This document shows, piece by piece, positions 1 to 57,409 of a stretch of DNA of 57,409 nt (positions are counted from its first letter, which is position 1; the number at the start of each line of letters is the position of its first letter). The position numbers and the translations under genes are program-made. Under the pieces are notes generated by a model, which saw only the letters and a list, made by a program, of their open reading frames with translations, did not search any database and had not been told where the DNA came from. This DNA comes from Prolixibacteraceae bacterium (lineage in GTDB: Bacteria; Bacteroidota; Bacteroidia; Bacteroidales; Prolixibacteraceae): assembly GCA_947475715.1 (NCBI GenBank), contig CANJNY010000017.1:1-57409 (forward strand), written 5' to 3'.

Positions 1-128
1 AAGGTTGGTTTTAGTTGTCTGATTCTACTACTAAGGTTAAAAAATAAGATAATATAAGGCTCCAAGTTGTTTTAAGAGCTTTCCACTATTTGAATTATAT
101 GCGTCTAAATAACGAAAATTAGGTTTCT
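1..128. other. Window-edge intergenic sequence, no gene seen
   Basis: AT-rich sequence downstream of the DEAD-box helicase stop codon. I see no convincing coding frame, hairpin with a T-run, or promoter box here. Confidence 0.5.
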
Positions 129-1409
129 CTATTCAGCCTGATGCCCCTGATGAGTTCCGCGATCCCGATGACGGAAGATTTTTTTCTTGTTTATTACCCC
201 GGTTTTAGGACGGTCATGAACTCTTCCTGCCGGTTTTCTTCCAAAATGGCGGCCACTGGCAGGATCATATATGGGCGCTTCACTAAATTCGGCTGGCAGT
301 GGGATTTTGATAATCTCACGCTCGATTAAATCCTCAATCCGCTTAAAATTGTGCTGGTCGAGATCGGAGATCAGTGTAATTGCCAATCCTGAACTTGCTG
401 CACGGGCTGTTCTTCCAATACGATGTACATAATCTTCAGGATCACGCGGGACATCATAGTTCATTACCAGGTCGATGCCGTCAATATCGATTCCTCTGGC
501 TACAATATCAGTTGCGACAAGAACCTGTGTTTCGCGGTTTTTGAACCTTAACATCACCTCTTCACGCTCCTTCTGTTCCAGATCCGAAAGCATTCCATCG
601 GCTTTAAATCCCATTCTTCGTAATTCGCGAACAAGACCATTTACATTGATCTTACGGGAGGTAAAGATTAGCACACTTTTATAATCGGTTTTCCCTTTTA
701 ACAAAGATTTCACCAGGGGTACCTTTTGGTTTTCGTAAACCATATATGCTGCCTGAATAATATTCTCAGCCGGTTTCGAAATGGCGATATTGATGCTTTC
801 AGGCTGACGAAGAATACCTTCTGCCAGTTTTCTGATTTTAGGGGGCATTGTAGCCGAGAACATCAGGGTTTGACGGTTCACGGGCAGTTCACGCACAATT
901 CGCATCAGATCGTCAAAAAATCCCATATCCAACATCCGGTCTGCTTCATCCAGAATCAGGTGCTTAATGGTGCTGAAATCTGAATATTTAAGGTTTATAT
1001 GGGATAACAATCTACCTGGTGTGGCAACTATAATATCAGCTCCCTGAACCAGGGCTGCTTTTTGCTGATCAAAGGCTGCACCCTCACCACCTCCGTAAAC
1101 GGCCAGTGATGTGGCTCCTGAATAATAGGAAAAACCTTCGATTTGCTGATCGATCTGGAGTACCAATTCCCTGGTGGGAGCTATAATTAAGGTATTTATC
1201 CCCTTTCCCGGATTGAGGGCTATTCTGTTTAATACAGGCAATAAATACGCAGCGGTTTTACCTGTCCCTGTCTGTGCACATGCAATCAGGTCTTTCCCCT
1301 TCCAGATAACAGGCATTGCCAATTCCTGAACGGGAGTACATTCTTCAAAACCCATCGATTCAAGACCGTCCAGGATTTCGGGATCAAAATCAAACTCTTT
1401 AAATTTCAA
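129..1409 (-). CDS. DEAD-box ATP-dependent RNA helicase (RhlE-like)
   Basis: Cytoplasmic RNA helicase likely acting in ribosome assembly or RNA turnover. The 426 residues carry a Q-motif region (GFEECTPVQ, about residues 20-28), Walker A AQTGTGKT (45-52), PTREL (78-82), DEAD (154-157), SAT (185-187) and the motif VI sequence HRIGRTAR near 330. The C-terminal tail is short and basic, as in RhlE-type helicases that bind rRNA. The start is TTG: an in-frame stop lies five codons upstream and the Q-motif phenylalanines begin at once, so a later ATG would remove needed sequence. It lies 30 bp after the methyltransferase gene on the same strand, so it is probably the last gene of that run. The family is certain; the exact RhlE/CsdA subtype is not. 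Confidence 0.95.
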   Translation of the reverse strand: MKFKEFDFDPEILDGLESMGFEECTPVQELAMPVIWKGKDLIACAQTGTGKTAAYLLPVLNRIALNPGKGINTLIIAPTRELVLQIDQQIEGFSYYSGATSLAVYGGGEGAAFDQQKAALVQGADIIVATPGRLLSHINLKYSDFSTIKHLILDEADRMLDMGFFDDLMRIVRELPVNRQTLMFSATMPPKIRKLAEGILRQPESINIAISKPAENIIQAAYMVYENQKVPLVKSLLKGKTDYKSVLIFTSRKINVNGLVRELRRMGFKADGMLSDLEQKEREEVMLRFKNRETQVLVATDIVARGIDIDGIDLVMNYDVPRDPEDYVHRIGRTARAASSGLAITLISDLDQHNFKRIEDLIEREIIKIPLPAEFSEAPIYDPASGRHFGRKPAGRVHDRPKTGVINKKKIFRHRDRGTHQGHQAE

Positions 1410-1439
1410 TTTACTATCGGTTTAAATGAAAATCATTTT

Positions 1440-2627
1440 CTATTCCACATACAAAACTAATCCTTTGAGGTATTCTCCTTCAGGATGATAAATATTTATC
1501 GGGTGATCACCGGGCTGCGAAAGCTGATGTAATATCCTTACATTTCGCTTTGAAATCGCAGCAGCAGAAAACACCGCTTCACGAAAGTTTTGTTTTGTTA
1601 CAACCTGTGAACAGGAGAAAGTAAACAAAACGCCACCGGGTTTGATTTGTTGAAAAGCCCTGGTATTTAATCTTTTATAACCCTGCAATGCCTGCCCGAG
1701 CACATTCTTGTGTTTGGCAAATGCAGGGGGATCAAGAACTATCAGATCATATTTGTTGTTAATCTCCTTCATGAAATCAAAAGCATCCGCAATAAATGCT
1801 TCATGGCGTTTATCGCCAGGGAAGTTAAGTTCTACATTTTCATTGGTAAGCTCAATGGCTTTTGCTGAGGAGTCGACCGAGTGAACCAGATTGGCTCCAC
1901 CCTGCATGGCCGAAAATGAAAATCCTCCGGTATAGCAGAACATGTTAAGCACATCTTTTCCAAAGGCATATTCGCTCAATAGTTTGCGGTTTTCGCGTTG
2001 ATCGACGAAGAAGCCGGTTTTCTGTCCCTCCTCCCAGTCAACCAAAAAACGGTTGCCATCCTCCATAACCTCCCGTGTAGTCTGGATGCCTGATAAATAT
2101 CCGTCAGCCGGTTCTATCTGAGCTTTAAATGGGAGTGTCTTGGCACTTTTATCGTAAACTGCATTAAGTCGATCGCCCAGAACGATCTTCATCGCTTCGG
2201 CTAAAAGATCCCGAATCAGCCACATTCCTACCGTGTGTGCCTGCAATACAGCGGTTCCGTTATAGAAATCGACAATAAGCCCTGGCATTCCATCACCTTC
2301 GCCGTGAATGAGCCTGAAAACATTGGTCTCCTTTCGGGAGGTTAGCCCAATTTTTTGACGCAGGTTAAAGGCTGAATTAAATTTATTGCACCAGAAAGTT
2401 AAATCCGGATCAACATCCTCGAATGAGAATATCCTAACCGCAATTGAGCCAATCGCACTGTGACCAATGCCTAAAAACCGGTCATCGCTGGCATGAACAA
2501 TGACAATATCTCCCTCTTCAACACCACCTTCGATACGGTCGATAGCTCCTGAGAAGATCCATGGATGAAAACGGAGGATCGACTCTTCCTTCCCTTTTTT
2601 TAAAACAACTTTACTATATTTCGACAT
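1440..2627 (-). CDS. rlmI: Class I SAM-dependent rRNA methyltransferase, RlmI-like
   Basis: Probable 23S rRNA cytosine-C5 methyltransferase. The 395-residue length matches E. coli RlmI. An N-terminal PUA RNA-binding domain (about 1-80) is followed by an EEHEE-type linker and a Rossmann methyltransferase domain with SAM motif I NMFCYTGGFSFSA (about 229-241). The catalytic-loop motif VLDPPAFAK follows near 295. A cysteine in the FSCSQ segment near 345 is placed like the nucleophile of m5C enzymes. It sits 37 bp after the 3'-5' exonuclease gene and 30 bp before the DEAD helicase gene, suggesting cotranscription. The exact modified nucleotide is inferred from family, not seen. Confidence 0.9.
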   Translation of the reverse strand: MSKYSKVVLKKGKEESILRFHPWIFSGAIDRIEGGVEEGDIVIVHASDDRFLGIGHSAIGSIAVRIFSFEDVDPDLTFWCNKFNSAFNLRQKIGLTSRKETNVFRLIHGEGDGMPGLIVDFYNGTAVLQAHTVGMWLIRDLLAEAMKIVLGDRLNAVYDKSAKTLPFKAQIEPADGYLSGIQTTREVMEDGNRFLVDWEEGQKTGFFVDQRENRKLLSEYAFGKDVLNMFCYTGGFSFSAMQGGANLVHSVDSSAKAIELTNENVELNFPGDKRHEAFIADAFDFMKEINNKYDLIVLDPPAFAKHKNVLGQALQGYKRLNTRAFQQIKPGGVLFTFSCSQVVTKQNFREAVFSAAAISKRNVRILHQLSQPGDHPINIYHPEGEYLKGLVLYVE

Positions 2628-2664
2628 AATCCAAATAAATTCTTTTTAGATTAGTTTTAAAAAA

Positions 2665-3288
2665 CTAATCTTCCTGCACACTTTCTGCTATTTCCGATTC
2701 CATGATTACCGGCTCAATAGGTGTGATTAATAATTGTTTATAAATATCGCAGGCAACCCAGGCATCGGTGGCTCCATAGATTAACTGTTGTTCGGTTAAT
2801 TCCTCTGCATCCCAGTTTGTAAGTCGCTGTGATTTTGATATTCTGAATCCCAACACAATGGCCGAGAGCTTTTTGAGACTGAAGCTTTCGATTCCGTAAT
2901 CTTTTACAAGATCTTGGAGTTCAATAAATCCCATTGGTTTGAATGGTACAACGCGCTGTAATATTTTAATATCATCCCTGATTGCTGCTCCAATTTTCAA
3001 TATTTTGGATGAGGCCAGAATCTTTACAACTCCCGGTGGCAACCCAATTTTATTTATTCTAAATAGAAATGCCTGATCTGATGTTGCTAATTGAAGTAAT
3101 GATACCGGGAAAACCTGACCTTTTTTAAATGCTGGCCTGGTTTCTGTATCAAATCCGATTATAGACTGGTTGTTCAGGTATTTTAATGCTTTATCGAGAT
3201 CTTCTGGCTGTTCGATTACATGAATTACCCCTTCAAATGAAGCGAGTGGAAATTCAGCTAATTCGTCGTTGGAAATAGTTTTCCTCAT
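2665..3288 (-). CDS. 3'-5' exonuclease, DEDDy (DnaQ/RNase D fold)
   Basis: Single-domain nuclease of 207 residues. The Exo I motif is GFDTETRP (D47 and E49), the Exo II aspartate is in AAIRDDIKIL (D105 or D106) and the Exo III motif is YGATDAW (Y171, D175). This is the complete DEDDy set for two-metal-ion hydrolysis of single-stranded DNA or RNA ends. It has no HRDC domain, so it is shorter than RNase D and resembles the stand-alone exonuclease domain of WRN-type proteins. It lies between DUF5063 and the rRNA methyltransferase on the same strand, with RecQ further upstream. A role in RNA or DNA end processing is inferred; the substrate cannot be read from sequence. Confidence 0.9.
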   Translation of the reverse strand: MRKTISNDELAEFPLASFEGVIHVIEQPEDLDKALKYLNNQSIIGFDTETRPAFKKGQVFPVSLLQLATSDQAFLFRINKIGLPPGVVKILASSKILKIGAAIRDDIKILQRVVPFKPMGFIELQDLVKDYGIESFSLKKLSAIVLGFRISKSQRLTNWDAEELTEQQLIYGATDAWVACDIYKQLLITPIEPVIMESEIAESVQED

Positions 3289-3361
3289 TTTATTTAATCC
3301 CTATGACTTATATTGATTGTTTAGTCTTGTCAGGTACTTAATATACCTTGATATTTTTTTT

Positions 3362-3919
3362 TTATTCAGCCGGTTGTTCCGTTTGATCAAGATCGGTTTC
3401 TCCATAGACCAGATTATGAAGAGCCCGAAGCCCGTTTACCAGGCGCTGCCCCCAGTATTGTTCGAAATTATTTTTGCACTCCCAAAGAGCATCATTCATA
3501 ACTTCAAGTGTTCCAATTCGATAAGCGAGGATGAAATCCTTCAGATCCTGATAGATATCGGTAATGTTTTCTGAAATACTAGCCTCAATCGGTTCTGCAC
3601 TATATTGCATTGACGCATCAAAAACTTCATGATAAAGATCAAATTGGCCAAACTTTTCTTCCAGTTTAAGCCGAATGAAGTTGTAATCCTCTTCGCCTAC
3701 AAATTTTTCCGGCAGATCATCTGACATTTCAATATCCGGAACTGGCAGTAAAACAGCTTTTAGGTAGAGTAGCGGAAATAATTTTTGTACACGGATAATA
3801 AAACTCTTTCGCTGAAACTGATCAACAGCCTCAATAAAAGAACAATACTCATTGGCAACTGTGGCAAATTCGATCACGTTTTTCGAATACACCACCTCTG
3901 AAAATGGTTCTTTACTCAT
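3362..3919 (-). CDS. DUF5063 domain-containing protein
   Basis: A Bacteroidota protein of unknown function, 185 residues from the chosen start. The frame can be extended to a TTG at 3943, but the ATG at 3919 (MSKEPFSEVV) sits just before the conserved YSKNVIEF segment that usually opens these proteins, so I prefer it. It is predicted soluble, mostly helical and acidic, with no signal peptide or membrane segment. It lies between recQ (73 bp upstream) and the 3'-5' exonuclease on the same strand. Linkage of this family with an exonuclease and an RlmI-like enzyme recurs in the phylum as far as I recall, so a nucleic-acid-related role is a reasonable guess only. Confidence 0.8.
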   Translation of the reverse strand: MSKEPFSEVVYSKNVIEFATVANEYCSFIEAVDQFQRKSFIIRVQKLFPLLYLKAVLLPVPDIEMSDDLPEKFVGEEDYNFIRLKLEEKFGQFDLYHEVFDASMQYSAEPIEASISENITDIYQDLKDFILAYRIGTLEVMNDALWECKNNFEQYWGQRLVNGLRALHNLVYGETDLDQTEQPAE

Positions 3920-3992
3920 TAATAATACTTTTGACTTGAACAATACCCTGCAAAGGTAATCAAAATCCTGATAGCGATAGGTATTCAGCCTA

Positions 3993-5906
3993 TTATTGAC
4001 CTTTAATACGCCATGTTAACAAGCCGTTTGAAGCGGCTTTAAGAATTCCGTTGTCAAGCAGCCATCGGGAAACTTTAAGGATCACAGGTTCCGGCTCATG
4101 AATCACTCTGATCATAATTTCGATGGAACAGCTTTGGTTTTGTAATGTATCGCTTATTTTACCCGAAACTCGTTTGAAATCTGAAAAACTGATACCCGAT
4201 TCATGGTCTCCCATGCACACATCACAGGTTCCGCAAGTTTCGGAATGATATTGCCCGAAATATTCGAGCAGTACAACACTTCTGCAATTTTTATTGCTGG
4301 ATGCATAATCAATTACGGCATCTACCTGATTCTGATATTTCACCTTCCGATGTTGGTAATTGTCCGGCGTAATGTGAATGCGGTTCGTGTCAATCCGCTC
4401 GGTTTCGAACACAATAACAGGGGTTTTCCTGGCAGGTATATATTCGATGATTTTTTGTTGTGCCAGAAGTTTAAGCTTTTCATATATTTGTTCTGCGGTG
4501 TTATTCAATCTTCTTGAAAGTAATGATTCATCAATATTGATAAAATCGGTAAAAACACCGGTATAAGATCTTAGGATTAGTTTTATAAAAATATCTAATT
4601 CACTGTTTTTTAACTGAATTTTGTATAAATCATCCCGTCGTACTGAAAACATGATCCGGGAATAGTTATCCACATTTTCAATGTAGGAGAGGTATCCTTG
4701 TCTTTCCAGAAGTTTCAGGCTATGGTAGACTGCATTAACTTGAAATTCAAATCGTTTGGAAAAATCTTCGATCCGAAAGCTGAATATTCCCCCTTTGCCG
4801 CTTCCAATTGCAATCATCAGGTAATTGGCAACAGAATTGTAAACTGACCGTATCGTTTCCAACGGAGGAAAACTGTCGGTTACCATTTTGTGAAGCCTTC
4901 GTTTATCGGTGCTATTGTAAAGCAGGACTGCAACCGATTTATTACCATCTCGTCCTGCACGGCCGGCCTCCTGAAAATAGGCTTCGAGTGAATCGGGGAG
5001 ATCCAGGTGGATCACAAACCGCACATCCGGTTTGTCAATCCCCATTCCAAACGCATTTGTTGAGACAATTACACGGCATTCACCGCTCATCCAGCGATCC
5101 TGTTTTTGACTGCGAACATCCGTGGCAAGACCTGCATGGTAAAAATCTGCTGCGATATTCTGCGACCCAAGTAACTGGGCTATCTCTTTTGTTTTCTTTC
5201 TGTTGCGAACATAAACAATTCCGGTCCCCTTCGCTTTTTTTATCGTATTGGTCAGGTATCCAATCTTGTCCTCCTTATCCCTTACCAGGTAGGTTAAATT
5301 ATCTCGTTTGAAACTTTTTTGAAGCACGTGTGGCTCCCGGAACATTAGTTTTTCCTGAATATCCTCAACAACTTTTTGAGTCGCAGTGGCCGTTAAAGCA
5401 AGGATTGGAATATTGGGAAATAATAATCTGAGATCACAAATTTTAAGATAGGAGGGTCTGAAATCGTATCCCCACTGCGAAATGCAATGCGCTTCGTCTA
5501 CTGTGATCAGATTTAGTTTCATCCGTATCAGGTACTCCCGAAACTTCTCTGAAGCGATCCGTTCGGGAGATATGTACAGAAATTTGTAGTCACCATAAAC
5601 CGCATTGTTAAGTGTGATTTCAATCTCACGGGCAGACATCCCGGAATAAATAGCCAAAGCTTTGATATTTCTGTAGCGGAGGTTTTCCACCTGATCTTTA
5701 ATTAATGCAATAAGCGGCGTCACAACCAGGCAAATACCCTCCCTGGAGAGAGAGAAGACCTGGAATGTAATCGATTTCCCCCCACCGGTTGGCATCAGAG
5801 CGAGTGTGTCGCGCTGATTTCCTACCGAGTTGATAATTTCCTCCTGGAGGGGGCGAAATTCGTCATAACCCCAATATTGCTTTAAAAGTTGGTGGAACTG
5901 ATCCAT
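3993..5906 (-). CDS. recQ: ATP-dependent DNA helicase RecQ
   Basis: 3'-5' DNA helicase for recombination and fork repair, 637 residues. Walker A MPTGGGKS is at 38-45, DEAH at 138-141, followed by the RecQ-specific loop CISQWGYDFRPSY and ALTATAT. Motif VI sequence EAGRAGRDG is in the second RecA lobe. A zinc-binding region with four cysteines (CRS...CGTCDVC, about 545-570) follows. A winged-helix-like tail is present, but I see no HRDC domain, making this the short RecQ form common in Bacteroidota. It is divergent from the lysozyme-like gene at 6083 and probably heads the run that continues through DUF5063, exonuclease, RlmI and DEAD helicase. Confidence 0.95.
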   Translation of the reverse strand: MDQFHQLLKQYWGYDEFRPLQEEIINSVGNQRDTLALMPTGGGKSITFQVFSLSREGICLVVTPLIALIKDQVENLRYRNIKALAIYSGMSAREIEITLNNAVYGDYKFLYISPERIASEKFREYLIRMKLNLITVDEAHCISQWGYDFRPSYLKICDLRLLFPNIPILALTATATQKVVEDIQEKLMFREPHVLQKSFKRDNLTYLVRDKEDKIGYLTNTIKKAKGTGIVYVRNRKKTKEIAQLLGSQNIAADFYHAGLATDVRSQKQDRWMSGECRVIVSTNAFGMGIDKPDVRFVIHLDLPDSLEAYFQEAGRAGRDGNKSVAVLLYNSTDKRRLHKMVTDSFPPLETIRSVYNSVANYLMIAIGSGKGGIFSFRIEDFSKRFEFQVNAVYHSLKLLERQGYLSYIENVDNYSRIMFSVRRDDLYKIQLKNSELDIFIKLILRSYTGVFTDFINIDESLLSRRLNNTAEQIYEKLKLLAQQKIIEYIPARKTPVIVFETERIDTNRIHITPDNYQHRKVKYQNQVDAVIDYASSNKNCRSVVLLEYFGQYHSETCGTCDVCMGDHESGISFSDFKRVSGKISDTLQNQSCSIEIMIRVIHEPEPVILKVSRWLLDNGILKAASNGLLTWRIKGQ

Positions 5907-6015
5907 CGGCTGGTCGTTGTCTTTGTTCTGTTTAAAATTTGCTCCGTAAAGTTATTTTAAATCGACCAATATTTTAATTATTGGGGCATCTTCTTCAAAG
6001 GAGGGTGTTGCTTTT

Positions 6016-6029
6016 GATGTTTTAACATC
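6016..6029. promoter_or_regulatory. Small inverted repeat between divergent genes
   Basis: GATGT-TTTA-ACATC lies in the 176-bp divergent gap between recQ and the lysozyme-like gene. A near -7 box TAGATTTA (6031-6038) follows immediately. It could be an operator or a chance palindrome; nothing else supports it. Confidence 0.25.
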
Positions 6030-6082
6030 GTAGATTTACAGAACCAGACCTTTATAATTTGAGATAACTTAAAAAAATAACC

Positions 6083-6889
6083 ATGCCAACCATTTTTTTG
6101 AACGGTACATTAAAAATAGAATACGAAAATTTGTTCAATTCCTGTATTCTGAGGCCAGAGCGTATCACTGCGATTGAAGAGCTTATCCGGAGATTGACTG
6201 CAAACAAGGAGCGTTATCAGACCGTGAGTGAAATGCAGGGTGTTCCATGGAGTTTTGTTGCGGTGATCCATACTCTGGAAGCAGACCAGAATTTTTCGAA
6301 ACATCTTCATAATGGGGATCCCCTTTCCGGTAGAACCATTCAGGTTCCTGCCGGCAGACCTAAAAAGGGAAATCCGCCCTTTACCTGGGAGGAGAGTACA
6401 GCTGACGCCCTCTCTTTTAAAGGGCTTAGCTCACGGATTGACTGGAGTCTGGCAGGAACACTTTACCAGTTGGAACGCTATAATGGTTGGGGTTACCGCC
6501 TTTATCATCCACATGTTTTGACCCCCTATCTCTGGAGTTTTTCAAATCATTACACCAGCGGAAAGTATATATCCGATGGGACCTGGTCGGATACAGCAAA
6601 ATCAAAACAAGGTGGTTCAGCTGTTTTATTGAGGCGAATGGCAGAAACGGGTCTCATTGAATTCCCTGATCAGCCTGCTCCAAAGCCCGAAGTGAATCCA
6701 ATTGTTGTTTCTTATGCAATGGTAAAATCGGCAGATTCTTCCATTGTTAAACGTGTGCAAGATCTTCAGCGGTGGCTTAATACATTTCCCGGAATCTTTG
6801 TGAAACCCGATGGTGTTCCCGGGAACAAGACTTCTGAAGCATACCAAATGGTCGTTGGGAGTTATCTTCCGGGCGATCCAAGAAGTTAA
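6083..6889 (+). CDS. Lysozyme-like protein with C-terminal peptidoglycan-binding-like region
   Basis: 268 residues, resembling lysozyme-fold proteins annotated in bacteria as peptidoglycan-binding. The segment VIHTLEADQNFSKHLHNGDP (61-80) has the helix-Glu-(x)n-HLHNGDPL arrangement seen in that family; Glu66 is the likely acid. An aromatic-rich middle (ERYNGWGYR, then HPHVLTPYLWSF) also fits a lysozyme cleft. Residues about 205-260 (VQDLQRWLNTFPG...KPDGVPGNKTSEAYQ) look like a PG_binding_1-type repeat. No signal peptide is visible, so export, if any, is non-classical, or the protein acts on lysis. It is monocistronic, divergent from recQ and upstream of guaB. Family assignment is from pattern memory, so moderate. 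Confidence 0.6.
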   Translation: MPTIFLNGTLKIEYENLFNSCILRPERITAIEELIRRLTANKERYQTVSEMQGVPWSFVAVIHTLEADQNFSKHLHNGDPLSGRTIQVPAGRPKKGNPPFTWEESTADALSFKGLSSRIDWSLAGTLYQLERYNGWGYRLYHPHVLTPYLWSFSNHYTSGKYISDGTWSDTAKSKQGGSAVLLRRMAETGLIEFPDQPAPKPEVNPIVVSYAMVKSADSSIVKRVQDLQRWLNTFPGIFVKPDGVPGNKTSEAYQMVVGSYLPGDPRS

Positions 6890-6996
6890 CTGTTATTGGT
6901 TTGTTGCGGTGATTGGATAAATACAACTGTCCATAAATCAATTCTGAAATTGGAATTGAACGAAGAATTAATCGAACCAATTATTTACCTCTGATT

Positions 6997-7030
6997 TTTG
7001 ATTAAATTACGCTTTCTATGCTTATATTTG
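6997..7030 (+). promoter_or_regulatory. Bacteroidota-type promoter of guaB
   Basis: A -33 TTTG (6997-7000) and a -7 TATATTTG (7023-7030, matching TAnnTTTG) are separated by 22 bp, close to the consensus for the primary sigma factor of Bacteroidota. The ATG of guaB follows about 32 bp further on. Confidence 0.7.
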
Positions 7031-7050
7031 TTTAGCTTAATCCAACTTAA

Positions 7051-8535
<1,485 letters not shown>

Positions 8536-8654
8536 GTTCTGATTTTAAATTTTCAAGATTTAATTTTACCCCTGATGCCTACCCTCAAATTATTGAAAGA
8601 ATGAATGCCATTTTGATTTTCCACAAGGATCATCTTTTTCTCAGGAATTTAAGG

Positions 8655-8662
8655 TAAATTTG
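8655..8662 (+). promoter_or_regulatory. Possible -7 box upstream of the periplasmic chaperone genes
   Basis: TAAATTTG matches TAnnTTTG. It lies 93 bp before the ATG of the lipoprotein gene. No clear TTTG at the usual upstream distance is present, so this is weak. Confidence 0.35.
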
Positions 8663-8755
8663 CCCCCTGTTACAACCAGTTGCTATCTTGCTGCATCTAA
8701 TTATGAATAAAGTTTTAGGATTGGTTGATTGGAGAAGAAAATGATTTGACAATTA

Positions 8756-9610
8756 ATGAGGAACTATTTTTATTTTAGTCTATTTATTTTTAGTCTGTTA
8801 TCCGGATGTGGCCATTTTTCAGGCAAATCTTCGGGTGATTTTGTAATTGCCCAGGTAGGGGATAAAACATTGTTAAGAAAAGAACTGGCTTCCTCTCTGC
8901 CCGTTGGTATTACTAAACCGGACAGTATTAATCAGTCAAAATTTTATATCCAACGTTGGCTCAGAAAAGAGCTGATGCTTAAGATGGCTGAAGAAAATCT
9001 TGCAGACGAACAAAAGGATGTTCAACATGAATTAGACGAATACCGAACCTCCCTGATTATTCATAGATATCAGCAACAGATTATAAATCAAAAACTTGAT
9101 ACTGTAATTGCGGCAGGTGATATCCTTAAATTTTATAATGATCATCCTGAGAAATTCACCCTTGATCAGAATATTGTCAAAGCTATTTATCTTGAAGTGC
9201 CAAAAAAAGGGGCTAATTTAGATCAGCTAAGACATTGGATGACTGCCTCGGATGATAAATCGCGAATGGATCTGGAGAAATTCAGTTTTCAATATGCAAC
9301 TAAGTTTGACTATTTTAATGAAGAATGGATTGATTTTAGTCAAATAAGATCCAGAATGCCAGTTAGTTTTGTCTCTGCTGATGATGTCCTGAAGCGAAAT
9401 AGTTTCATTGAGTTGTCTGATGAGAACAAATATTATCTTGCAGCGATTAAAGATTACCGATTAATTGGGGATAAAGCCCCGTTTGAATTTGTAAAAGACC
9501 GGATCGCTGGATTAATTCTCAATACCCGAAAAATAGAGTTCATTGAAGAACTTCAGAAAAATATTTTCCAAAAAGCGAAAAGCGCCAATCAATTTAAAAT
9601 AAACGACTGA
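8756..9610 (+). CDS. Lipoprotein related to PpiC/SurA N-terminal chaperone region
   Basis: Predicted lipoprotein of 284 residues with lipobox LLSGC (Cys18), so anchored to a membrane facing the periplasm. After the anchor, the segment IAQVGDKTLLRKELASSLP (31-49) resembles the opening of SurA/PpiC-type chaperones (a short beta strand then the KxEL helix). A helical region and a parvulin-sized C-terminal part (about 120-240, starting LDQNIVKAIYLEVPK) follow. The parvulin active-site pattern is not recognisable, so this is more likely a chaperone than an active isomerase. It is 15 bp upstream of the SurA-like gene in an apparent operon with the OstA-like gene, pointing to outer-membrane protein or lipopolysaccharide transport assembly. 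Confidence 0.7.
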   Translation: MRNYFYFSLFIFSLLSGCGHFSGKSSGDFVIAQVGDKTLLRKELASSLPVGITKPDSINQSKFYIQRWLRKELMLKMAEENLADEQKDVQHELDEYRTSLIIHRYQQQIINQKLDTVIAAGDILKFYNDHPEKFTLDQNIVKAIYLEVPKKGANLDQLRHWMTASDDKSRMDLEKFSFQYATKFDYFNEEWIDFSQIRSRMPVSFVSADDVLKRNSFIELSDENKYYLAAIKDYRLIGDKAPFEFVKDRIAGLILNTRKIEFIEELQKNIFQKAKSANQFKIND

Positions 9611-9625
9611 TATTCAGATATTAAT

Positions 9626-10981
9626 ATGCTTAGAAACGTAATTAGAAATGTCCTGGTGATCGGGACTATTGTTTTAGGACCTAAGATCTCAGTTGCACAG
9701 GATAAAGTTATTGACCAGATTCTTGCAGTTGTAGGGAGTAACCCGATTCTCAAATCGGATATTGAAACTACCGCGATCAACAACCAGGCTCAGGGAATAA
9801 CAGTGGCTGGAGATTCCAAATGCGTGATTCTCGAACAACTTCTTGAACAAAAACTTCTTCTGGCCGAGGCTGAGCTTGATACCCTGATTGTGGTAAGTGA
9901 TAATCAGATTAATCAGCAAATGGACCGGAGAATGAATTACTTTATTGAACATATCGGTTCAGAGAAAGAGGTTGAGAAATATTTCAGTAAACCGATCGTA
10001 CAGCTCAAGGCAGAAATGAGCGAAACGATCAAGGAGCAGCTCAAAACAGAGCAGATGCAGACAAAAATAATTTCAAAAGTTACGGTTACCCCTTCTGAAG
10101 TAAGACAATATTTCAGGCAATTATCTTCGAAGGAGATTCCGGAGATAGGTTCAGAGCTTGAATATGCGCAGATTACCTTACTTCCTGCTATTACTGAAAA
10201 GCAAGATCTTGAAGTTAAGGCTAAATTACGCGATTTTAAGAAACGGATTGACAATGGCGATAATTTCGGAACCCTGGCAATCATGTATTCCGAGGATCCG
10301 GGATCGGCCAAATATGGTGGTGAAATGGATTATGTTGGCCGGGCAATGCTCGATCCAACCTTCGCAACTGAGGCATTTAACCTCAAAGCTAATCAAATCT
10401 CCAAAGTTGTTCGAAGTGAATTCGGATACCACATTATCCAATTAATTGACAGGAAAGGGGAGAAGATTAAATGCCGTCATATTTTACTCCGTCCTAAGAT
10501 TGATCCTAAAGAACTTGAAATTGCAAAAAACCGGATTGACAGTGTTGCAGATTTTGTTCGCAAAGGGAAATTAGGGTGGGAGCAGGCATCTTATCTTTAT
10601 TCTTCAGATAAAAATACCAGGAACAATGGTGGTTTAGTTACTTCGCAACGGACAGGCTCTTCGAAATTCGAGTTGCCTGATCTTGATCCTGATGTTAGTA
10701 AAGAGATTGTTAATATGAATATCGGTGAGACCTCCAGGGCATTCCTGACTTTGGATGACAAACAACGTGAGGTTTATAAGATCGTCAAGCTAAATAACAG
10801 AACGAAATCACATAAGGCTAATCTGCAGGATGATTATCAGAAGATTAGCGAGATGTTCCTGGCCAAGAAAAAGGATGATATTTACCGTAAATGGATTGCC
10901 AAACAACAGGCAAAAACCTATATTCACGTTGATGATTCTTATGCTAATTGTAATTTCAAACTCAAATCGTGGAAAAAGTAA
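9626..10981 (+). CDS. Periplasmic peptidyl-prolyl cis-trans isomerase, SurA-like
   Basis: Chaperone and prolyl isomerase for outer-membrane proteins, 451 residues with an N-terminal signal sequence ending about SVAQDK. The SurA N-domain (about 25-170) contains VVGSNPILKSDIE and a long helical segment. The first parvulin domain (about 175-275) has EDPGSAKYGGEMDYVGR and FGYHIIQL. A second parvulin-like domain (about 280-385) starts KCRHILLRP. Two parvulin domains and length match SurA. It is flanked by a PpiC-like lipoprotein (15 bp upstream) and an OstA-like gene (36 bp downstream), giving a coherent outer-membrane biogenesis operon. In this phylum such genes usually sit near guaB, as here. 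Confidence 0.9.
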   Translation: MLRNVIRNVLVIGTIVLGPKISVAQDKVIDQILAVVGSNPILKSDIETTAINNQAQGITVAGDSKCVILEQLLEQKLLLAEAELDTLIVVSDNQINQQMDRRMNYFIEHIGSEKEVEKYFSKPIVQLKAEMSETIKEQLKTEQMQTKIISKVTVTPSEVRQYFRQLSSKEIPEIGSELEYAQITLLPAITEKQDLEVKAKLRDFKKRIDNGDNFGTLAIMYSEDPGSAKYGGEMDYVGRAMLDPTFATEAFNLKANQISKVVRSEFGYHIIQLIDRKGEKIKCRHILLRPKIDPKELEIAKNRIDSVADFVRKGKLGWEQASYLYSSDKNTRNNGGLVTSQRTGSSKFELPDLDPDVSKEIVNMNIGETSRAFLTLDDKQREVYKIVKLNNRTKSHKANLQDDYQKISEMFLAKKKDDIYRKWIAKQQAKTYIHVDDSYANCNFKLKSWKK

Positions 10982-11017
10982 CTCGTTGAGTTTGAATAAA
11001 CTTTTACCTGAGATAAT

Positions 11018-12622
11018 ATGAGTCAATCCCGGAAAAGAGCCCTTTTCCCATTAATCCTCTTGGTGGCGGTGGTGTCTGTTTTTATACAGGCAATTGAGCC
11101 ACAACAGGGAGGCAAGAAGAAACGGGTTGAAATTGAAAATGCAGATTTATACATGTTTGATGCTGCAATTAATGCCAATGCGCAACGTTTGATCGGAAAT
11201 GTACGTTTCCGGCATAATCAGGCGCTGATGTTTTGCGACAGTGCCTATTCGTACGCCGATAGCAACCGATTCGATGCTTTTGGAAACGTTCATATCATCC
11301 AGGGTGATACCTTACACCTCTATGGGGATAAGATGCTTTACGATGGCAATACCCGGCTGGCCCGGTTTATTAGTCATGTCAAGATGATCGATAAAACGAT
11401 TACTCTCACCACAGAGGCTATGGATTTTGATCTTAGTACAAATATCGGTTATTACAATAACCATGGTAAAATTGTCGATAGCACCAATGTGCTAACCAGT
11501 CTTGTGGGGCGATATTATTCAAATGAAAATATGTTGTTCTTTAAAGATTCTGTTGTACTGATCAATAAGGACTTTATCGTGCGAGCCGACACCCTGAAAT
11601 ATAACAGTGAAACTCAACGGGCCTTTATCGTTGGACCTACAACCATCAAGGGGACTAAAAAAGATGGCGTTTTATATTCAGAAAATGGCTGGTATGATAC
11701 ACGGAAGAATTTAGCTGAACTGTACAAGAAATCTAAAATCACCAACAAAGCTCAGATCCTGGAAGGGGACACCCTTTTTTATGACCGGGCAACAGGAAAT
11801 GGAAGAGGCAGACATCGGGTAACACTAACAGATACGACCAATAAAGTGGTTATTAAAGGCAAATTTGGAATCTATAACGAGATAACAAAAATGGCTTTTG
11901 TGTCTGATTCTGCCATGTTTATTCAATATGGCAAAAAAGATACCATGTATATGCATGCCGACACACTGCGGACAAAGCCTGATACTTCGAATGTGGATCA
12001 TAAGGATGGGAAGTTTTTTATGGCCTACCGCAACGTCCGGTTTCATAAACCGGACCTACAGGGTAAATGTGATTCATTAGGTTACCGTATGGTTGATTCA
12101 ACCATGTTAATGTATTATGATCCATTGGTCTGGTCTGGTAAAAATCAAATGTCAGCTGATAAAATCCAATTGATTTCTAAAACTCCTGATCCAAGTCTTG
12201 CCAATCTTGATGTTAATGCGTTCATTGTAATGTCTGAAGATAGTATCCGGTTTAATCAGATTTCAGGAAAAAATATTGTAGGTCAGATATTTAATAATAA
12301 GCTTCGGGTTGCTGATGTAAATGGAAATGCTCAGACACTCTATTATTTAAAAGATAAGGAGAGATACTCCGGAATGAATCGTTTGTTAAGCAGCAAGATA
12401 AAGCTACATCTTACAGATAACCATATTGATAGTATCCGGTTTTACCCCAAGCCGGAGGGGAAGACTATTCCGATTAGAGAGCTAACGGAGGACCTAAAGC
12501 AGTTGGACGGATTCGTATGGAGGGAATCAGAACGGCCAAATAGTCCAAAGGACCTTTATCCCATTGAAGAGAGGCGCAAAAAAAATGCAGGTCCTGTTAG
12601 GAAACCTGCATCAGATAAATAA
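11018..12622 (+). CDS. OstA/LptA-like periplasmic protein
   Basis: 534 residues with an N-terminal hydrophobic segment (about 8-24) that would export it or anchor it in the inner membrane. The body is built of beta-jellyroll repeats typical of the OstA/LptA fold: DAAINANAQRLIGNVRFRHN, DAFGNVHIIQGDTLHLYGDK and MLYDGNTRLARF, repeated throughout. The repeated VxxQGDTLxxYGD pattern is the hallmark of the lipopolysaccharide transport bridge. It is longer than E. coli LptA (about 185 residues), as usual for Bacteroidota OstA-like proteins. Last gene of the operon with the SurA-like gene. It converges on DUF2795 with only 8 bp between stop codons, with a hairpin spanning the junction. Confidence 0.85.
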   Translation: MSQSRKRALFPLILLVAVVSVFIQAIEPQQGGKKKRVEIENADLYMFDAAINANAQRLIGNVRFRHNQALMFCDSAYSYADSNRFDAFGNVHIIQGDTLHLYGDKMLYDGNTRLARFISHVKMIDKTITLTTEAMDFDLSTNIGYYNNHGKIVDSTNVLTSLVGRYYSNENMLFFKDSVVLINKDFIVRADTLKYNSETQRAFIVGPTTIKGTKKDGVLYSENGWYDTRKNLAELYKKSKITNKAQILEGDTLFYDRATGNGRGRHRVTLTDTTNKVVIKGKFGIYNEITKMAFVSDSAMFIQYGKKDTMYMHADTLRTKPDTSNVDHKDGKFFMAYRNVRFHKPDLQGKCDSLGYRMVDSTMLMYYDPLVWSGKNQMSADKIQLISKTPDPSLANLDVNAFIVMSEDSIRFNQISGKNIVGQIFNNKLRVADVNGNAQTLYYLKDKERYSGMNRLLSSKIKLHLTDNHIDSIRFYPKPEGKTIPIRELTEDLKQLDGFVWRESERPNSPKDLYPIEERRKKNAGPVRKPASDK

Positions 12623-12659
12623 TTTCTTTTTTAATATTCATCCTCATTAAAAAAGAAAT
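12622..12659. terminator. Bidirectional hairpin at a convergent gene junction
   Basis: A perfect 14-bp inverted repeat (ATTTCTTTTTTAAT at 12622-12635 and its complement at 12646-12659) with a 10-nt loop. It begins at the last base of the OstA-like stop codon and its right arm is inside the DUF2795 coding end. A-rich and T-rich arms give a T-run in either direction, as expected for a shared terminator. Confidence 0.65.
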
Positions 12660-12852
12660 CGTCTTTGCTGGGATAATCAGGCCAAATATCTTCTATCGAT
12701 TCATAGATCTCGCCTTCATCTTCCATTTCCTGTAAGTTTTCGATTACTTCTAATGGCGCTCCTGATCGAATAGCAAAATCGATCAACTCATCTTTGGTTG
12801 CAGGCCATGGTGCATCTTCAAGTTTCGAAGCTAATTCTAATGTCCAATACAT
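12631..12852 (-). CDS. DUF2795 domain-containing small protein
   Basis: 73 residues, acidic, cytoplasmic. WPATKDELIDFAIRSGAP (about 16-33) followed by EVIENLQEMEDEGEIYESIE is the DUF2795 pattern, a small helical domain of unknown function widespread in bacteria. The C-terminus is very acidic and aromatic (FFFNEDEY). The last codons overlap the right arm of the convergent terminator hairpin. It lies 86 bp after the cobalamin adenosyltransferase gene on the same strand, so it could be transcribed with the efflux run or from its own start. Function unknown. Confidence 0.85.
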   Translation of the reverse strand: MYWTLELASKLEDAPWPATKDELIDFAIRSGAPLEVIENLQEMEDEGEIYESIEDIWPDYPSKDDFFFNEDEY

Positions 12853-12938
12853 ATGATTTGTTTAAAATTAAGTATCCTTTTCACAATCCGCGATTTTACT
12901 ACTATTTTTTTGAAAATAAAAGCCTAATCTAACTTATT

Positions 12939-13484
12939 TTATGATTTCCATGGAATTTCTTCTATTCCGGTATCTTTAGCCACCTTGCGGGATAATACAT
13001 AGAGGAAATCCGAGAGCCGGTTCAGGTATCTAAGCACATCGGAAGCGACTGATATTTCGGCTGATAGTTGATAAGTTCTTCGTTCTGCCCTTCTGCACAC
13101 GGTTCTTGCAATATGACAATAGGAAACGGAATTATTCCCTCCCGGAAGGAGAAAATTAGTTAATGGAGGCAATGTATCGAGTATCTGGTCCATTCTTTTT
13201 TCGAGAATCGCACTTTTTTCATCGCAAGATTCCCATTTTCTGGGAATTTCAGTAACTGAAGTATCAGTCGCTAATTGGGCGCCAATGATAAACAGAGTGT
13301 TTTGAATTTCGATTAAATCTGAAACATCTTCCCGACTAATTTCCTGAGAACGGATGAGTCCGATCCACGAATTTAATTCATCCACTGTGCCGTAAGCTTC
13401 CAGCCGTAAATCGTATTTTTTAACGCGTGTTCCACCAATAAGCCCGGTGGAGCCATCATCGCCAGTACGAGTATAAACACGCAT
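12939..13484 (-). CDS. Cob(I)yrinic acid a,c-diamide adenosyltransferase, PduO type
   Basis: Transfers the adenosyl group of ATP to cob(I)alamin, giving adenosylcobalamin. It is 181 residues, the usual size for a trimeric PduO-type enzyme. The N-terminal ATP-binding motif YTRTGDDGSTGLIGG (4-18) is intact. The helical bundle contains YGTVDELNSWIG (31-42) and, later, CHIARTVCRRAERRT and YLNRLSDFLYVLSR, which form the active site. It starts 17 bp after the efflux ATPase gene, so cotranscription is likely, though no functional link between cobalamin adenosylation and efflux is evident. No cobalamin riboswitch is seen upstream. Confidence 0.95.
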   Translation of the reverse strand: MRVYTRTGDDGSTGLIGGTRVKKYDLRLEAYGTVDELNSWIGLIRSQEISREDVSDLIEIQNTLFIIGAQLATDTSVTEIPRKWESCDEKSAILEKRMDQILDTLPPLTNFLLPGGNNSVSYCHIARTVCRRAERRTYQLSAEISVASDVLRYLNRLSDFLYVLSRKVAKDTGIEEIPWKS

Positions 13485-13501
13485 TGTTTTAAAATTTAAG
13501 G

Positions 13502-14200
13502 TTAATAAATGGGGTTTTCATTTTTATGATCGGTTTCTATTTGACCATCCTTGAGTTTGATAATCCGATGAGCATGTAAGGCAATGTCCTCTTCATGAGT
13601 AACCAAAATAATTGTATTTCCTGCGGCATGGATAGCCGCAAAGAGTTTCATTATTTCTTCCGAAGTTTTAGAATCGAGGTTTCCTGTTGGTTCATCAGCC
13701 AAAAGTATAGAAGGGGTATTTACCAGAGCCCTGGCAACTGCAACACGTTGTCGCTGGCCCCCTGAGAGTTCGTTGGGACGATGCTCCATTCTGTCGCTTA
13801 GCCCAACACTATTTAGTTTTTCAGTCGCCAGTTCGATTCGTTTCTCTTTCACTACTCCTGCATAAATCAGAGGAAGCATTACATTTTCGAGTGCGGAATA
13901 GCGTGGTAACAGATTAAATGTCTGAAATACAAAGCCAATTTCCGTATTTCTGATCTCTGCTAAACGGTCATCATCCAGTTTGCTTACATCCTTTTCGTTG
14001 AGTGTATAATTTCCGGAGGTGGGCGTGTCAAGGCACCCAATGATATTCATCAGTGTCGATTTGCCTGAGCCTGAGGCACCCATTATGGCTACATATTCAC
14101 CTTTGATTATATCGAGCGATACTGAACGCAAAGCTAAAACAGCCTGAGTTCCCACCTGGTAGTTTTTAACTATGTCCCGCAGCTTGATTAATTTTTCCAT
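13502..14200 (-). CDS. ABC transporter ATPase, MacB/LolD type
   Basis: Cytoplasmic ATPase of 232 residues powering the MacB-type permease encoded upstream. Walker A is GASGSGKST (41-49), Q-loop [21 protein letters not shown] (first part about 91-100), signature [15 protein letters not shown] (about 144-158), Walker [14 protein letters not shown] and the H-loop histidine in VTHEE. All are intact. MacB in enterobacteria fuses this domain to the permease; here it is separate and lies at the end of the efflux set, 76 bp after the second adaptor. It probably drives export of a small amphipathic compound or peptide; the substrate is unknown. Confidence 0.93.
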
Positions 14201-14276
14201 TTTTCCGTTTTTGCCGTTACAAATTTAAATAAAATGATCATCAAACGAACCTAAATTTAAAGTATTGGTCCAGGAT

Positions 14277-15527
14277 TTAAATCTTTTTACTTTCAGGTTT
14301 GGTGAGCAATATCTTTTCACCTTCTTTTAATCCGCTTTTGATTACAACCTGTTTTTCACTCTGCTTTCCTCCTGTAACCTCCCGAAGGGTGGTTTTTCCA
14401 AACTCCCTGACATAAACAAACTGCTTCCCATCTTCGATGATCAGGGCACTTCGCGGTATCACAATTACATCCTGTTCCTTGGTGATAATAATCTCATTAT
14501 TGGTAGTCATGGCAGGTTTTATTTTTGTTTTGTCGCTTGTAATCCGGACACTTACCTTGAATACCTTAGAGTCAAAACCGGTCATCTCCTGCCCAACATT
14601 AGAAATAGTTGAAATTACTCCGATTTTTAGCATGTTTTTTAACGCATCAATATATACCCGGACACTGTCGCCCACTTTCAGTTTTGAAATGTAAATTTCC
14701 TCAACATAAGTCTCTGAAACAAGAACAGATAAATCTGGCAAGGTGGCGATGGTTGGATTTTGCATGCTTACCCATGAATTAATAGTTAATTTCCGACTTC
14801 CACCGCGTCCATAGGTTCGGCCGTAGATCAGCATTCCATCCTGAGGTGCATTAATTCTGGCGGCGTCAAAGGCAATCTGATAATTTTTGTCCTTGGCAAT
14901 AAGTTTATTCATATAGTCTTCGGTTCTGGCTATCCGAATTCTTAACGATTTCCTGGTTAGCTGATAGGCCCTTTTCTTCTCCTCCATTTGCCTTAATACT
15001 CTTCCATAAGCCATTTCTGATTTACGCTGAAAAGCTGGTGATTCATAAACCGATTGTTCCAGTTCAACTTTTTTATTTTCAACGTCAAAATGAAACTGAT
15101 CGATTCCGTCACGAAGTGCAACAAGGTCAACCGCACTGTCGATCCTGGCATCATTAAAATTAAAGATTACTTTCTTCAAAGCCTCCATATTGGACTCCTT
15201 GAGCTCCTTAATCCGTCCCTGATCAAGTAATGCTACATAGTCCCCTTTTTTTACGATTGATCCTTCAGGGATGAGGTCTTTGATCTGGGAATCGTAAATT
15301 TCAAGGGTTCTGTCACCGAAAATATCTGGAATAGTTATTAAAACAGCCTTTTCACTCTGAATCTCCCCTTTGCAGGTAATGATCGCTTCGAAATTCTCCC
15401 GCTTAACTTTATAAATATTCGATGGTCGTTTTAGTCCGTTTAGAATGATGGGAATAATGATCATCAGAAGGAGCGCTCCTGCAAGGCTTATAACAATTGT
15501 TTTTGCTGATAATTTTTTGCCTCTCAT
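14277..15527 (-). CDS. Periplasmic adaptor (membrane fusion protein) of an ABC efflux system, second copy
   Basis: 416 residues. An N-terminal membrane anchor (about 9-29, followed by LKRPSNIYKVKRENF) is followed by a lipoyl-like beta strand set, a coiled-coil hairpin (about 120-220, with KKRAYQLTRKSLRIRIAR) and beta-barrel/membrane-proximal domains (SETYVEEIYISKLKVGDSV, then VIVIPRSALI). This is the architecture of the MacA/HlyD adaptor family bridging permease and TolC channel. The start codon overlaps the TolC stop by 4 bp (ATGA), indicating translational coupling. A second adaptor, encoded first in the operon, shares the same organisation, so the pump may use a mixed adaptor ring. Confidence 0.9.
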   Translation of the reverse strand: MRGKKLSAKTIVISLAGALLLMIIIPIILNGLKRPSNIYKVKRENFEAIITCKGEIQSEKAVLITIPDIFGDRTLEIYDSQIKDLIPEGSIVKKGDYVALLDQGRIKELKESNMEALKKVIFNFNDARIDSAVDLVALRDGIDQFHFDVENKKVELEQSVYESPAFQRKSEMAYGRVLRQMEEKKRAYQLTRKSLRIRIARTEDYMNKLIAKDKNYQIAFDAARINAPQDGMLIYGRTYGRGGSRKLTINSWVSMQNPTIATLPDLSVLVSETYVEEIYISKLKVGDSVRVYIDALKNMLKIGVISTISNVGQEMTGFDSKVFKVSVRITSDKTKIKPAMTTNNEIIITKEQDVIVIPRSALIIEDGKQFVYVREFGKTTLREVTGGKQSEKQVVIKSGLKEGEKILLTKPESKKI

Positions 15528-17011
15528 TGGTTTAATATTTTATCAAAATCGGCAGTCAGATCTGTGCCTGCTTGAAAATCGAAAAGTGTAAGTTGCCGGA
15601 TCAGGTAATAGGAGACCCAGTATTTTCGTAACGAACTGATATAGGCTCTTTTTGCATTTTCAAGATCGTTCCTTGCCAGATTTAGTTTTGTAACATCGAG
15701 TTTGCCTATTTTAAAACGGCGCATGGTAACATCAAAACCCATCTGAGCAATGGTATCGGCACGTGCTGAATTCATCACCTGGTTTGCCTGAAGATCAAAT
15801 TCCATCACATTCATAACTACCGCCTGTTCGAAATCAATCCTTTCCTGTTTTACACTATTTACGACCACCTCCCGATTCGATTTGGCCATTAAAATCTGAC
15901 CTTTCCTTTTCCCCCAGTCAAGAATCGGTACCGATAACCCAACAAGGGCAATATTCTGAAATCTGTTTGGATTTTGATAAGCATTGCCTACATTCAGCCC
16001 TGTTTGGTTCAATCCTGCTGTAACACTAACATCTGCACTTAATCCGTTCCTTGCTTTGATCAACCTTACATTGTTATCTTCCTCCAAAATTCTGTTGTTT
16101 TGGGCAATGATATTGGGGTTGTTTTGCATCGATTTTTGTACGGCATCATCAACATTGATTTGCAGCGCCAGAGAGACCTCTGTGGGCATAATGCACTCGA
16201 TTACGGTATTTTTATCAAATCCTAAAAATGAGTTCAGATCCGACCTGGCCCGTATAAGACCCTGATTTGCTTTTATTAAGGCCAAACGCGAATTCATCAG
16301 ATTGAGTTCAAAATTCAATAATTCATCCTGTGTGACGGTTCCAACCTGATACCGCCCTTTACCGATCTGATAAAGGGTGTCAGAATTTGCAAGGTTGGTT
16401 TTAGATATATTAATCTCAATTTGAGCATCCACCAGGGTAAAAAATTTATTGGCTGCCTTCACTGCAATATCTTCGTTCGACTGGATCAGGTTTTTCTTAG
16501 CCAGTTCAAATTTAAGCGGTTCAATTTTTGATTTCCATCGCATACCGTTGTACCCGTTTACCCGTTGACTGTATCCAAGACTGATGGCATTGGCTGAAAA
16601 GGTTGTAAGCTGAGTTCCGATGAAATTTTTGGACATCCCAAGATCTGAACTCATGGAAACAGTTCCACCGGTGAGGTTAATATTTTGATTGGCTTTTAAG
16701 GAGGCACTCGAAGTAATATTCTTTTGCTCACTGTACTGCCAGGTCTGATCCTGCGGGACATAATCCTGCCGGATCGAATTACTGTACGAAAAGGGGTTCG
16801 CACCTACTGAAAGAAAGGGAAGTTTATCCGCCTGATAATATTTGAAAGCCCAATAGCTCGAGCGATACATATTTTGCTGTTTAAAGGCATCAATGGATTG
16901 TTTGGCAGCAAGATTTATTACTTCGGGGAGTGTAAGTTTCTGTACATTGTTTTGCGCACCTGAAATTTTGCAAAATGAAATAAAAGTTATCAATACTAAA
17001 ATACGGATCAT
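15524..17011 (-). CDS. TolC-family outer membrane efflux channel
   Basis: 495 residues with a cleavable signal peptide (hydrophobic 1-18, ending CKISGAQ). The rest is the long-helix/beta-strand repeat of OEP-family channels. Two repeats are visible with KSIEPLKFELAKKNLIQS-like and ARNDLENAKRAYISSLRKY segments, the second being the typical end-of-repeat helix. It forms the outer-membrane duct of the efflux pump. It lies 9 bp after the permease gene and overlaps the second adaptor by 4 bp, so it belongs to one transcription unit with both. Confidence 0.92.
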   Translation of the reverse strand: MIRILVLITFISFCKISGAQNNVQKLTLPEVINLAAKQSIDAFKQQNMYRSSYWAFKYYQADKLPFLSVGANPFSYSNSIRQDYVPQDQTWQYSEQKNITSSASLKANQNINLTGGTVSMSSDLGMSKNFIGTQLTTFSANAISLGYSQRVNGYNGMRWKSKIEPLKFELAKKNLIQSNEDIAVKAANKFFTLVDAQIEINISKTNLANSDTLYQIGKGRYQVGTVTQDELLNFELNLMNSRLALIKANQGLIRARSDLNSFLGFDKNTVIECIMPTEVSLALQINVDDAVQKSMQNNPNIIAQNNRILEEDNNVRLIKARNGLSADVSVTAGLNQTGLNVGNAYQNPNRFQNIALVGLSVPILDWGKRKGQILMAKSNREVVVNSVKQERIDFEQAVVMNVMEFDLQANQVMNSARADTIAQMGFDVTMRRFKIGKLDVTKLNLARNDLENAKRAYISSLRKYWVSYYLIRQLTLFDFQAGTDLTADFDKILNQ

Positions 17012-17020
17012 AACTATAAT

Positions 17021-18388
17021 TTATTGTCTTAAAGATTCAACTGGGTCTTTTTCGGCGGCCTTTTTCGCAGGGAGGTAACCAAAGATTATTCCAATAAATA
17101 CCGATACACCGAAAGATATGAATATCGAAAAGACAGAGATGATGGTTTTGATGTCAAACATGGTTTGGATAATTTTGGATAGCGCCACCCCCAGAATTAT
17201 TCCGATAATCCCCCCCGCAACGCTGATCAGAGTTGATTCGGATAAAAACTGGAAAACGATATCTTTTCTCGAGGCACCAATCGCCTGACGTGTTCCAATT
17301 TCTCTGATTCGTTCCATAACTGATGCAAGCATGATATTCATAATCCCGATTCCACCAACAATTAAGGATATCCCCGCAATGGCACCGAGGACAATATTGA
17401 AGATGTTTTTGGTTTTCTGTTGTTGTTTTAAAAGAAGTTCAGGAATATTTATCTCAAAATCCTGAATATTATTATGTTTACGCATGAGCATATTGCCCGC
17501 GATTTTAGCTGTCGCCGTTAATTGCAAGGTCTCTTTTACCCGGATAATTATCTTGTCGAGCTGGTTCGTATTCTCAATTTTGGGAGGGGTAGAATTATTG
17601 GTTGCCAGGCTAGCCTGTTTTACCTCATCACTGCGGATCAAAGCCCTGTTTCGGAACCGAAGAAGCATCGTTTTAACAGGGATTATAATACTATTGTCAG
17701 TGCTGGAGATCGCCATTGTTCCGCTACCGCTCCCCGCAAAAGATCTTTTCTCGATCACACCGATCACCATCAGCCAGATTTGTCCACATTTGATATACTT
17801 CCCTACCGGCGACTGTTGATTAAAGAAGACCCGTTTGATATTATTCCCGATAATGCAAACTGGACTTCCTTCCGAAATATGCTGTTGATGAAATAGGGTT
17901 CCACTCTCAAGTTTAATATCAAAAAGGTTAAAATAGGTATTGTCAGTGCCGTCAAGTTTTACCGCACTACTAATGTCGTTGAGGATTGCTGTATAATTAA
18001 AAGTTATGATCGGGCATACATCCTGAACTGTGGGAATTATCTGCCTGATTGATTCTGCATCCATCAGGGTAAGCCCTTTGGAGAATTTCTTTTTCGAACC
18101 GGTGAGCTGGTTTCCCTCCGTGGCGGCACTGTTTTTTGTGTCATTTGAACTCGCCTGATCGGCCTGAAGAATTGGAGTGACAATAATATTATTGACCCCA
18201 ACCAGTTTAATCTGCTCCAGAATCTCCTGTTCAGCACCGTTTCCGATGGCGAGCATACTGATTACCGCTGCAACGCCAAAAATAATTCCCAAAGCAGTTA
18301 AGAGTGATTTAACTTTATTGGCAAAAATCGCTTCTACGGCAATTAAGACATTATACGAATACCGGTTATAATAGGCTCTAATTTTCAT
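17021..18388 (-). CDS. MacB-type ABC transporter permease (FtsX family)
   Basis: 455 residues with the MacB fold. One membrane helix near residues 27-48 (KSLLTALGIIFGVAAVIS) is followed by a large periplasmic MacB_PCD domain (about 50-325). Three C-terminal helices of the FtsX domain follow, with IGGIGIMNIMLASVMERI and REIGTRQAIGASRKDI at the coupling-helix region. This is a mechanotransmission-type permease with a separate ATPase. It is 13 bp after the first adaptor and 9 bp before the TolC gene. A stretch rich in Asn, Thr and Ser (about 80-100) is a low-complexity insertion in the periplasmic domain. Confidence 0.92.
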   Translation of the reverse strand: MKIRAYYNRYSYNVLIAVEAIFANKVKSLLTALGIIFGVAAVISMLAIGNGAEQEILEQIKLVGVNNIIVTPILQADQASSNDTKNSAATEGNQLTGSKKKFSKGLTLMDAESIRQIIPTVQDVCPIITFNYTAILNDISSAVKLDGTDNTYFNLFDIKLESGTLFHQQHISEGSPVCIIGNNIKRVFFNQQSPVGKYIKCGQIWLMVIGVIEKRSFAGSGSGTMAISSTDNSIIIPVKTMLLRFRNRALIRSDEVKQASLATNNSTPPKIENTNQLDKIIIRVKETLQLTATAKIAGNMLMRKHNNIQDFEINIPELLLKQQQKTKNIFNIVLGAIAGISLIVGGIGIMNIMLASVMERIREIGTRQAIGASRKDIVFQFLSESTLISVAGGIIGIILGVALSKIIQTMFDIKTIISVFSIFISFGVSVFIGIIFGYLPAKKAAEKDPVESLRQ

Positions 18389-18401
18389 TGTTCGTTTTTG
18401 A

Positions 18402-19772
18402 TCAGCCTTCGCTCTTTTTATCTTTACTGCTGTTTTTTAATGAATCAACGGGTTGATTTTTTGCCGGCTGATTTTCAATTTGTTTAATCTCTTTTTGTTT
18501 TCGAATCTGCTCATCGTAAATTTCCCATCCAACGGTTTCAATCTCCTCCGATTTTTCGGGTTCCGTTAAAAGGATTGTCCAGTCTTTTTCAACCCCCTTA
18601 TTTATAATGACAAAATTTTCATTTTCATCGCCAACATCTACAATTTGTCTGACTATTTTGTCTTTTTTAAGATAGACATATTTTGTAGAATCTGTCTCAA
18701 AAACGGCTTCGAGCGGAATGTAAAGTTTTTCGGAATAGGCTCCGGTCTGAATTAAATTTCCGGTAGTCATAGCCGGCTTTAGTTCGTGGTCGGTTCCGAA
18801 AACACGAATGTTAACCTCGAAAACTTTGGAGTCACTTTTGGGCATTGGCTGGCCGATATTGGCCACCGTGAGCACTTCGCCCTTGAGCTCCTTTAAAGGG
18901 AAGGCATCAATACTTAGGGTAACTTTCTGCCCGACTTTTATTTTTGCGATATCAATCTCATTGACATATGTTTCAGAAATTAACCGGGTCATATCGGGTA
19001 AAGTCACAATAATCGGATTCCAGGGGGTTAAAACAGATCCGATTTGGATCTTTATCCCAAATCGGTCTTTGGCATAAAGAACCATTCCGGGTTTGGGTGC
19101 CTTAATTGTCAGCGCATCATAAAGTTTGAGCAGGTTATTTACCCGTTCCTGTTTGAGATTAAAATCGATATTGCGCCGCTCCATTTGTGAACGTAATTGC
19201 CGCTGTCTCATCTCGAGCCCTTTAATGTCCTGCTCTAATTTGCGTTCCACTTTGCCCAGATCCATTTGTGCCTTCTTGATAACCGAAGGAGATTCGTACG
19301 CCGATTCGGCCAAAACAATTTTCTGCTCCTCAACATCTGACTTCGAATTGACTATCAGATCGCGGTAATTGCTTAGGCTAAGGTTGGAATCGAGCTTGGC
19401 ATCCTCGATTGTAGAGGCGGCAGTCTCTAATTCCAGACGTGCTGCTGTCAAAACTTCTTCGATTACCTTGTGATCCAGGGTGGCAATGTACTGACCCGAA
19501 TCGACCACGCTACCCTCTTCGATCAGATCGGTAATCTTGATCTCATAAATCCTCACGTTTTGACCCGATAGAACGGCTGGCAAAATAATGTTTTCCGAAT
19601 TCTCCGCTTTTAGTTGTCCCGAGGTATGAATTTTAACCTCTACGGCTCCTTTCATAACCTTGCAGGTAATCTCCTCTAAACCTGAATTTTTACTTCGGGT
19701 GAAAAAAATAAACATAAAAATCACTATCAACAGACTTAACGCAATCAAAACTCTTTTTTTGTTCATAATCAT
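18402..19772 (-). CDS. Periplasmic adaptor of an ABC efflux system, first copy
   Basis: 456 residues and the first gene of the efflux operon. A membrane anchor (about 7-24) is followed by lipoyl-type strands, a long coiled-coil hairpin (about 100-220, with KKAQMDLGKVERKLEQDIKG) and beta-barrel segments (SETYVNEIDIAKIKVGQKV). A hydrophilic Lys/Gln/Asn-rich tail (about 420-456) is absent from the second adaptor. The SETYV-E-I-I-K-KVG core occurs in both adaptors, showing they are paralogues. Start MIMNKKR has two possible ATGs; the second, at 19766, would shorten it by two residues. No TAnnTTTG box was found in the 163 bp upstream. Confidence 0.9.
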   Translation of the reverse strand: MIMNKKRVLIALSLLIVIFMFIFFTRSKNSGLEEITCKVMKGAVEVKIHTSGQLKAENSENIILPAVLSGQNVRIYEIKITDLIEEGSVVDSGQYIATLDHKVIEEVLTAARLELETAASTIEDAKLDSNLSLSNYRDLIVNSKSDVEEQKIVLAESAYESPSVIKKAQMDLGKVERKLEQDIKGLEMRQRQLRSQMERRNIDFNLKQERVNNLLKLYDALTIKAPKPGMVLYAKDRFGIKIQIGSVLTPWNPIIVTLPDMTRLISETYVNEIDIAKIKVGQKVTLSIDAFPLKELKGEVLTVANIGQPMPKSDSKVFEVNIRVFGTDHELKPAMTTGNLIQTGAYSEKLYIPLEAVFETDSTKYVYLKKDKIVRQIVDVGDENENFVIINKGVEKDWTILLTEPEKSEEIETVGWEIYDEQIRKQKEIKQIENQPAKNQPVDSLKNSSKDKKSEG

Positions 19773-19935
19773 CCGATTTACACCTGACTCGTCGAAGTGT
19801 ATTGTATAATTGGTTAAATAACAGTATTTTATTGAAATTAAATGCCTCTTTTTTGCAGCAAATTTTCAGCTCGTAAAGATATGAATAGAAATGATCTAAA
19901 ACATACTTGTGCGTTAACGGATAAGAAAAAATGGA

Positions 19936-20697
19936 TCAAAAACGGTGAATAAAATCCTCTTTTTGTAATCCCTTACGAAACATGGCAATGCCGATCTCAA
20001 ATTGATCAATCGAAACACGTACAATAATATTGGCGATCAGTTCTTTCCAAAGGTTATACATCTCTTTCGATTCATGAATTCCCCGGATGATCAAAATACC
20101 ATCACTGCAGGGTTGTGCGATACATTTCTGAATCATTTTGCGGGAATTTTGAGGATCGTGGGGATAATTTATTATGGTAAAAGGGGCAGGAATTGAAGGT
20201 TCCTGGCTTTCATTAATCGACACAATATTTGAGTACTGCGGATCCTTTCTGAGATTTTCTGTAAGCAAATTATATTCAGGATCATTACATATCAGGGAAA
20301 CCGGGATATCTCTGGTTGCAAGGGCAATCAAGGAGAGGTTAACCCCCAGTGATGGACCATAATGGAAAACAGAGGCAGGTTTAAATTCACGAATCAGCCT
20401 GAATATTAGTTTTGTAAATCGTGCCGGAAACTCTGTTTTTTTTAAAAGTTTTTTGGGTTTAGAAGAGTTAATATTGAACCGGTTGTAAATGATGCTTAAA
20501 GATGGATCCGTGCAAGTGGTTAGCATCCTTAATGTCTGAATACGTTTATCCTTGTGTCTCTGGTATTCCGGATATTGTTGTTTATCCTCAATGACAGCGG
20601 TGATTAGCCGGAATAGAAAAGGGGAGTGTATACCATGCCCCCCGCGGTGTCGTGCCCTTCTCAGATAGATTAACCGGCTGATTGTTCGGAATTTCAC
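19936..20697 (-). CDS. Methyltransferase-like protein with altered active-site motifs
   Basis: 253 residues, GTG start. It resembles a Bacteroidota family of O-methyltransferase-like proteins that begin with RARHRGGHGIHSPFLFRLI (14-32) and end with the QFEIGIAMFRK...DFIHRF pattern. Motif I, usually an acidic residue plus G-x-S-x-G, reads FHYGPSLGVNLSLIAL. The usual metal/substrate segment VDDIH before a KEM helix reads IIRGIHESKEM. Both carboxylates expected at these points are missing, so enzymatic methyl transfer is doubtful. Monocistronic, minus strand, between the efflux operon and recG. Family recognition is good; function unknown. Confidence 0.7.
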   Translation of the reverse strand: MKFRTISRLIYLRRARHRGGHGIHSPFLFRLITAVIEDKQQYPEYQRHKDKRIQTLRMLTTCTDPSLSIIYNRFNINSSKPKKLLKKTEFPARFTKLIFRLIREFKPASVFHYGPSLGVNLSLIALATRDIPVSLICNDPEYNLLTENLRKDPQYSNIVSINESQEPSIPAPFTIINYPHDPQNSRKMIQKCIAQPCSDGILIIRGIHESKEMYNLWKELIANIIVRVSIDQFEIGIAMFRKGLQKEDFIHRF

Positions 20698-20895
20698 ACG
20701 TATATATTTAAATTATATTGTAAGCTTTAAGACTTTTGATACGTGGTGAACCCTCATCGATCTATAAAACTTCTTTTGCAATCGTTGTCTCATGGGGGTT
20801 TAATTTGTATAGGTTTATAGCTGCAAATCTAGTAAAGAAAAGGGAAAGATCAGCGTGTACTTTGCAAAGCTGTTTTTTTCATGTAAGTTTGTTTT

Positions 20896-23001
20896 ATGTC
20901 TGCAATACTATCACAAGATATCAAATTTCTTCCGGGTGTGGGGCCCCGTAAGGCTGTCATACTAAATCAGGAGCTGAAAATATTTACACTCGGCGACCTG
21001 ATATACTATTTTCCGTTTAAGTATGTTGACCGGACTAAGTTTTATTCAATTCGCGAGATCAACACCACATTACCCTATATTCAGGTGAAGGGGAGGATTA
21101 CGGGTATGGAAATTATTGGGGTGGGCCGAAATCAGCGTTTAGTAGCTTACCTGACAGATGGTACAGGGATTCTGGAGTTAATTTGGTTCCAGGGGATTAA
21201 ATTTATTACACAGACTATTAAGATTGGCATCGAGTATATTGTGTTTGGAAAACCGGGTGAGTTTAATGGTCAATTTAGTATTGTGCACCCTGAACTGGAT
21301 GAGAATGTCCCTGATCCATCTAAAAAAGAGGGGTATATTCAGGCCTTTTATAACACTTCGGAGAAGCTGAAAAGTAATTTTATCCACTCTAAAAATATCC
21401 TTAAATTTCAATACGCCGCGCTTCAGCTGGCCCGTGGTAGTATTTATGAATCGATGCCTGCATGGTTGGTTCAGAAACTTGGATTGGTGAGTCTTGAATC
21501 TGCCTTAATTAATATTCACTTTCCTGAAAATCCTCAGGTGCAGCGAAAAGCAGAATACCGTCTTAAGTTTGAAGAGCTTTTTTATATCCAGCTTAAATTA
21601 CTCCACCTCAAGGAGGACCGGCATAAGAAATTCAAGGGGCATCTCTTCACAAAAGTCGGAAATTATTTCAATAATTTTTATTTTAATCACCTCCCTTTTG
21701 AGCTTACAGGAGCACAAAAAAGGGTGGTAAAGGAGATCCGGAAAGATATGGGAACAGGCCGGCAGATGAACCGGTTGCTTCAGGGTGATGTAGGTAGCGG
21801 TAAAACCATGGTGGCCTTGATGTCGATACTTATAGCCCTTGACAATGGCTTTCAATGTTGTCTTATGGCGCCTACGGAGATTCTTGCTAATCAGCATTTT
21901 CTCTCGATTCAGAAGTTTTTGGGTTCTATGTCGGTTACGGTTAGGTTATTAACCGGGTCTACAAAAAAAAAGGATCGGGCAGTTATTCATAGTGATTTGC
22001 TATCGGGCAAACTTCATCTGTTGATTGGCACCCATGCCTTGCTTGAGGATATCGTACAGTTTGAGTCGTTAGGATTAGTAATTATTGACGAACAACATCG
22101 TTTTGGGGTCACTCAGCGTGCTAAATTGTGGCGTAAGAACTTTATTCCGCCTCATATTCTGGTTATGACTGCCACACCCATTCCCCGAACACTGGCCATG
22201 ACTGTTTATGGTGATCTGGATGTATCGGTAATTGATGAACTTCCACCCGGTCGTAAACCGATTAAAACGGTCCATTATTTTGAAAACAGGCGGGCACAGG
22301 TTTATGATTTTATGCGAAAAGAGATTGCTGATGGGAGGCAAATCTACATAGTATTTCCGTTAATTTCAGAATCTGAAAAGATGGATTATAAAAATCTGGA
22401 AGCGGGGCATGAGCAGATCACGAAAATATTCCCCGTCCCCGATTATTCCATTGGAATGGTTCATGGTAAAATGAAACCTGCTGCCAAAGATCTCGAAATG
22501 CAACGGTTTAAAAGCAGGGAGACTCAGATTTTAGTTGCTACCACTGTTATCGAAGTTGGTGTTGATGTGCCGAATGCATCGGTGATGATAATTGAAAGTT
22601 CTGAACGTTTTGGTTTGTCGCAACTTCATCAGTTGCGTGGAAGGGTAGGGCGGGGCGCAGAACAATCCTACTGTATTTTACTTTCCGGATTCAAACTTGG
22701 AGCCGAAAGTCGTAAGCGAATTGAAACCATGGTTGCTACTAATGACGGATTCGAAATTGCTGAGGCAGACATGCGTTTAAGAGGCCCGGGTGACATTGAA
22801 GGTACTCAGCAAAGTGGGATCGCTTTTGATTTGAAAATAAGTAATCTGGCCAAAGATGGGCAGGTTCTTCAGTATGCCAGGGATATTGCCGAATCGATAA
22901 TCACCGATGATCCCATCCTTGAAAAACCTCAGAATGATATCCTCAAAAAACAACTGATTGCACTGAAAAAAAATCATCTTAACTGGGGGTCAATAAGTTA
23001 G
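20896..23001 (+). CDS. recG: ATP-dependent DNA helicase RecG
   Basis: Remodels stalled replication forks and Holliday junctions. At 701 residues it is full length. The N-terminal wedge domain opens with DIKFLPGVGPRKAVIL (6-21), followed by an OB-like region. Walker A is GDVGSGKTMVAL (about 295-306), motif II DEQH(RFG), motif III MTATPIPRTLAMT and the RecG-specific end of the second lobe, LHQLRGRVGRG. A TRG-like region ADMRLRGPGDIEGTQQSG follows, where DNA translocation is coupled to ATP hydrolysis. The start codon is 20896. It reads away from the minus-strand methyltransferase-like gene. Confidence 0.97.
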   Translation: MSAILSQDIKFLPGVGPRKAVILNQELKIFTLGDLIYYFPFKYVDRTKFYSIREINTTLPYIQVKGRITGMEIIGVGRNQRLVAYLTDGTGILELIWFQGIKFITQTIKIGIEYIVFGKPGEFNGQFSIVHPELDENVPDPSKKEGYIQAFYNTSEKLKSNFIHSKNILKFQYAALQLARGSIYESMPAWLVQKLGLVSLESALINIHFPENPQVQRKAEYRLKFEELFYIQLKLLHLKEDRHKKFKGHLFTKVGNYFNNFYFNHLPFELTGAQKRVVKEIRKDMGTGRQMNRLLQGDVGSGKTMVALMSILIALDNGFQCCLMAPTEILANQHFLSIQKFLGSMSVTVRLLTGSTKKKDRAVIHSDLLSGKLHLLIGTHALLEDIVQFESLGLVIIDEQHRFGVTQRAKLWRKNFIPPHILVMTATPIPRTLAMTVYGDLDVSVIDELPPGRKPIKTVHYFENRRAQVYDFMRKEIADGRQIYIVFPLISESEKMDYKNLEAGHEQITKIFPVPDYSIGMVHGKMKPAAKDLEMQRFKSRETQILVATTVIEVGVDVPNASVMIIESSERFGLSQLHQLRGRVGRGAEQSYCILLSGFKLGAESRKRIETMVATNDGFEIAEADMRLRGPGDIEGTQQSGIAFDLKISNLAKDGQVLQYARDIAESIITDDPILEKPQNDILKKQLIALKKNHLNWGSIS

Positions 23002-23007
23002 CTGGAA

Positions 23008-23039
23008 AGAGCTCACTCCTGCAAGAGCTCACTCCTGCA
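23008..23039. repeat. Two perfect 16-bp tandem copies after recG
   Basis: AGAGCTCACTCCTGCA at 23008-23023 is repeated exactly at 23024-23039, starting 7 bp after the recG stop codon. It may be a slippage product or part of a variable tandem repeat. Confidence 0.8.
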
Positions 23040-23300
23040 TGGCCTCACGATTGGATGACCGTGCTGAAAGTTACCACCAATGCAAGGGGAGATGGGGAGA
23101 AGGAAAGAGGTTGCAACCTGTCGATTTTAGAACCCGACATTTTGACTTCGTGCCGTCTTGGCGGGTTAAAGTCGTCCATTCGAATGGTCCGTAAAGTTGC
23201 AAATTCCGGTATTGATATTTTGTTACTAATTATAATGACAGATTGTTTTTTTCTTAAAACAAATAACCTACTTTTGCGCCGCAAACCAATATCATTTAAA
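23040..23300. other. Intergenic stretch with palindrome and possible promoter, no gene accepted
   Basis: Open frames of 79-95 codons occur on both strands but look unlike proteins. The segment has a perfect 12-bp palindrome CCATTCGAATGG (23176-23187). Eleven of its surrounding bases (23172-23182) are repeated inverted at 23301-23311, in the following leader. Confidence 0.45.
23243..23276 (+). promoter_or_regulatory. Putative promoter of the MgtE-like/Nramp-like pair
   Basis: The -7 box TACTTTTG (23269-23276) matches TAnnTTTG. A TTG with following T-run starts at 23243, about 23 bp upstream, slightly longer than consensus. Transcription would begin near 23283, leaving a leader of about 120 nt. 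Confidence 0.45.
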
Positions 23301-23404
23301 CGAATGGACGAAGGGCCTGCGGAAAATATTTTATTAACCTGATATCGCAGGATCGTCTCCTTTGAGTCCTTCCTTGTAATGTCACAAAAGCAAGGAGGTA
23401 ATCA
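23301..23404 (+). promoter_or_regulatory. Structured mRNA leader that can hide the ribosome binding site
   Basis: GACGA (23307-23311) pairs with TCGTC (23353-23357), and CCTGCG (23316-23321) pairs with CGCAGG (23346-23351), forming one long arm. TCCTTG (23371-23376) pairs with CAAGGA (23391-23396), burying the Shine-Dalgarno AAGGAGG (23392-23398) seven bases before the ATG. A second CTCCTT (23357-23362) could pair with the same AAGGAG, allowing alternative folds. A perfect Shine-Dalgarno is rare in this window. I do not recognise a known riboswitch consensus. Confidence 0.55.
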
Positions 23405-24673
23405 ATGACATCCATTACCACATTTTATTTAAGCCGTATCATCGGGAAGAAGATTCTGGATCTTAATGGTATATACCTTGGTACTGTAAAAGATCTTCTG
23501 GTCGATCCGGATCCTTCAAATTATCCTACGGGGCATCCTGTTGTTAAAGGGATTAAAACCAAATATAAAAATCAAATATCTTTTTATTCATTTGAAAATT
23601 TTCACGTTGAAAAGGTAAATGCCAAGCTTACTGTTTTTTGTGATCAGCTTGTCGAATTACCAAAGGATGAAATTAATACCAGCATGTATCTGGCTGAAGC
23701 GGTGCTCGACAATCAAATTGTCGATCTCAATGGCCGTAAGTTGGTGCGCGTTAATGATGTCCGGTTAGTCACCATCTCAAGCGGTACCTTTGCCGTAGCT
23801 GTAGATATTGGAATTGAGGGATTGCTTCGCAGAATCGGAATTGTAAAGCCATTGAAATATGTCGTGGGTCTGTTGGGAGGTACAATTCCTGCTAAATTTA
23901 TATTGTGGGAAGATGTCGAAACGATAGATTTCTCTAATCTAAATATTAAACTCTCAAAAAGTTATGCCAAGCTTCAAACCCTCCATCCCTCTGACTTAGC
24001 TGATATTATTGAAGATCTTGGCCGCAAGGCGAGTGCAGAGGTATTTTCAGCACTTGATGAGGAGAAGGCTGCAGATGTTATGGAGGAGCTAGACACCGAG
24101 ATGCAGGTGCATATCCTTGAGAGCCTTTCCATCGAAAAAGCGGCAGATGTGTTGGATAAAATGCCATCTGATGAGGTCGCCGATATTCTGGATGCTCTGG
24201 AAAATGACAAAGCGGAATTGCTGCTTAATGAAATGGAGAAGGATACTTCTCAGTATGTGAGAGACTTACTTGTCTACCCTGATCATACTGTGGGAAGTAT
24301 TATGTCCTCTGAAGTGATGTCCTTTAACCGGAAAACAACAGTTGAAGAGGTGCTGAGAGAATTGAGGGATAAGAAGCCGGAATTTGAGACGCTTTATAAC
24401 CTGTTTGTAACCGATGATAATGAAGTACTCTTAGCCACATTCTCAATCCGGGATGTGGTAATTTCATCTCCCGATGTTCAAATTGAACAAATCATGAAGC
24501 CCTCACCGGTACATTTGCGTGATTATCAAAAAATTAATGAAGTTGCAGAAATTGTTTCAAAATATAATTTATTGGCAATACCTGTTGTGGATAAGAAAAA
24601 TGTACTCAAAGGGATGGTTGTTATTGATGATGTTATTGAAGACTTAATTAAAAAACGTAGAACCAATAAATAG
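23405..24673 (+). CDS. Soluble MgtE N-domain/CBS protein with PRC-barrel-like start
   Basis: 422 residues without any membrane helix. Residues about 8-40 (RIIGKKILDLNGIYLGTVKD) and 100-175 look like PRC-barrel segments. Residues 190-290 are the MgtE_N superhelix (LHPSDLADIIEDLG, then repeated EKAADVxxxM units). Residues 298-415 are a pair of CBS domains. This is the Mg2+-sensing cytosolic half of an MgtE channel without its transmembrane half. The next gene, 10 bp on, is an Nramp-like transporter. A role as a cytosolic Mg2+ or nucleotide sensor gating that transporter is inferred from this pairing. Translation is probably controlled by the structured leader upstream. Confidence 0.85.
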   Translation: MTSITTFYLSRIIGKKILDLNGIYLGTVKDLLVDPDPSNYPTGHPVVKGIKTKYKNQISFYSFENFHVEKVNAKLTVFCDQLVELPKDEINTSMYLAEAVLDNQIVDLNGRKLVRVNDVRLVTISSGTFAVAVDIGIEGLLRRIGIVKPLKYVVGLLGGTIPAKFILWEDVETIDFSNLNIKLSKSYAKLQTLHPSDLADIIEDLGRKASAEVFSALDEEKAADVMEELDTEMQVHILESLSIEKAADVLDKMPSDEVADILDALENDKAELLLNEMEKDTSQYVRDLLVYPDHTVGSIMSSEVMSFNRKTTVEEVLRELRDKKPEFETLYNLFVTDDNEVLLATFSIRDVVISSPDVQIEQIMKPSPVHLRDYQKINEVAEIVSKYNLLAIPVVDKKNVLKGMVVIDDVIEDLIKKRRTNK

Positions 24674-24683
24674 TGGTCTGGTA

Positions 24684-25934
24684 ATGTTTAAAAATAAAAA
24701 ATCATTTTTTCAAAGACTTGGATTATTTCTGGCAATTCTCGGACCCGGAATAATTACCGGTAGTGTGGATAATGATGCAGGGGGAATTACAACTTATTCT
24801 GTTGCTGCTGCAGTTTATGGTTATAATCTGATCTGGACACTCATCCCATCATTTATTGTTCTTGTGGTTATTCAGGAGATGAATGCCCGCATGGGTATTG
24901 TTACTGGGAAAGGACTTGCTGACCTGATTCGTGAAAATGCCGGGGTTAAGATTACCTTCTTTATATTCATCGGATTATTAATTGCCGATATTGGGAATAC
25001 AACCACTGAATTTGCCGGAGTGGCCGGAAGTATGGAAGTTTTTGGAGTCAGTAAATATATCTCCGTGCCCATTGTCGGGTTTTTAGTATGGTTTCTGGTT
25101 GTAAAAGGGACCTATAAAATTGCAGAACGCATTTTTCTCCTTTTTAGCCTCTCCCTGTTGATGTATGTCGTTTCTGCAATCATGGGTAAACCACACTGGG
25201 GAGAAATCGGTCAGGCAATTATTCACCCGCAAATGGAAATGAGTGCCCAAAGTATTTCAATGATTATTGGAATTATAGGAACAACAATTGCCCCCTGGAT
25301 GCAGTTTTATATGCAATCCTCTGTCATTGAGAAGGGTTTGAAAATGAAAAATTTCAGGTATTCCCTCATTGACATTGTCGTGGGATGCGTTGCAACTGTT
25401 GTTGTGGCTTTCTTTATCATGGTTGCCTGTGCCTCTACGCTACATGCAAATGGAATTCAGATTAATGAAGCCAAAGATGCAGCTTTAGCCTTAAAACCTT
25501 TGGCAGGAGCTTTTGCTTCACAGGTTTTTGCATTCGGTCTTTTTATCGCTTCCATATTCTCTGCTACAATATTGCCCTTAGCGACTGCTTTTTATGTCTG
25601 TGAGGCGTTCGGTTTTGAGGCGGGAATAGATAAAAAATGGGATGAGGCCAAGGAATTCTATGTCCTTTATACTGGAATATTAATTATTGGTGCAGCAATT
25701 ATCCTGATTCCCAATGCCCCCCTTATTTCGATCTCACTTTGGACACAGGTGATCAACGGAATGCTCTTACCCGTCGTGCTGGTTTGTATGATTCTGCTTG
25801 TAAATAACAAGAAAATCATGGGTAAATATGTCAATAAACTGGCTAATAACCTTATTGGATGGGGAGCTGTGATCGTGCTGATTATTTTATCGCTGATTCT
25901 TCTGTTGATGCCTCTGTTTGGCCATGGAAATTAA
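24684..25934 (+). CDS. Nramp-like divalent metal transporter with non-canonical metal site
   Basis: 416-residue inner-membrane protein with about eleven helices of the SLC11/Nramp type. The first-helix motif, normally DPGN, reads DNDA (29-32) in TGSVDNDAGGI. The sixth-helix motif, normally MPH, reads APW (203-205) in GTTIAPWMQFY. The lost methionine is the residue linked with preference for transition metals over Mg2+ and Ca2+ in classical Nramps, so Mg2+ transport is plausible, as in Nramp-related magnesium transporters. It follows the MgtE-like sensor gene by 10 bp in the same operon. It converges on tatD-like, stop codons 4 bp apart. Fold sure; substrate inferred. Confidence 0.88.
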   Translation: MFKNKKSFFQRLGLFLAILGPGIITGSVDNDAGGITTYSVAAAVYGYNLIWTLIPSFIVLVVIQEMNARMGIVTGKGLADLIRENAGVKITFFIFIGLLIADIGNTTTEFAGVAGSMEVFGVSKYISVPIVGFLVWFLVVKGTYKIAERIFLLFSLSLLMYVVSAIMGKPHWGEIGQAIIHPQMEMSAQSISMIIGIIGTTIAPWMQFYMQSSVIEKGLKMKNFRYSLIDIVVGCVATVVVAFFIMVACASTLHANGIQINEAKDAALALKPLAGAFASQVFAFGLFIASIFSATILPLATAFYVCEAFGFEAGIDKKWDEAKEFYVLYTGILIIGAAIILIPNAPLISISLWTQVINGMLLPVVLVCMILLVNNKKIMGKYVNKLANNLIGWGAVIVLIILSLILLLMPLFGHGN

Positions 25935-25938
25935 TAGA

Positions 25939-26619
25939 CTATTTTAATTCTAATTCCCTGGATTCAGGAAATATGGTAAAGTAATTTTCGTAAACCTGAT
26001 TCTTAAGTAACTCAACCGATACATTTAATAAACCCGCCACTTGGTCGTAAATTTTTTCAATTGGAATCATTGAATCATCAGTTTCAAAGAGCAGGGATTT
26101 CAATGGGATTATCGTTAGTGCCTCCACAAAACTGGCGGATGGGTTCAAGGCCAGCTTTCCTGCAGAAAAATAGCATCCTAAATCAATCAATTGTCGGGTT
26201 AAATTTAATCCCTGAGAGTACCCGTGTAAAATAATGGGAACCCTAATTTGTGCGATAATCGGGACTAGCTCATTCCATGATTTCACAGCATGGATTATCA
26301 GGGGTTTGTGAATTGCATGTGCCAATTCAATATGTAAATTGAATACCTCTTTCTGTCGTTCATAATTAGAGGTACAACCTTTATCCAGTCCTGTCTCACC
26401 GATTGCCAAAAGATTTTTATCTGCGATAATCTTTTCAAGCATTTGATTTATTTCCACTAAATTATATTTATCGACATGCCACGGGTGGATCGCCGCCGAA
26501 AAAGGGAAATTGACCACACCTGTTTTACCAATATCCTGGAGGAAGAGACTCTGAACGGCAAAGGTCTCTTCTGAATTTTGCCCATTATGGGTGTGGATAT
26601 CTATAAATGGTATTTTCAA
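25939..26619 (-). CDS. TatD-family metal-dependent hydrolase
   Basis: 226 residues, slightly shorter than TatD nucleases (about 260). The metal-binding set is visible: HTH near residue 9-11 (FIDIHTHNG), glutamate in AIGETGLD, histidines in LIIHAVK and ILHGYSQ, and aspartate in FETDDS. This gives a TIM-barrel hydrolase likely acting on DNA or D-aminoacyl ends. The start is TTG; no ATG is available in frame upstream. Monocistronic, convergent with the Nramp-like gene and divergent from the B3/B4 gene. Confidence 0.9.
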   Translation of the reverse strand: MKIPFIDIHTHNGQNSEETFAVQSLFLQDIGKTGVVNFPFSAAIHPWHVDKYNLVEINQMLEKIIADKNLLAIGETGLDKGCTSNYERQKEVFNLHIELAHAIHKPLIIHAVKSWNELVPIIAQIRVPIILHGYSQGLNLTRQLIDLGCYFSAGKLALNPSASFVEALTIIPLKSLLFETDDSMIPIEKIYDQVAGLLNVSVELLKNQVYENYFTIFPESRELELK

Positions 26620-26696
26620 CGTGATATAAAGATGATTTATTCAAAAGTAATGGTATTTTTAGAATTGTAACGGACCTTTGTAATCAGAATATACCA

Positions 26697-27359
26697 ATGA
26701 AGGAAATTATTATCAGTGAGGCTATTAAAAATAAATTACCCAATCTGGTGCTGGGTTGTATTGAGTGTGACGTTAAGATACTAAATGATAATACGGAATT
26801 GTGGCAAGAAATTGAATTGGCTTGTGCAGATGTTGCAAACTCGTCTCAGCTTTCGGATGTAGGGAGTCATCCGGCGATTAAGGCCTCGCGCCAGGCATAT
26901 CGCGCATGCGGAAAAGATCCTGCCCGCTATCGGCTCTCTTCGGAAGCCTTAATGCGTAGGGCAGTCAAAGGGAATGAGCTTTACCGGATTAATAATGTGG
27001 TCGATCTGGTTAACCTGATCTCACTTAAAACAGGCATGTCGATTGGTGGTTATGATGCAGAAAAAATCAGCGGCCGGGTTATTTTTGATATTGGGGTTAA
27101 AGATGAACCTTATGAGGCAATCGGCAGAGGGGATTTAAATATTGAGTTTTTGCCGGTATTCCGGGATAATATATCACCATTTGGTTCGCCGACAAGTGAT
27201 TCTGTGAGAACCTCTGTAACAGTTAACACCAAACGATTCCTAATGGTGATTATCGGGTTTTCAGGTGTGGACCACACCTCAGAGGTGGTTGACCTTTCAC
27301 TGAAATTACTGAGAAAATATACCCAGGCTGGTCAAATTGAAACATGTATGATTCATTAA
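26697..27359 (+). CDS. B3/B4 tRNA-editing-like domain protein
   Basis: 220 residues forming a stand-alone B3/B4 domain, the editing module of the phenylalanyl-tRNA synthetase beta chain. The characteristic segment HPAIKASRQAYRACGKDPAR (59-78) is followed by YRLSSEALMRRAVKG and YRINNVVDLVNLISLKTG. The strand region GSPTSDSVRTSVT follows. Such free-standing proteins may hydrolyse mischarged tRNA or act on free amino-acid adducts, but function is not established. Monocistronic on the plus strand, 77 bp from the divergent TatD-like gene. Confidence 0.88.
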   Translation: MKEIIISEAIKNKLPNLVLGCIECDVKILNDNTELWQEIELACADVANSSQLSDVGSHPAIKASRQAYRACGKDPARYRLSSEALMRRAVKGNELYRINNVVDLVNLISLKTGMSIGGYDAEKISGRVIFDIGVKDEPYEAIGRGDLNIEFLPVFRDNISPFGSPTSDSVRTSVTVNTKRFLMVIIGFSGVDHTSEVVDLSLKLLRKYTQAGQIETCMIH

Positions 27360-27714
27360 GTCAATTATAAATTTCCCTGCAAAAGAATATTAAAGCCCAT
27401 TCTATTAAAGCTGAATATGTTAATGGGTTTGTTCCCGGCCAAAATATCAATAATTTTATTCGGGTTAAAAGTATCGAAAGTATGAATGAATAATTGAAAA
27501 GGAGACTGTTCCTTTTTTTTAAATCTCACTTGCAATGAACTCAATAAGTATTTGTTAATCAATTATATGTAGAATTTATGCTTTCATTTTGATATATCCG
27601 AAAATAGTTTTCGCTAAAAGGTTATTGACATAGTTTGATTTTGTAAAAAAAATATCCGTTAAAATCAGTTTGAACATTAAAGTGTTAGTTTTGTAGCTTA
27701 ATTAAGAATCAGAG
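27360..27714. other. 355-bp intergenic gap, no gene accepted
   Basis: Very AT-rich. The only open frame worth mention is 65 codons on the minus strand (27365-27562), with Lys/Asn/Ile-rich sequence and no recognisable family. The right part carries the putative promoter of the acyltransferase gene. Confidence 0.45.
27686..27693 (+). promoter_or_regulatory. Putative -7 box of the acyltransferase-nitrilase operon
   Basis: TAGTTTTG matches TAnnTTTG, 22 bp before the ATG at 27715. The nearest TTTG (27669-27672) is only 13 bp upstream, shorter than usual. Confidence 0.4.
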
Positions 27715-28275
27715 ATGAAATATTTTGCAAAATTTCTATTATGGTTGACTGGATGGAAGACTATCAGCGGTGTTGTCCCGGTACCTAAATGTGTCGTTTT
27801 GGGTGTTCCGCATACTTCAATATGGGACTTTGTCGTTTCGTGGCTCTTTTATAAATCAATAGGTGGAAAGCCAAGTATTGTTGTGAATAAAAAATTCTTT
27901 TTCTGGCCGGTAAATTATTTGCTCAATTATATGGGAGCGATCCCGTTGGATACCTCACGGGGTGCCAGTCTGGTCAAACAGCTGGTTGCCGAATTTAAAA
28001 AACGGGAGATCCTGCATCTGGCCATTGCACCTGAAGGAACACGTGATGCTGTAACCAAATGGAAGGGTGGGTTCCATACCATTGCGCGGGCAGCAAATGT
28101 TCCATTATATTGTGCTGTTTTCGATTGGGGGCGCAAGGAGATTGGCGTTCTGGATCAGATTGAACTTACTGATGATTTGAATGCAGATATGCACCGGATT
28201 AAACAATGGTATAAAGCTTATGGAGTAAAAGGGAAATATCCGGAAAAATTTCTACTTGGTGAAGGGCTTGACTAA
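27715..28275 (+). CDS. PlsC-like lysophospholipid acyltransferase
   Basis: 186 residues, a small membrane-associated acyltransferase. The catalytic HxxxxD motif is HTSIWD (33-38) in GVPHTSIWDF. The second block is IPLDTSRGAS (about 79-88) and the glycerol-3-phosphate-binding block is APEGTR (about 103-108). These are the core PlsC motifs, so an acyl transfer to a lysophospholipid or similar lipid is expected. It is short compared with PlsC (about 245 residues) and lacks an obvious long N-terminal membrane segment. The nitrilase gene begins 10 bp later, suggesting an operon; their functions are not obviously linked. Confidence 0.88.
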   Translation: MKYFAKFLLWLTGWKTISGVVPVPKCVVLGVPHTSIWDFVVSWLFYKSIGGKPSIVVNKKFFFWPVNYLLNYMGAIPLDTSRGASLVKQLVAEFKKREILHLAIAPEGTRDAVTKWKGGFHTIARAANVPLYCAVFDWGRKEIGVLDQIELTDDLNADMHRIKQWYKAYGVKGKYPEKFLLGEGLD

Positions 28276-28284
28276 ATTACGCTA

Positions 28285-29124
28285 ATGGAAGATAGAGACA
28301 ATTTACGTGTCACGCTTGTTCAAATCGACCTGGCGTGGGAAAATCCTCAATTGAATCGTCAGAATCTGGAGAGACTAATCCTTATGTTGATTGGAAAAGC
28401 CGATATCGTTATCTTGCCTGAAACATTTACTACCGGTTTTTCGATGCGTGTCAATACTTTTGCCGAAACGATGGATGGCCCTACAATTCAGTGGCTGGTT
28501 GACCTTGCAAAAGGTGCCAATTTGGCTATTGGTGGAAGTTTGCTGATTAAGACGGATAATAATTATTTTAACCGTTTTGTTTTTGTAACTCCTGAAGGGT
28601 CCCTCTCTTTTTACGATAAAAGGCATCTCTTCTCAATCGGAGGGGAATCATCTCTGCTCACAGCCGGTGATCACCGGCAGATTATTAATTATTTAGGGTG
28701 GAGAATTGCACTTTATATCTGCTATGATATCCGGTTTCCGGTGTGGTGCCGAAATTTGGAAGATACCGATCTGATGATTTTTAGTGCGAACTGGCCCGAT
28801 GCACGGCGTGAAGTATGGAATACACTATTGAAAGCGAGGGCAATTGAAAACCAGGTCTTTGTGGCCGGTGTGAACAGGATTGGAACTGACGGGGAGGGGA
28901 TTTATTACAGTGGTCAAAGTCAGCTGATTAATTCAAAAGGAGAGGTCGTTGTCCAGACGGATTTCATTGATGAGCACTTGTTTTCGTATACTATTTCAAG
29001 GCGCGATCTGAATGATTTTCGCAAAAAATTTCCGGTAGCAAATGATGCAGATCGTTTTATCATCAAAAATATTTATCGTCCAATCCCCTGTGCCACCCTT
29101 TCTGATGATCACCCATTGCAATGA
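28285..29124 (+). CDS. Nitrilase-superfamily amidohydrolase, omega-amidase-like
   Basis: 279 residues with the complete catalytic triad: glutamate in LPETFTTGF (about 47), lysine in YDKRHLF (about 112) and cysteine in YICYDIRFP (about 147). The overall sequence resembles bacterial omega-amidase/YafV enzymes, which hydrolyse 2-oxoglutaramate or 2-oxosuccinamate to clean up transaminase by-products. The tail DRFII closes the fold. Cytoplasmic. It follows the acyltransferase gene by 10 bp. The substrate is inferred from family resemblance only. Confidence 0.9.
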   Translation: MEDRDNLRVTLVQIDLAWENPQLNRQNLERLILMLIGKADIVILPETFTTGFSMRVNTFAETMDGPTIQWLVDLAKGANLAIGGSLLIKTDNNYFNRFVFVTPEGSLSFYDKRHLFSIGGESSLLTAGDHRQIINYLGWRIALYICYDIRFPVWCRNLEDTDLMIFSANWPDARREVWNTLLKARAIENQVFVAGVNRIGTDGEGIYYSGQSQLINSKGEVVVQTDFIDEHLFSYTISRRDLNDFRKKFPVANDADRFIIKNIYRPIPCATLSDDHPLQ

Positions 29125-29259
29125 TGATTACCGGGGCACCTACCAAATAATCGTGCGGATAAAGTTTGTAAATTACAAATCGAAGTTACAATTATTTACT
29201 GATTTTTTGGTAACATTTTATCGCATTGATTATTAACATCGGATGTGAAAAAAAATGGC

Positions 29260-29267
29260 TAACTTTG
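29260..29267 (+). promoter_or_regulatory. Putative -7 box of the ABC-F gene
   Basis: TAACTTTG matches TAnnTTTG, followed by a C as is common. It lies 51 bp before the ATG. No good TTTG is seen at the expected distance. Confidence 0.45.
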
Positions 29268-29314
29268 CACTCCAAATTACAGATGTTTTATACTCAGGAA
29301 ATTCAAGAAATTAA

Positions 29315-30931
<1,617 letters not shown>

Positions 30932-31006
30932 TAATTCCTAAAATATTTCTGTGTTAGTAAAAATACCATTAGTTTTAGTCAAAATTTAATTTAAAAGATT
31001 CAAAAC

Positions 31007-31888
31007 ATGAAGAAAATTATCTATGTATTGTTAATTCCGGTCATTATTTTGACTTCCGGATGTGCTCACAGAAAAGAACAAATAGCTCGTTTGCAGGCGC
31101 AAAACGATAGTTTAAGAGCTGTTGGAACTGATAAGGATTCTAATATTGCCGATTTTGTTACCACATTTAATGCCGTTGAAGCAAACCTGGATTCGATAAA
31201 AAAAATAGAATTAATTATCGATAAAAGTGCAAAGTCCGGTGAAGTTAAAGGTTCACGTAAAGAACAAATAGCCAGTGATATTCAATATATTTACAATCTT
31301 CTTCAAAAGAATCGTAAATTAGTTGCTGAATTGACTTCAAAACTTAGTAAGTCAAATAAACATGCTGCAGAGCTTCAAAAAATGATCGATAATCTGAATA
31401 AATCGATTGATGAAAAGAATACACAGATCGCTCAGCTGACCGATGAATTGGGTAAATTGAATATTCAGGTAAAAGATTTGAATGTAAAAGTGGCAGATCT
31501 GAACACGAATGTGAACAATTTAACGACAGACAATGCCAAAAAACAGGCTGACATTGACGCTAAAACAGAAGCTTTAAATACTGCCTATTATACTATCGGA
31601 ACAAACAGGGAACTTAAAGATAAGAAGATAATCACTGGAGCTGGTGGTTTTATTGGCATTGGCAGGACTAAAAATTTACTTGCTGATCTTAACATGAATG
31701 ATTTTACGCGGGTTGATATTACCAAGGTTAGTGAAATTCCGGTTATGAAAAAGAAGATTACCATCGTAACTTCTCATCCAAAGGGTTCATACCGCATTGA
31801 TGGTGAGAAATCGGTGGATAAAATTGTTATTCTTAATGCGAAAGAATTTTGGAGCCTTTCTAAAGTTCTGGTTATTATCGCAAAATAA
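31007..31888 (+). CDS. Coiled-coil lipoprotein
   Basis: 293 residues. Lipobox TSGC (Cys19) follows a hydrophobic signal, so it is membrane-anchored facing the periplasm or surface. The body has heptad-rich coiled coils (EQIARLQAQNDSLRAV at 28-43, and about 100-195 with KNTQIAQLTDELGKLN and NTNVNNLTTD). A C-terminal globular part with GGFIGIGRTKNLLADLN and SHPKGSYRIDGEKSVD follows. It resembles Bacteroidota proteins sometimes called collagen-binding adhesin-like (Cbp1), but a general structural role is equally possible. Monocistronic, ending in a strong terminator. Confidence 0.75.
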   Translation: MKKIIYVLLIPVIILTSGCAHRKEQIARLQAQNDSLRAVGTDKDSNIADFVTTFNAVEANLDSIKKIELIIDKSAKSGEVKGSRKEQIASDIQYIYNLLQKNRKLVAELTSKLSKSNKHAAELQKMIDNLNKSIDEKNTQIAQLTDELGKLNIQVKDLNVKVADLNTNVNNLTTDNAKKQADIDAKTEALNTAYYTIGTNRELKDKKIITGAGGFIGIGRTKNLLADLNMNDFTRVDITKVSEIPVMKKKITIVTSHPKGSYRIDGEKSVDKIVILNAKEFWSLSKVLVIIAK

Positions 31889-31909
31889 TCATTCGGAAGT
31901 AAAATATTT

Positions 31910-31943
31910 AAAGGCCGGTTTCTTAAATGAAGCCGGCCTTTTT
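31910..31943. terminator. Strong hairpin terminator between convergent genes
   Basis: AAAGGCCGG (31910-31918) pairs with CCGGCCTTT (31933-31941), extended by TTC/GAA, with a T-run at 31939-31943. It ends the lipoprotein transcript. The A-rich left side makes it usable for the GH20 gene from the other direction too. Confidence 0.9.
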
Positions 31944-31969
31944 GTTGAATAAAATGCTGTTTTTTGATC

Positions 31970-33601
31970 TTAGTATATGGTCGATTTGAATTCTGTTTTA
32001 CAGTAGGTTATTCCTTCTGCATCATATCGCTTAATCTGAAAAGACATTCGTTTTTTAAACGATCTGTAGTTCTGTTCCTTTTTAGGAGTCCAAACAATTT
32101 CAGCCAGTGCAGCAGCACGTGGGAAAGTCATATATTCAACAAATACTGGAGTTTTCATATAGGCGGTCCAGATGTTCGCTTGAGCCCCTATAATATATTT
32201 GGCATCCTGAACGGATAAGTTTTTAGGTATAGGATCAAAATTATACACCTGCTCCAGGGTTAGAAGCCCGCCAACTGCAAGTGGTTCATTTGCCGGATTT
32301 GATTGATATTGATCAAAGTTGCAGAATTTAGCTGGTGAATGAATTGTATTAATCTTTTTTCTGGTACCTGTAATTGCTTTTTCTTCATCATGCCACGAAA
32401 TTACTACACCACTGGTAGTTGTCGTGGTATCCCTTAAAATATCATCCCATCCGACAGGTATTTTTCCAAATGAATAAATGATGTTCTTTACCCTTCTTGT
32501 GAAATAATTATGTAGTTCGATGGTGGAGTCGAGTGAATCTTCCCGGATTATGGACTGACAATCCGGGCATTTATCCCATCTTACCTGCGATGTTTCTGCA
32601 CCACCTATATGGATATATTTCCCTGGGAAAATTTCAGAAATTTCAGTTATAACATCCTTTATAAATGTGTAGGTTCCCTCTTTTCCCGGACAAAAAGTAT
32701 CGCTGAATGAGCCCCATCGCCCAGCCACTTCATAAGGTATTGAAGTGCAGCCAAGTTCCGGATACGCCGCAAGGGCAGCTAATGCATGGCCAGGCATTTC
32801 TATTGCAGGGACAACAGTAATGAATCGTTTTGAAGCGTATGATACAATCTCCCGAATATCATCCTGTGTATAGTAACCATCGGTTTTTAGAGTATCCATA
32901 CCCACTGAATTATTTAAATGTCCGATGATGGTTTGTTTTCTTACAGAACCTATTTCCGTGAGTCGGGGGTATTTCTTAATCTCGATTCTCCAACCCTGAT
33001 CATCGCTTAAGTGCCATTGAAAAGTATTCAATTTATGCATAGCCATATCATCCAGATACTTAAATATAAATGTTTTGGGCATAAAATGGCGGCTTACATC
33101 CAGTTGTAGTCCTCTCCACGCAAATTGAGGGCCATCATTAATTTCAACTCCGGGTACGATAATCTCATTGAGTAGCTGTGGAGAGTATGGCATAAGTTGA
33201 ATTAAGGTCTGAATGCCATAGAAGAGTCCATTTGGTGCAGTTGCTTCAAGGGTTATTCCGGATGGTAGAACAGTCAGCTTATAATCTTCTTTTCCTATTT
33301 TTAGACTTTCATTAATCTTCAGTATGATTGAATTTGGAGCTTTCTTTTCCGAAATTACCATGGTGGTGATCCCAAAATATTTCTCAACATGAGCGGTCAG
33401 AAAGCGTGCAATTTCAGATAATTGCTGATCATAATTATCAACGATTATTTTTGTGGTTGGTGTTATTCGAAATACTCCATCCTGTGTAAGTACTCGCGCA
33501 GGCTGTGGTATGATGCGTATAACCGGAATAGGTATCGGTTTTTCACATGACAGGAGAAACAGGATTAAGAGTGTGAGCAATAAAATCGGGTTGAAATTCA
33601 T
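31970..33601 (-). CDS. GH20 beta-N-acetylhexosaminidase-like lipoprotein lacking the catalytic aspartate
   Basis: 543 residues with lipobox LLSC (Cys19), so a lipid-anchored enzyme. A GH20b domain (about 30-150) precedes the TIM barrel (about 155-510), which has WRGLQLDVSRHFMP, WHLSDDQGWRIEI and PAIEMPGHALAALA. The active-site pair, normally Asp-Glu in HIGGDE, reads HIGGAE: Ala335-Glu336, the codon being GCA. The acid/base glutamate stays, but the aspartate that orients the substrate acetamido group is gone. The rest of the barrel looks intact, so it may act on another sugar or slowly. Last gene of the carbohydrate cluster, 41 bp after the symporter. Confidence 0.9.
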   Translation of the reverse strand: MNFNPILLLTLLILFLLSCEKPIPIPVIRIIPQPARVLTQDGVFRITPTTKIIVDNYDQQLSEIARFLTAHVEKYFGITTMVISEKKAPNSIILKINESLKIGKEDYKLTVLPSGITLEATAPNGLFYGIQTLIQLMPYSPQLLNEIIVPGVEINDGPQFAWRGLQLDVSRHFMPKTFIFKYLDDMAMHKLNTFQWHLSDDQGWRIEIKKYPRLTEIGSVRKQTIIGHLNNSVGMDTLKTDGYYTQDDIREIVSYASKRFITVVPAIEMPGHALAALAAYPELGCTSIPYEVAGRWGSFSDTFCPGKEGTYTFIKDVITEISEIFPGKYIHIGGAETSQVRWDKCPDCQSIIREDSLDSTIELHNYFTRRVKNIIYSFGKIPVGWDDILRDTTTTTSGVVISWHDEEKAITGTRKKINTIHSPAKFCNFDQYQSNPANEPLAVGGLLTLEQVYNFDPIPKNLSVQDAKYIIGAQANIWTAYMKTPVFVEYMTFPRAAALAEIVWTPKKEQNYRSFKKRMSFQIKRYDAEGITYCKTEFKSTIY

Positions 33602-33642
33602 TCCTGGTATTTTTATATTTTCCGGTTTACAAATGTACTAAA

Positions 33643-34992
33643 TTAATTTTTTTTTGTCCGGATCCCACTGAAAAGAATCATTGCATTTAAAATGAATCCG
33701 ATGATTATTAATAAATTACCAGCAGTATTTGCCCAGTTTAAGGCAATTATTTTACCAGTTAGTGCCACAATACCGCCAGTGATCATCGCAATAGCGCTTC
33801 TGTTTTTTGTGGTGGTAAAACCGAATAGACCCCAAATCGTGGGAATGATAAATGCTCCAGAGAATATGGTCAGGGCAATAAGGAGTGACTGAATTATGGA
33901 ATGCACTGTTAATGCAAGCAGAATGCTTAAAATTCCTATAAATACCATAATGATCTTCGTATTTTTAATGGAATAACCGTTGTCGAGACCTTTTGAGAAT
34001 GGATCACTGATGATTGTTGCTGAAGTGAGCAGGGTTGTCGATCCGGTTGACATTACCGCTGAGAGTAAGGCGGCAACCAGTAATCCGATTCCCCATTCCG
34101 GTAACGTGTTCAACATTACGGGAATTAAGGCTGAACCTTTTTGCTGATGAAGTTCAGGATATTTATAGGCTGCAAATACCCCAATGAAGGTTATGCATAA
34201 CGAAAATGGAATCAATACAATGGCACTTATCAATACGCTTTTTCTTGCTATCTGTTCATTTTGAGCACAAAAAAGGCGTGAGTAAATATCAGGACCCACA
34301 ACAAATGTGGTGGAATAGGTTAATACCAATACGATCAGGTCAAACGGGTGGAAACCCTCATTGAATGGAAATTTTAGCGGAGTCATTATAAAGGGAGAAA
34401 CGGGTTGTTTAACTAAAATGTACCCCGCAGTCAACAGGATTCCTCCGATAATGATAAACGATTGATAAAGATCTGTTTTTAATACTGATATCTGACCTCC
34501 AATCACCGTGTAAAAAATAAATACGGCACCGGAACCCCAGACGCTCAACGCATAGTCTAATCCTGTAAAACCTGCCATAATTTTTGCTGCACCTATAATT
34601 TGTGCAGCGATAATGGCTATCCAGGCAATTGAAATAATGAATGAAGAGATCATTTTGGCCTCTTTCCCGTAAAAGTCCCCGATCATTTGAGGAAGTGTAT
34701 ATTTCCCCTGCCGACGAACTTTTATCGAAACTGGCACGAGCATAAAAAGTCCGAAGGAGGCGCAAAGCAGTAGCCAGCAGGCTGCCCATCCTTGTGTTAA
34801 GGCAAGATCTGCTGTACCAAGAATTGCAGAACTTCCTAAAATTGTTGCCAGAAGTGAACCTGTAATTCTCCAGATATTTCCTTTTCTGCCAGCGATATAA
34901 TAATCTCCCTCCGTTCTGATTTTCCGGGCAGAAATCACCCCTACCACAATCGTGGAGATGAGATAGATCACTATAATGACATATTTTATCAT
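33643..34992 (-). CDS. Sodium:solute symporter family transporter
   Basis: 449-residue inner-membrane transporter from the chosen start. The frame can be extended upstream to 35082, but the first 30 residues would overlap the flippase-like gene and are not hydrophobic; the ATG at 34992 (MIKYVIIVIYLIST) directly opens the first helix and lies 22 bp after the upstream stop. About twelve helices of the SSS fold are visible, including RKGNIWRITGSLLATILGSSA (residues about 34 on) and VMSTGSTTLLTSATIISDP, which carries the sodium-site serines. Substrate unknown; the neighbourhood suggests a sugar or sugar acid released by the GH20 or DUF1080 enzymes. Confidence 0.9.
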   Translation of the reverse strand: MIKYVIIVIYLISTIVVGVISARKIRTEGDYYIAGRKGNIWRITGSLLATILGSSAILGTADLALTQGWAACWLLLCASFGLFMLVPVSIKVRRQGKYTLPQMIGDFYGKEAKMISSFIISIAWIAIIAAQIIGAAKIMAGFTGLDYALSVWGSGAVFIFYTVIGGQISVLKTDLYQSFIIIGGILLTAGYILVKQPVSPFIMTPLKFPFNEGFHPFDLIVLVLTYSTTFVVGPDIYSRLFCAQNEQIARKSVLISAIVLIPFSLCITFIGVFAAYKYPELHQQKGSALIPVMLNTLPEWGIGLLVAALLSAVMSTGSTTLLTSATIISDPFSKGLDNGYSIKNTKIIMVFIGILSILLALTVHSIIQSLLIALTIFSGAFIIPTIWGLFGFTTTKNRSAIAMITGGIVALTGKIIALNWANTAGNLLIIIGFILNAMILFSGIRTKKN

Positions 34993-35014
34993 TGGCCAGC
35001 TTCCAATTAATTTG

Positions 35015-35899
35015 TCATGAAGCCTGGTTGTGCGGATTTGGTTCACGTCTGAAAGGTGGAAGAAAAACCCAATATAATCCACCCAGGGAGATTATTGCAG
35101 ATAGCAGGAAAAACATCAGACTTAATGCGATACACAATTCATTGTTTAGCCCCAGCATTTTGGCACCTATCAGGAAAACCATTTCACGGGCACCAATCCC
35201 CCCAATAGTGATTGGAAGTGCAGTTGCTATTGCAGAGACAAAAAAGAGAAACAGATAATCAAATAAGTCTGAAGTTTGATGAAAAGCAACCAGAATTAAA
35301 ATCGCTGAAATAAATTGCATCCCTTGCAATGCCAATGACCACCAGAATAGTCCGGCGTGAATCTTTAAAAAACGCTTTAAAAAATACTTCAGCACCAAAA
35401 GATAAGAACCATAGATAGCGGGAATGGCGAGCCACATTTGCTTCCCGTACTCAAGATGTAATCCCGACAGATAATAGAGTACAACGGTGATCATCCCAAT
35501 GGCAACCAGACCTGCAATTCGGTTTACCAGCATCGTTCCGATATTATTCTTAAGGCCGTTTTTACGGTATTTATTCACCAGATAAACTTTATATCCATCA
35601 CCACCAATACCACCGGGGAGAAAGAGATTATAGAACATTCCCAGCCAGAATAGTTTGATATTAAGTACTTGTGAAATATGGGCACCGGTATTCCGGAACG
35701 AGAGATTTTGCCTGAAGGCAGAAAAAATAAATGAAATTACTAAAAGGAAAAATGAGACTATTAAGTAGTAAATATTGGCAGTAGAGAATACCCCTAATAC
35801 TTCCTTAAACGAAATTTTAGACAAAACATACCAGATTGCTAATGCAGAAACCCCGAATTTCAAAAGGTTTATTGAAAATTTCTTAATTTTTTGTTTCAC
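35015..35899 (-). CDS. Flippase-like integral membrane protein (UPF0104/LPG synthase TM type)
   Basis: 294 residues from the GTG at 35899, which I prefer to the GTG at 35980. It begins 13 bp after the DUF5009 stop and gives the usual basic start before helix 1 (KQKIKKFSINLLKFGVSALA), while the longer form would overlap DUF5009 by 68 bp. About eight helices are seen, with the family marks FNLFLPGGIGGDGYKVYLV and PITIGGIGAREMVFL. Such proteins include the flippase part of lysyl-phosphatidylglycerol synthase; no synthase domain is present here. Its role in a sugar cluster is unclear; glycolipid movement is a guess. Confidence 0.8.
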   Translation of the reverse strand: MKQKIKKFSINLLKFGVSALAIWYVLSKISFKEVLGVFSTANIYYLIVSFFLLVISFIFSAFRQNLSFRNTGAHISQVLNIKLFWLGMFYNLFLPGGIGGDGYKVYLVNKYRKNGLKNNIGTMLVNRIAGLVAIGMITVVLYYLSGLHLEYGKQMWLAIPAIYGSYLLVLKYFLKRFLKIHAGLFWWSLALQGMQFISAILILVAFHQTSDLFDYLFLFFVSAIATALPITIGGIGAREMVFLIGAKMLGLNNELCIALSLMFFLLSAIISLGGLYWVFLPPFRREPNPHNQAS

Positions 35900-35912
35900 T
35901 TTATTACTTAAT

Positions 35913-37022
35913 CTAAAGCTTGATAAATATTTTTCGGGTATACAGGAAATAGCATATTCCCCATAATCCTCCCCACACACTTAGTGTTAAAGTCATATCA
36001 CTGACTAACGGTCCGAAAGGTGCGGAAATTAAATTTGTAAAAGGTTTGGCAATGGCTTCAATCCAGTTATTTCCGTTTGTATGAGCAAAGAGATAGATAA
36101 ATAGCGGATTCATCCCTACAACTGCAAAAAAGATTGAAAATTTTCTGAAATTCATCATGTCAATTATCCAGAACGAAAAAGCCATGGCAATGATGCACCA
36201 TCCACCACTCACAATTACAAAAGATGCGGTGCAGATATGTTTGATAATCGGGATAAAGTGGCTTAATGAGAATCCAATAATCAAAGCTGCCAAACCTGCC
36301 ACAATCATGGTTTGAATTTTCCTTTTTGGTGTCCAGTCATTCATGAGTATCATACCGGTAATAACACCCCAAATGGTATGTGCGGATGTTGGAATTGCAT
36401 TAAATGCTACCCAGTGTCCACCGCCGGGAGTACCGGTAAGTGCTAAATCAACCCATGAGCCAAAGTTTTGATCAGGGGTGAACGGTTGATTGAATCCGGC
36501 AATATTCCAGTAAAGATAAAGCAACTGAGAAGCCAGAATCAGAAGAAATGATATGATCAATTGCCACTTTACTGTTTTGCGCATCAACAGGAAAGCAATG
36601 ATATATGTAACAGATAGTTGTGCCAGTACATTAGTGAATCGGAACGTAATTTTACCCGGTCCGATACAATAAAGCGCCCAGCCCAGAAAAAGTAATAGTA
36701 CGGAGCGGACTGCTGCGTGGCGTAAGGTTACCTTCCAGCTATCCCCTCTATTCCACCTTTTTGTCATTGAAAATGGCATCGCTACCCCAACAATAAACAT
36801 AAAGAATGGTTGAATCAAATCCCAGAAATGAAGTCCTATCCATTCAACATGCTCCAGTTGACGGCCAATTGACGAAATAATAGTTCCATCGAACACCGGA
36901 TTAGTCAATGTGCTGAAGAAGCCGGAGAACTCGCCAATCAACATAAACATCGTAAATCCTCTGAAAAAGTCGATGGACAATATTCTTGTCTGCACTTGAC
37001 CTGAAAGGTTTTCGTTACTCAT
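35913..37022 (-). CDS. DUF5009/HGSNAT-like membrane acyltransferase-related protein
   Basis: 369-residue inner-membrane protein with about ten helices. The N-terminal LSIDFFRGFTMFMLIGEFSG (16-35) is the marker of the DUF5009/DUF1624 group, related to the lysosomal heparan-alpha-glucosaminide N-acetyltransferase. A conserved His in WIGLHFWDLIQPFFMFIVG (61-79) is placed like its active-site histidine. A transmembrane acetyl transfer to an amino sugar is therefore possible. It begins 139 bp after DUF1080, following a strong hairpin, and lies 13 bp before the flippase-like gene. Confidence 0.85.
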   Translation of the reverse strand: MSNENLSGQVQTRILSIDFFRGFTMFMLIGEFSGFFSTLTNPVFDGTIISSIGRQLEHVEWIGLHFWDLIQPFFMFIVGVAMPFSMTKRWNRGDSWKVTLRHAAVRSVLLLFLGWALYCIGPGKITFRFTNVLAQLSVTYIIAFLLMRKTVKWQLIISFLLILASQLLYLYWNIAGFNQPFTPDQNFGSWVDLALTGTPGGGHWVAFNAIPTSAHTIWGVITGMILMNDWTPKRKIQTMIVAGLAALIIGFSLSHFIPIIKHICTASFVIVSGGWCIIAMAFSFWIIDMMNFRKFSIFFAVVGMNPLFIYLFAHTNGNNWIEAIAKPFTNLISAPFGPLVSDMTLTLSVWGGLWGICYFLYTRKIFIKL

Positions 37023-37067
37023 TTTGAATATCTCTGTTTGTTAAAACCCACCTTGTTTTCAACCAAA

Positions 37068-37111
37068 TTAAGCCACTCATTTCAGTGCTGAAAACTGAAT
37101 GAGTGGCTTAA
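37068..37111 (-). terminator. Strong intercistronic hairpin between DUF1080 and DUF5009 genes
   Basis: Fourteen perfect base pairs (37068-37081 with 37098-37111), one bulged T, then four more pairs (37083-37086 with 37094-37097) and a 7-nt loop. On the minus strand the hairpin is followed by TTTGG, a weak T-run, so it may be a partial terminator or an mRNA-stability element that splits the cluster into two expression levels. Confidence 0.6.
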
Positions 37112-37160
37112 GCGGTAAGTCTAATTTTACTTCTTATCAATTAATAAGTTATAAAACTAA

Positions 37161-40100
37161 CTATTTTTTATTTAATTCCTTCAACCTGATATTTTTAAAC
37201 TTAACAACTGAACCATGTCCAAGAAACCCAATATGTCCTTTCTCGCGTATCACCCCGGGATGTGCTTTGTGATCCAATGGACCATTTTTCGCAGCTTCCT
37301 TGAGGTCACCATTTAGAATCTCTGTTCCATTTAGGGTTACTTTGATATGGTTGCCTTTGGCATAGATCTCTTCATAATTCCATTGACCAACAGGTTTAAG
37401 ATATCCCCGTTTTGCAGGGATGATTCCATATACCGATCCATGATATTGATAAGGCGCAAGATCCTTATAAACCGGATCTTCGTTGTCAAGAACCTGGATT
37501 TCCATTCCCTGATAGGCTGCGTCTCCTTCAAGAGGCGCACGGATTCCAATGCCGTTGTTTGCAGCAGGGGTTAACTGGAATTCAAAACGATAGATAAAAT
37601 CACTGTATTCGCCTGATGTGAACATATTACCATGCGAAGGGCCATTATCCAGATGAAGCACTATTTCTCCGTTTTCAACATGATAGTCGATCAGGTTTCC
37701 AGTCCATCCCTCGAAATTCTTTCCATTAAACAAGGCTTTGTATCCATCCTGAGCTTCTTCTGCAGGAAGGGTGTATTCGTTATTGTTTAATTCCTGAATG
37801 TAGATATCTCTGAATGCCAGGTCTGTACCATGTGCCTGCAATTCAATTGATTCTTTAGGGAAAATTGGAATTGAGCGATCCCAGTAATTCTCAAGTGTCA
37901 CATTGTCAACGATCAATTCACCGTTGAGATATACCGTAACCTTTTCGCCGATCATCTTAATTCTAAAGGTATTCCATTCTCCTACCGGATTATCGGCAAC
38001 CTTTGAGGGTTTTGAAGGATTTTTCTGATTATTGTATAATCCACCCGAACCTACCTGTGCACCAACTTCTATACGTGATGTATCCCAGATCTGGACCTGT
38101 GGTGATCCCCGCAGGTAAATCCCGCTATCCCCTTTTTTTGTGATTCTCCAATCAACAACCATTTCAAAATCACCGTATTTTTTTACTGAGCAAAGATTAT
38201 CTCCTTCGCCGTTAAAGACGATGGAGCCATCCTTTGCATTCCAGTTACTTCCTAATTTCAGGTTGGCTTCCAGTTGTTTTTTTGCAAGTTCCTTCGGATC
38301 CATTTGGCCTCTTGTAACAGGATTACCTACCAGTGCCTGCCATCCGGTTAGATCCTTTCCGTTAAACATCGGTACGAGGCCATCTTCATAGCTCATCTCC
38401 TCGAGGTATTTGAGAATTCTTGCCTTGTCATATTCACTTTCACTGCCGGCAAGGCTGTTAAGTGCTTTATTCAACACATCGCGCACGACTACACCTGCCA
38501 ATCCTTTTTGCCCCTGTGAAGGTAAGGCAATTGCCATTACTGCTTGAGCGGCTTCGCCTTTCAATTCGGAGTTATCGAGATAAGATGCGGCTGTTGTCAA
38601 TGAGAGGAATGTTTTGACACGTCCTATTGAGCTTAAAATAAGCTCTTTCTCTTTCCTGTCGGTTGCATAACCGAAAATCTTCCGATATTGTAATAATTTT
38701 TGGTCATCAGGCAGTTTTGAACCTTTGATCTGCCCAACAAAACCAGTAATTGCTCCGGATAACTTTTCGCCGTGTGAATTTTTGCTGATTTCAAACAATG
38801 CGGCTGATGCGGTATGATCTTTCCAGTTGATCAACGCATTAAATGCGGCATCGGCTTCCCCCGTGTCTGAGGAAGAAATAAATCCGGTTACTGCTTTCAG
38901 CGCTGTCTGACCACCTAAACGTGGCAATATCTCAAGGATCCGTCCTTTTTTGGATACTTTTTCCATTTGAGCAATTAATGGGGCAACCTGTTCATTTTTA
39001 CCATTTATTTGAGATGCCGCATTCACTATTGCTTCCTGAACATTCTTAATTTTATCGCAATCTTCGGAGGCATATAAGAGTTTCAGTAAACGATCAATAT
39101 CTTTTGGTGATGATGTATGAATCATTGCGCCATAGGCTGCAGTCTGGATCAGCGGATCTGTGCTATCAGTGTATTTGAATAACTGGTCAAAATACTGTTT
39201 ACCCGATTTGGCACCAATTAATGTAATTATTTCATTTTTTGAATTCTGCGGTGCGCTATCAAGAATTGCAGCAATAGGAGCCAGCCCTTTTTCGTCTACC
39301 AGTGAAGCAAGTATTTTTGCGATATAAGCCGGTTGAACTCCTTTAGCCAGAAGAGCAGTCAAATCAGAAATGGCCTCTTTCCCTTTAAGTTTAGCATAAG
39401 CAGCGATGGCAGCCTCACTAACATTACTGTTTTTATCTCCAAACTGCTTTTTAATAAATTCGGCGACCGAAAGATCCCCTTTCTTTCCAAGCATTGTTAT
39501 GATCTCTGCTTTTTGTTCCGGTTGTACTTTTGCAGCTTTTGCCATCCAAAGTTTTGTGGATGCGAGCTGACTTTTGCCAGCCAGGTTTAAGATGGAATAT
39601 CTGAATGCTTTATCATTATTATCAAACGCTTTGAGAAGTTTTGCCTGAGCATCATTTTCAAAATAGCGGGCGTAAATGGCCAAAGCGGAAGAGTTATTAT
39701 GAAGTTGGGCAGGTGACTGGCAAGCCTTTATAATTTCATCACACGCTTTTGAACAAAATGTCAGATTTCCGGATTCACCTAAACGGCTGGCGTAGGAGAC
39801 AAAAGCGGACGTGGCATTTGTGGGTTCATAGACAAATCCTGCTTTCTGTGCTGCAGCTAAGAGTGGTTGATATGATTCAACCGCACCGATTGCTGCTGCT
39901 GCGGCCAGCGATACTTTGGCGAGATTTTGATTGTCTGAGGAGATATGTTTTAATATTCCGCTATTTGCTGAAGTAACCTGCAATTCACCAAGAGCCTTGA
40001 TCAACGTAACCAAACATTTTCCCTCTGCCTTTGATAATCCATTCACTAGGGCACTTTTGGCTAATTCACTGTTCACAGTAGTAAGTACAAAAGTGGTAGG

Positions 40101-40553
40101 CTCGCATAGGTCACTGTTATTCAGATATGCAGTTACTGCGACTACGGCCTTATCTTTGCCGATTAACTTTAACTGACGTATGAAAAACGCCTTTGTTTCA
40201 GTGTCGCCAGCTTTTTCTAATGCCTTGATGTAACAGGTCTCGGCAAAAGCTCTTTGTCCTTCCTTGCCTGGAGCACTTACGTAACGGGTCAATCCGTTGA
40301 TCGCAAAGACTAAAGTGGAATTATCACCTTTCCCGGAAGGGACCAGTTTGTCAGCGATTAACTGAAATCCTTCCGCTCCAAGTGAAATTACCTCTTCGGC
40401 CAGCTTATCACGTTGCTGAAGATTATTCGATGGCATCTGAGCCAGCAAATCCGCAATTTTGGTAGTTAATGTTCTGTTATCCTGAGCCTTTATTGAGGTT
40501 GTGATCATCAATATGGCAAGCATGACCAGAAGTGAATTAAATATCTTATTCAT
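37161..40553 (-). CDS. HEAT-repeat protein with two C-terminal DUF1080 (3-keto-disaccharide hydrolase-like) domains
   Basis: 1130 residues with a signal peptide ending about SIKAQD, so periplasmic or surface. Residues about 30-720 are helical HEAT-like repeats (pairs such as SKVSLAAAAAIGAVESYQP). Residues about 725-935 are a first DUF1080 jellyroll (LVPMFNGKDLTGWQAL, then KGDSGIYLRG, VQIWDTSR). Residues about 940-1128 are a second (YKALFNGKNFEGWTG, then NNGIGIRAP, MEIQVLD). Pfam names DUF1080 the 3-keto-disaccharide hydrolase family, so the protein probably binds or cleaves 3-keto-glycosides made by the oxidoreductase encoded 25 bp upstream. The HEAT region may be a scaffold. Confidence 0.85.
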   Translation of the reverse strand: MNKIFNSLLVMLAILMITTSIKAQDNRTLTTKIADLLAQMPSNNLQQRDKLAEEVISLGAEGFQLIADKLVPSGKGDNSTLVFAINGLTRYVSAPGKEGQRAFAETCYIKALEKAGDTETKAFFIRQLKLIGKDKAVVAVTAYLNNSDLCEPTTFVLTTVNSELAKSALVNGLSKAEGKCLVTLIKALGELQVTSANSGILKHISSDNQNLAKVSLAAAAAIGAVESYQPLLAAAQKAGFVYEPTNATSAFVSYASRLGESGNLTFCSKACDEIIKACQSPAQLHNNSSALAIYARYFENDAQAKLLKAFDNNDKAFRYSILNLAGKSQLASTKLWMAKAAKVQPEQKAEIITMLGKKGDLSVAEFIKKQFGDKNSNVSEAAIAAYAKLKGKEAISDLTALLAKGVQPAYIAKILASLVDEKGLAPIAAILDSAPQNSKNEIITLIGAKSGKQYFDQLFKYTDSTDPLIQTAAYGAMIHTSSPKDIDRLLKLLYASEDCDKIKNVQEAIVNAASQINGKNEQVAPLIAQMEKVSKKGRILEILPRLGGQTALKAVTGFISSSDTGEADAAFNALINWKDHTASAALFEISKNSHGEKLSGAITGFVGQIKGSKLPDDQKLLQYRKIFGYATDRKEKELILSSIGRVKTFLSLTTAASYLDNSELKGEAAQAVMAIALPSQGQKGLAGVVVRDVLNKALNSLAGSESEYDKARILKYLEEMSYEDGLVPMFNGKDLTGWQALVGNPVTRGQMDPKELAKKQLEANLKLGSNWNAKDGSIVFNGEGDNLCSVKKYGDFEMVVDWRITKKGDSGIYLRGSPQVQIWDTSRIEVGAQVGSGGLYNNQKNPSKPSKVADNPVGEWNTFRIKMIGEKVTVYLNGELIVDNVTLENYWDRSIPIFPKESIELQAHGTDLAFRDIYIQELNNNEYTLPAEEAQDGYKALFNGKNFEGWTGNLIDYHVENGEIVLHLDNGPSHGNMFTSGEYSDFIYRFEFQLTPAANNGIGIRAPLEGDAAYQGMEIQVLDNEDPVYKDLAPYQYHGSVYGIIPAKRGYLKPVGQWNYEEIYAKGNHIKVTLNGTEILNGDLKEAAKNGPLDHKAHPGVIREKGHIGFLGHGSVVKFKNIRLKELNKK

Positions 40554-40578
40554 CAGACTATATATTTTAAATGATAAA

Positions 40579-41850
40579 TTAAATCGTTGTCCAGGGTGCC
40601 CGCATAGGCTGGTGGATTAACCTGTTTGCCGCTTCATCGTTGATAAATTCCTGTTTGTCAGGATCGAAGTTTAAGGTTCTTCCTAATCTTACTGCCAGAA
40701 TCCCCAAATTAACCAAGGTGCATGAGCGGTGTCCGTTCATTTCGTTAAGGGCAAATTTCTGGCGTGTTCTTACCGATTCGGTAAAGGTTGTTATACGAGA
40801 TTCCGGATCAGGTAACGTTTCGATAAATTGTTTCAGGTTGGGAATATCTGATTCAAAACCTTTGAATATTTTACCATGTGGACCCTCGATATAGGCCGCG
40901 TCTTTATCTCTGTTTTCACCGTCAAGGATTATTTGGCATCCATCGGCATAGGTATACTCAATCCTGCGCCACGAACCAACTGCATCTTCGTGCTGTTGTG
41001 GAGCATCAACTTCAATGCGGATTGGACTGGTATTGTCCTTGCCAAGCAGATACTGTACCGGGTCAAGATAATGTTGACCCATATCGCCTAATCCGCCTCC
41101 GTCGTAATCCCAGTAGCCCCTGAATTTGGAGTGTACACGTTCAACATTATATGGACGATAAGGAGCCGGACCCAGCCAGAAATCGTAATCTAACTCTTCC
41201 GGCACCGGTTGTGGTGAGAGATTGTTTTCACCACGCCAGTAGAATTTCCAGTCAAAACCGGTGTTTCCGCTCACCGTAACTTTTAGTGGCCATCCGAGGA
41301 TACCACTATCGATCACTTTCTTTAAAGGCTTAACTTCTGTTTCTAAACCATAGAAATTATCTTTGAATCTAAACCAGGTATTTAACCTGAACATGCGGCC
41401 ATGCTTATTAACCTCTTCAACAACTCTCTGGCCTTCTCCGATTGTACGGGTCATTGGTTTTTCACACCAGATATCTTTTCCGGCACGGGCAGCCTCAATA
41501 GCCATTAAGCCATGCCAGTGAGGTGGAGTTGCGATATGCACAATATCAATTTCCGGACGGAGCAACAGTTCCCTGTAATCATGGAACATTTCAACTGAAT
41601 TGGGAATCATCGATTTGGCTAATTCAAGGTGCTTCTTGTCGACATCACAAATGGCAACGACCTTGGTCCCTTCATAAGAGATGTGGCCGCGACCCATGCC
41701 GCCTGTACCTATAATGGCTTTAGTAAGCTGGTCACTGGGTGCAACGTAGCCTGGGCCTCCTAGGACATGCCGCGGAATGATCATCATTCCGGCTACCGTA
41801 GCCGCCGATGCTTTTAGAAAAGTTCTGCGATTTGGGGATTTTTGCTCCAT
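40579..41850 (-). CDS. Tat-exported Gfo/Idh/MocA-family oxidoreductase
   Basis: 423 residues with a twin-arginine signal (NRRTFLKASAATVAG, 7-21), hence folded with its NAD(P) cofactor and exported. The Rossmann part has IGTGGMGRGH (47-56). The active-site motif WCEKPMTRT (about 133) contains the family EKP lysine, and HWHG lies before it. The C-terminal domain shows YWDYDGGGLGDMGQHYLD. Members of this family oxidise sugars at C3 in the 3-keto-glycoside pathway. First gene of the cluster, with a good promoter (41892-41921), 25 bp before the DUF1080 gene. Confidence 0.92.
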   Translation of the reverse strand: MEQKSPNRRTFLKASAATVAGMMIIPRHVLGGPGYVAPSDQLTKAIIGTGGMGRGHISYEGTKVVAICDVDKKHLELAKSMIPNSVEMFHDYRELLLRPEIDIVHIATPPHWHGLMAIEAARAGKDIWCEKPMTRTIGEGQRVVEEVNKHGRMFRLNTWFRFKDNFYGLETEVKPLKKVIDSGILGWPLKVTVSGNTGFDWKFYWRGENNLSPQPVPEELDYDFWLGPAPYRPYNVERVHSKFRGYWDYDGGGLGDMGQHYLDPVQYLLGKDNTSPIRIEVDAPQQHEDAVGSWRRIEYTYADGCQIILDGENRDKDAAYIEGPHGKIFKGFESDIPNLKQFIETLPDPESRITTFTESVRTRQKFALNEMNGHRSCTLVNLGILAVRLGRTLNFDPDKQEFINDEAANRLIHQPMRAPWTTI

Positions 41851-41891
41851 ATAATTTGATTGTTATGTTTGGAAATACCACTTATGGCTAG

Positions 41892-41921
41892 CAAAAATAA
41901 GATTTAGTTGGATACAGTCAA
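41892..41921 (-). promoter_or_regulatory. Promoter of the Gfo/Idh-DUF1080 cluster
   Basis: On the minus strand, TTG (41919-41921) and the -7 TATTTTTG (41892-41899, matching TAnnTTTG) are separated by 19 bp, near consensus for this phylum. The ATG of the oxidoreductase is 41 bp downstream. Confidence 0.65.
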
Positions 41922-42000
41922 GAACTTTTAGTAACTATTTCAAAACACAATCCGTTTTTTACTAAAGTTCCTGCTAAATCTGTTCATTACTTGATTTTCG

Positions 42001-43020
42001 TTATCGAATCTCCTCTTTGCCATTCCTGTATTTCGCAAAGCGTCCTTTGTTTCCGGGATGGACCATTTCACGGTTTGGCCAGGGCCATCCTCCGAATTCA
42101 GTTTGCCTGTAATCTGACATGGCCTGCTGGATTTCAACCTGAGAATTCATCACAAATGGTCCATATTGTACTACAGGCTCTTCAATCGGTTTTCCCTGTA
42201 ACAGGAGCAGCTGCGATTCTGTATTGCCATTTGTGATGGTTAGTTCCTGATTCGGACTCACAACTATTGCCTTTGAGGATTCAATTAAGGTACCGTTTAT
42301 GGTGATCGCCGAACCTACATGAAAATAAATGGTTCGGTTTACCATCTCACCGGCAGCAGCGATTATCCATTGAGCATCTGCATCCATCCTGATGGTGTAT
42401 ACGGCAACTTCGTTTCCGGGATCTGCAGCCCAGGAATCAGGGGCGGGAGGCAGTGCGTTTATTTGGTGATAACTTCCTGCAATCACATCAATTTCAGTAA
42501 CTCTTCCGTTTATGTCGCTAATCTCATGTTTCGGAATATCCTCTCTCCATAACATCCTGAAGTACGGTTCCGTAAATTTTTTTGATCGGGGAAGGTTTAA
42601 CCAGACCTGAAATAACTCAGTCGGATTTTCAGACTCAGCATGAAGTAGCGGAAACATCTCGCAGTGCTGCAATCCTGATCCTCCGGTCATCCATTGTACA
42701 TCACCTGCGCTATACCGGCCAGCCTGTCCATGCGAATCAGAATGGTCTACGAATCCTTGTCGGACAATCGTAATCGTCTCAAAACCACGGTGTGGATGGA
42801 CCGGGAACCCCGGAACTTTTTGACCATGATACATCCGCCATCCATCTTTGGGCGTAAAATCCTGTCCAAGATCACGTCCTGCAAGCGAAACTGCGGGCCC
42901 CAAATCTGCATTTCCTTTTGGATAGATATCCAGATGATGGGCACAAAATAGAAACGGATTCGTGGTTGGCCACATAAATCCCAGTGGCTTAATGGCTAGT
43001 ATGGAAGGGGTGTTATTCAT
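42001..43020 (-). CDS. Pirin family protein
   Basis: 339 residues with two cupin barrels. The N-terminal pirin domain has FPVHPHRGFETITIVRQG (71-88) and then GDVQWMTGGSGLQHCEM, supplying the His/Glu metal ligands (HPH near 75, H117, E119). The C-terminal barrel (about 190-290) is the PirC domain. Pirins can be quercetinases or redox-dependent regulators. No signal peptide, so cytoplasmic. It begins 2 bp after the multicopper oxidase stop, so the two are cotranscribed, suggesting a shared oxidative role, possibly on phenolic compounds. Confidence 0.9.
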   Translation of the reverse strand: MNNTPSILAIKPLGFMWPTTNPFLFCAHHLDIYPKGNADLGPAVSLAGRDLGQDFTPKDGWRMYHGQKVPGFPVHPHRGFETITIVRQGFVDHSDSHGQAGRYSAGDVQWMTGGSGLQHCEMFPLLHAESENPTELFQVWLNLPRSKKFTEPYFRMLWREDIPKHEISDINGRVTEIDVIAGSYHQINALPPAPDSWAADPGNEVAVYTIRMDADAQWIIAAAGEMVNRTIYFHVGSAITINGTLIESSKAIVVSPNQELTITNGNTESQLLLLQGKPIEEPVVQYGPFVMNSQVEIQQAMSDYRQTEFGGWPWPNREMVHPGNKGRFAKYRNGKEEIR

Positions 43021-43022
43021 TG

Positions 43023-45536
43023 TTATTTTTGAATAATCAGTTTTTTAGTAGTCACCTTTGATCCTGCCCGAAGTACACACAGGTAAGTTCCGCTGGCAAG
43101 ATTTCCGTTGGATAGATTTACCGTTTGTGTTCCTGAGGGAAGTTCAGCGTCGATAAAAGTATGCACCGTAGTTCCAACGATGTTGTATAGTGTAAGATTA
43201 ACATGAGAGTCATTTGAAGTTGTAAACCTTATTTCACTGGTTGTGCTTATCAGGTTGGGAACAGGTGAATCGAGGCCTAACCCTTTTAATATAGGATCTT
43301 TACCATTATATTGGTTCGTTGATTTGGCGTTGGGTCTTGAGGGATTGGCCTGCACAAACATCGGACGCATCATGTCATTATCTTCATGTTCAAGAATATG
43401 GCAATGCCACATGTAACCTGGCCCAATGCTTGGGTCGAAATCGAAAAGGGCAAGTGATTTAGGTGTTGAAAGTGGTAAGTCCACAGGAGCAAAGCGGATC
43501 ATAATGGTCAATACTTCTCCAGGATATGATTTAATCACATCTTTCCAACCGACCTCATTCGGCTCTGCACCCTTGATAGATCCTTGAAGATAGGGTGAAA
43601 CTGACGGGTTTCCTCCAATAGCTCCATCTGAGTTAATTGTCTCATATTTGAATGGTGGTCCTTCTCCCCCCATGTACATTCCGGGCATGCCGCCATTTAT
43701 CCCTTTGAATAACTTCATATAATCATCCATATACTTGTCTGCATCAAATTTCTGACGACTTACAACCTGGAATTGTATCAGATGAATGTGTAAAGGATGG
43801 GCATCTCCGGTGGTATTAATTACCTGCCATTTCTCAGTTTCTCCTTCAACAGGTTTCTCCGTTAGTCCGCCAAACATATCGGGCATTTCTGCCATCTCCT
43901 CATACCTGGAATTATTTAGTAAAACCATAATCGGCCCATCGTCACTTGCTACCTCATTTAGGACTAATTGTCTGGTGACATCCGGTTTTGAATTGATCCG
44001 ACCCTTAAAATCGGTGAGCCTAACCAGTGCATTTTGCCTTAATTTTGGTGGGACAGAGCTCAAATCATTCCCCGATTTTAAGGGATCCTTACTGCTGATC
44101 ATTTTCCCGTTTACTTCAAATTGGATGATTTGATCAGTCCCTCCTTCATTAACATAATCCCCGTCCGGATAAGGTGCCGCGGCATCATTCATCATAGTTA
44201 TGACACTGCCTGTTGTTGAGGCAGAGAAATCTACAATCACATCTGCCCGCTCACCCGGACCCAGCAGTAATTTTTGACTCTGTTTGGGATTAAAAACAAC
44301 GGGACTATCAAATAATCCGCCATCTGTCCCTATCTGAATTATTTCTGGTCCTGGTGCATTAGATGATGGGTTTTGAAGCCAGATATTGTAAAATCTGGCA
44401 TTGGATCCATTGAGCAAATGAAACCTGTATTTCCTGGGAGCAACACTTAAATAGGGCCATGATTTGCCATTGACAGTGATAATATCACCGAAAAATTCGG
44501 GTGCCCAAAATGGATGTATTCCGGGATTCGTAGGTTCAACCGGATATAAAAGCTCACCTTTTGTGTCGAATGATCTGTCCTGAATCAGTAATTCGATCTC
44601 CGGTAAATAGGGGGCAACATGCAAAGGATCTGCAGTTTTTCCGTTTGGAGTAATCTCCTGAACTAGATCATCGTTTGAGAATCCTGGTAACTTATCCTTT
44701 TCCTCATCGGTGCCTCTTAGAAAATAAAACCCGGCCATACCGGCAAACACATTCACATGGGTTAATCCCAGCTGACTATGTTCATGAAACCAAAGCGTAG
44801 CAGCTTCCTGAGTATTGGGGTAATGTAATACCGAATCCACCCCTTCAGAAAATCCGCTTCCTTTCAATCCATAACCTGGGGTAAACCAGGCATACGGTCC
44901 TCCGTCGGATCCCGATTGTACTTCGCCACCGTGTAAATGTAATGACATCGGGATTGGTCCATTGTACGGATCTGTTAAGGGATTACCGATAATGGGAACT
45001 CCTGAAGCCATCATTGTAGTTTGATCTACTGCAATATTAACCTCCTTGTAGCTCACTCCGTAGAGATCATTTCTGATCTTCATGTTCACCGGATTACCCC
45101 GTTGTGCTTCAATTGAATAAGACGGCCATCGGGGTGGTGTCCACGTGTTTCCGTTGTCATTGGAGAGGCTATAGACCAGGTAATTCCCGTATCCGGCATC
45201 GGGATCGGTTCCAATAATTCCATTGTCCAGTACTGTGCCTGTTGATAAGGCAATCTGCCTTGTCAACACCCCTTTAATAATCAATTGCTGCCCCGTTTTT
45301 GCATTAACCCGAAGTCCGGCAAAATGGGGCAGATAGTCTACAAACTTCGGTATGGATGCTGATTCCAACTCAATCTGACCTGAACCCGGATATTGCCCGA
45401 AAGATGATTGGCAGAAAAAGAAGAAAAAAGCTAGAAAAAGAGAGAACTTTCGAAATGTCAGATAACGGATTGAAATATTTTTAGTTAAAAATTTAGCAGA
45501 AGGAGTGTTTGTTTTTTGTTTTAATACAATTTTCAT
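43023..45536 (-). CDS. Secreted multicopper oxidase with type IX secretion C-terminal domain
   Basis: 837 residues. A long N-terminal region ends in a signal peptide (FLAFFFFFCQSSFG, to about 48). Copper ligand motifs are complete: SLHLHGG (about 198), WFHEHS (about 250), HPLHIH (about 584) and HCHILEHEDNDMM (about 715), the last holding the trinuclear-centre and type 1 copper ligands plus an axial Met. The final about 80 residues (LYNIVGTTVHTF, ASGTYLCVLRAGS, TKKLIIQK) form a type A C-terminal sorting domain, so it is secreted through type IX and probably surface-attached. Laccase- or bilirubin-oxidase-like; substrate unknown. Cotranscribed with the pirin gene. Confidence 0.93.
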   Translation of the reverse strand: MKIVLKQKTNTPSAKFLTKNISIRYLTFRKFSLFLAFFFFFCQSSFGQYPGSGQIELESASIPKFVDYLPHFAGLRVNAKTGQQLIIKGVLTRQIALSTGTVLDNGIIGTDPDAGYGNYLVYSLSNDNGNTWTPPRWPSYSIEAQRGNPVNMKIRNDLYGVSYKEVNIAVDQTTMMASGVPIIGNPLTDPYNGPIPMSLHLHGGEVQSGSDGGPYAWFTPGYGLKGSGFSEGVDSVLHYPNTQEAATLWFHEHSQLGLTHVNVFAGMAGFYFLRGTDEEKDKLPGFSNDDLVQEITPNGKTADPLHVAPYLPEIELLIQDRSFDTKGELLYPVEPTNPGIHPFWAPEFFGDIITVNGKSWPYLSVAPRKYRFHLLNGSNARFYNIWLQNPSSNAPGPEIIQIGTDGGLFDSPVVFNPKQSQKLLLGPGERADVIVDFSASTTGSVITMMNDAAAPYPDGDYVNEGGTDQIIQFEVNGKMISSKDPLKSGNDLSSVPPKLRQNALVRLTDFKGRINSKPDVTRQLVLNEVASDDGPIMVLLNNSRYEEMAEMPDMFGGLTEKPVEGETEKWQVINTTGDAHPLHIHLIQFQVVSRQKFDADKYMDDYMKLFKGINGGMPGMYMGGEGPPFKYETINSDGAIGGNPSVSPYLQGSIKGAEPNEVGWKDVIKSYPGEVLTIMIRFAPVDLPLSTPKSLALFDFDPSIGPGYMWHCHILEHEDNDMMRPMFVQANPSRPNAKSTNQYNGKDPILKGLGLDSPVPNLISTTSEIRFTTSNDSHVNLTLYNIVGTTVHTFIDAELPSGTQTVNLSNGNLASGTYLCVLRAGSKVTTKKLIIQK

Positions 45537-45575
45537 GTTTATTTATAGATCCAGCTTATTTTTTTTAACAGCCCG

Positions 45576-45612
45576 CAAATATAAATAAATTGTATTAACA
45601 ATAAATAGCAAA
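45576..45612 (-). promoter_or_regulatory. Putative promoter of the multicopper oxidase-pirin operon
   Basis: On the minus strand the -7 box is TATATTTG (45576-45583). Possible -33 elements are TTG (45599-45601, spacing 15) or TTTG (45609-45612, spacing 25); neither spacing is ideal. It lies about 40 bp upstream of the ATG. Confidence 0.5.
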
Positions 45613-45621
45613 TTTTAGAAT

Positions 45622-46635
45622 TTAATGTTGATGTTTTGAATTATGATAATGCTCCCGGATCAGATCTTCACCAAAGTCTCCGTTAAAATCACGCCAGACC
45701 GTGTGAATGTGATTGGTGTTGTCCTGGGTATTGTCAAACTCAATTAAAAAACTCTTGCCCTGTATTCGGTAATAATGAGGTTTCCCGGGAACTGTTTCAC
45801 CTGCCCAGCCAAACCTGACCCCATTCATATCTTCGGTGTTAATTTTTGTAATTCTTGCATCCGCAAGAGTTGTAGGCATGGAGTATAAATATGCAGCGAT
45901 GATTTTGTTTAAAACTATTTTTTGTGATGGGGTCATTTCATGGGCATACAGACCTACGGGTTCAAGAGGTCCAACTTTTTGTGAATTTGTAGTTACAATT
46001 TCTGAATAGGCTTTTAATTGAAAAACAGCTTTTGTTAATTGATCCGGAGCCAATGAATTGACCAATTCAAATCCCAGATCTTCCTGATCCTTCAAGAGGC
46101 GTGTCCCTTTTCTTTTACCTTCTTTAACCTCTGCAGGATAAACTCCAAAGAAGAAAGGGGCGAATCCAATTTTATCTTTGACGATCGTAAAGTTCAAAGC
46201 CAGATGATGTCCGGAGAATTTCCATCCCCAAATACTATCCTGATTGGGAGTTCCATAGATCGACACGGAATAATTTTCGGGAATTCGATTTGGATTCTGG
46301 GGTTGCATCTCCTTGAGAAGGTATTCAAAATCCATGATATTTGTTGTCCTGACATAGCCTTCATTGCTTAAATAAGCCTGAAGCAACAGATGAAGGTTCT
46401 CTTTTTGCAGCGAGTCGAGGTCTTTAACTGCAATGCCGGTCCGCCCAACCATTGCCGCTGGAAGGAAATGCCATTCATACCGGTTCATTTCATTAAACGG
46501 GAATACCGCTTTTTTTTGCTGTAATTCAGTCAGTGATTTTACAAAGAGAAAGGCCTTGGATGAGCCGGAATTATTGATGTTGCCGCTTTGAGCCATCAAT
46601 GCGAAAGGAAATAAAAGCAGGAGTAAAATTTTCAT
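45622..46635 (-). CDS. DUF3500 domain-containing exported protein
   Basis: 337 residues with a signal peptide (LLLLLFPFALMAQ, cleavage about 16). The body matches the DUF3500 pattern seen in Bacteroidota and Planctomycetota: YEWHFLPAAMVGRTGIAVKD (53-72), then GWKFSGHHLALNFT (about 142-155), RFGWAGE near 275 and the C-terminal NHIHTVWRDFNGDFGEDLI. Conserved histidines in these blocks suggest a metal-binding or hydrolytic role, but no function is established. It is the first gene on the minus strand before the multicopper oxidase (85 bp gap containing a promoter), so the association may be functional. Confidence 0.88.
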   Translation of the reverse strand: MKILLLLLFPFALMAQSGNINNSGSSKAFLFVKSLTELQQKKAVFPFNEMNRYEWHFLPAAMVGRTGIAVKDLDSLQKENLHLLLQAYLSNEGYVRTTNIMDFEYLLKEMQPQNPNRIPENYSVSIYGTPNQDSIWGWKFSGHHLALNFTIVKDKIGFAPFFFGVYPAEVKEGKRKGTRLLKDQEDLGFELVNSLAPDQLTKAVFQLKAYSEIVTTNSQKVGPLEPVGLYAHEMTPSQKIVLNKIIAAYLYSMPTTLADARITKINTEDMNGVRFGWAGETVPGKPHYYRIQGKSFLIEFDNTQDNTNHIHTVWRDFNGDFGEDLIREHYHNSKHQH

Positions 46636-47036
46636 AATCGGGGTTTGAATTCTGGGTAGTTTATTTGTTCTACTATTAATTAGGTTGATATATTTAGAAT
46701 TTAGTTAAAACTAATTAGTACAAAATCAATGTTATGATTTTGTTTTGGATAGTTTCCGGTATTTTTATTTTCAAAAGAGAGCCAAGGTGCCATTTTAAAT
46801 CGGTGCCCGAACTGCTTCAATCTGAATATTGGATTCAAGTCAGATACCCTTTTATAACAGAACAGATACCGTAAAAGTTGAACTTAATTGATGATTTGTT
46901 TGAATGCAATAATATAATGAATTCTGAAAGTGGTTTTCAAGGCAAGATGAATGGTAATTTGGTTCGTTTATGTCAAAAAGGTGCGCCAACTCATCACTGG
47001 TTTTTGAAGCATATTCCTGTTTTCTTCCGCATTATA
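46636..47036. other. 401-bp intergenic gap, no gene accepted
   Basis: Lies between the DUF1801 stop and the DUF3500 start, so it should hold the DUF3500 promoter. The best box is a partial match TAGTTTTA on the minus strand near 46705. Open frames on the plus strand (46878-47182) are Phe/Ile/Leu-rich and look non-coding. Confidence 0.45.
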
Positions 47037-47417
47037 TTAAAGTTTCGATTTTTTACCTTTTTCCATATTTTCATTTACCCGGAATTCCACCATTTTTGAA
47101 ATTAATTCAAGTGGCAGCTGTTTGTCCAGTGGAAATTGAACCGAGCCTTTTGCATATTTATACCTTGAAAGATTTTCCTTAAATCTTGTTATGGCTGAAC
47201 CGGTGGGGTAGAAGCCGATATGTTTTGAATATGCTGCAAAATACAACAAGATGCCATTCAATTTATAGGCAGGCATTTTGTAGCTGATTACCTCAACGGC
47301 TGCAGGTGCAGAATTTTTTATCGTTTGCCTGAGCTCTTCTAAAAGAGATTGTGTTAATGAGGGAAAACCTGCAATATAATTATCAACCTCATCGGATTGG
47401 TTCCCGATCTTTTTCAT
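47037..47417 (-). CDS. DUF1801 (YdhG-like) small protein
   Basis: 126 residues of the DUF1801/iron-chaperone-like family: VDNYIAGFPSLTQSLLEELR (11-30), EVISYKMPAYKLNG (about 42-55), HIGFYPTG (about 66-73) and GSVQFPLDKQLP (about 91-102). The family fold resembles frataxin-like iron-binding proteins, though a function in iron transfer is not proven. Its ATG overlaps the glycerol dehydrogenase stop (ATGA, 47414-47417), so the two are translationally coupled. Confidence 0.88.
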   Translation of the reverse strand: MKKIGNQSDEVDNYIAGFPSLTQSLLEELRQTIKNSAPAAVEVISYKMPAYKLNGILLYFAAYSKHIGFYPTGSAITRFKENLSRYKYAKGSVQFPLDKQLPLELISKMVEFRVNENMEKGKKSKL

Positions 47418-48589
47418 TTGGTTGTTAATTTTCTCGCTTTCCCCATTGCATCTGCTGCAATCATTGCATTTAATACTTTCCCGGGGGTAATGATTCCTGC
47501 CTCATGATGTATCCCCTCTGCCGGAGCGCATGCTTTTACTGCAGCTTCCATCAGCCTGGTTTTAGAAAGCTCTTTCAATCCGATATCTGAGAACGTAGTG
47601 GGCAGCCCTATCTCTTCACAGAATGAATAGACTGTTGAAATTTCTTCCATCGGGGCATCAGTGAGATGAAGGCCGGTTAAAACCCCGAAGGCCACCTTCT
47701 CACCATGATAATAGGAATGCGTCTCTTCTATGGCTGTTAATCCGTTATGAACTGAATGTGCTGCAGCCAGCCCGGAACTCTCAAATCCAAGTCCACTGAG
47801 CAGAATGTTGGCTTCAACAATATGGTTCAGAACTGGTGTGACGATATGATTCTCACTTGAAATTTTGGCGGCAGAACCGTAACGTAATAGTGTGTCGTAG
47901 CAAAGCCGGGCAAGATTTAAACCGGTCATCGTACTATATCCGCCACACTCATTTAATGATTGAGTGCGTTCACAGGATCTTGCTTCAAACCATGTAGCCA
48001 GGGCGTCGCCCATTCCTGCAACCAGAAACCGGGTTGGTGCAGCTGCAATAATGGTCATATCAACCAGTACAACCTGTGGATTCATCTTCTGATAATAAAC
48101 AGATTCAAAAATTCCATCATTGGTGTATATTACCGCACAGCCACTGCATGGGGCATCAGTTGAGGCAATGGTGGGGACAATTATGACAGGGATACCTGCC
48201 CTGTCGGATACAATCTTTGCCGTGTCAATGGTCTTGCCTCCCCCCATTCCAATGATTACTTCGAAATTTTCACGATTGACAATTTCACTAAGGCGCGTTA
48301 ATTCCTTTTCGCAGCACTCCCCCTGAAATTCTTCAATACTAATCATAGCCTCCGAATCCTGGAAACTGTAATCCGGAAGTATTTTTTTTATTACAGTAGG
48401 GGAGGCTATCAGCAGCCCTTTCTTCCCTAAAAGATTAACCAGCCCCGGCAATTCATGAAGGGCATTTTCTCCCTGAATATATTTTCCTGGAAAAACGGCT
48501 TTGAAAGGTGTTTGGATTTGCTTGTAAACAGGTGTTTCATTTGAGCAACTTTCTTCATTTATACTGGGATGGTTCATATCTTTTTTCAT
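47414..48589 (-). CDS. gldA: Glycerol dehydrogenase
   Basis: NAD-dependent, metal-containing oxidation of glycerol to dihydroxyacetone, cytoplasmic. It is 391 residues, about 20 longer than E. coli GldA owing to an N-terminal extension (MKKDMNHPSINEESCSNETP). The NAD-binding motif GMGGGKTIDTAK (about 115-126) and metal ligands are intact: Asp in GMGDALATWFEA, His in AAAHSVHNG and His in SYYHGEKVAFG. A start at residue 5 (MNHP) is possible. Coupled to the DUF1801 gene by a 4-bp overlap. The family is sure; other alcohols such as 1,2-propanediol could be substrates. Confidence 0.93.
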   Translation of the reverse strand: MKKDMNHPSINEESCSNETPVYKQIQTPFKAVFPGKYIQGENALHELPGLVNLLGKKGLLIASPTVIKKILPDYSFQDSEAMISIEEFQGECCEKELTRLSEIVNRENFEVIIGMGGGKTIDTAKIVSDRAGIPVIIVPTIASTDAPCSGCAVIYTNDGIFESVYYQKMNPQVVLVDMTIIAAAPTRFLVAGMGDALATWFEARSCERTQSLNECGGYSTMTGLNLARLCYDTLLRYGSAAKISSENHIVTPVLNHIVEANILLSGLGFESSGLAAAHSVHNGLTAIEETHSYYHGEKVAFGVLTGLHLTDAPMEEISTVYSFCEEIGLPTTFSDIGLKELSKTRLMEAAVKACAPAEGIHHEAGIITPGKVLNAMIAADAMGKARKLTTK

Positions 48590-48763
48590 AATTTGATTTT
48601 TTGTGTGGTGAATTTTGTAAATGTCGAATTCGATTAAGTTTACCGGGACTAAAAATAGTCTTTATAATCTGGATTCTGCCCATATTAAATTCCTGATAGG
48701 ATTGAAAATATGATTTTTGACCGGATCTGGTTTTATCTGCTTCGCTTGGAAGGTATTTCAGGA

Positions 48764-49543
48764 CTAATTTTTCGTTCCAAATGAATAACTTAAACCAAGT
48801 GAGAATTTTATAAGGGGGCCAATCAACATTGAAGAGGTGTTTACATCGAAATAGGATTTGGAATTAATTGTGGGAATGATTAAACCCAACTGAAGAATTC
48901 CTTTTATTTTTTCATTGCCTGTTTTTAGTGTGATGTTAGGTTCCAGATTCATAAAATCAAGCGAGGCATGCGAGTAATATTTAAAATTGGTATTCCACCA
49001 TTCAAATTTATCGTATAGCGATGCATTAATATCAAACATTCGGACATAATTTCCCCTTAAATCTAACGCAACTTCTATCCCCTTATTAAGATATGCTATC
49101 CCCGGTTGAATGAATAAATTGAAGTATTTCGCATTTGCCTCGGGATTTGTAGGGTTCGAATCGTGAATAATATCTGTGGTATTACCATACCCTCCCCCGG
49201 CATAACACTGGAATAATCTGTTTTCTTTAGAACCAAAGGTGGTGAAATATCCGGCGCCGGCTTCGACAAAGAGTATATTGAGTTTTTCAGTGATTGAATC
49301 ATTGCTTTTTGACCGCTTATTGTGGTACATCCCATCAATCATAAGCCCGGTATGATTTGAAATCGCATAGGCCGCCTGCAAATTGGCCAATCCCGATCCG
49401 GAGAGCCCTAAAAGTGCAGATGTATTGGCCTCCCCTTTATGTTTCAGTAAAGGAGAATGGATCGTATTCGGCTTATAAAGTGTGACACAGCTTGAGAGAA
49501 TTAATCCACCTGCAAATGATAATAAGTGCATGACAATTTTCAT
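48764..49543 (-). CDS. Hypothetical outer-membrane beta-barrel-like lipoprotein
   Basis: 259 residues from the ATG at 49543 (MKIVMHLLSFAGGLI); an upstream ATG at 49558 adds five residues. The signal ends in a lipobox-like LSSC, so it may be lipid-anchored. Repeated Gly/aromatic beta strands (ANLQAAYAISNHTGLMIDGM, LFVEAGAGYFTTFG, CYAGGGYGNTTD) and a final aromatic strand (GLSYSFGTKN) suggest an eight- to ten-stranded barrel. I do not recognise a named family. Monocistronic; a near-match -7 box TATATTCG is upstream. Confidence 0.6.
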   Translation of the reverse strand: MKIVMHLLSFAGGLILSSCVTLYKPNTIHSPLLKHKGEANTSALLGLSGSGLANLQAAYAISNHTGLMIDGMYHNKRSKSNDSITEKLNILFVEAGAGYFTTFGSKENRLFQCYAGGGYGNTTDIIHDSNPTNPEANAKYFNLFIQPGIAYLNKGIEVALDLRGNYVRMFDINASLYDKFEWWNTNFKYYSHASLDFMNLEPNITLKTGNEKIKGILQLGLIIPTINSKSYFDVNTSSMLIGPLIKFSLGLSYSFGTKN

Positions 49544-49739
49544 AACATATTGTATCACTTATACAGAAAATGAATTCAGTTATTGAAATTGTAATTACGC
49601 GAATATAAGCATTAATCTGCTGAAATAAAACATTAAAAACCAAATTTTTATTTTGGATCATTAAGAATTCAGTCTATCATGGAAATACGAAATCTTCCTA
49701 TTACTTATCACCTTTAGTATGGCAATTTAAATTTTGCAC

Positions 49740-50339
49740 TCAATAAATAATAGTCCTGAATGTTAAGTTTATTCTTGGCTTGGTAATCAATCTGGAAGGG
49801 GGTAACCGATGTAACCAGTGGGTTTGGGTAGTGCCTGTCATCACAAGCAGACTGCCATGTTCTAAAATCAATGAAACGTTTACCTTCGTTTCCTTATGTT
49901 TGAAGCAAAACTTACGCTCAGCTCCCAAACTTAGCGATCCGATTGCACCATTTCTTTTTAAATCTTTTTCTCCATCACTGTGCCAGGCCATCCCTTCCTC
50001 TCCATTATGGTAGAGATTAAGCAGACATGAGTTGAATTTTTCACCGGTTTTTTCTTCACACAGGATTTTAATCGCCAATAATTCCTCCGTCCATGGCAGA
50101 GCCTGCTTTGTAGTTCCGGAGTAGGTATATTCATAATTAGAATCGCCATACCAGGCAACTTTCCGTTTGGTTATTATCCGTTTTCCAAAGATTCTGGCTT
50201 CATCGTTTCTCCAATCAATAGACCCCAGTAAACAGGTGTAATAATAATCTGCCTGCTGATTTGACATTACTTTTCCATAATAATTTACTATTCCGTCTGT
50301 AGGGAGAAGATTGGTCGTTTCGTTACTGAACAGGTCCAT
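49740..50339 (-). CDS. AlkB-type Fe(II)/2-oxoglutarate-dependent dioxygenase
   Basis: 199 residues repairing alkylated bases by oxidative demethylation. The jellyroll motifs are intact: iron ligands in AWHSDGE (H and D, about 115-120) and the distal His in TQTHWLHRLP (about 172-181), then RINLTFR (about 190-196) whose arginine binds 2-oxoglutarate. The nucleotide-flip region NLYHNGEEGMAWHSD matches ALKBH2/3-like bacterial AlkB proteins. Cytoplasmic. Its family includes stand-alone enzymes common in Bacteroidota. No LexA- or Ada-like operator is recognisable. Confidence 0.94.
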   Translation of the reverse strand: MDLFSNETTNLLPTDGIVNYYGKVMSNQQADYYYTCLLGSIDWRNDEARIFGKRIITKRKVAWYGDSNYEYTYSGTTKQALPWTEELLAIKILCEEKTGEKFNSCLLNLYHNGEEGMAWHSDGEKDLKRNGAIGSLSLGAERKFCFKHKETKVNVSLILEHGSLLVMTGTTQTHWLHRLPPSRLITKPRINLTFRTIIY

Positions 50340-50393
50340 TGGCTAATATTATAATACTGAGTGATTCATGTGGATAATTGAAAACCAATTGTT

Positions 50394-50696
50394 TTATTCT
50401 TTTCTTATTTTTTGAATTTTTATCCAGTTGGCACAACCTGGCTGAATTATATTCCAGTCAAGTTTAACCGGAAGTGGAAATATTTCTTTTTGTACGTTAA
50501 TATTTGAATTTTTTGGAACCGAGTCAAAGTTGTAAATAATGGTATCAATTTTAATCTTGTAACCTCCACAGCAAATACACATTCCAAGGTCTGGTCCAAG
50601 AATTATTCCCTTTGATTTAAAATCATCGGAATTGCTCTTTTTGCAAGATACCAAGGTTAGTATAATGACAATTATGAATATTGCTTTAATTTTCAT
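50394..50696 (-). CDS. Small hypothetical lipoprotein with a CICCGG motif
   Basis: 100 residues. The signal ends in VSC (Cys18), so it is lipid-anchored. The segment GPDLGMCICCGGYKIKID (34-51) has a Cys-x-Cys-Cys cluster found in similar small Bacteroidota proteins, possibly metal-binding or redox-active. A later cysteine sits in QPGCANW. I do not know the function. It is on the same strand between the luciferase-like gene and the AlkB gene, with only 29 bp separating it from the former. Confidence 0.7.
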   Translation of the reverse strand: MKIKAIFIIVIILTLVSCKKSNSDDFKSKGIILGPDLGMCICCGGYKIKIDTIIYNFDSVPKNSNINVQKEIFPLPVKLDWNIIQPGCANWIKIQKIRKE

Positions 50697-50725
50697 AATT
50701 AAAAACCTGTTTTATACGTAAGTAA

Positions 50726-51733
50726 TCAATTGTTGCTCAACGCTTCATGCAGGATTGTGAATGATTTAAGCTTGGCCTTGAAATCGAAAATATAACTGGC
50801 AGCCATCAGTTCATTGATACCCGTTTGGGCAATGAAATCTGAAAGTTTCGTTCTCAGGGTCTTCTCACTTCCGGTGAACGTACAGGATAACATATTATTA
50901 ACGAATGCGCGCACCTCGGGGTTTCTGTAACTTTCGGGCAATTCACCCGGAGGCATCAGTGGGCTTCTCGTATTGGTGATTATTCCGTTAAACAATCTGA
51001 TCAGACTGGTCATCAGAAATTCAGCCTCTTCATCGGTGTCGGCACCAATAATATTAACGCAGGCCATCACATAAGGGGATTCCAGTTGTTTGGAAGGTTT
51101 GAAATTATTTCGGTAAATTTCGATTGCAGTGCGAAATTGTGCAGGTGCAAAATGGGCCGCAAAGGCATAGGGCAAACCCATCTGTGCTGCAAGATAGGCG
51201 CTATCTGTACTGGAGCCTAATATCCAAAGAGGGATATCTAACCCTTCACCAGGAAAGGCGCGAACCCGTGCATTGGAATTGTCCTTGCTGAAATAAATCT
51301 GAAGCTGTTTTACATCCGTTGGGAAATTATAGGAGGTGTCCATATTGTTACGCCGCAGCGCCATTGCGGTGAGCTGGTCTGTTCCCGGAGCCCTGCCCAG
51401 TCCTAAATCAATTCTTCCGGGATAGATTGTTTCCAATGTTCCGAATTGTTCTGCAATCACAAGGGGACTATGATTGGGTAGCATAATTCCTCCGGATCCT
51501 ACCCGTATACTTTTCGTTTTTCCCGCCACATGCCCAATCAATATTGATGTTGCCGAACTGGCTATGTGCTTCATATTGTGGTGTTCAGCCATCCAGATTC
51601 GTTTGTAGTCAAGTGATTCGGCATGTTGGGCCACCTCCGTTGTATTGGCTATGGCTGACCCGGAATCACCACCTTGCGACACTGTGGCAAGTTCAAGTAC
51701 AGAAATTGGTATTTTATGTTTTATCGCTCTCAT
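50726..51733 (-). CDS. Luciferase-like (LLM class) flavin-dependent oxidoreductase
   Basis: 335 residues with the TIM-barrel of bacterial luciferase-like enzymes. [20 protein letters not shown] (about 43-62) and [20 protein letters not shown] (about 84-103) are the family blocks, followed by [13 protein letters not shown]. It probably uses reduced FMN supplied by a reductase. It resembles the MsnO8-like LLM subgroup. Cytoplasmic, no signal. A second, truncated member of the family lies 152 bp upstream on the same strand, so a pair once existed here. Confidence 0.92.
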
Positions 51734-51885
51734 TTGTTATTCCTGGAATTATTTTTTTTTCTCACGGATCTATTATTAAATTACGATATTTAATTATTTA
51801 CACTACTTAATTCACTGCAAAACAGTTCTTTATAATACTTCAATTCATAACCAAAAAGCGGGAATAATTCGAAGAAGGCACCTTT
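51734..51885. other. Intergenic part between the intact and truncated LLM genes
   Basis: 152 bp between the intact LLM gene and the truncated one; together with the fragment it makes a gap of 335 bp without a complete gene. AT-rich, no clear TAnnTTTG box on the minus strand. Confidence 0.4.
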
Positions 51886-52068
51886 TTATGCTATCATTTC
51901 TACCCGACCTTCCGATAAGAGATCGACTGTGGCAAATTTTCGGATTACACTTTCCGGATTATCAGAGCCAGGAACTGTTACTGTACTGATGAGTTTTATC
52001 TTTTTGGGTAATCCTCGCAGCAGCCGCATGAATAACTGCGGGTGGTTGTAAATTGGAACCAGGGAATC
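51886..52068 (-). pseudogene. Truncated luciferase-like (LLM) oxidoreductase remnant
   Basis: Sixty codons on the minus strand end at TAA 51886-51888. They read LFMRLLRGLPKKIKLISTVT, then VPGSDNPESVIRKFATVDLL and SEGRVEMIA, matching the beta-strand/helix core of an LLM enzyme (compare [20 protein letters not shown] in the intact neighbour). The frame is open at its upstream end only because it runs straight on from the TAA stop of the acidic protein gene, with no proper start. The N-terminal part and all of the rest of the enzyme are missing. A start at ATG 52029 would give 47 residues; I treat it as a degraded gene. Confidence 0.75.
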
Positions 52069-52347
52069 TTAATACTCCCCGTTATTTTCTTCCAAATCAT
52101 TATGATCATCACCGCCAAGACTATAATAATTATTTTCTTCGTCTTCTTCACCAATTAGTTCATTGGCATCATCTAATTCGGAACCTGGAACATCAAGTCC
52201 TTCCTCTAACGAGATACTTTCATCTTCGGTATAAACCTCTTTCTTCTCTTTACTGTAAATGTCCTCACTTGCGGGATATACCGGATAACCAGGTGTCTGG
52301 TCAACTTTCAGTTCATCGTTGTCTTTTAAATCAGAATCTTTTTTCAT
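52069..52347 (-). CDS. Small acidic hypothetical protein
   Basis: 92 residues, very rich in Asp and Glu, no signal peptide, likely disordered and soluble. The blocks TPGYPVYPASEDIYSKEK (18-35), LDVPGSELDDANELIG (about 51-66) and EDEENNYYSLGGDDHND (about 68-84) recur in small Bacteroidota proteins of unknown role, so it is a real conserved gene. Its -7 box TATCTTTG (52462-52469) gives a leader of about 110 nt with a short perfect hairpin (52411-52426). Its stop codon is directly followed, in frame, by the truncated LLM remnant. Confidence 0.75.
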   Translation of the reverse strand: MKKDSDLKDNDELKVDQTPGYPVYPASEDIYSKEKKEVYTEDESISLEEGLDVPGSELDDANELIGEEDEENNYYSLGGDDHNDLEENNGEY

Positions 52348-52410
52348 CTTTTTATTTTTTATGATTGATTAAAAATGAATGCGTCCCAACTAGACAGGTT
52401 GAAATTGGTT

Positions 52411-52426
52411 GCGAATCCCCATTCGC
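52411..52426 (-). promoter_or_regulatory. Leader hairpin of the acidic small protein gene
   Basis: GCGAAT (52411-52416) and ATTCGC (52421-52426) pair around a CCCC/GGGG loop in the predicted untranslated leader. Six base pairs with a 4-nt loop; role unknown. Confidence 0.35.
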
Positions 52427-52461
52427 TTAATCTGATTTTTCAGGTGGTGTTCTCATTAATG

Positions 52462-52469
52462 CAAAGATA
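52462..52469 (-). promoter_or_regulatory. -7 box of the acidic small protein gene
   Basis: On the minus strand TATCTTTG matches TAnnTTTG and continues as CATTA. The same TATCTTTGCATT string occurs before the SDR gene at 54193-54200. Confidence 0.55.
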
Positions 52470-52613
52470 CAATGAACAAAATCAAAAATGTGGATTATTA
52501 AGGTAAAAGTGTGCCAATTTCATGTCGTAAATTCACTCAAAAGCTAAGTAAAAGTAGTTTTGAATTGGATGATAACTTTGACCGGTTCTATTATGAGCAG
52601 AGCAGGTAAACTG

Positions 52614-54167
52614 TTACCAACTTATCGGGAAATAGTCTTTCAGGAATTTTCCACTCCAATGTTTTCCGGTATTTGAACCATCGATAAACGGGTCACAAAC
52701 ACGGGCGGCACCGTCTACGATATCCAAAGGTGGCTGAAAATCGTGAACCTGCTGTTTGTGTTTTGCCAAATCTGCCGGATCTTCATCAGTCACCCAGCCG
52801 GTATCAACCGCATTCATGAAAATGCCGTCCTTGGCAAGGTCACTGGCAGCTGTGTGAGTTAGCATGTTAAGAGATGCTTTGGCCATATTGGTGTGCGGGT
52901 GGCGGTCAGCTTTCATAAATGTGTGAAATTTCCCTTCCATTGCCGATACATTTACTACATGTTTCTTGCCGGTATAATCTTTTCTCATCAGGGAGGTGAG
53001 TCGGTTACAAAGGACAAATGGTGCAATGGAGTTCACCAGTTGCACTTCCACCATTTCAAGGGTTTCTATTTGTCCGAGTTTGAGTCGCCAACTGTTAGTT
53101 TTTCTTAAATCAACCTGTTGGAGGTCGGCATCCAATTTACCTTCCGGAAAAACTTCCCTCGTTTCAATGGAATTATCAAAAGTGTAAGGGACCTGCGAAA
53201 GTTGGGCTGATGCCCTGATCCCAATACCCGGGGCTTGCCCGTTCCAGGTCACTGCAATGGCTTTTTGCGAATCCAGACCCTCCCGATTGAAGGTTTCAAT
53301 TTCCTTCAGACACTGCTGATGATGGGTGAGCAGCTGCTTTACCTCATCCGAATGGGTATGAAAGGGCAAGGTCTCATTTCCCATTAAATGTGAATAAAAA
53401 CCTGAAGGGCGCCTTACCGTCTGGGCGGCATTGTTAATTAAAATGTCCAGTCGTTCGTATTTTTGCTCTACATAACCTGCAAATAATTCAACACTTGGAA
53501 TATGCCTCAGGTCAAGTCCGTAAATATGCAGCCGGTGGCTCCAATCCGCGAAATCTTTCTCTTTTGCAAACCGGATAGCAGAATCTGCAGGAAAACGGGT
53601 GGTTGCAATAACCATTGCACCTGAGCGTAACATCATCAGTGTGGCGTGATACCCGATTTTTAGCCGCGAGCCGGTAATTAACGCCACCTGACCTGTCAAA
53701 TCACAGCTTTGAAAACGTTTGGCATAATTCAAATCACCACAACCGGTACACATCGAATCATAAAAGTGATGAATTTCGGTGTATAATTTTTTGCAGACAT
53801 AGCAGTTCTGTTCGGATAACAGATATCTTTTCTCACTGGCGAAGGACGATGCCGGTAATGCAATCTGAACCGGCGCCTCAAAGACCGTTGAGGTACGCGC
53901 GCTCCGAATACTGGTGGCGGCACGGGCATTGCGATTATGAGTACTCTCCTGCTGTTTCCTGGCGACCTTAACACTCTTGTTCCGCTTATAAATTTCTGCC
54001 TTGTCGGGCCGGGTAATCTGACCTGCAGCTTTCATGAGCCGGAGAAATTGCTCCTTCGACAAATGAATAAGCTGATCTCCGTTTTCAAGTAAGTGTTCCA
54101 AAACAGTAATACAACTATCTATTTCTTTATCAGTTAATTTCTCTGTATTTTCGATATTATTCTCCAT
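52614..54167 (-). CDS. Zinc-finger/SDR fusion, short-chain dehydrogenase-like protein without the catalytic tyrosine
   Basis: 517 residues. The first about 110 are charged and disordered. A CxxC-(16)-CxxC zinc-binding element follows (NCYVCKK and MCTGCGD, about 121-143). The SDR domain begins [20 protein letters not shown] (about 164-183) with [13 protein letters not shown] (about 249-261), the NNAA motif, and NVSAMEG with the catalytic serine. At the usual YxxxK position it reads TNMAK: Thr426 and Lys430, so the tyrosine is gone. A related HTNMAK form appears in similar proteins I recall, so this is probably a family trait rather than damage. Function unknown; NAD(P) binding is likely kept. 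Confidence 0.85.
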
Positions 54168-54192
54168 GAACTATTCTCTCTTGCTTAAAATG

Positions 54193-54200
54193 CAAAGATA
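54193..54200 (-). promoter_or_regulatory. -7 box of the SDR fusion gene
   Basis: On the minus strand TATCTTTG matches TAnnTTTG, 25 bp before the ATG. No clear TTTG upstream at about 20 bp. Confidence 0.5.
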
Positions 54201-54304
54201 AGGATGTTTCGGTTTAAGGGCATTAAAATTATTTTCATTCACTGGAGACTGCTTTACTGTTACCTTTGATAATATAATTGGAGAATAAAAAAAGCAGGTC
54301 TGTT

Positions 54305-55240
54305 TCAATCATCCGCTGCAAGTTTTTTAATGTAGTCGGGACTTTCGGGTTCATCTTTGAAAAAATCACCTTTCTTGCCTTTTGAAAGTGCCCATCGGTC
54401 AAGCCATGATATTCCCCAATTTCCGAAGCGTGTAATCTCTGTTTTATAGGCCTGGTCTTCAAGGGCTTCATCCATGCGGATAAAAGTGTAATTGTTTTTC
54501 AGGAATATAGCCGCAAGTGAATCAACATAATCTGAATTGAGATAACTGGCATGCAACAGTAAGATCTGGTTTATATTCCGGCCAAACAGGTTATTCGCCT
54601 GCTTTTCATAATAGATCAGCTTCTTTTCCATATAGCTCAAATAATCATTTCCGATTTTTTCCATCAGATTCGGGTCTTGTTTTGAATTGGCTCTATGATA
54701 GGCCAGGGCGAATAAATAATCTTCATTGTCAATAGTTACAGGAGCTAGTGTGTATCCATGATCTGAAAGAAAATTAGTTAATGAATCGCCCTTTGCTTTT
54801 GTATTTCCGACATGAAGAAATGGGTGTCTGAAATATTTAATCTCCTGACCATTCCTTTGAAGCAGATGCTTTGTAATTATTTCACCCTTCAAAATATCTG
54901 AAGTGAAATCCTTGTAGGAGGTTGCATTATAATCAGGGTGAGCGAATGTGTGATTTCCTAAATCCAATCCATTTTTAATCCAGCTTTTTAAAAGCTCAAC
55001 CTGAAAGGTATTTAGACTCTCCTTCTCATATAATTTAGACTCATTTACAAATCCTATTGCAGGGATTTTATTCTTTTTTAATGAGTTAATTAGTTTGTCA
55101 ATCAATGCTTTTTGAAAGCAGGTATCTGATTTACCATAGCTTACGACAGGCAAATCATCAAAACTAAAGCAAACCTGCTTCTTTTGTCCAAATGCTAAGC
55201 AAGTCGAAACAAGTAAAAGGAAACATAGCAATATCTTCAT
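54305..55240 (-). CDS. Polysaccharide deacetylase (NodB-like) exported protein
   Basis: 311 residues with a signal peptide (ILLCFLLLVSTCLAFG, cleavage about 18). The NodB catalytic pieces are visible: VCFSFDDLPV (23-32, DD motif), GNHTFAHPDYN (about 95-105, metal-binding His pair) and KYFRHPFLHVG (about 135-145). A family that removes acetyl groups from cell-wall or dietary glycans; the long form with C-terminal DRW segment is common in Bacteroidota. It lies next to the GH29 gene on the same strand, 61 bp downstream of it, suggesting joint glycan breakdown. Confidence 0.88.
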   Translation of the reverse strand: MKILLCFLLLVSTCLAFGQKKQVCFSFDDLPVVSYGKSDTCFQKALIDKLINSLKKNKIPAIGFVNESKLYEKESLNTFQVELLKSWIKNGLDLGNHTFAHPDYNATSYKDFTSDILKGEIITKHLLQRNGQEIKYFRHPFLHVGNTKAKGDSLTNFLSDHGYTLAPVTIDNEDYLFALAYHRANSKQDPNLMEKIGNDYLSYMEKKLIYYEKQANNLFGRNINQILLLHASYLNSDYVDSLAAIFLKNNYTFIRMDEALEDQAYKTEITRFGNWGISWLDRWALSKGKKGDFFKDEPESPDYIKKLAADD

Positions 55241-55301
55241 TTTGGTGATATATTAATTGTTGTCTCTGCTTTGAAAAGGCATGGTTTTATCATGGTACTA
55301 A

Positions 55302-57296
55302 TTAGTAAAATAAATAGGATTGGTCAATAACCTTACTTATTATCCCATTGGTTTTCCATTCCAGTTTTAAGCCATCGCCGCCGCCCGCCTGGAAGAACTG
55401 CACTTCGATGGGATGCAGCCCTTTGGCCAGTGAGATATCCATCGATTTTCCTTCCATGGCATGAAGGCCGTCGTTATCAAGTATTTTTCCTGAAATGCTC
55501 ATTTTAGAGCCATCATTCGAACTAAGTGTAAATTGATAGACACCGGTTTCAGGTACATTGAGGTATCCCGTGAAAACAAATCCATAATCGGCTTTGCGCT
55601 TTTTCGGAGTCAGATCAATATTGGAAGTAACCCCTCGGTTGATAGTTTTTAAATTTGAAAAATCGGGTATTTGCCCCCAAACCCCTTCGTAATATTGGTA
55701 TTGTAAACCAGGTTTGGAGTCCTGAATTGAAATTGCAAAAACAGGCTCTTCTTTTACCAAACGAAATTCAGACATACCACTTACCGCCTTTCCATCCAAA
55801 AAACACACGGCTTTTACGACAAAGGAGGTTGAGGCGGATACTGTGTTTAGGCTCTCTGATATGGCAGATTTATTGGTCGGTGCGGAACCATCAGTAGTAA
55901 ACCGGATTTCACAACCCGGAATATCAGCAGTAATATTAAATGAAGCCTTGTCGATGAAAACGGAATATTCAGCCTTGATTTCAGGGCTATTATAAACGAT
56001 GGCATCAGCCCCTGTTTCCAACACAATTACCGTTGCAAAGTTGTCCTTTTTAGCTCCTGAAATATTAATATTCAGATAATTTCCGCCGTTTTCAACCGGG
56101 AATTTTTGCTTCCTGTTTTTTAATAACCAGGCTCCTTTCATTGTGCCGGATAAACCCGGAAGCCTAAGAATTCCATCCCTGGGAAAATCAAAAACATGAA
56201 GATAAAACAAGCTTTTCCCATCCGGTTTTTTAACTGTACACCGTCCCCAATCCAATATTTTGAAGGGACTGGCAGTGGTTCCGTAAATCGCTTCACCGTT
56301 GTTTTTCATCCATGAACCTACCTCTTTTAGTCGTTGGATAGATGGCTCCGGAATAAGCCCTTCAGAAGTGGGACCAACGTTTAGCAGGTAATTTCCCCCT
56401 TTTGAAGCGATGTCGATCAGGTTCCGGACAAGCATTTCAGCGTTTTTCCAGTTGTGATCATTCGCCCCGAAACCCCAGGTGGTGTTCATGGTCATACATG
56501 ATTCCCAGTTCTTGCCAGGGAAACCTGTTGCCGGAATAAATTGCTCCGGAGTTTCCAGATCGCCGGCAATCTCTTCACAGAGCCGGTTGTTAACTATTAA
56601 ATCCGGGTATTTGGCGAGTATCGGACCAAATTTAGCGGCGCGCTCCTTTGTCATCTCACATGGGGTATCCCACCAAAGAATTTCAGGCTCGTATGCTGAG
56701 AGGATCTCTTGCACCTGGGGAACTGCTACCTGATCAAGGTATTTGTCAAAGCTCCCTTCCTGAGCCGCATCCCAGTGACCACTGCAGGCAGCACCCCCGG
56801 GATGATTCCAGTCCTGGGCCTGGGAATAATATAATCCAAAATGGATCCCTTGTTTCTTGCAGGCTTCAGAGAGTGCCTTTACAATATCTTTTTTATACGG
56901 TGTAGCATCAACCACATTAAACGGATCGGAAGATTTAAACATGGCAAAACCCTCGTGATGTTTGGAAGTGAGGACAATGTATTTCATTCCGGCATCTTTT
57001 GCAATTCGCACAAAATCATCCGCATTAAATTGTATGGGATTGAATTTGGCAGCTAACGATTTGTAGTCGGCCACCGGAATTTTCATGTAGCTTTCTATCC
57101 ATTCGGTTGTTTCACCGATCTTGGTCTGTTTTCCGTTCCATTCTCCTGCAGGAATACTGTATAATCCCCAGTGGATAAACATTCCAAATTTTGCCTCTTT
57201 CCACCAGCCCATTTTATCGGCCGGTTGCGCGGCATTACTGACAAAAAGTTGGAAAATAAAAATTAGTATTAGAAATGGTTCTGTAATTCTTTTCAC
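55302..57296 (-). CDS. Alpha-L-fucosidase (GH29) with Fn3-like and PA14 domains
   Basis: 664 residues with a signal peptide ending about VSNAAQ, so periplasmic or surface. The GH29 barrel (about 25-360) has KFGMFIHWGLYSIPAGEW (36-53), HHEGFAMFKS and the nucleophile aspartate in EILWWDTPCEMT (about 210). A C-terminal hexosaminidase-type Fn3-like domain (about 440-510) is followed by a PA14 domain (about 530-655, with GVYQFTLSSNDGSKM), likely for carbohydrate binding. The start is GTG. It releases fucose from glycans and is the first gene of the pair with the deacetylase. Confidence 0.92.
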   Translation of the reverse strand: MKRITEPFLILIFIFQLFVSNAAQPADKMGWWKEAKFGMFIHWGLYSIPAGEWNGKQTKIGETTEWIESYMKIPVADYKSLAAKFNPIQFNADDFVRIAKDAGMKYIVLTSKHHEGFAMFKSSDPFNVVDATPYKKDIVKALSEACKKQGIHFGLYYSQAQDWNHPGGAACSGHWDAAQEGSFDKYLDQVAVPQVQEILSAYEPEILWWDTPCEMTKERAAKFGPILAKYPDLIVNNRLCEEIAGDLETPEQFIPATGFPGKNWESCMTMNTTWGFGANDHNWKNAEMLVRNLIDIASKGGNYLLNVGPTSEGLIPEPSIQRLKEVGSWMKNNGEAIYGTTASPFKILDWGRCTVKKPDGKSLFYLHVFDFPRDGILRLPGLSGTMKGAWLLKNRKQKFPVENGGNYLNINISGAKKDNFATVIVLETGADAIVYNSPEIKAEYSVFIDKASFNITADIPGCEIRFTTDGSAPTNKSAISESLNTVSASTSFVVKAVCFLDGKAVSGMSEFRLVKEEPVFAISIQDSKPGLQYQYYEGVWGQIPDFSNLKTINRGVTSNIDLTPKKRKADYGFVFTGYLNVPETGVYQFTLSSNDGSKMSISGKILDNDGLHAMEGKSMDISLAKGLHPIEVQFFQAGGGDGLKLEWKTNGIISKVIDQSYLFY

Positions 57297-57409
57297 TGTA
57301 GTTATTCTGTTGTTTATTTTGTTTGGTATCGTACTTTTCTATATATTTATTTTGTGAATCTTTGGCTCTTTTGGTTGGATAATATGTTAATTCAATATTT
57401 ATGGTTTTA

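Follow-up and report, generated by a model that had tools for sequence, protein, structure and literature searches.

In the window, a stretch of 57,409 nucleotides from a Prolixibacteraceae bacterium, the two genes at 23405–25934 and their leader probably form a module for Mg2+ uptake under feedback in two layers: an upstream open reading frame (uORF) that acts as a translational attenuator, and a cytosolic sensor that restrains an Nramp-related Mg2+ transporter (NRMT). The presence of a soluble sensor of the MgtE type next to a Mg-type Nramp, behind a leader that can hide a Shine-Dalgarno sequence and in a conserved gene order, is supported. The computed features are a conserved uORF, a covarying hairpin, pairing of the Shine-Dalgarno sequence, an association with three transporter families, the NRMT signature and the retention of Mg2+ ligands in the sensor. 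With moderate confidence, we further propose that the Bacteroidales (a label inferred from sequence records) have a Mg2+ regulon of their own: a nascent M-[DE]-[DE]-x-P peptide on the ribosome would sense Mg2+ and, by translational attenuation, would control three unrelated importers (NRMT with its soluble MgtE-type subunit, CorA and MgtE) and a candidate outer membrane porin.

The sensor gene (23405–24673) and the transporter gene (24684–25934) both lie on the plus strand and are separated by 10 bp, as the initial annotation had it. The gene order was kept when related loci were compared, a check that the same annotation had proposed: a sensor match lay upstream of the transporter in 77 of 80 loci, four of these matches being partial (L007, L025 and L031 at contig edges, and L075). 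Both this pairing and the leader uORF, found in 69 of 74 leaders, exceed chance. The leader and both genes occur together in Bacteroides luti (L019). The sensor is not obligatory, since L073 and G456, which share one uORF and may be a single species, have the leader immediately upstream of nrmT with no sensor gene between, while G315 and G510 have the leader and the sensor gene and no close nrmT relative was found there.

The transporter belongs to the Nramp family (PF01566, E 1.1e-95). Alignment with classical and Mg-type Nramps, also suggested earlier, revealed the Mg-type DxxG…TxxA signature, with D31-A-G-G34 in helix 1 and T200-T-I-A203 in helix 6 (NRMT: DxxG and TxxA/T). The initial annotation had read DNDA in place of DPGN; the aligned residues are instead D31-A32-G33-G34 (DAGG), whereas its reading of APW in place of MPH was right. 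The DAGG and TTIAPW motifs were near-invariant across 80 aligned sequences. The helix-6b histidines are replaced by W205 and by M210 or Q211, with His at neither place; M210 aligned with the EleNRMT Asn and Q211 with the MntH His, in separate alignments. The nearest relative with a solved structure is EleNRMT, a Mg2+ transporter. Judged by these residues, the protein classes as an NRMT. A second Nramp with the classical DPGN motif is encoded on another contig of the same genome (C53), and no strict uORF was seen by eye before it.

Domain searches of the sensor returned MgtE_N (aa 193–293, E 2.1e-23), a CBS match (E 3.6e-14) and, at the N-terminus, a PRC-barrel part (aa 5–36, Pfam PRC, E 9.5e-06). 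A structure model was beta-rich across about residues 1–183; its pTM was 0.45, and the placement of domains in it was therefore not used. The MgtE channel domain PF01769 was not listed for the sensor and had no match in genome G000, the NCBIfam mgtE model scored 162 bits, under its 232.75 cut-off, and no 19-residue stretch exceeded a KD value of 1.6 (maximum, 1.51). The protein had been described as the MgtE N-domain and CBS domains only, without a membrane part; the lack of a channel domain and of a hydrophobic stretch held, but the PRC-barrel part had been missed. Like the MgtE Mg2+ channel, this putative sensor subunit has N and CBS domains onto which most gating Mg2+ ligands could be mapped. 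By alignment, most of these are retained (E59→D224, D91→D256, D95→D260, D247→D409 and D250→E412), and one is lost (D226→N388). It differs from the channel in having the added PRC-barrel part and neither the channel domain nor the plug-helix Mg2+ ligands. The kept ligands and the missing plug helix indicate residues worth testing for gating in trans.

The leader uORF (23304–23342, plus strand) comprises 12 codons, MDEGPAENILLT*, and ends in TGA. It is preceded by a candidate promoter element, TACTTTTG (23269–23276, plus strand), fitting TAnnTTTG, which we take to be the Bacteroidetes -7 consensus; a TAnnTTT[GA] site lay 25-30 nt upstream of the uORF ATG in 60 of 69 leaders. No Shine-Dalgarno sequence is seen upstream of the window's uORF. 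Relatives were searched with the pattern ATG-GAN, which fixes the identity of codon 2, and 60 leaders had the start M-[DE]-[DE]-x-P. Codon 3 was acidic in 65/69 and codon 5 was Pro in 64/69; four leaders read MEEGSS, with no Pro, and four lacked the acidic codon 3. Changes in codons 2-5 fell mostly in third positions, a codon periodicity. The synonymous sites of codons 2 and 6 were constrained (GAC, 60/65; GCG, 51/52), although a sensor acting purely through its peptide would not need this. Before other mechanically called ORFs of ≥200 aa, a strict uORF was found in 0 of 343; the raw count was 13/356, from which 11 sensor genes missed by the filter, one CorA and one nrmT were removed.

The Shine-Dalgarno sequence of the sensor gene, CAAGGAGG (region 4, 23391–23398), lies on the plus strand with the other elements of the leader. 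In the predicted fold, 23390–23398 pairs with the anti-Shine-Dalgarno sequence at 23369–23377 (region 3). The initial annotation's claim that the leader can conceal a strong Shine-Dalgarno sequence was thus borne out, but it had been overlooked that the leader encodes a conserved acidic peptide also found before CorA and MgtE genes. In a competing hairpin, 2:3, a 5' arm that overlaps the uORF stop (region 2, 23339–23352) pairs with a 3' arm at 23372–23385 that overlaps the anti-Shine-Dalgarno sequence. The hairpin sequesters the latter, which otherwise forms 3:4 with the Shine-Dalgarno sequence. In 53 of 69 leaders the uORF stop codon lay inside the 5' arm or bordered it (columns 54–70). Covariation of 2:3 was 0.326, compared to 0.230 for shuffled alignments (0/500); the number of double-change pairs (12) was within the shuffles (71/500), and the other four measures were beyond them. 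RNAalifold alone, on a MAFFT alignment, gave a consensus of just 2 pairs and was replaced by a swapped-arm test and counts of named structures. In 34 non-redundant leaders, each arm of 2:3 paired better with its own partner than with a swapped one (z -8.1). Hairpin 3:4 also covaried, less than 2:3 (swapped-arm z -6.0); for the control pair 1:3, the non-redundant set gave a z of -2.3. A stem 1:2, visible in the window's fold, was dropped, as the swapped-arm test showed no co-variation across relatives (z 0.0 in the 34 non-redundant leaders, -1.3 in all 69).

Modelled accessibility of the Shine-Dalgarno sequence was 0.28 with the ribosome early in the uORF, 0.08 with the ribosome at the stop and 0.10 with region 2 shuffled; by leader, the early value was higher than the stop value in 36, equal in 31 and lower in 2 (n=69). 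When the leader of the window itself was modelled at equilibrium, the values were 0.003 (early), 0.001 (stop) and 0.003 (shuffled), and the switch did not show. With accessibility near 0 in both states, the window's leader would therefore need kinetic, co-transcriptional folding.

Across 295 genomes of the order, a covariance model trained on nrmT leaders alone (R1) had 41 matches at E≤0.01, a cut chosen afterwards, the searched cut being 0.1. These preceded nrmT (23), the sensor gene alone (3), CorA (10), MgtE (3) and OprB porin genes (2). At the searched cut, 43 of 52 matches adjoined genes of these types; the 11 at E 0.01–0.1 comprised one MgtE (G385), one near a second Nramp (G550) and 9 that looked like chance. 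One of 25 nrmT loci (G363) lacked the leader. R1 found a single site in the window's genome (next E, 4.7) and, on a phylum draw of 296 genomes under stricter filters, matched the window's own genome alone. A sequence-pattern search is weak alone, because it had 17 matches in 15 of 295 genomes versus 13 for the reversed-pattern control, missed the window itself and placed only 7/17 matches before nrmT-sensor or CorA-like genes (the CorA of G497 and G533 being assigned by sequence likeness only).

A strict uORF was absent before most CorA and MgtE genes examined. It was found before none of the 30 best-scoring CorA genes (4 were flagged by a looser rule), nor before the CorA of the window's genome. 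Among the matches listed, 60 further CorA genes with open frames of up to 335 aa, a set that leaves out four already known from R1, had 11 lax and 4 strict uORFs; two of the regions were shortened by contig ends. For MgtE the count was 4 of the 30 best and 0 of 35 more, in a set without G409, which R1 had already found, and without matches that were fragmentary or below the cut-off. Where present, the CorA and MgtE leaders kept MDEGP-like starts and differed in the RNA downstream. Scored against 100 shuffles each, a hairpin reached z -3.4 to -6.0 in seven of these upstream regions (L148, L154, L155, L158, L159, L162 and L167) and was weak or absent in L160 (-2.7), L149 (-1.2), L157 (-0.8), L152 (0.2) and L146 (0.8); in L147, L150, L153 and L161 the gene start used is uncertain.

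We infer that the uORF is translated, that ribosomes abort on it, that Mg2+ is the signal and that the sensor gates NRMT. Ribosomes would begin on M-D-E-G-P… and, at low Mg2+, the acidic and proline-bearing N-terminus would destabilise them, so that they abort within the first codons. Intrinsic ribosome destabilisation has reportedly been described by Chadani et al. Region 2, left unoccupied, would then pair with region 3, freeing the Shine-Dalgarno sequence so that sensor and transporter are made. At sufficient Mg2+, ribosomes would arrive at the stop and mask region 2, and region 3 would close the Shine-Dalgarno sequence. In the second layer, the PRC, MgtE_N and CBS protein would bind cytosolic Mg2+ and restrain NRMT.

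An unlikely alternative is that the leader is a riboswitch or protein-binding RNA, which would bind Mg2+ or another ligand directly, the ATGGACGA… stretch then serving as an RNA motif and not as a coding sequence for a peptide. The constrained synonymous sites at codons 2 and 6 are consistent with this, and the Shine-Dalgarno sequence is sequestered as in translational riboswitches. However, third positions of codons 3-5 vary while acidic and Pro identity mostly stays, CorA and MgtE leaders share the peptide start over different RNA, and the RNAalifold consensus did not exceed 2 pairs. No Rfam family, M-box included, reached its gathering score in the window and 10 other loci, so that known riboswitches were rejected; a lax search of the leader gave one weak match, Yfr19, on the opposite strand (E 4.9).

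We consider it improbable that Mn2+ or Fe2+ is the main cargo of the module, as seems to be the case for the A. capsulatum pair: in Shin et al. 2014 (PMC4072509), that NrmT fully rescued a Mn2+ defect and rescued a Mg2+ defect only in low millimolar Mg2+. The DxxG-TxxA signature without the soft Met ligand, the relationship to EleNRMT, the leader shared with CorA and MgtE genes and the separate classical Nramp in the genome all argue against it. Still less credible is a codon-starvation attenuator responding to Asp or Pro charging or EF-P status that stands before ion transporters by chance. The frequent Pro at codon 5 would fit, as would the responses to ATP and charged tRNA-Pro described for Salmonella mgtM and mgtP in PMC8092293; yet each uORF generally has one Pro codon, and every one of the 41 matches at E<=0.01 precedes a Mg2+ transporter gene from one of three families, a sensor gene or an OprB porin gene.

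If the proposed Bacteroidales regulon is right, ribosome destabilisation by acidic nascent chains would be a Mg2+ gauge far outside enterobacteria, for whose genes control by acidic or proline-rich uORFs was worked out in the literature covered. A conserved peptide start before NRMT, CorA and MgtE of another phylum would mean that the gauge is of wider physiological use and that it evolved, or was recruited, several times. The leader idea is testable with one reporter, and the OprB-type porin is a new candidate Mg2+ gene. The host of the locus is a relative of gut Bacteroides, for whose relatives the leader is a possible regulatory handle.

The pairing of sensor and transporter is already published. 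In Shin et al. 2014 (PMC4072509) and the EleNRMT report (PMC8806188), NrmT/NRMT with an MgtE-like fragment has the same transporter signature, the same neighbour gene and the same speculation about cytoplasmic feedback; in Shin et al., the transporter was active without the fragment, and the A. capsulatum fragment brought no improvement when co-expressed. The separate-subunit Mg2+ system of the initial annotation stands as a sensor and Mg-type Nramp in conserved order, but the pairing and the feedback idea are not new. The M-box-regulated loci of Shin et al. come mostly from Clostridia and Deltaproteobacteria, whereas here a putative uORF attenuator and no M-box was found; the sensor here carries a PRC-barrel part. 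No report of this leader was found in the literature searched, where coverage of subscription journals was thin. As in Salmonella mgtQ (PMC8092293), a short uORF with early acidic residues is present and the RBS of the transporter gene is hidden in 3:4. There, stems 1:2 and 3:4 are exclusive with 2:3; here, stem 1:2 is unsupported, and mutually exclusive hairpins, one hiding the RBS, were found over the alignment, with the window's leader near 0 accessibility in both states. The leader also differs from mgtQ in its phylum, in an M-[DE]-[DE]-x-P start common to NRMT, CorA and MgtE genes, in leading an operon rather than being intergenic and in that no Shine-Dalgarno sequence is seen before the window's uORF. 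In E. coli and Salmonella mgtL and corL (PMC11552253), poor uORF reading at low Mg2+ raises transporter expression, with acidic and Pro residues behind the inefficient reading of mgtL; those leaders work by way of Rho-dependent transcription termination, whereas the architecture here is translational. Our best reading is that the proposed switch would closely resemble those of Salmonella mgtQ and E. coli mgtL while operating in Bacteroidota and before three transporter families.

The window carries two plus-strand ORFs separated by 10 bp, the sensor gene (23405–24673) and nrmT (24684–25934), as the initial annotation had described. Its view of the sensor as an MgtE homologue lacking a membrane part was also borne out: no channel domain was listed among the domain matches of the protein, a hydropathy scan revealed no hydrophobic stretch of transmembrane strength, and the top solved relatives, both by sequence and by fold, are the cytosolic domains of MgtE. 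The MgtE_N (residues 193–293) and CBS domains of which the protein was said to consist are both present, together with a PRC domain (residues 5–36) missing from that description. In an alignment of the sensor with its solved MgtE relative, using residue roles from excerpts of PMC5882242, MgtE residues E59, D95 and D247 correspond to D224, D260 and D409, which are invariant in 35 sensors, and D91 corresponds to D256, kept in 90% or more of these. Of the other MgtE ligands, D250 corresponds to E412, counted as kept, and D226 to N388, counted as lost; the plug-helix ligands of MgtE fall outside the aligned portion.

The nrmT product, an Nramp protein, has chain 7qia as its top solved relative (E 2.4e-109), followed by a Mn2+-type MntH (E 2.1e-25). 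The same chain sequence is held by entry 7qjj, deposited by the EleNRMT paper (PMC8806188), excerpts of which give DxxG-TxxA as the NRMT signature. This signature is satisfied by the window transporter and is near-invariant across 80 sequences. Opposite DPGN of classical Nramps, the alignment places DAGG rather than the DNDA first read, and APW was confirmed opposite MPH.

According to excerpts of Shin et al. 2014 (PMC4072509), most NrmT group members have as their neighbour a gene encoding a homologue of the MgtE N-terminal domain, and cytoplasmic feedback is proposed for such pairs. The central idea of the initial annotation, a Mg2+ sensor split from its channel and paired with another transporter fold, had therefore already been published. 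The same excerpts report that C. acetobutylicum NrmT is functional without the MgtE fragment and that the A. capsulatum pair, in which co-expression of the fragment brought no gain, is a likely Mn2+ transporter. The window's pair belongs to this published arrangement, gating being a proposal. Conservation of the adjacent pairing, suggested earlier as a check, was found: among the best 80 named-genome loci, collected via the transporter, a sensor match lies upstream in 77, although L075 and three loci at contig edges (L007, L025 and L031) show only part of it. In locus L039 the contig starts at the transporter, in L073 nrmT lies directly behind the leader, and L083 has neither a sensor match upstream nor such a uORF. 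Sensor-nrmT pairs without the uORF leader were seen in L014, L018 and L023, on contigs labelled Akkermansiaceae/Verrucomicrobia; their transporters are closely related (88-89% identical), and transfer or binning error may account for them.

The leader lies between recG and the sensor gene, where a TACTTTTG element (23269–23276) is followed by a 12-codon uORF (23304–23342) and then by the Shine-Dalgarno. Just past recG, a short tandem direct repeat (aagagctcactcctgca twice, 23007-23039) was noticed by eye. Of 74 leaders (the window's and those of 73 loci), 69 have a uORF starting ATG-GAN, with GAN at codon 2 imposed by the search pattern; the exceptions are L064, L070 and three Verrucomicrobia/Akkermansiaceae MAGs. 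Codon 3 encodes an acidic residue in 65/69 and codon 5 encodes Pro in 64/69; 60 of the 69 uORFs start M-[DE]-[DE]-x-P, most frequently as MDEGPA (20), MDDGPA (12) or MDDDPA (12). Entropy at codons 3–5 peaks at third positions (1.2–1.6 bits), and the second position of codon 4 is variable too (1.17 bits). Codon 2 (23307-23309) is GAC in 60/65 and codon 6 (23319-23321) GCG in 51/52, against a usage of 27% for GAC and 8% for GCG in the sensor gene and nrmT, in counts that are non-independent since the leaders are related. This synonymous constraint is compatible with a component acting at the RNA or codon level. In 60/69 leaders the uORF is preceded, at a distance of 25–30 nt, by a TAnnTTT[GA] element. 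The uORF stop starts in columns 54–70 in 53/69 (earlier in 10, later in 6), which puts it inside or bordering the 5' arm of hairpin 2:3 (columns 56–69).

We compared each leader's own arms with arms from other leaders in a swapped-arm test on 34 non-redundant leaders. Hairpin 2:3, which pairs region 2 at the uORF stop with the anti-Shine-Dalgarno, reached -14.4 kcal/mol with own arms versus -10.4 with swapped arms (z -8.1; 0/10,000 permutations), and 3:4, the closed Shine-Dalgarno, gave z -6.0. Stem 1:2 showed no signal in this test (z 0.0), and the control pairings 1:3 and 2:4 gave z -2.3 and -0.8. By the named-structure count, covariation in 2:3 was 0.326 versus 0.230 when shuffled (0/500) and at most 0.155 when slid, and was weaker in 3:4 (0.234 versus 0.185). 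Double changes affect 12/14 pairs of 2:3, a count that alone lies within the shuffle range (71/500). Modelled Shine-Dalgarno accessibility averaged 0.28 for an early ribosome position and 0.08 for a ribosome at the stop; shuffling region 2 lowered the early value to 0.10, native exceeding shuffled in 56/69. The window's own leader showed no switch in the equilibrium model (0.003 versus 0.001), which, as modelled, is a real weakness of the attenuator reading for this copy.

R1, a covariance model trained on nrmT leaders only, found a single site in the genome of the window (E 3.5e-12; next match E 4.7), and across 296 phylum-wide genomes it matched the window's own genome alone. Searching 295 genomes of the order yielded 52 matches at E≤0.1; tightening the cut-off to E≤0.01, a value chosen after the search, left 41. 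Of these 41, 23 have nrmT downstream on the same contig, three precede the sensor gene alone (genomes G458, by sequence, and G315 and G510, by Pfam), ten CorA (nine by Pfam, G391 by position), three MgtE (that of G481 cut by the contig end) and two OprB-type porins (L148, L157). The other 11, above E 0.01, include one in G385 before MgtE and one in G550 before a second Nramp. Conversely, 23 of the 25 nrmT genomes of the order have a leader match upstream on the nrmT contig; in G458 leader and sensor gene sit on a different contig, and in G363 R1 found no leader for nrmT. The leader of G456 lies 16 bases from nrmT, and its uORF is identical to that of L073, so the two are possibly one case. G315 and G510 carry the leader and a sensor gene, but a search at E≤1e-50 detected no nrmT relative in them; each genome has only one higher-scoring Nramp, located elsewhere.

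Non-nrmT leaders have uORFs starting MDEGP, MDDGP, MDEDP, MDEVP and similar, and several form their own competing hairpins from unrelated sequence: seven scored z -3.4 to -6.0, and five gave a weaker signal or none. In G541, G555 and G443, CorA starts only ~260 nt past the uORF start. Loci L147, L150 and L153 show this spacing with short ORFs between, perhaps as a two-step leader. Among 343 other mechanical ORFs (≥200 aa) from the window and the named loci, none has the strict uORF ahead of it (356 counted minus 13 matches, namely 11 unfiltered sensor genes, CorA in L045 and nrmT of L073). The strict uORF precedes 0/30 best-scoring CorA, 4/60 shorter CorA and 4/65 MgtE genes, leaving out five genes known from R1; the leader is thus patchy among CorA and MgtE genes. 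On the minus strand of L045, near 3446 of the reverse complement, a gene judged CorA-like from its sequence has a uORF of its own, MDDHPAEIKNLN, and lies near an nrmT operon. In two genomes, OprB-family porin ORFs follow the same uORF leader: in L148 (1291-2796; leader 2794-2897, minus strand), adjoining a second Nramp, and in L157 (1729-3111, minus strand); these are candidate outer-membrane Mg2+ porins.

The identity of the regulated genes suggests Mg2+ as the acting signal, which the uORF, by analogy with the precedents below, would report via ribosome stability. The leader is a putative variant of acidic-uORF Mg2+ attenuators, in another phylum and before three transporter families; no report of it was found in the literature searched. 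In Salmonella mgtQ, an ORF of eight codons, ribosomes are destabilised by acidic codons and stem 2:3 can then free the mgtB RBS, according to excerpts of PMC8092293; excerpts of PMC11552253 add mgtL and corL, which together with mgtQ are the closest precedents to the leader described here.
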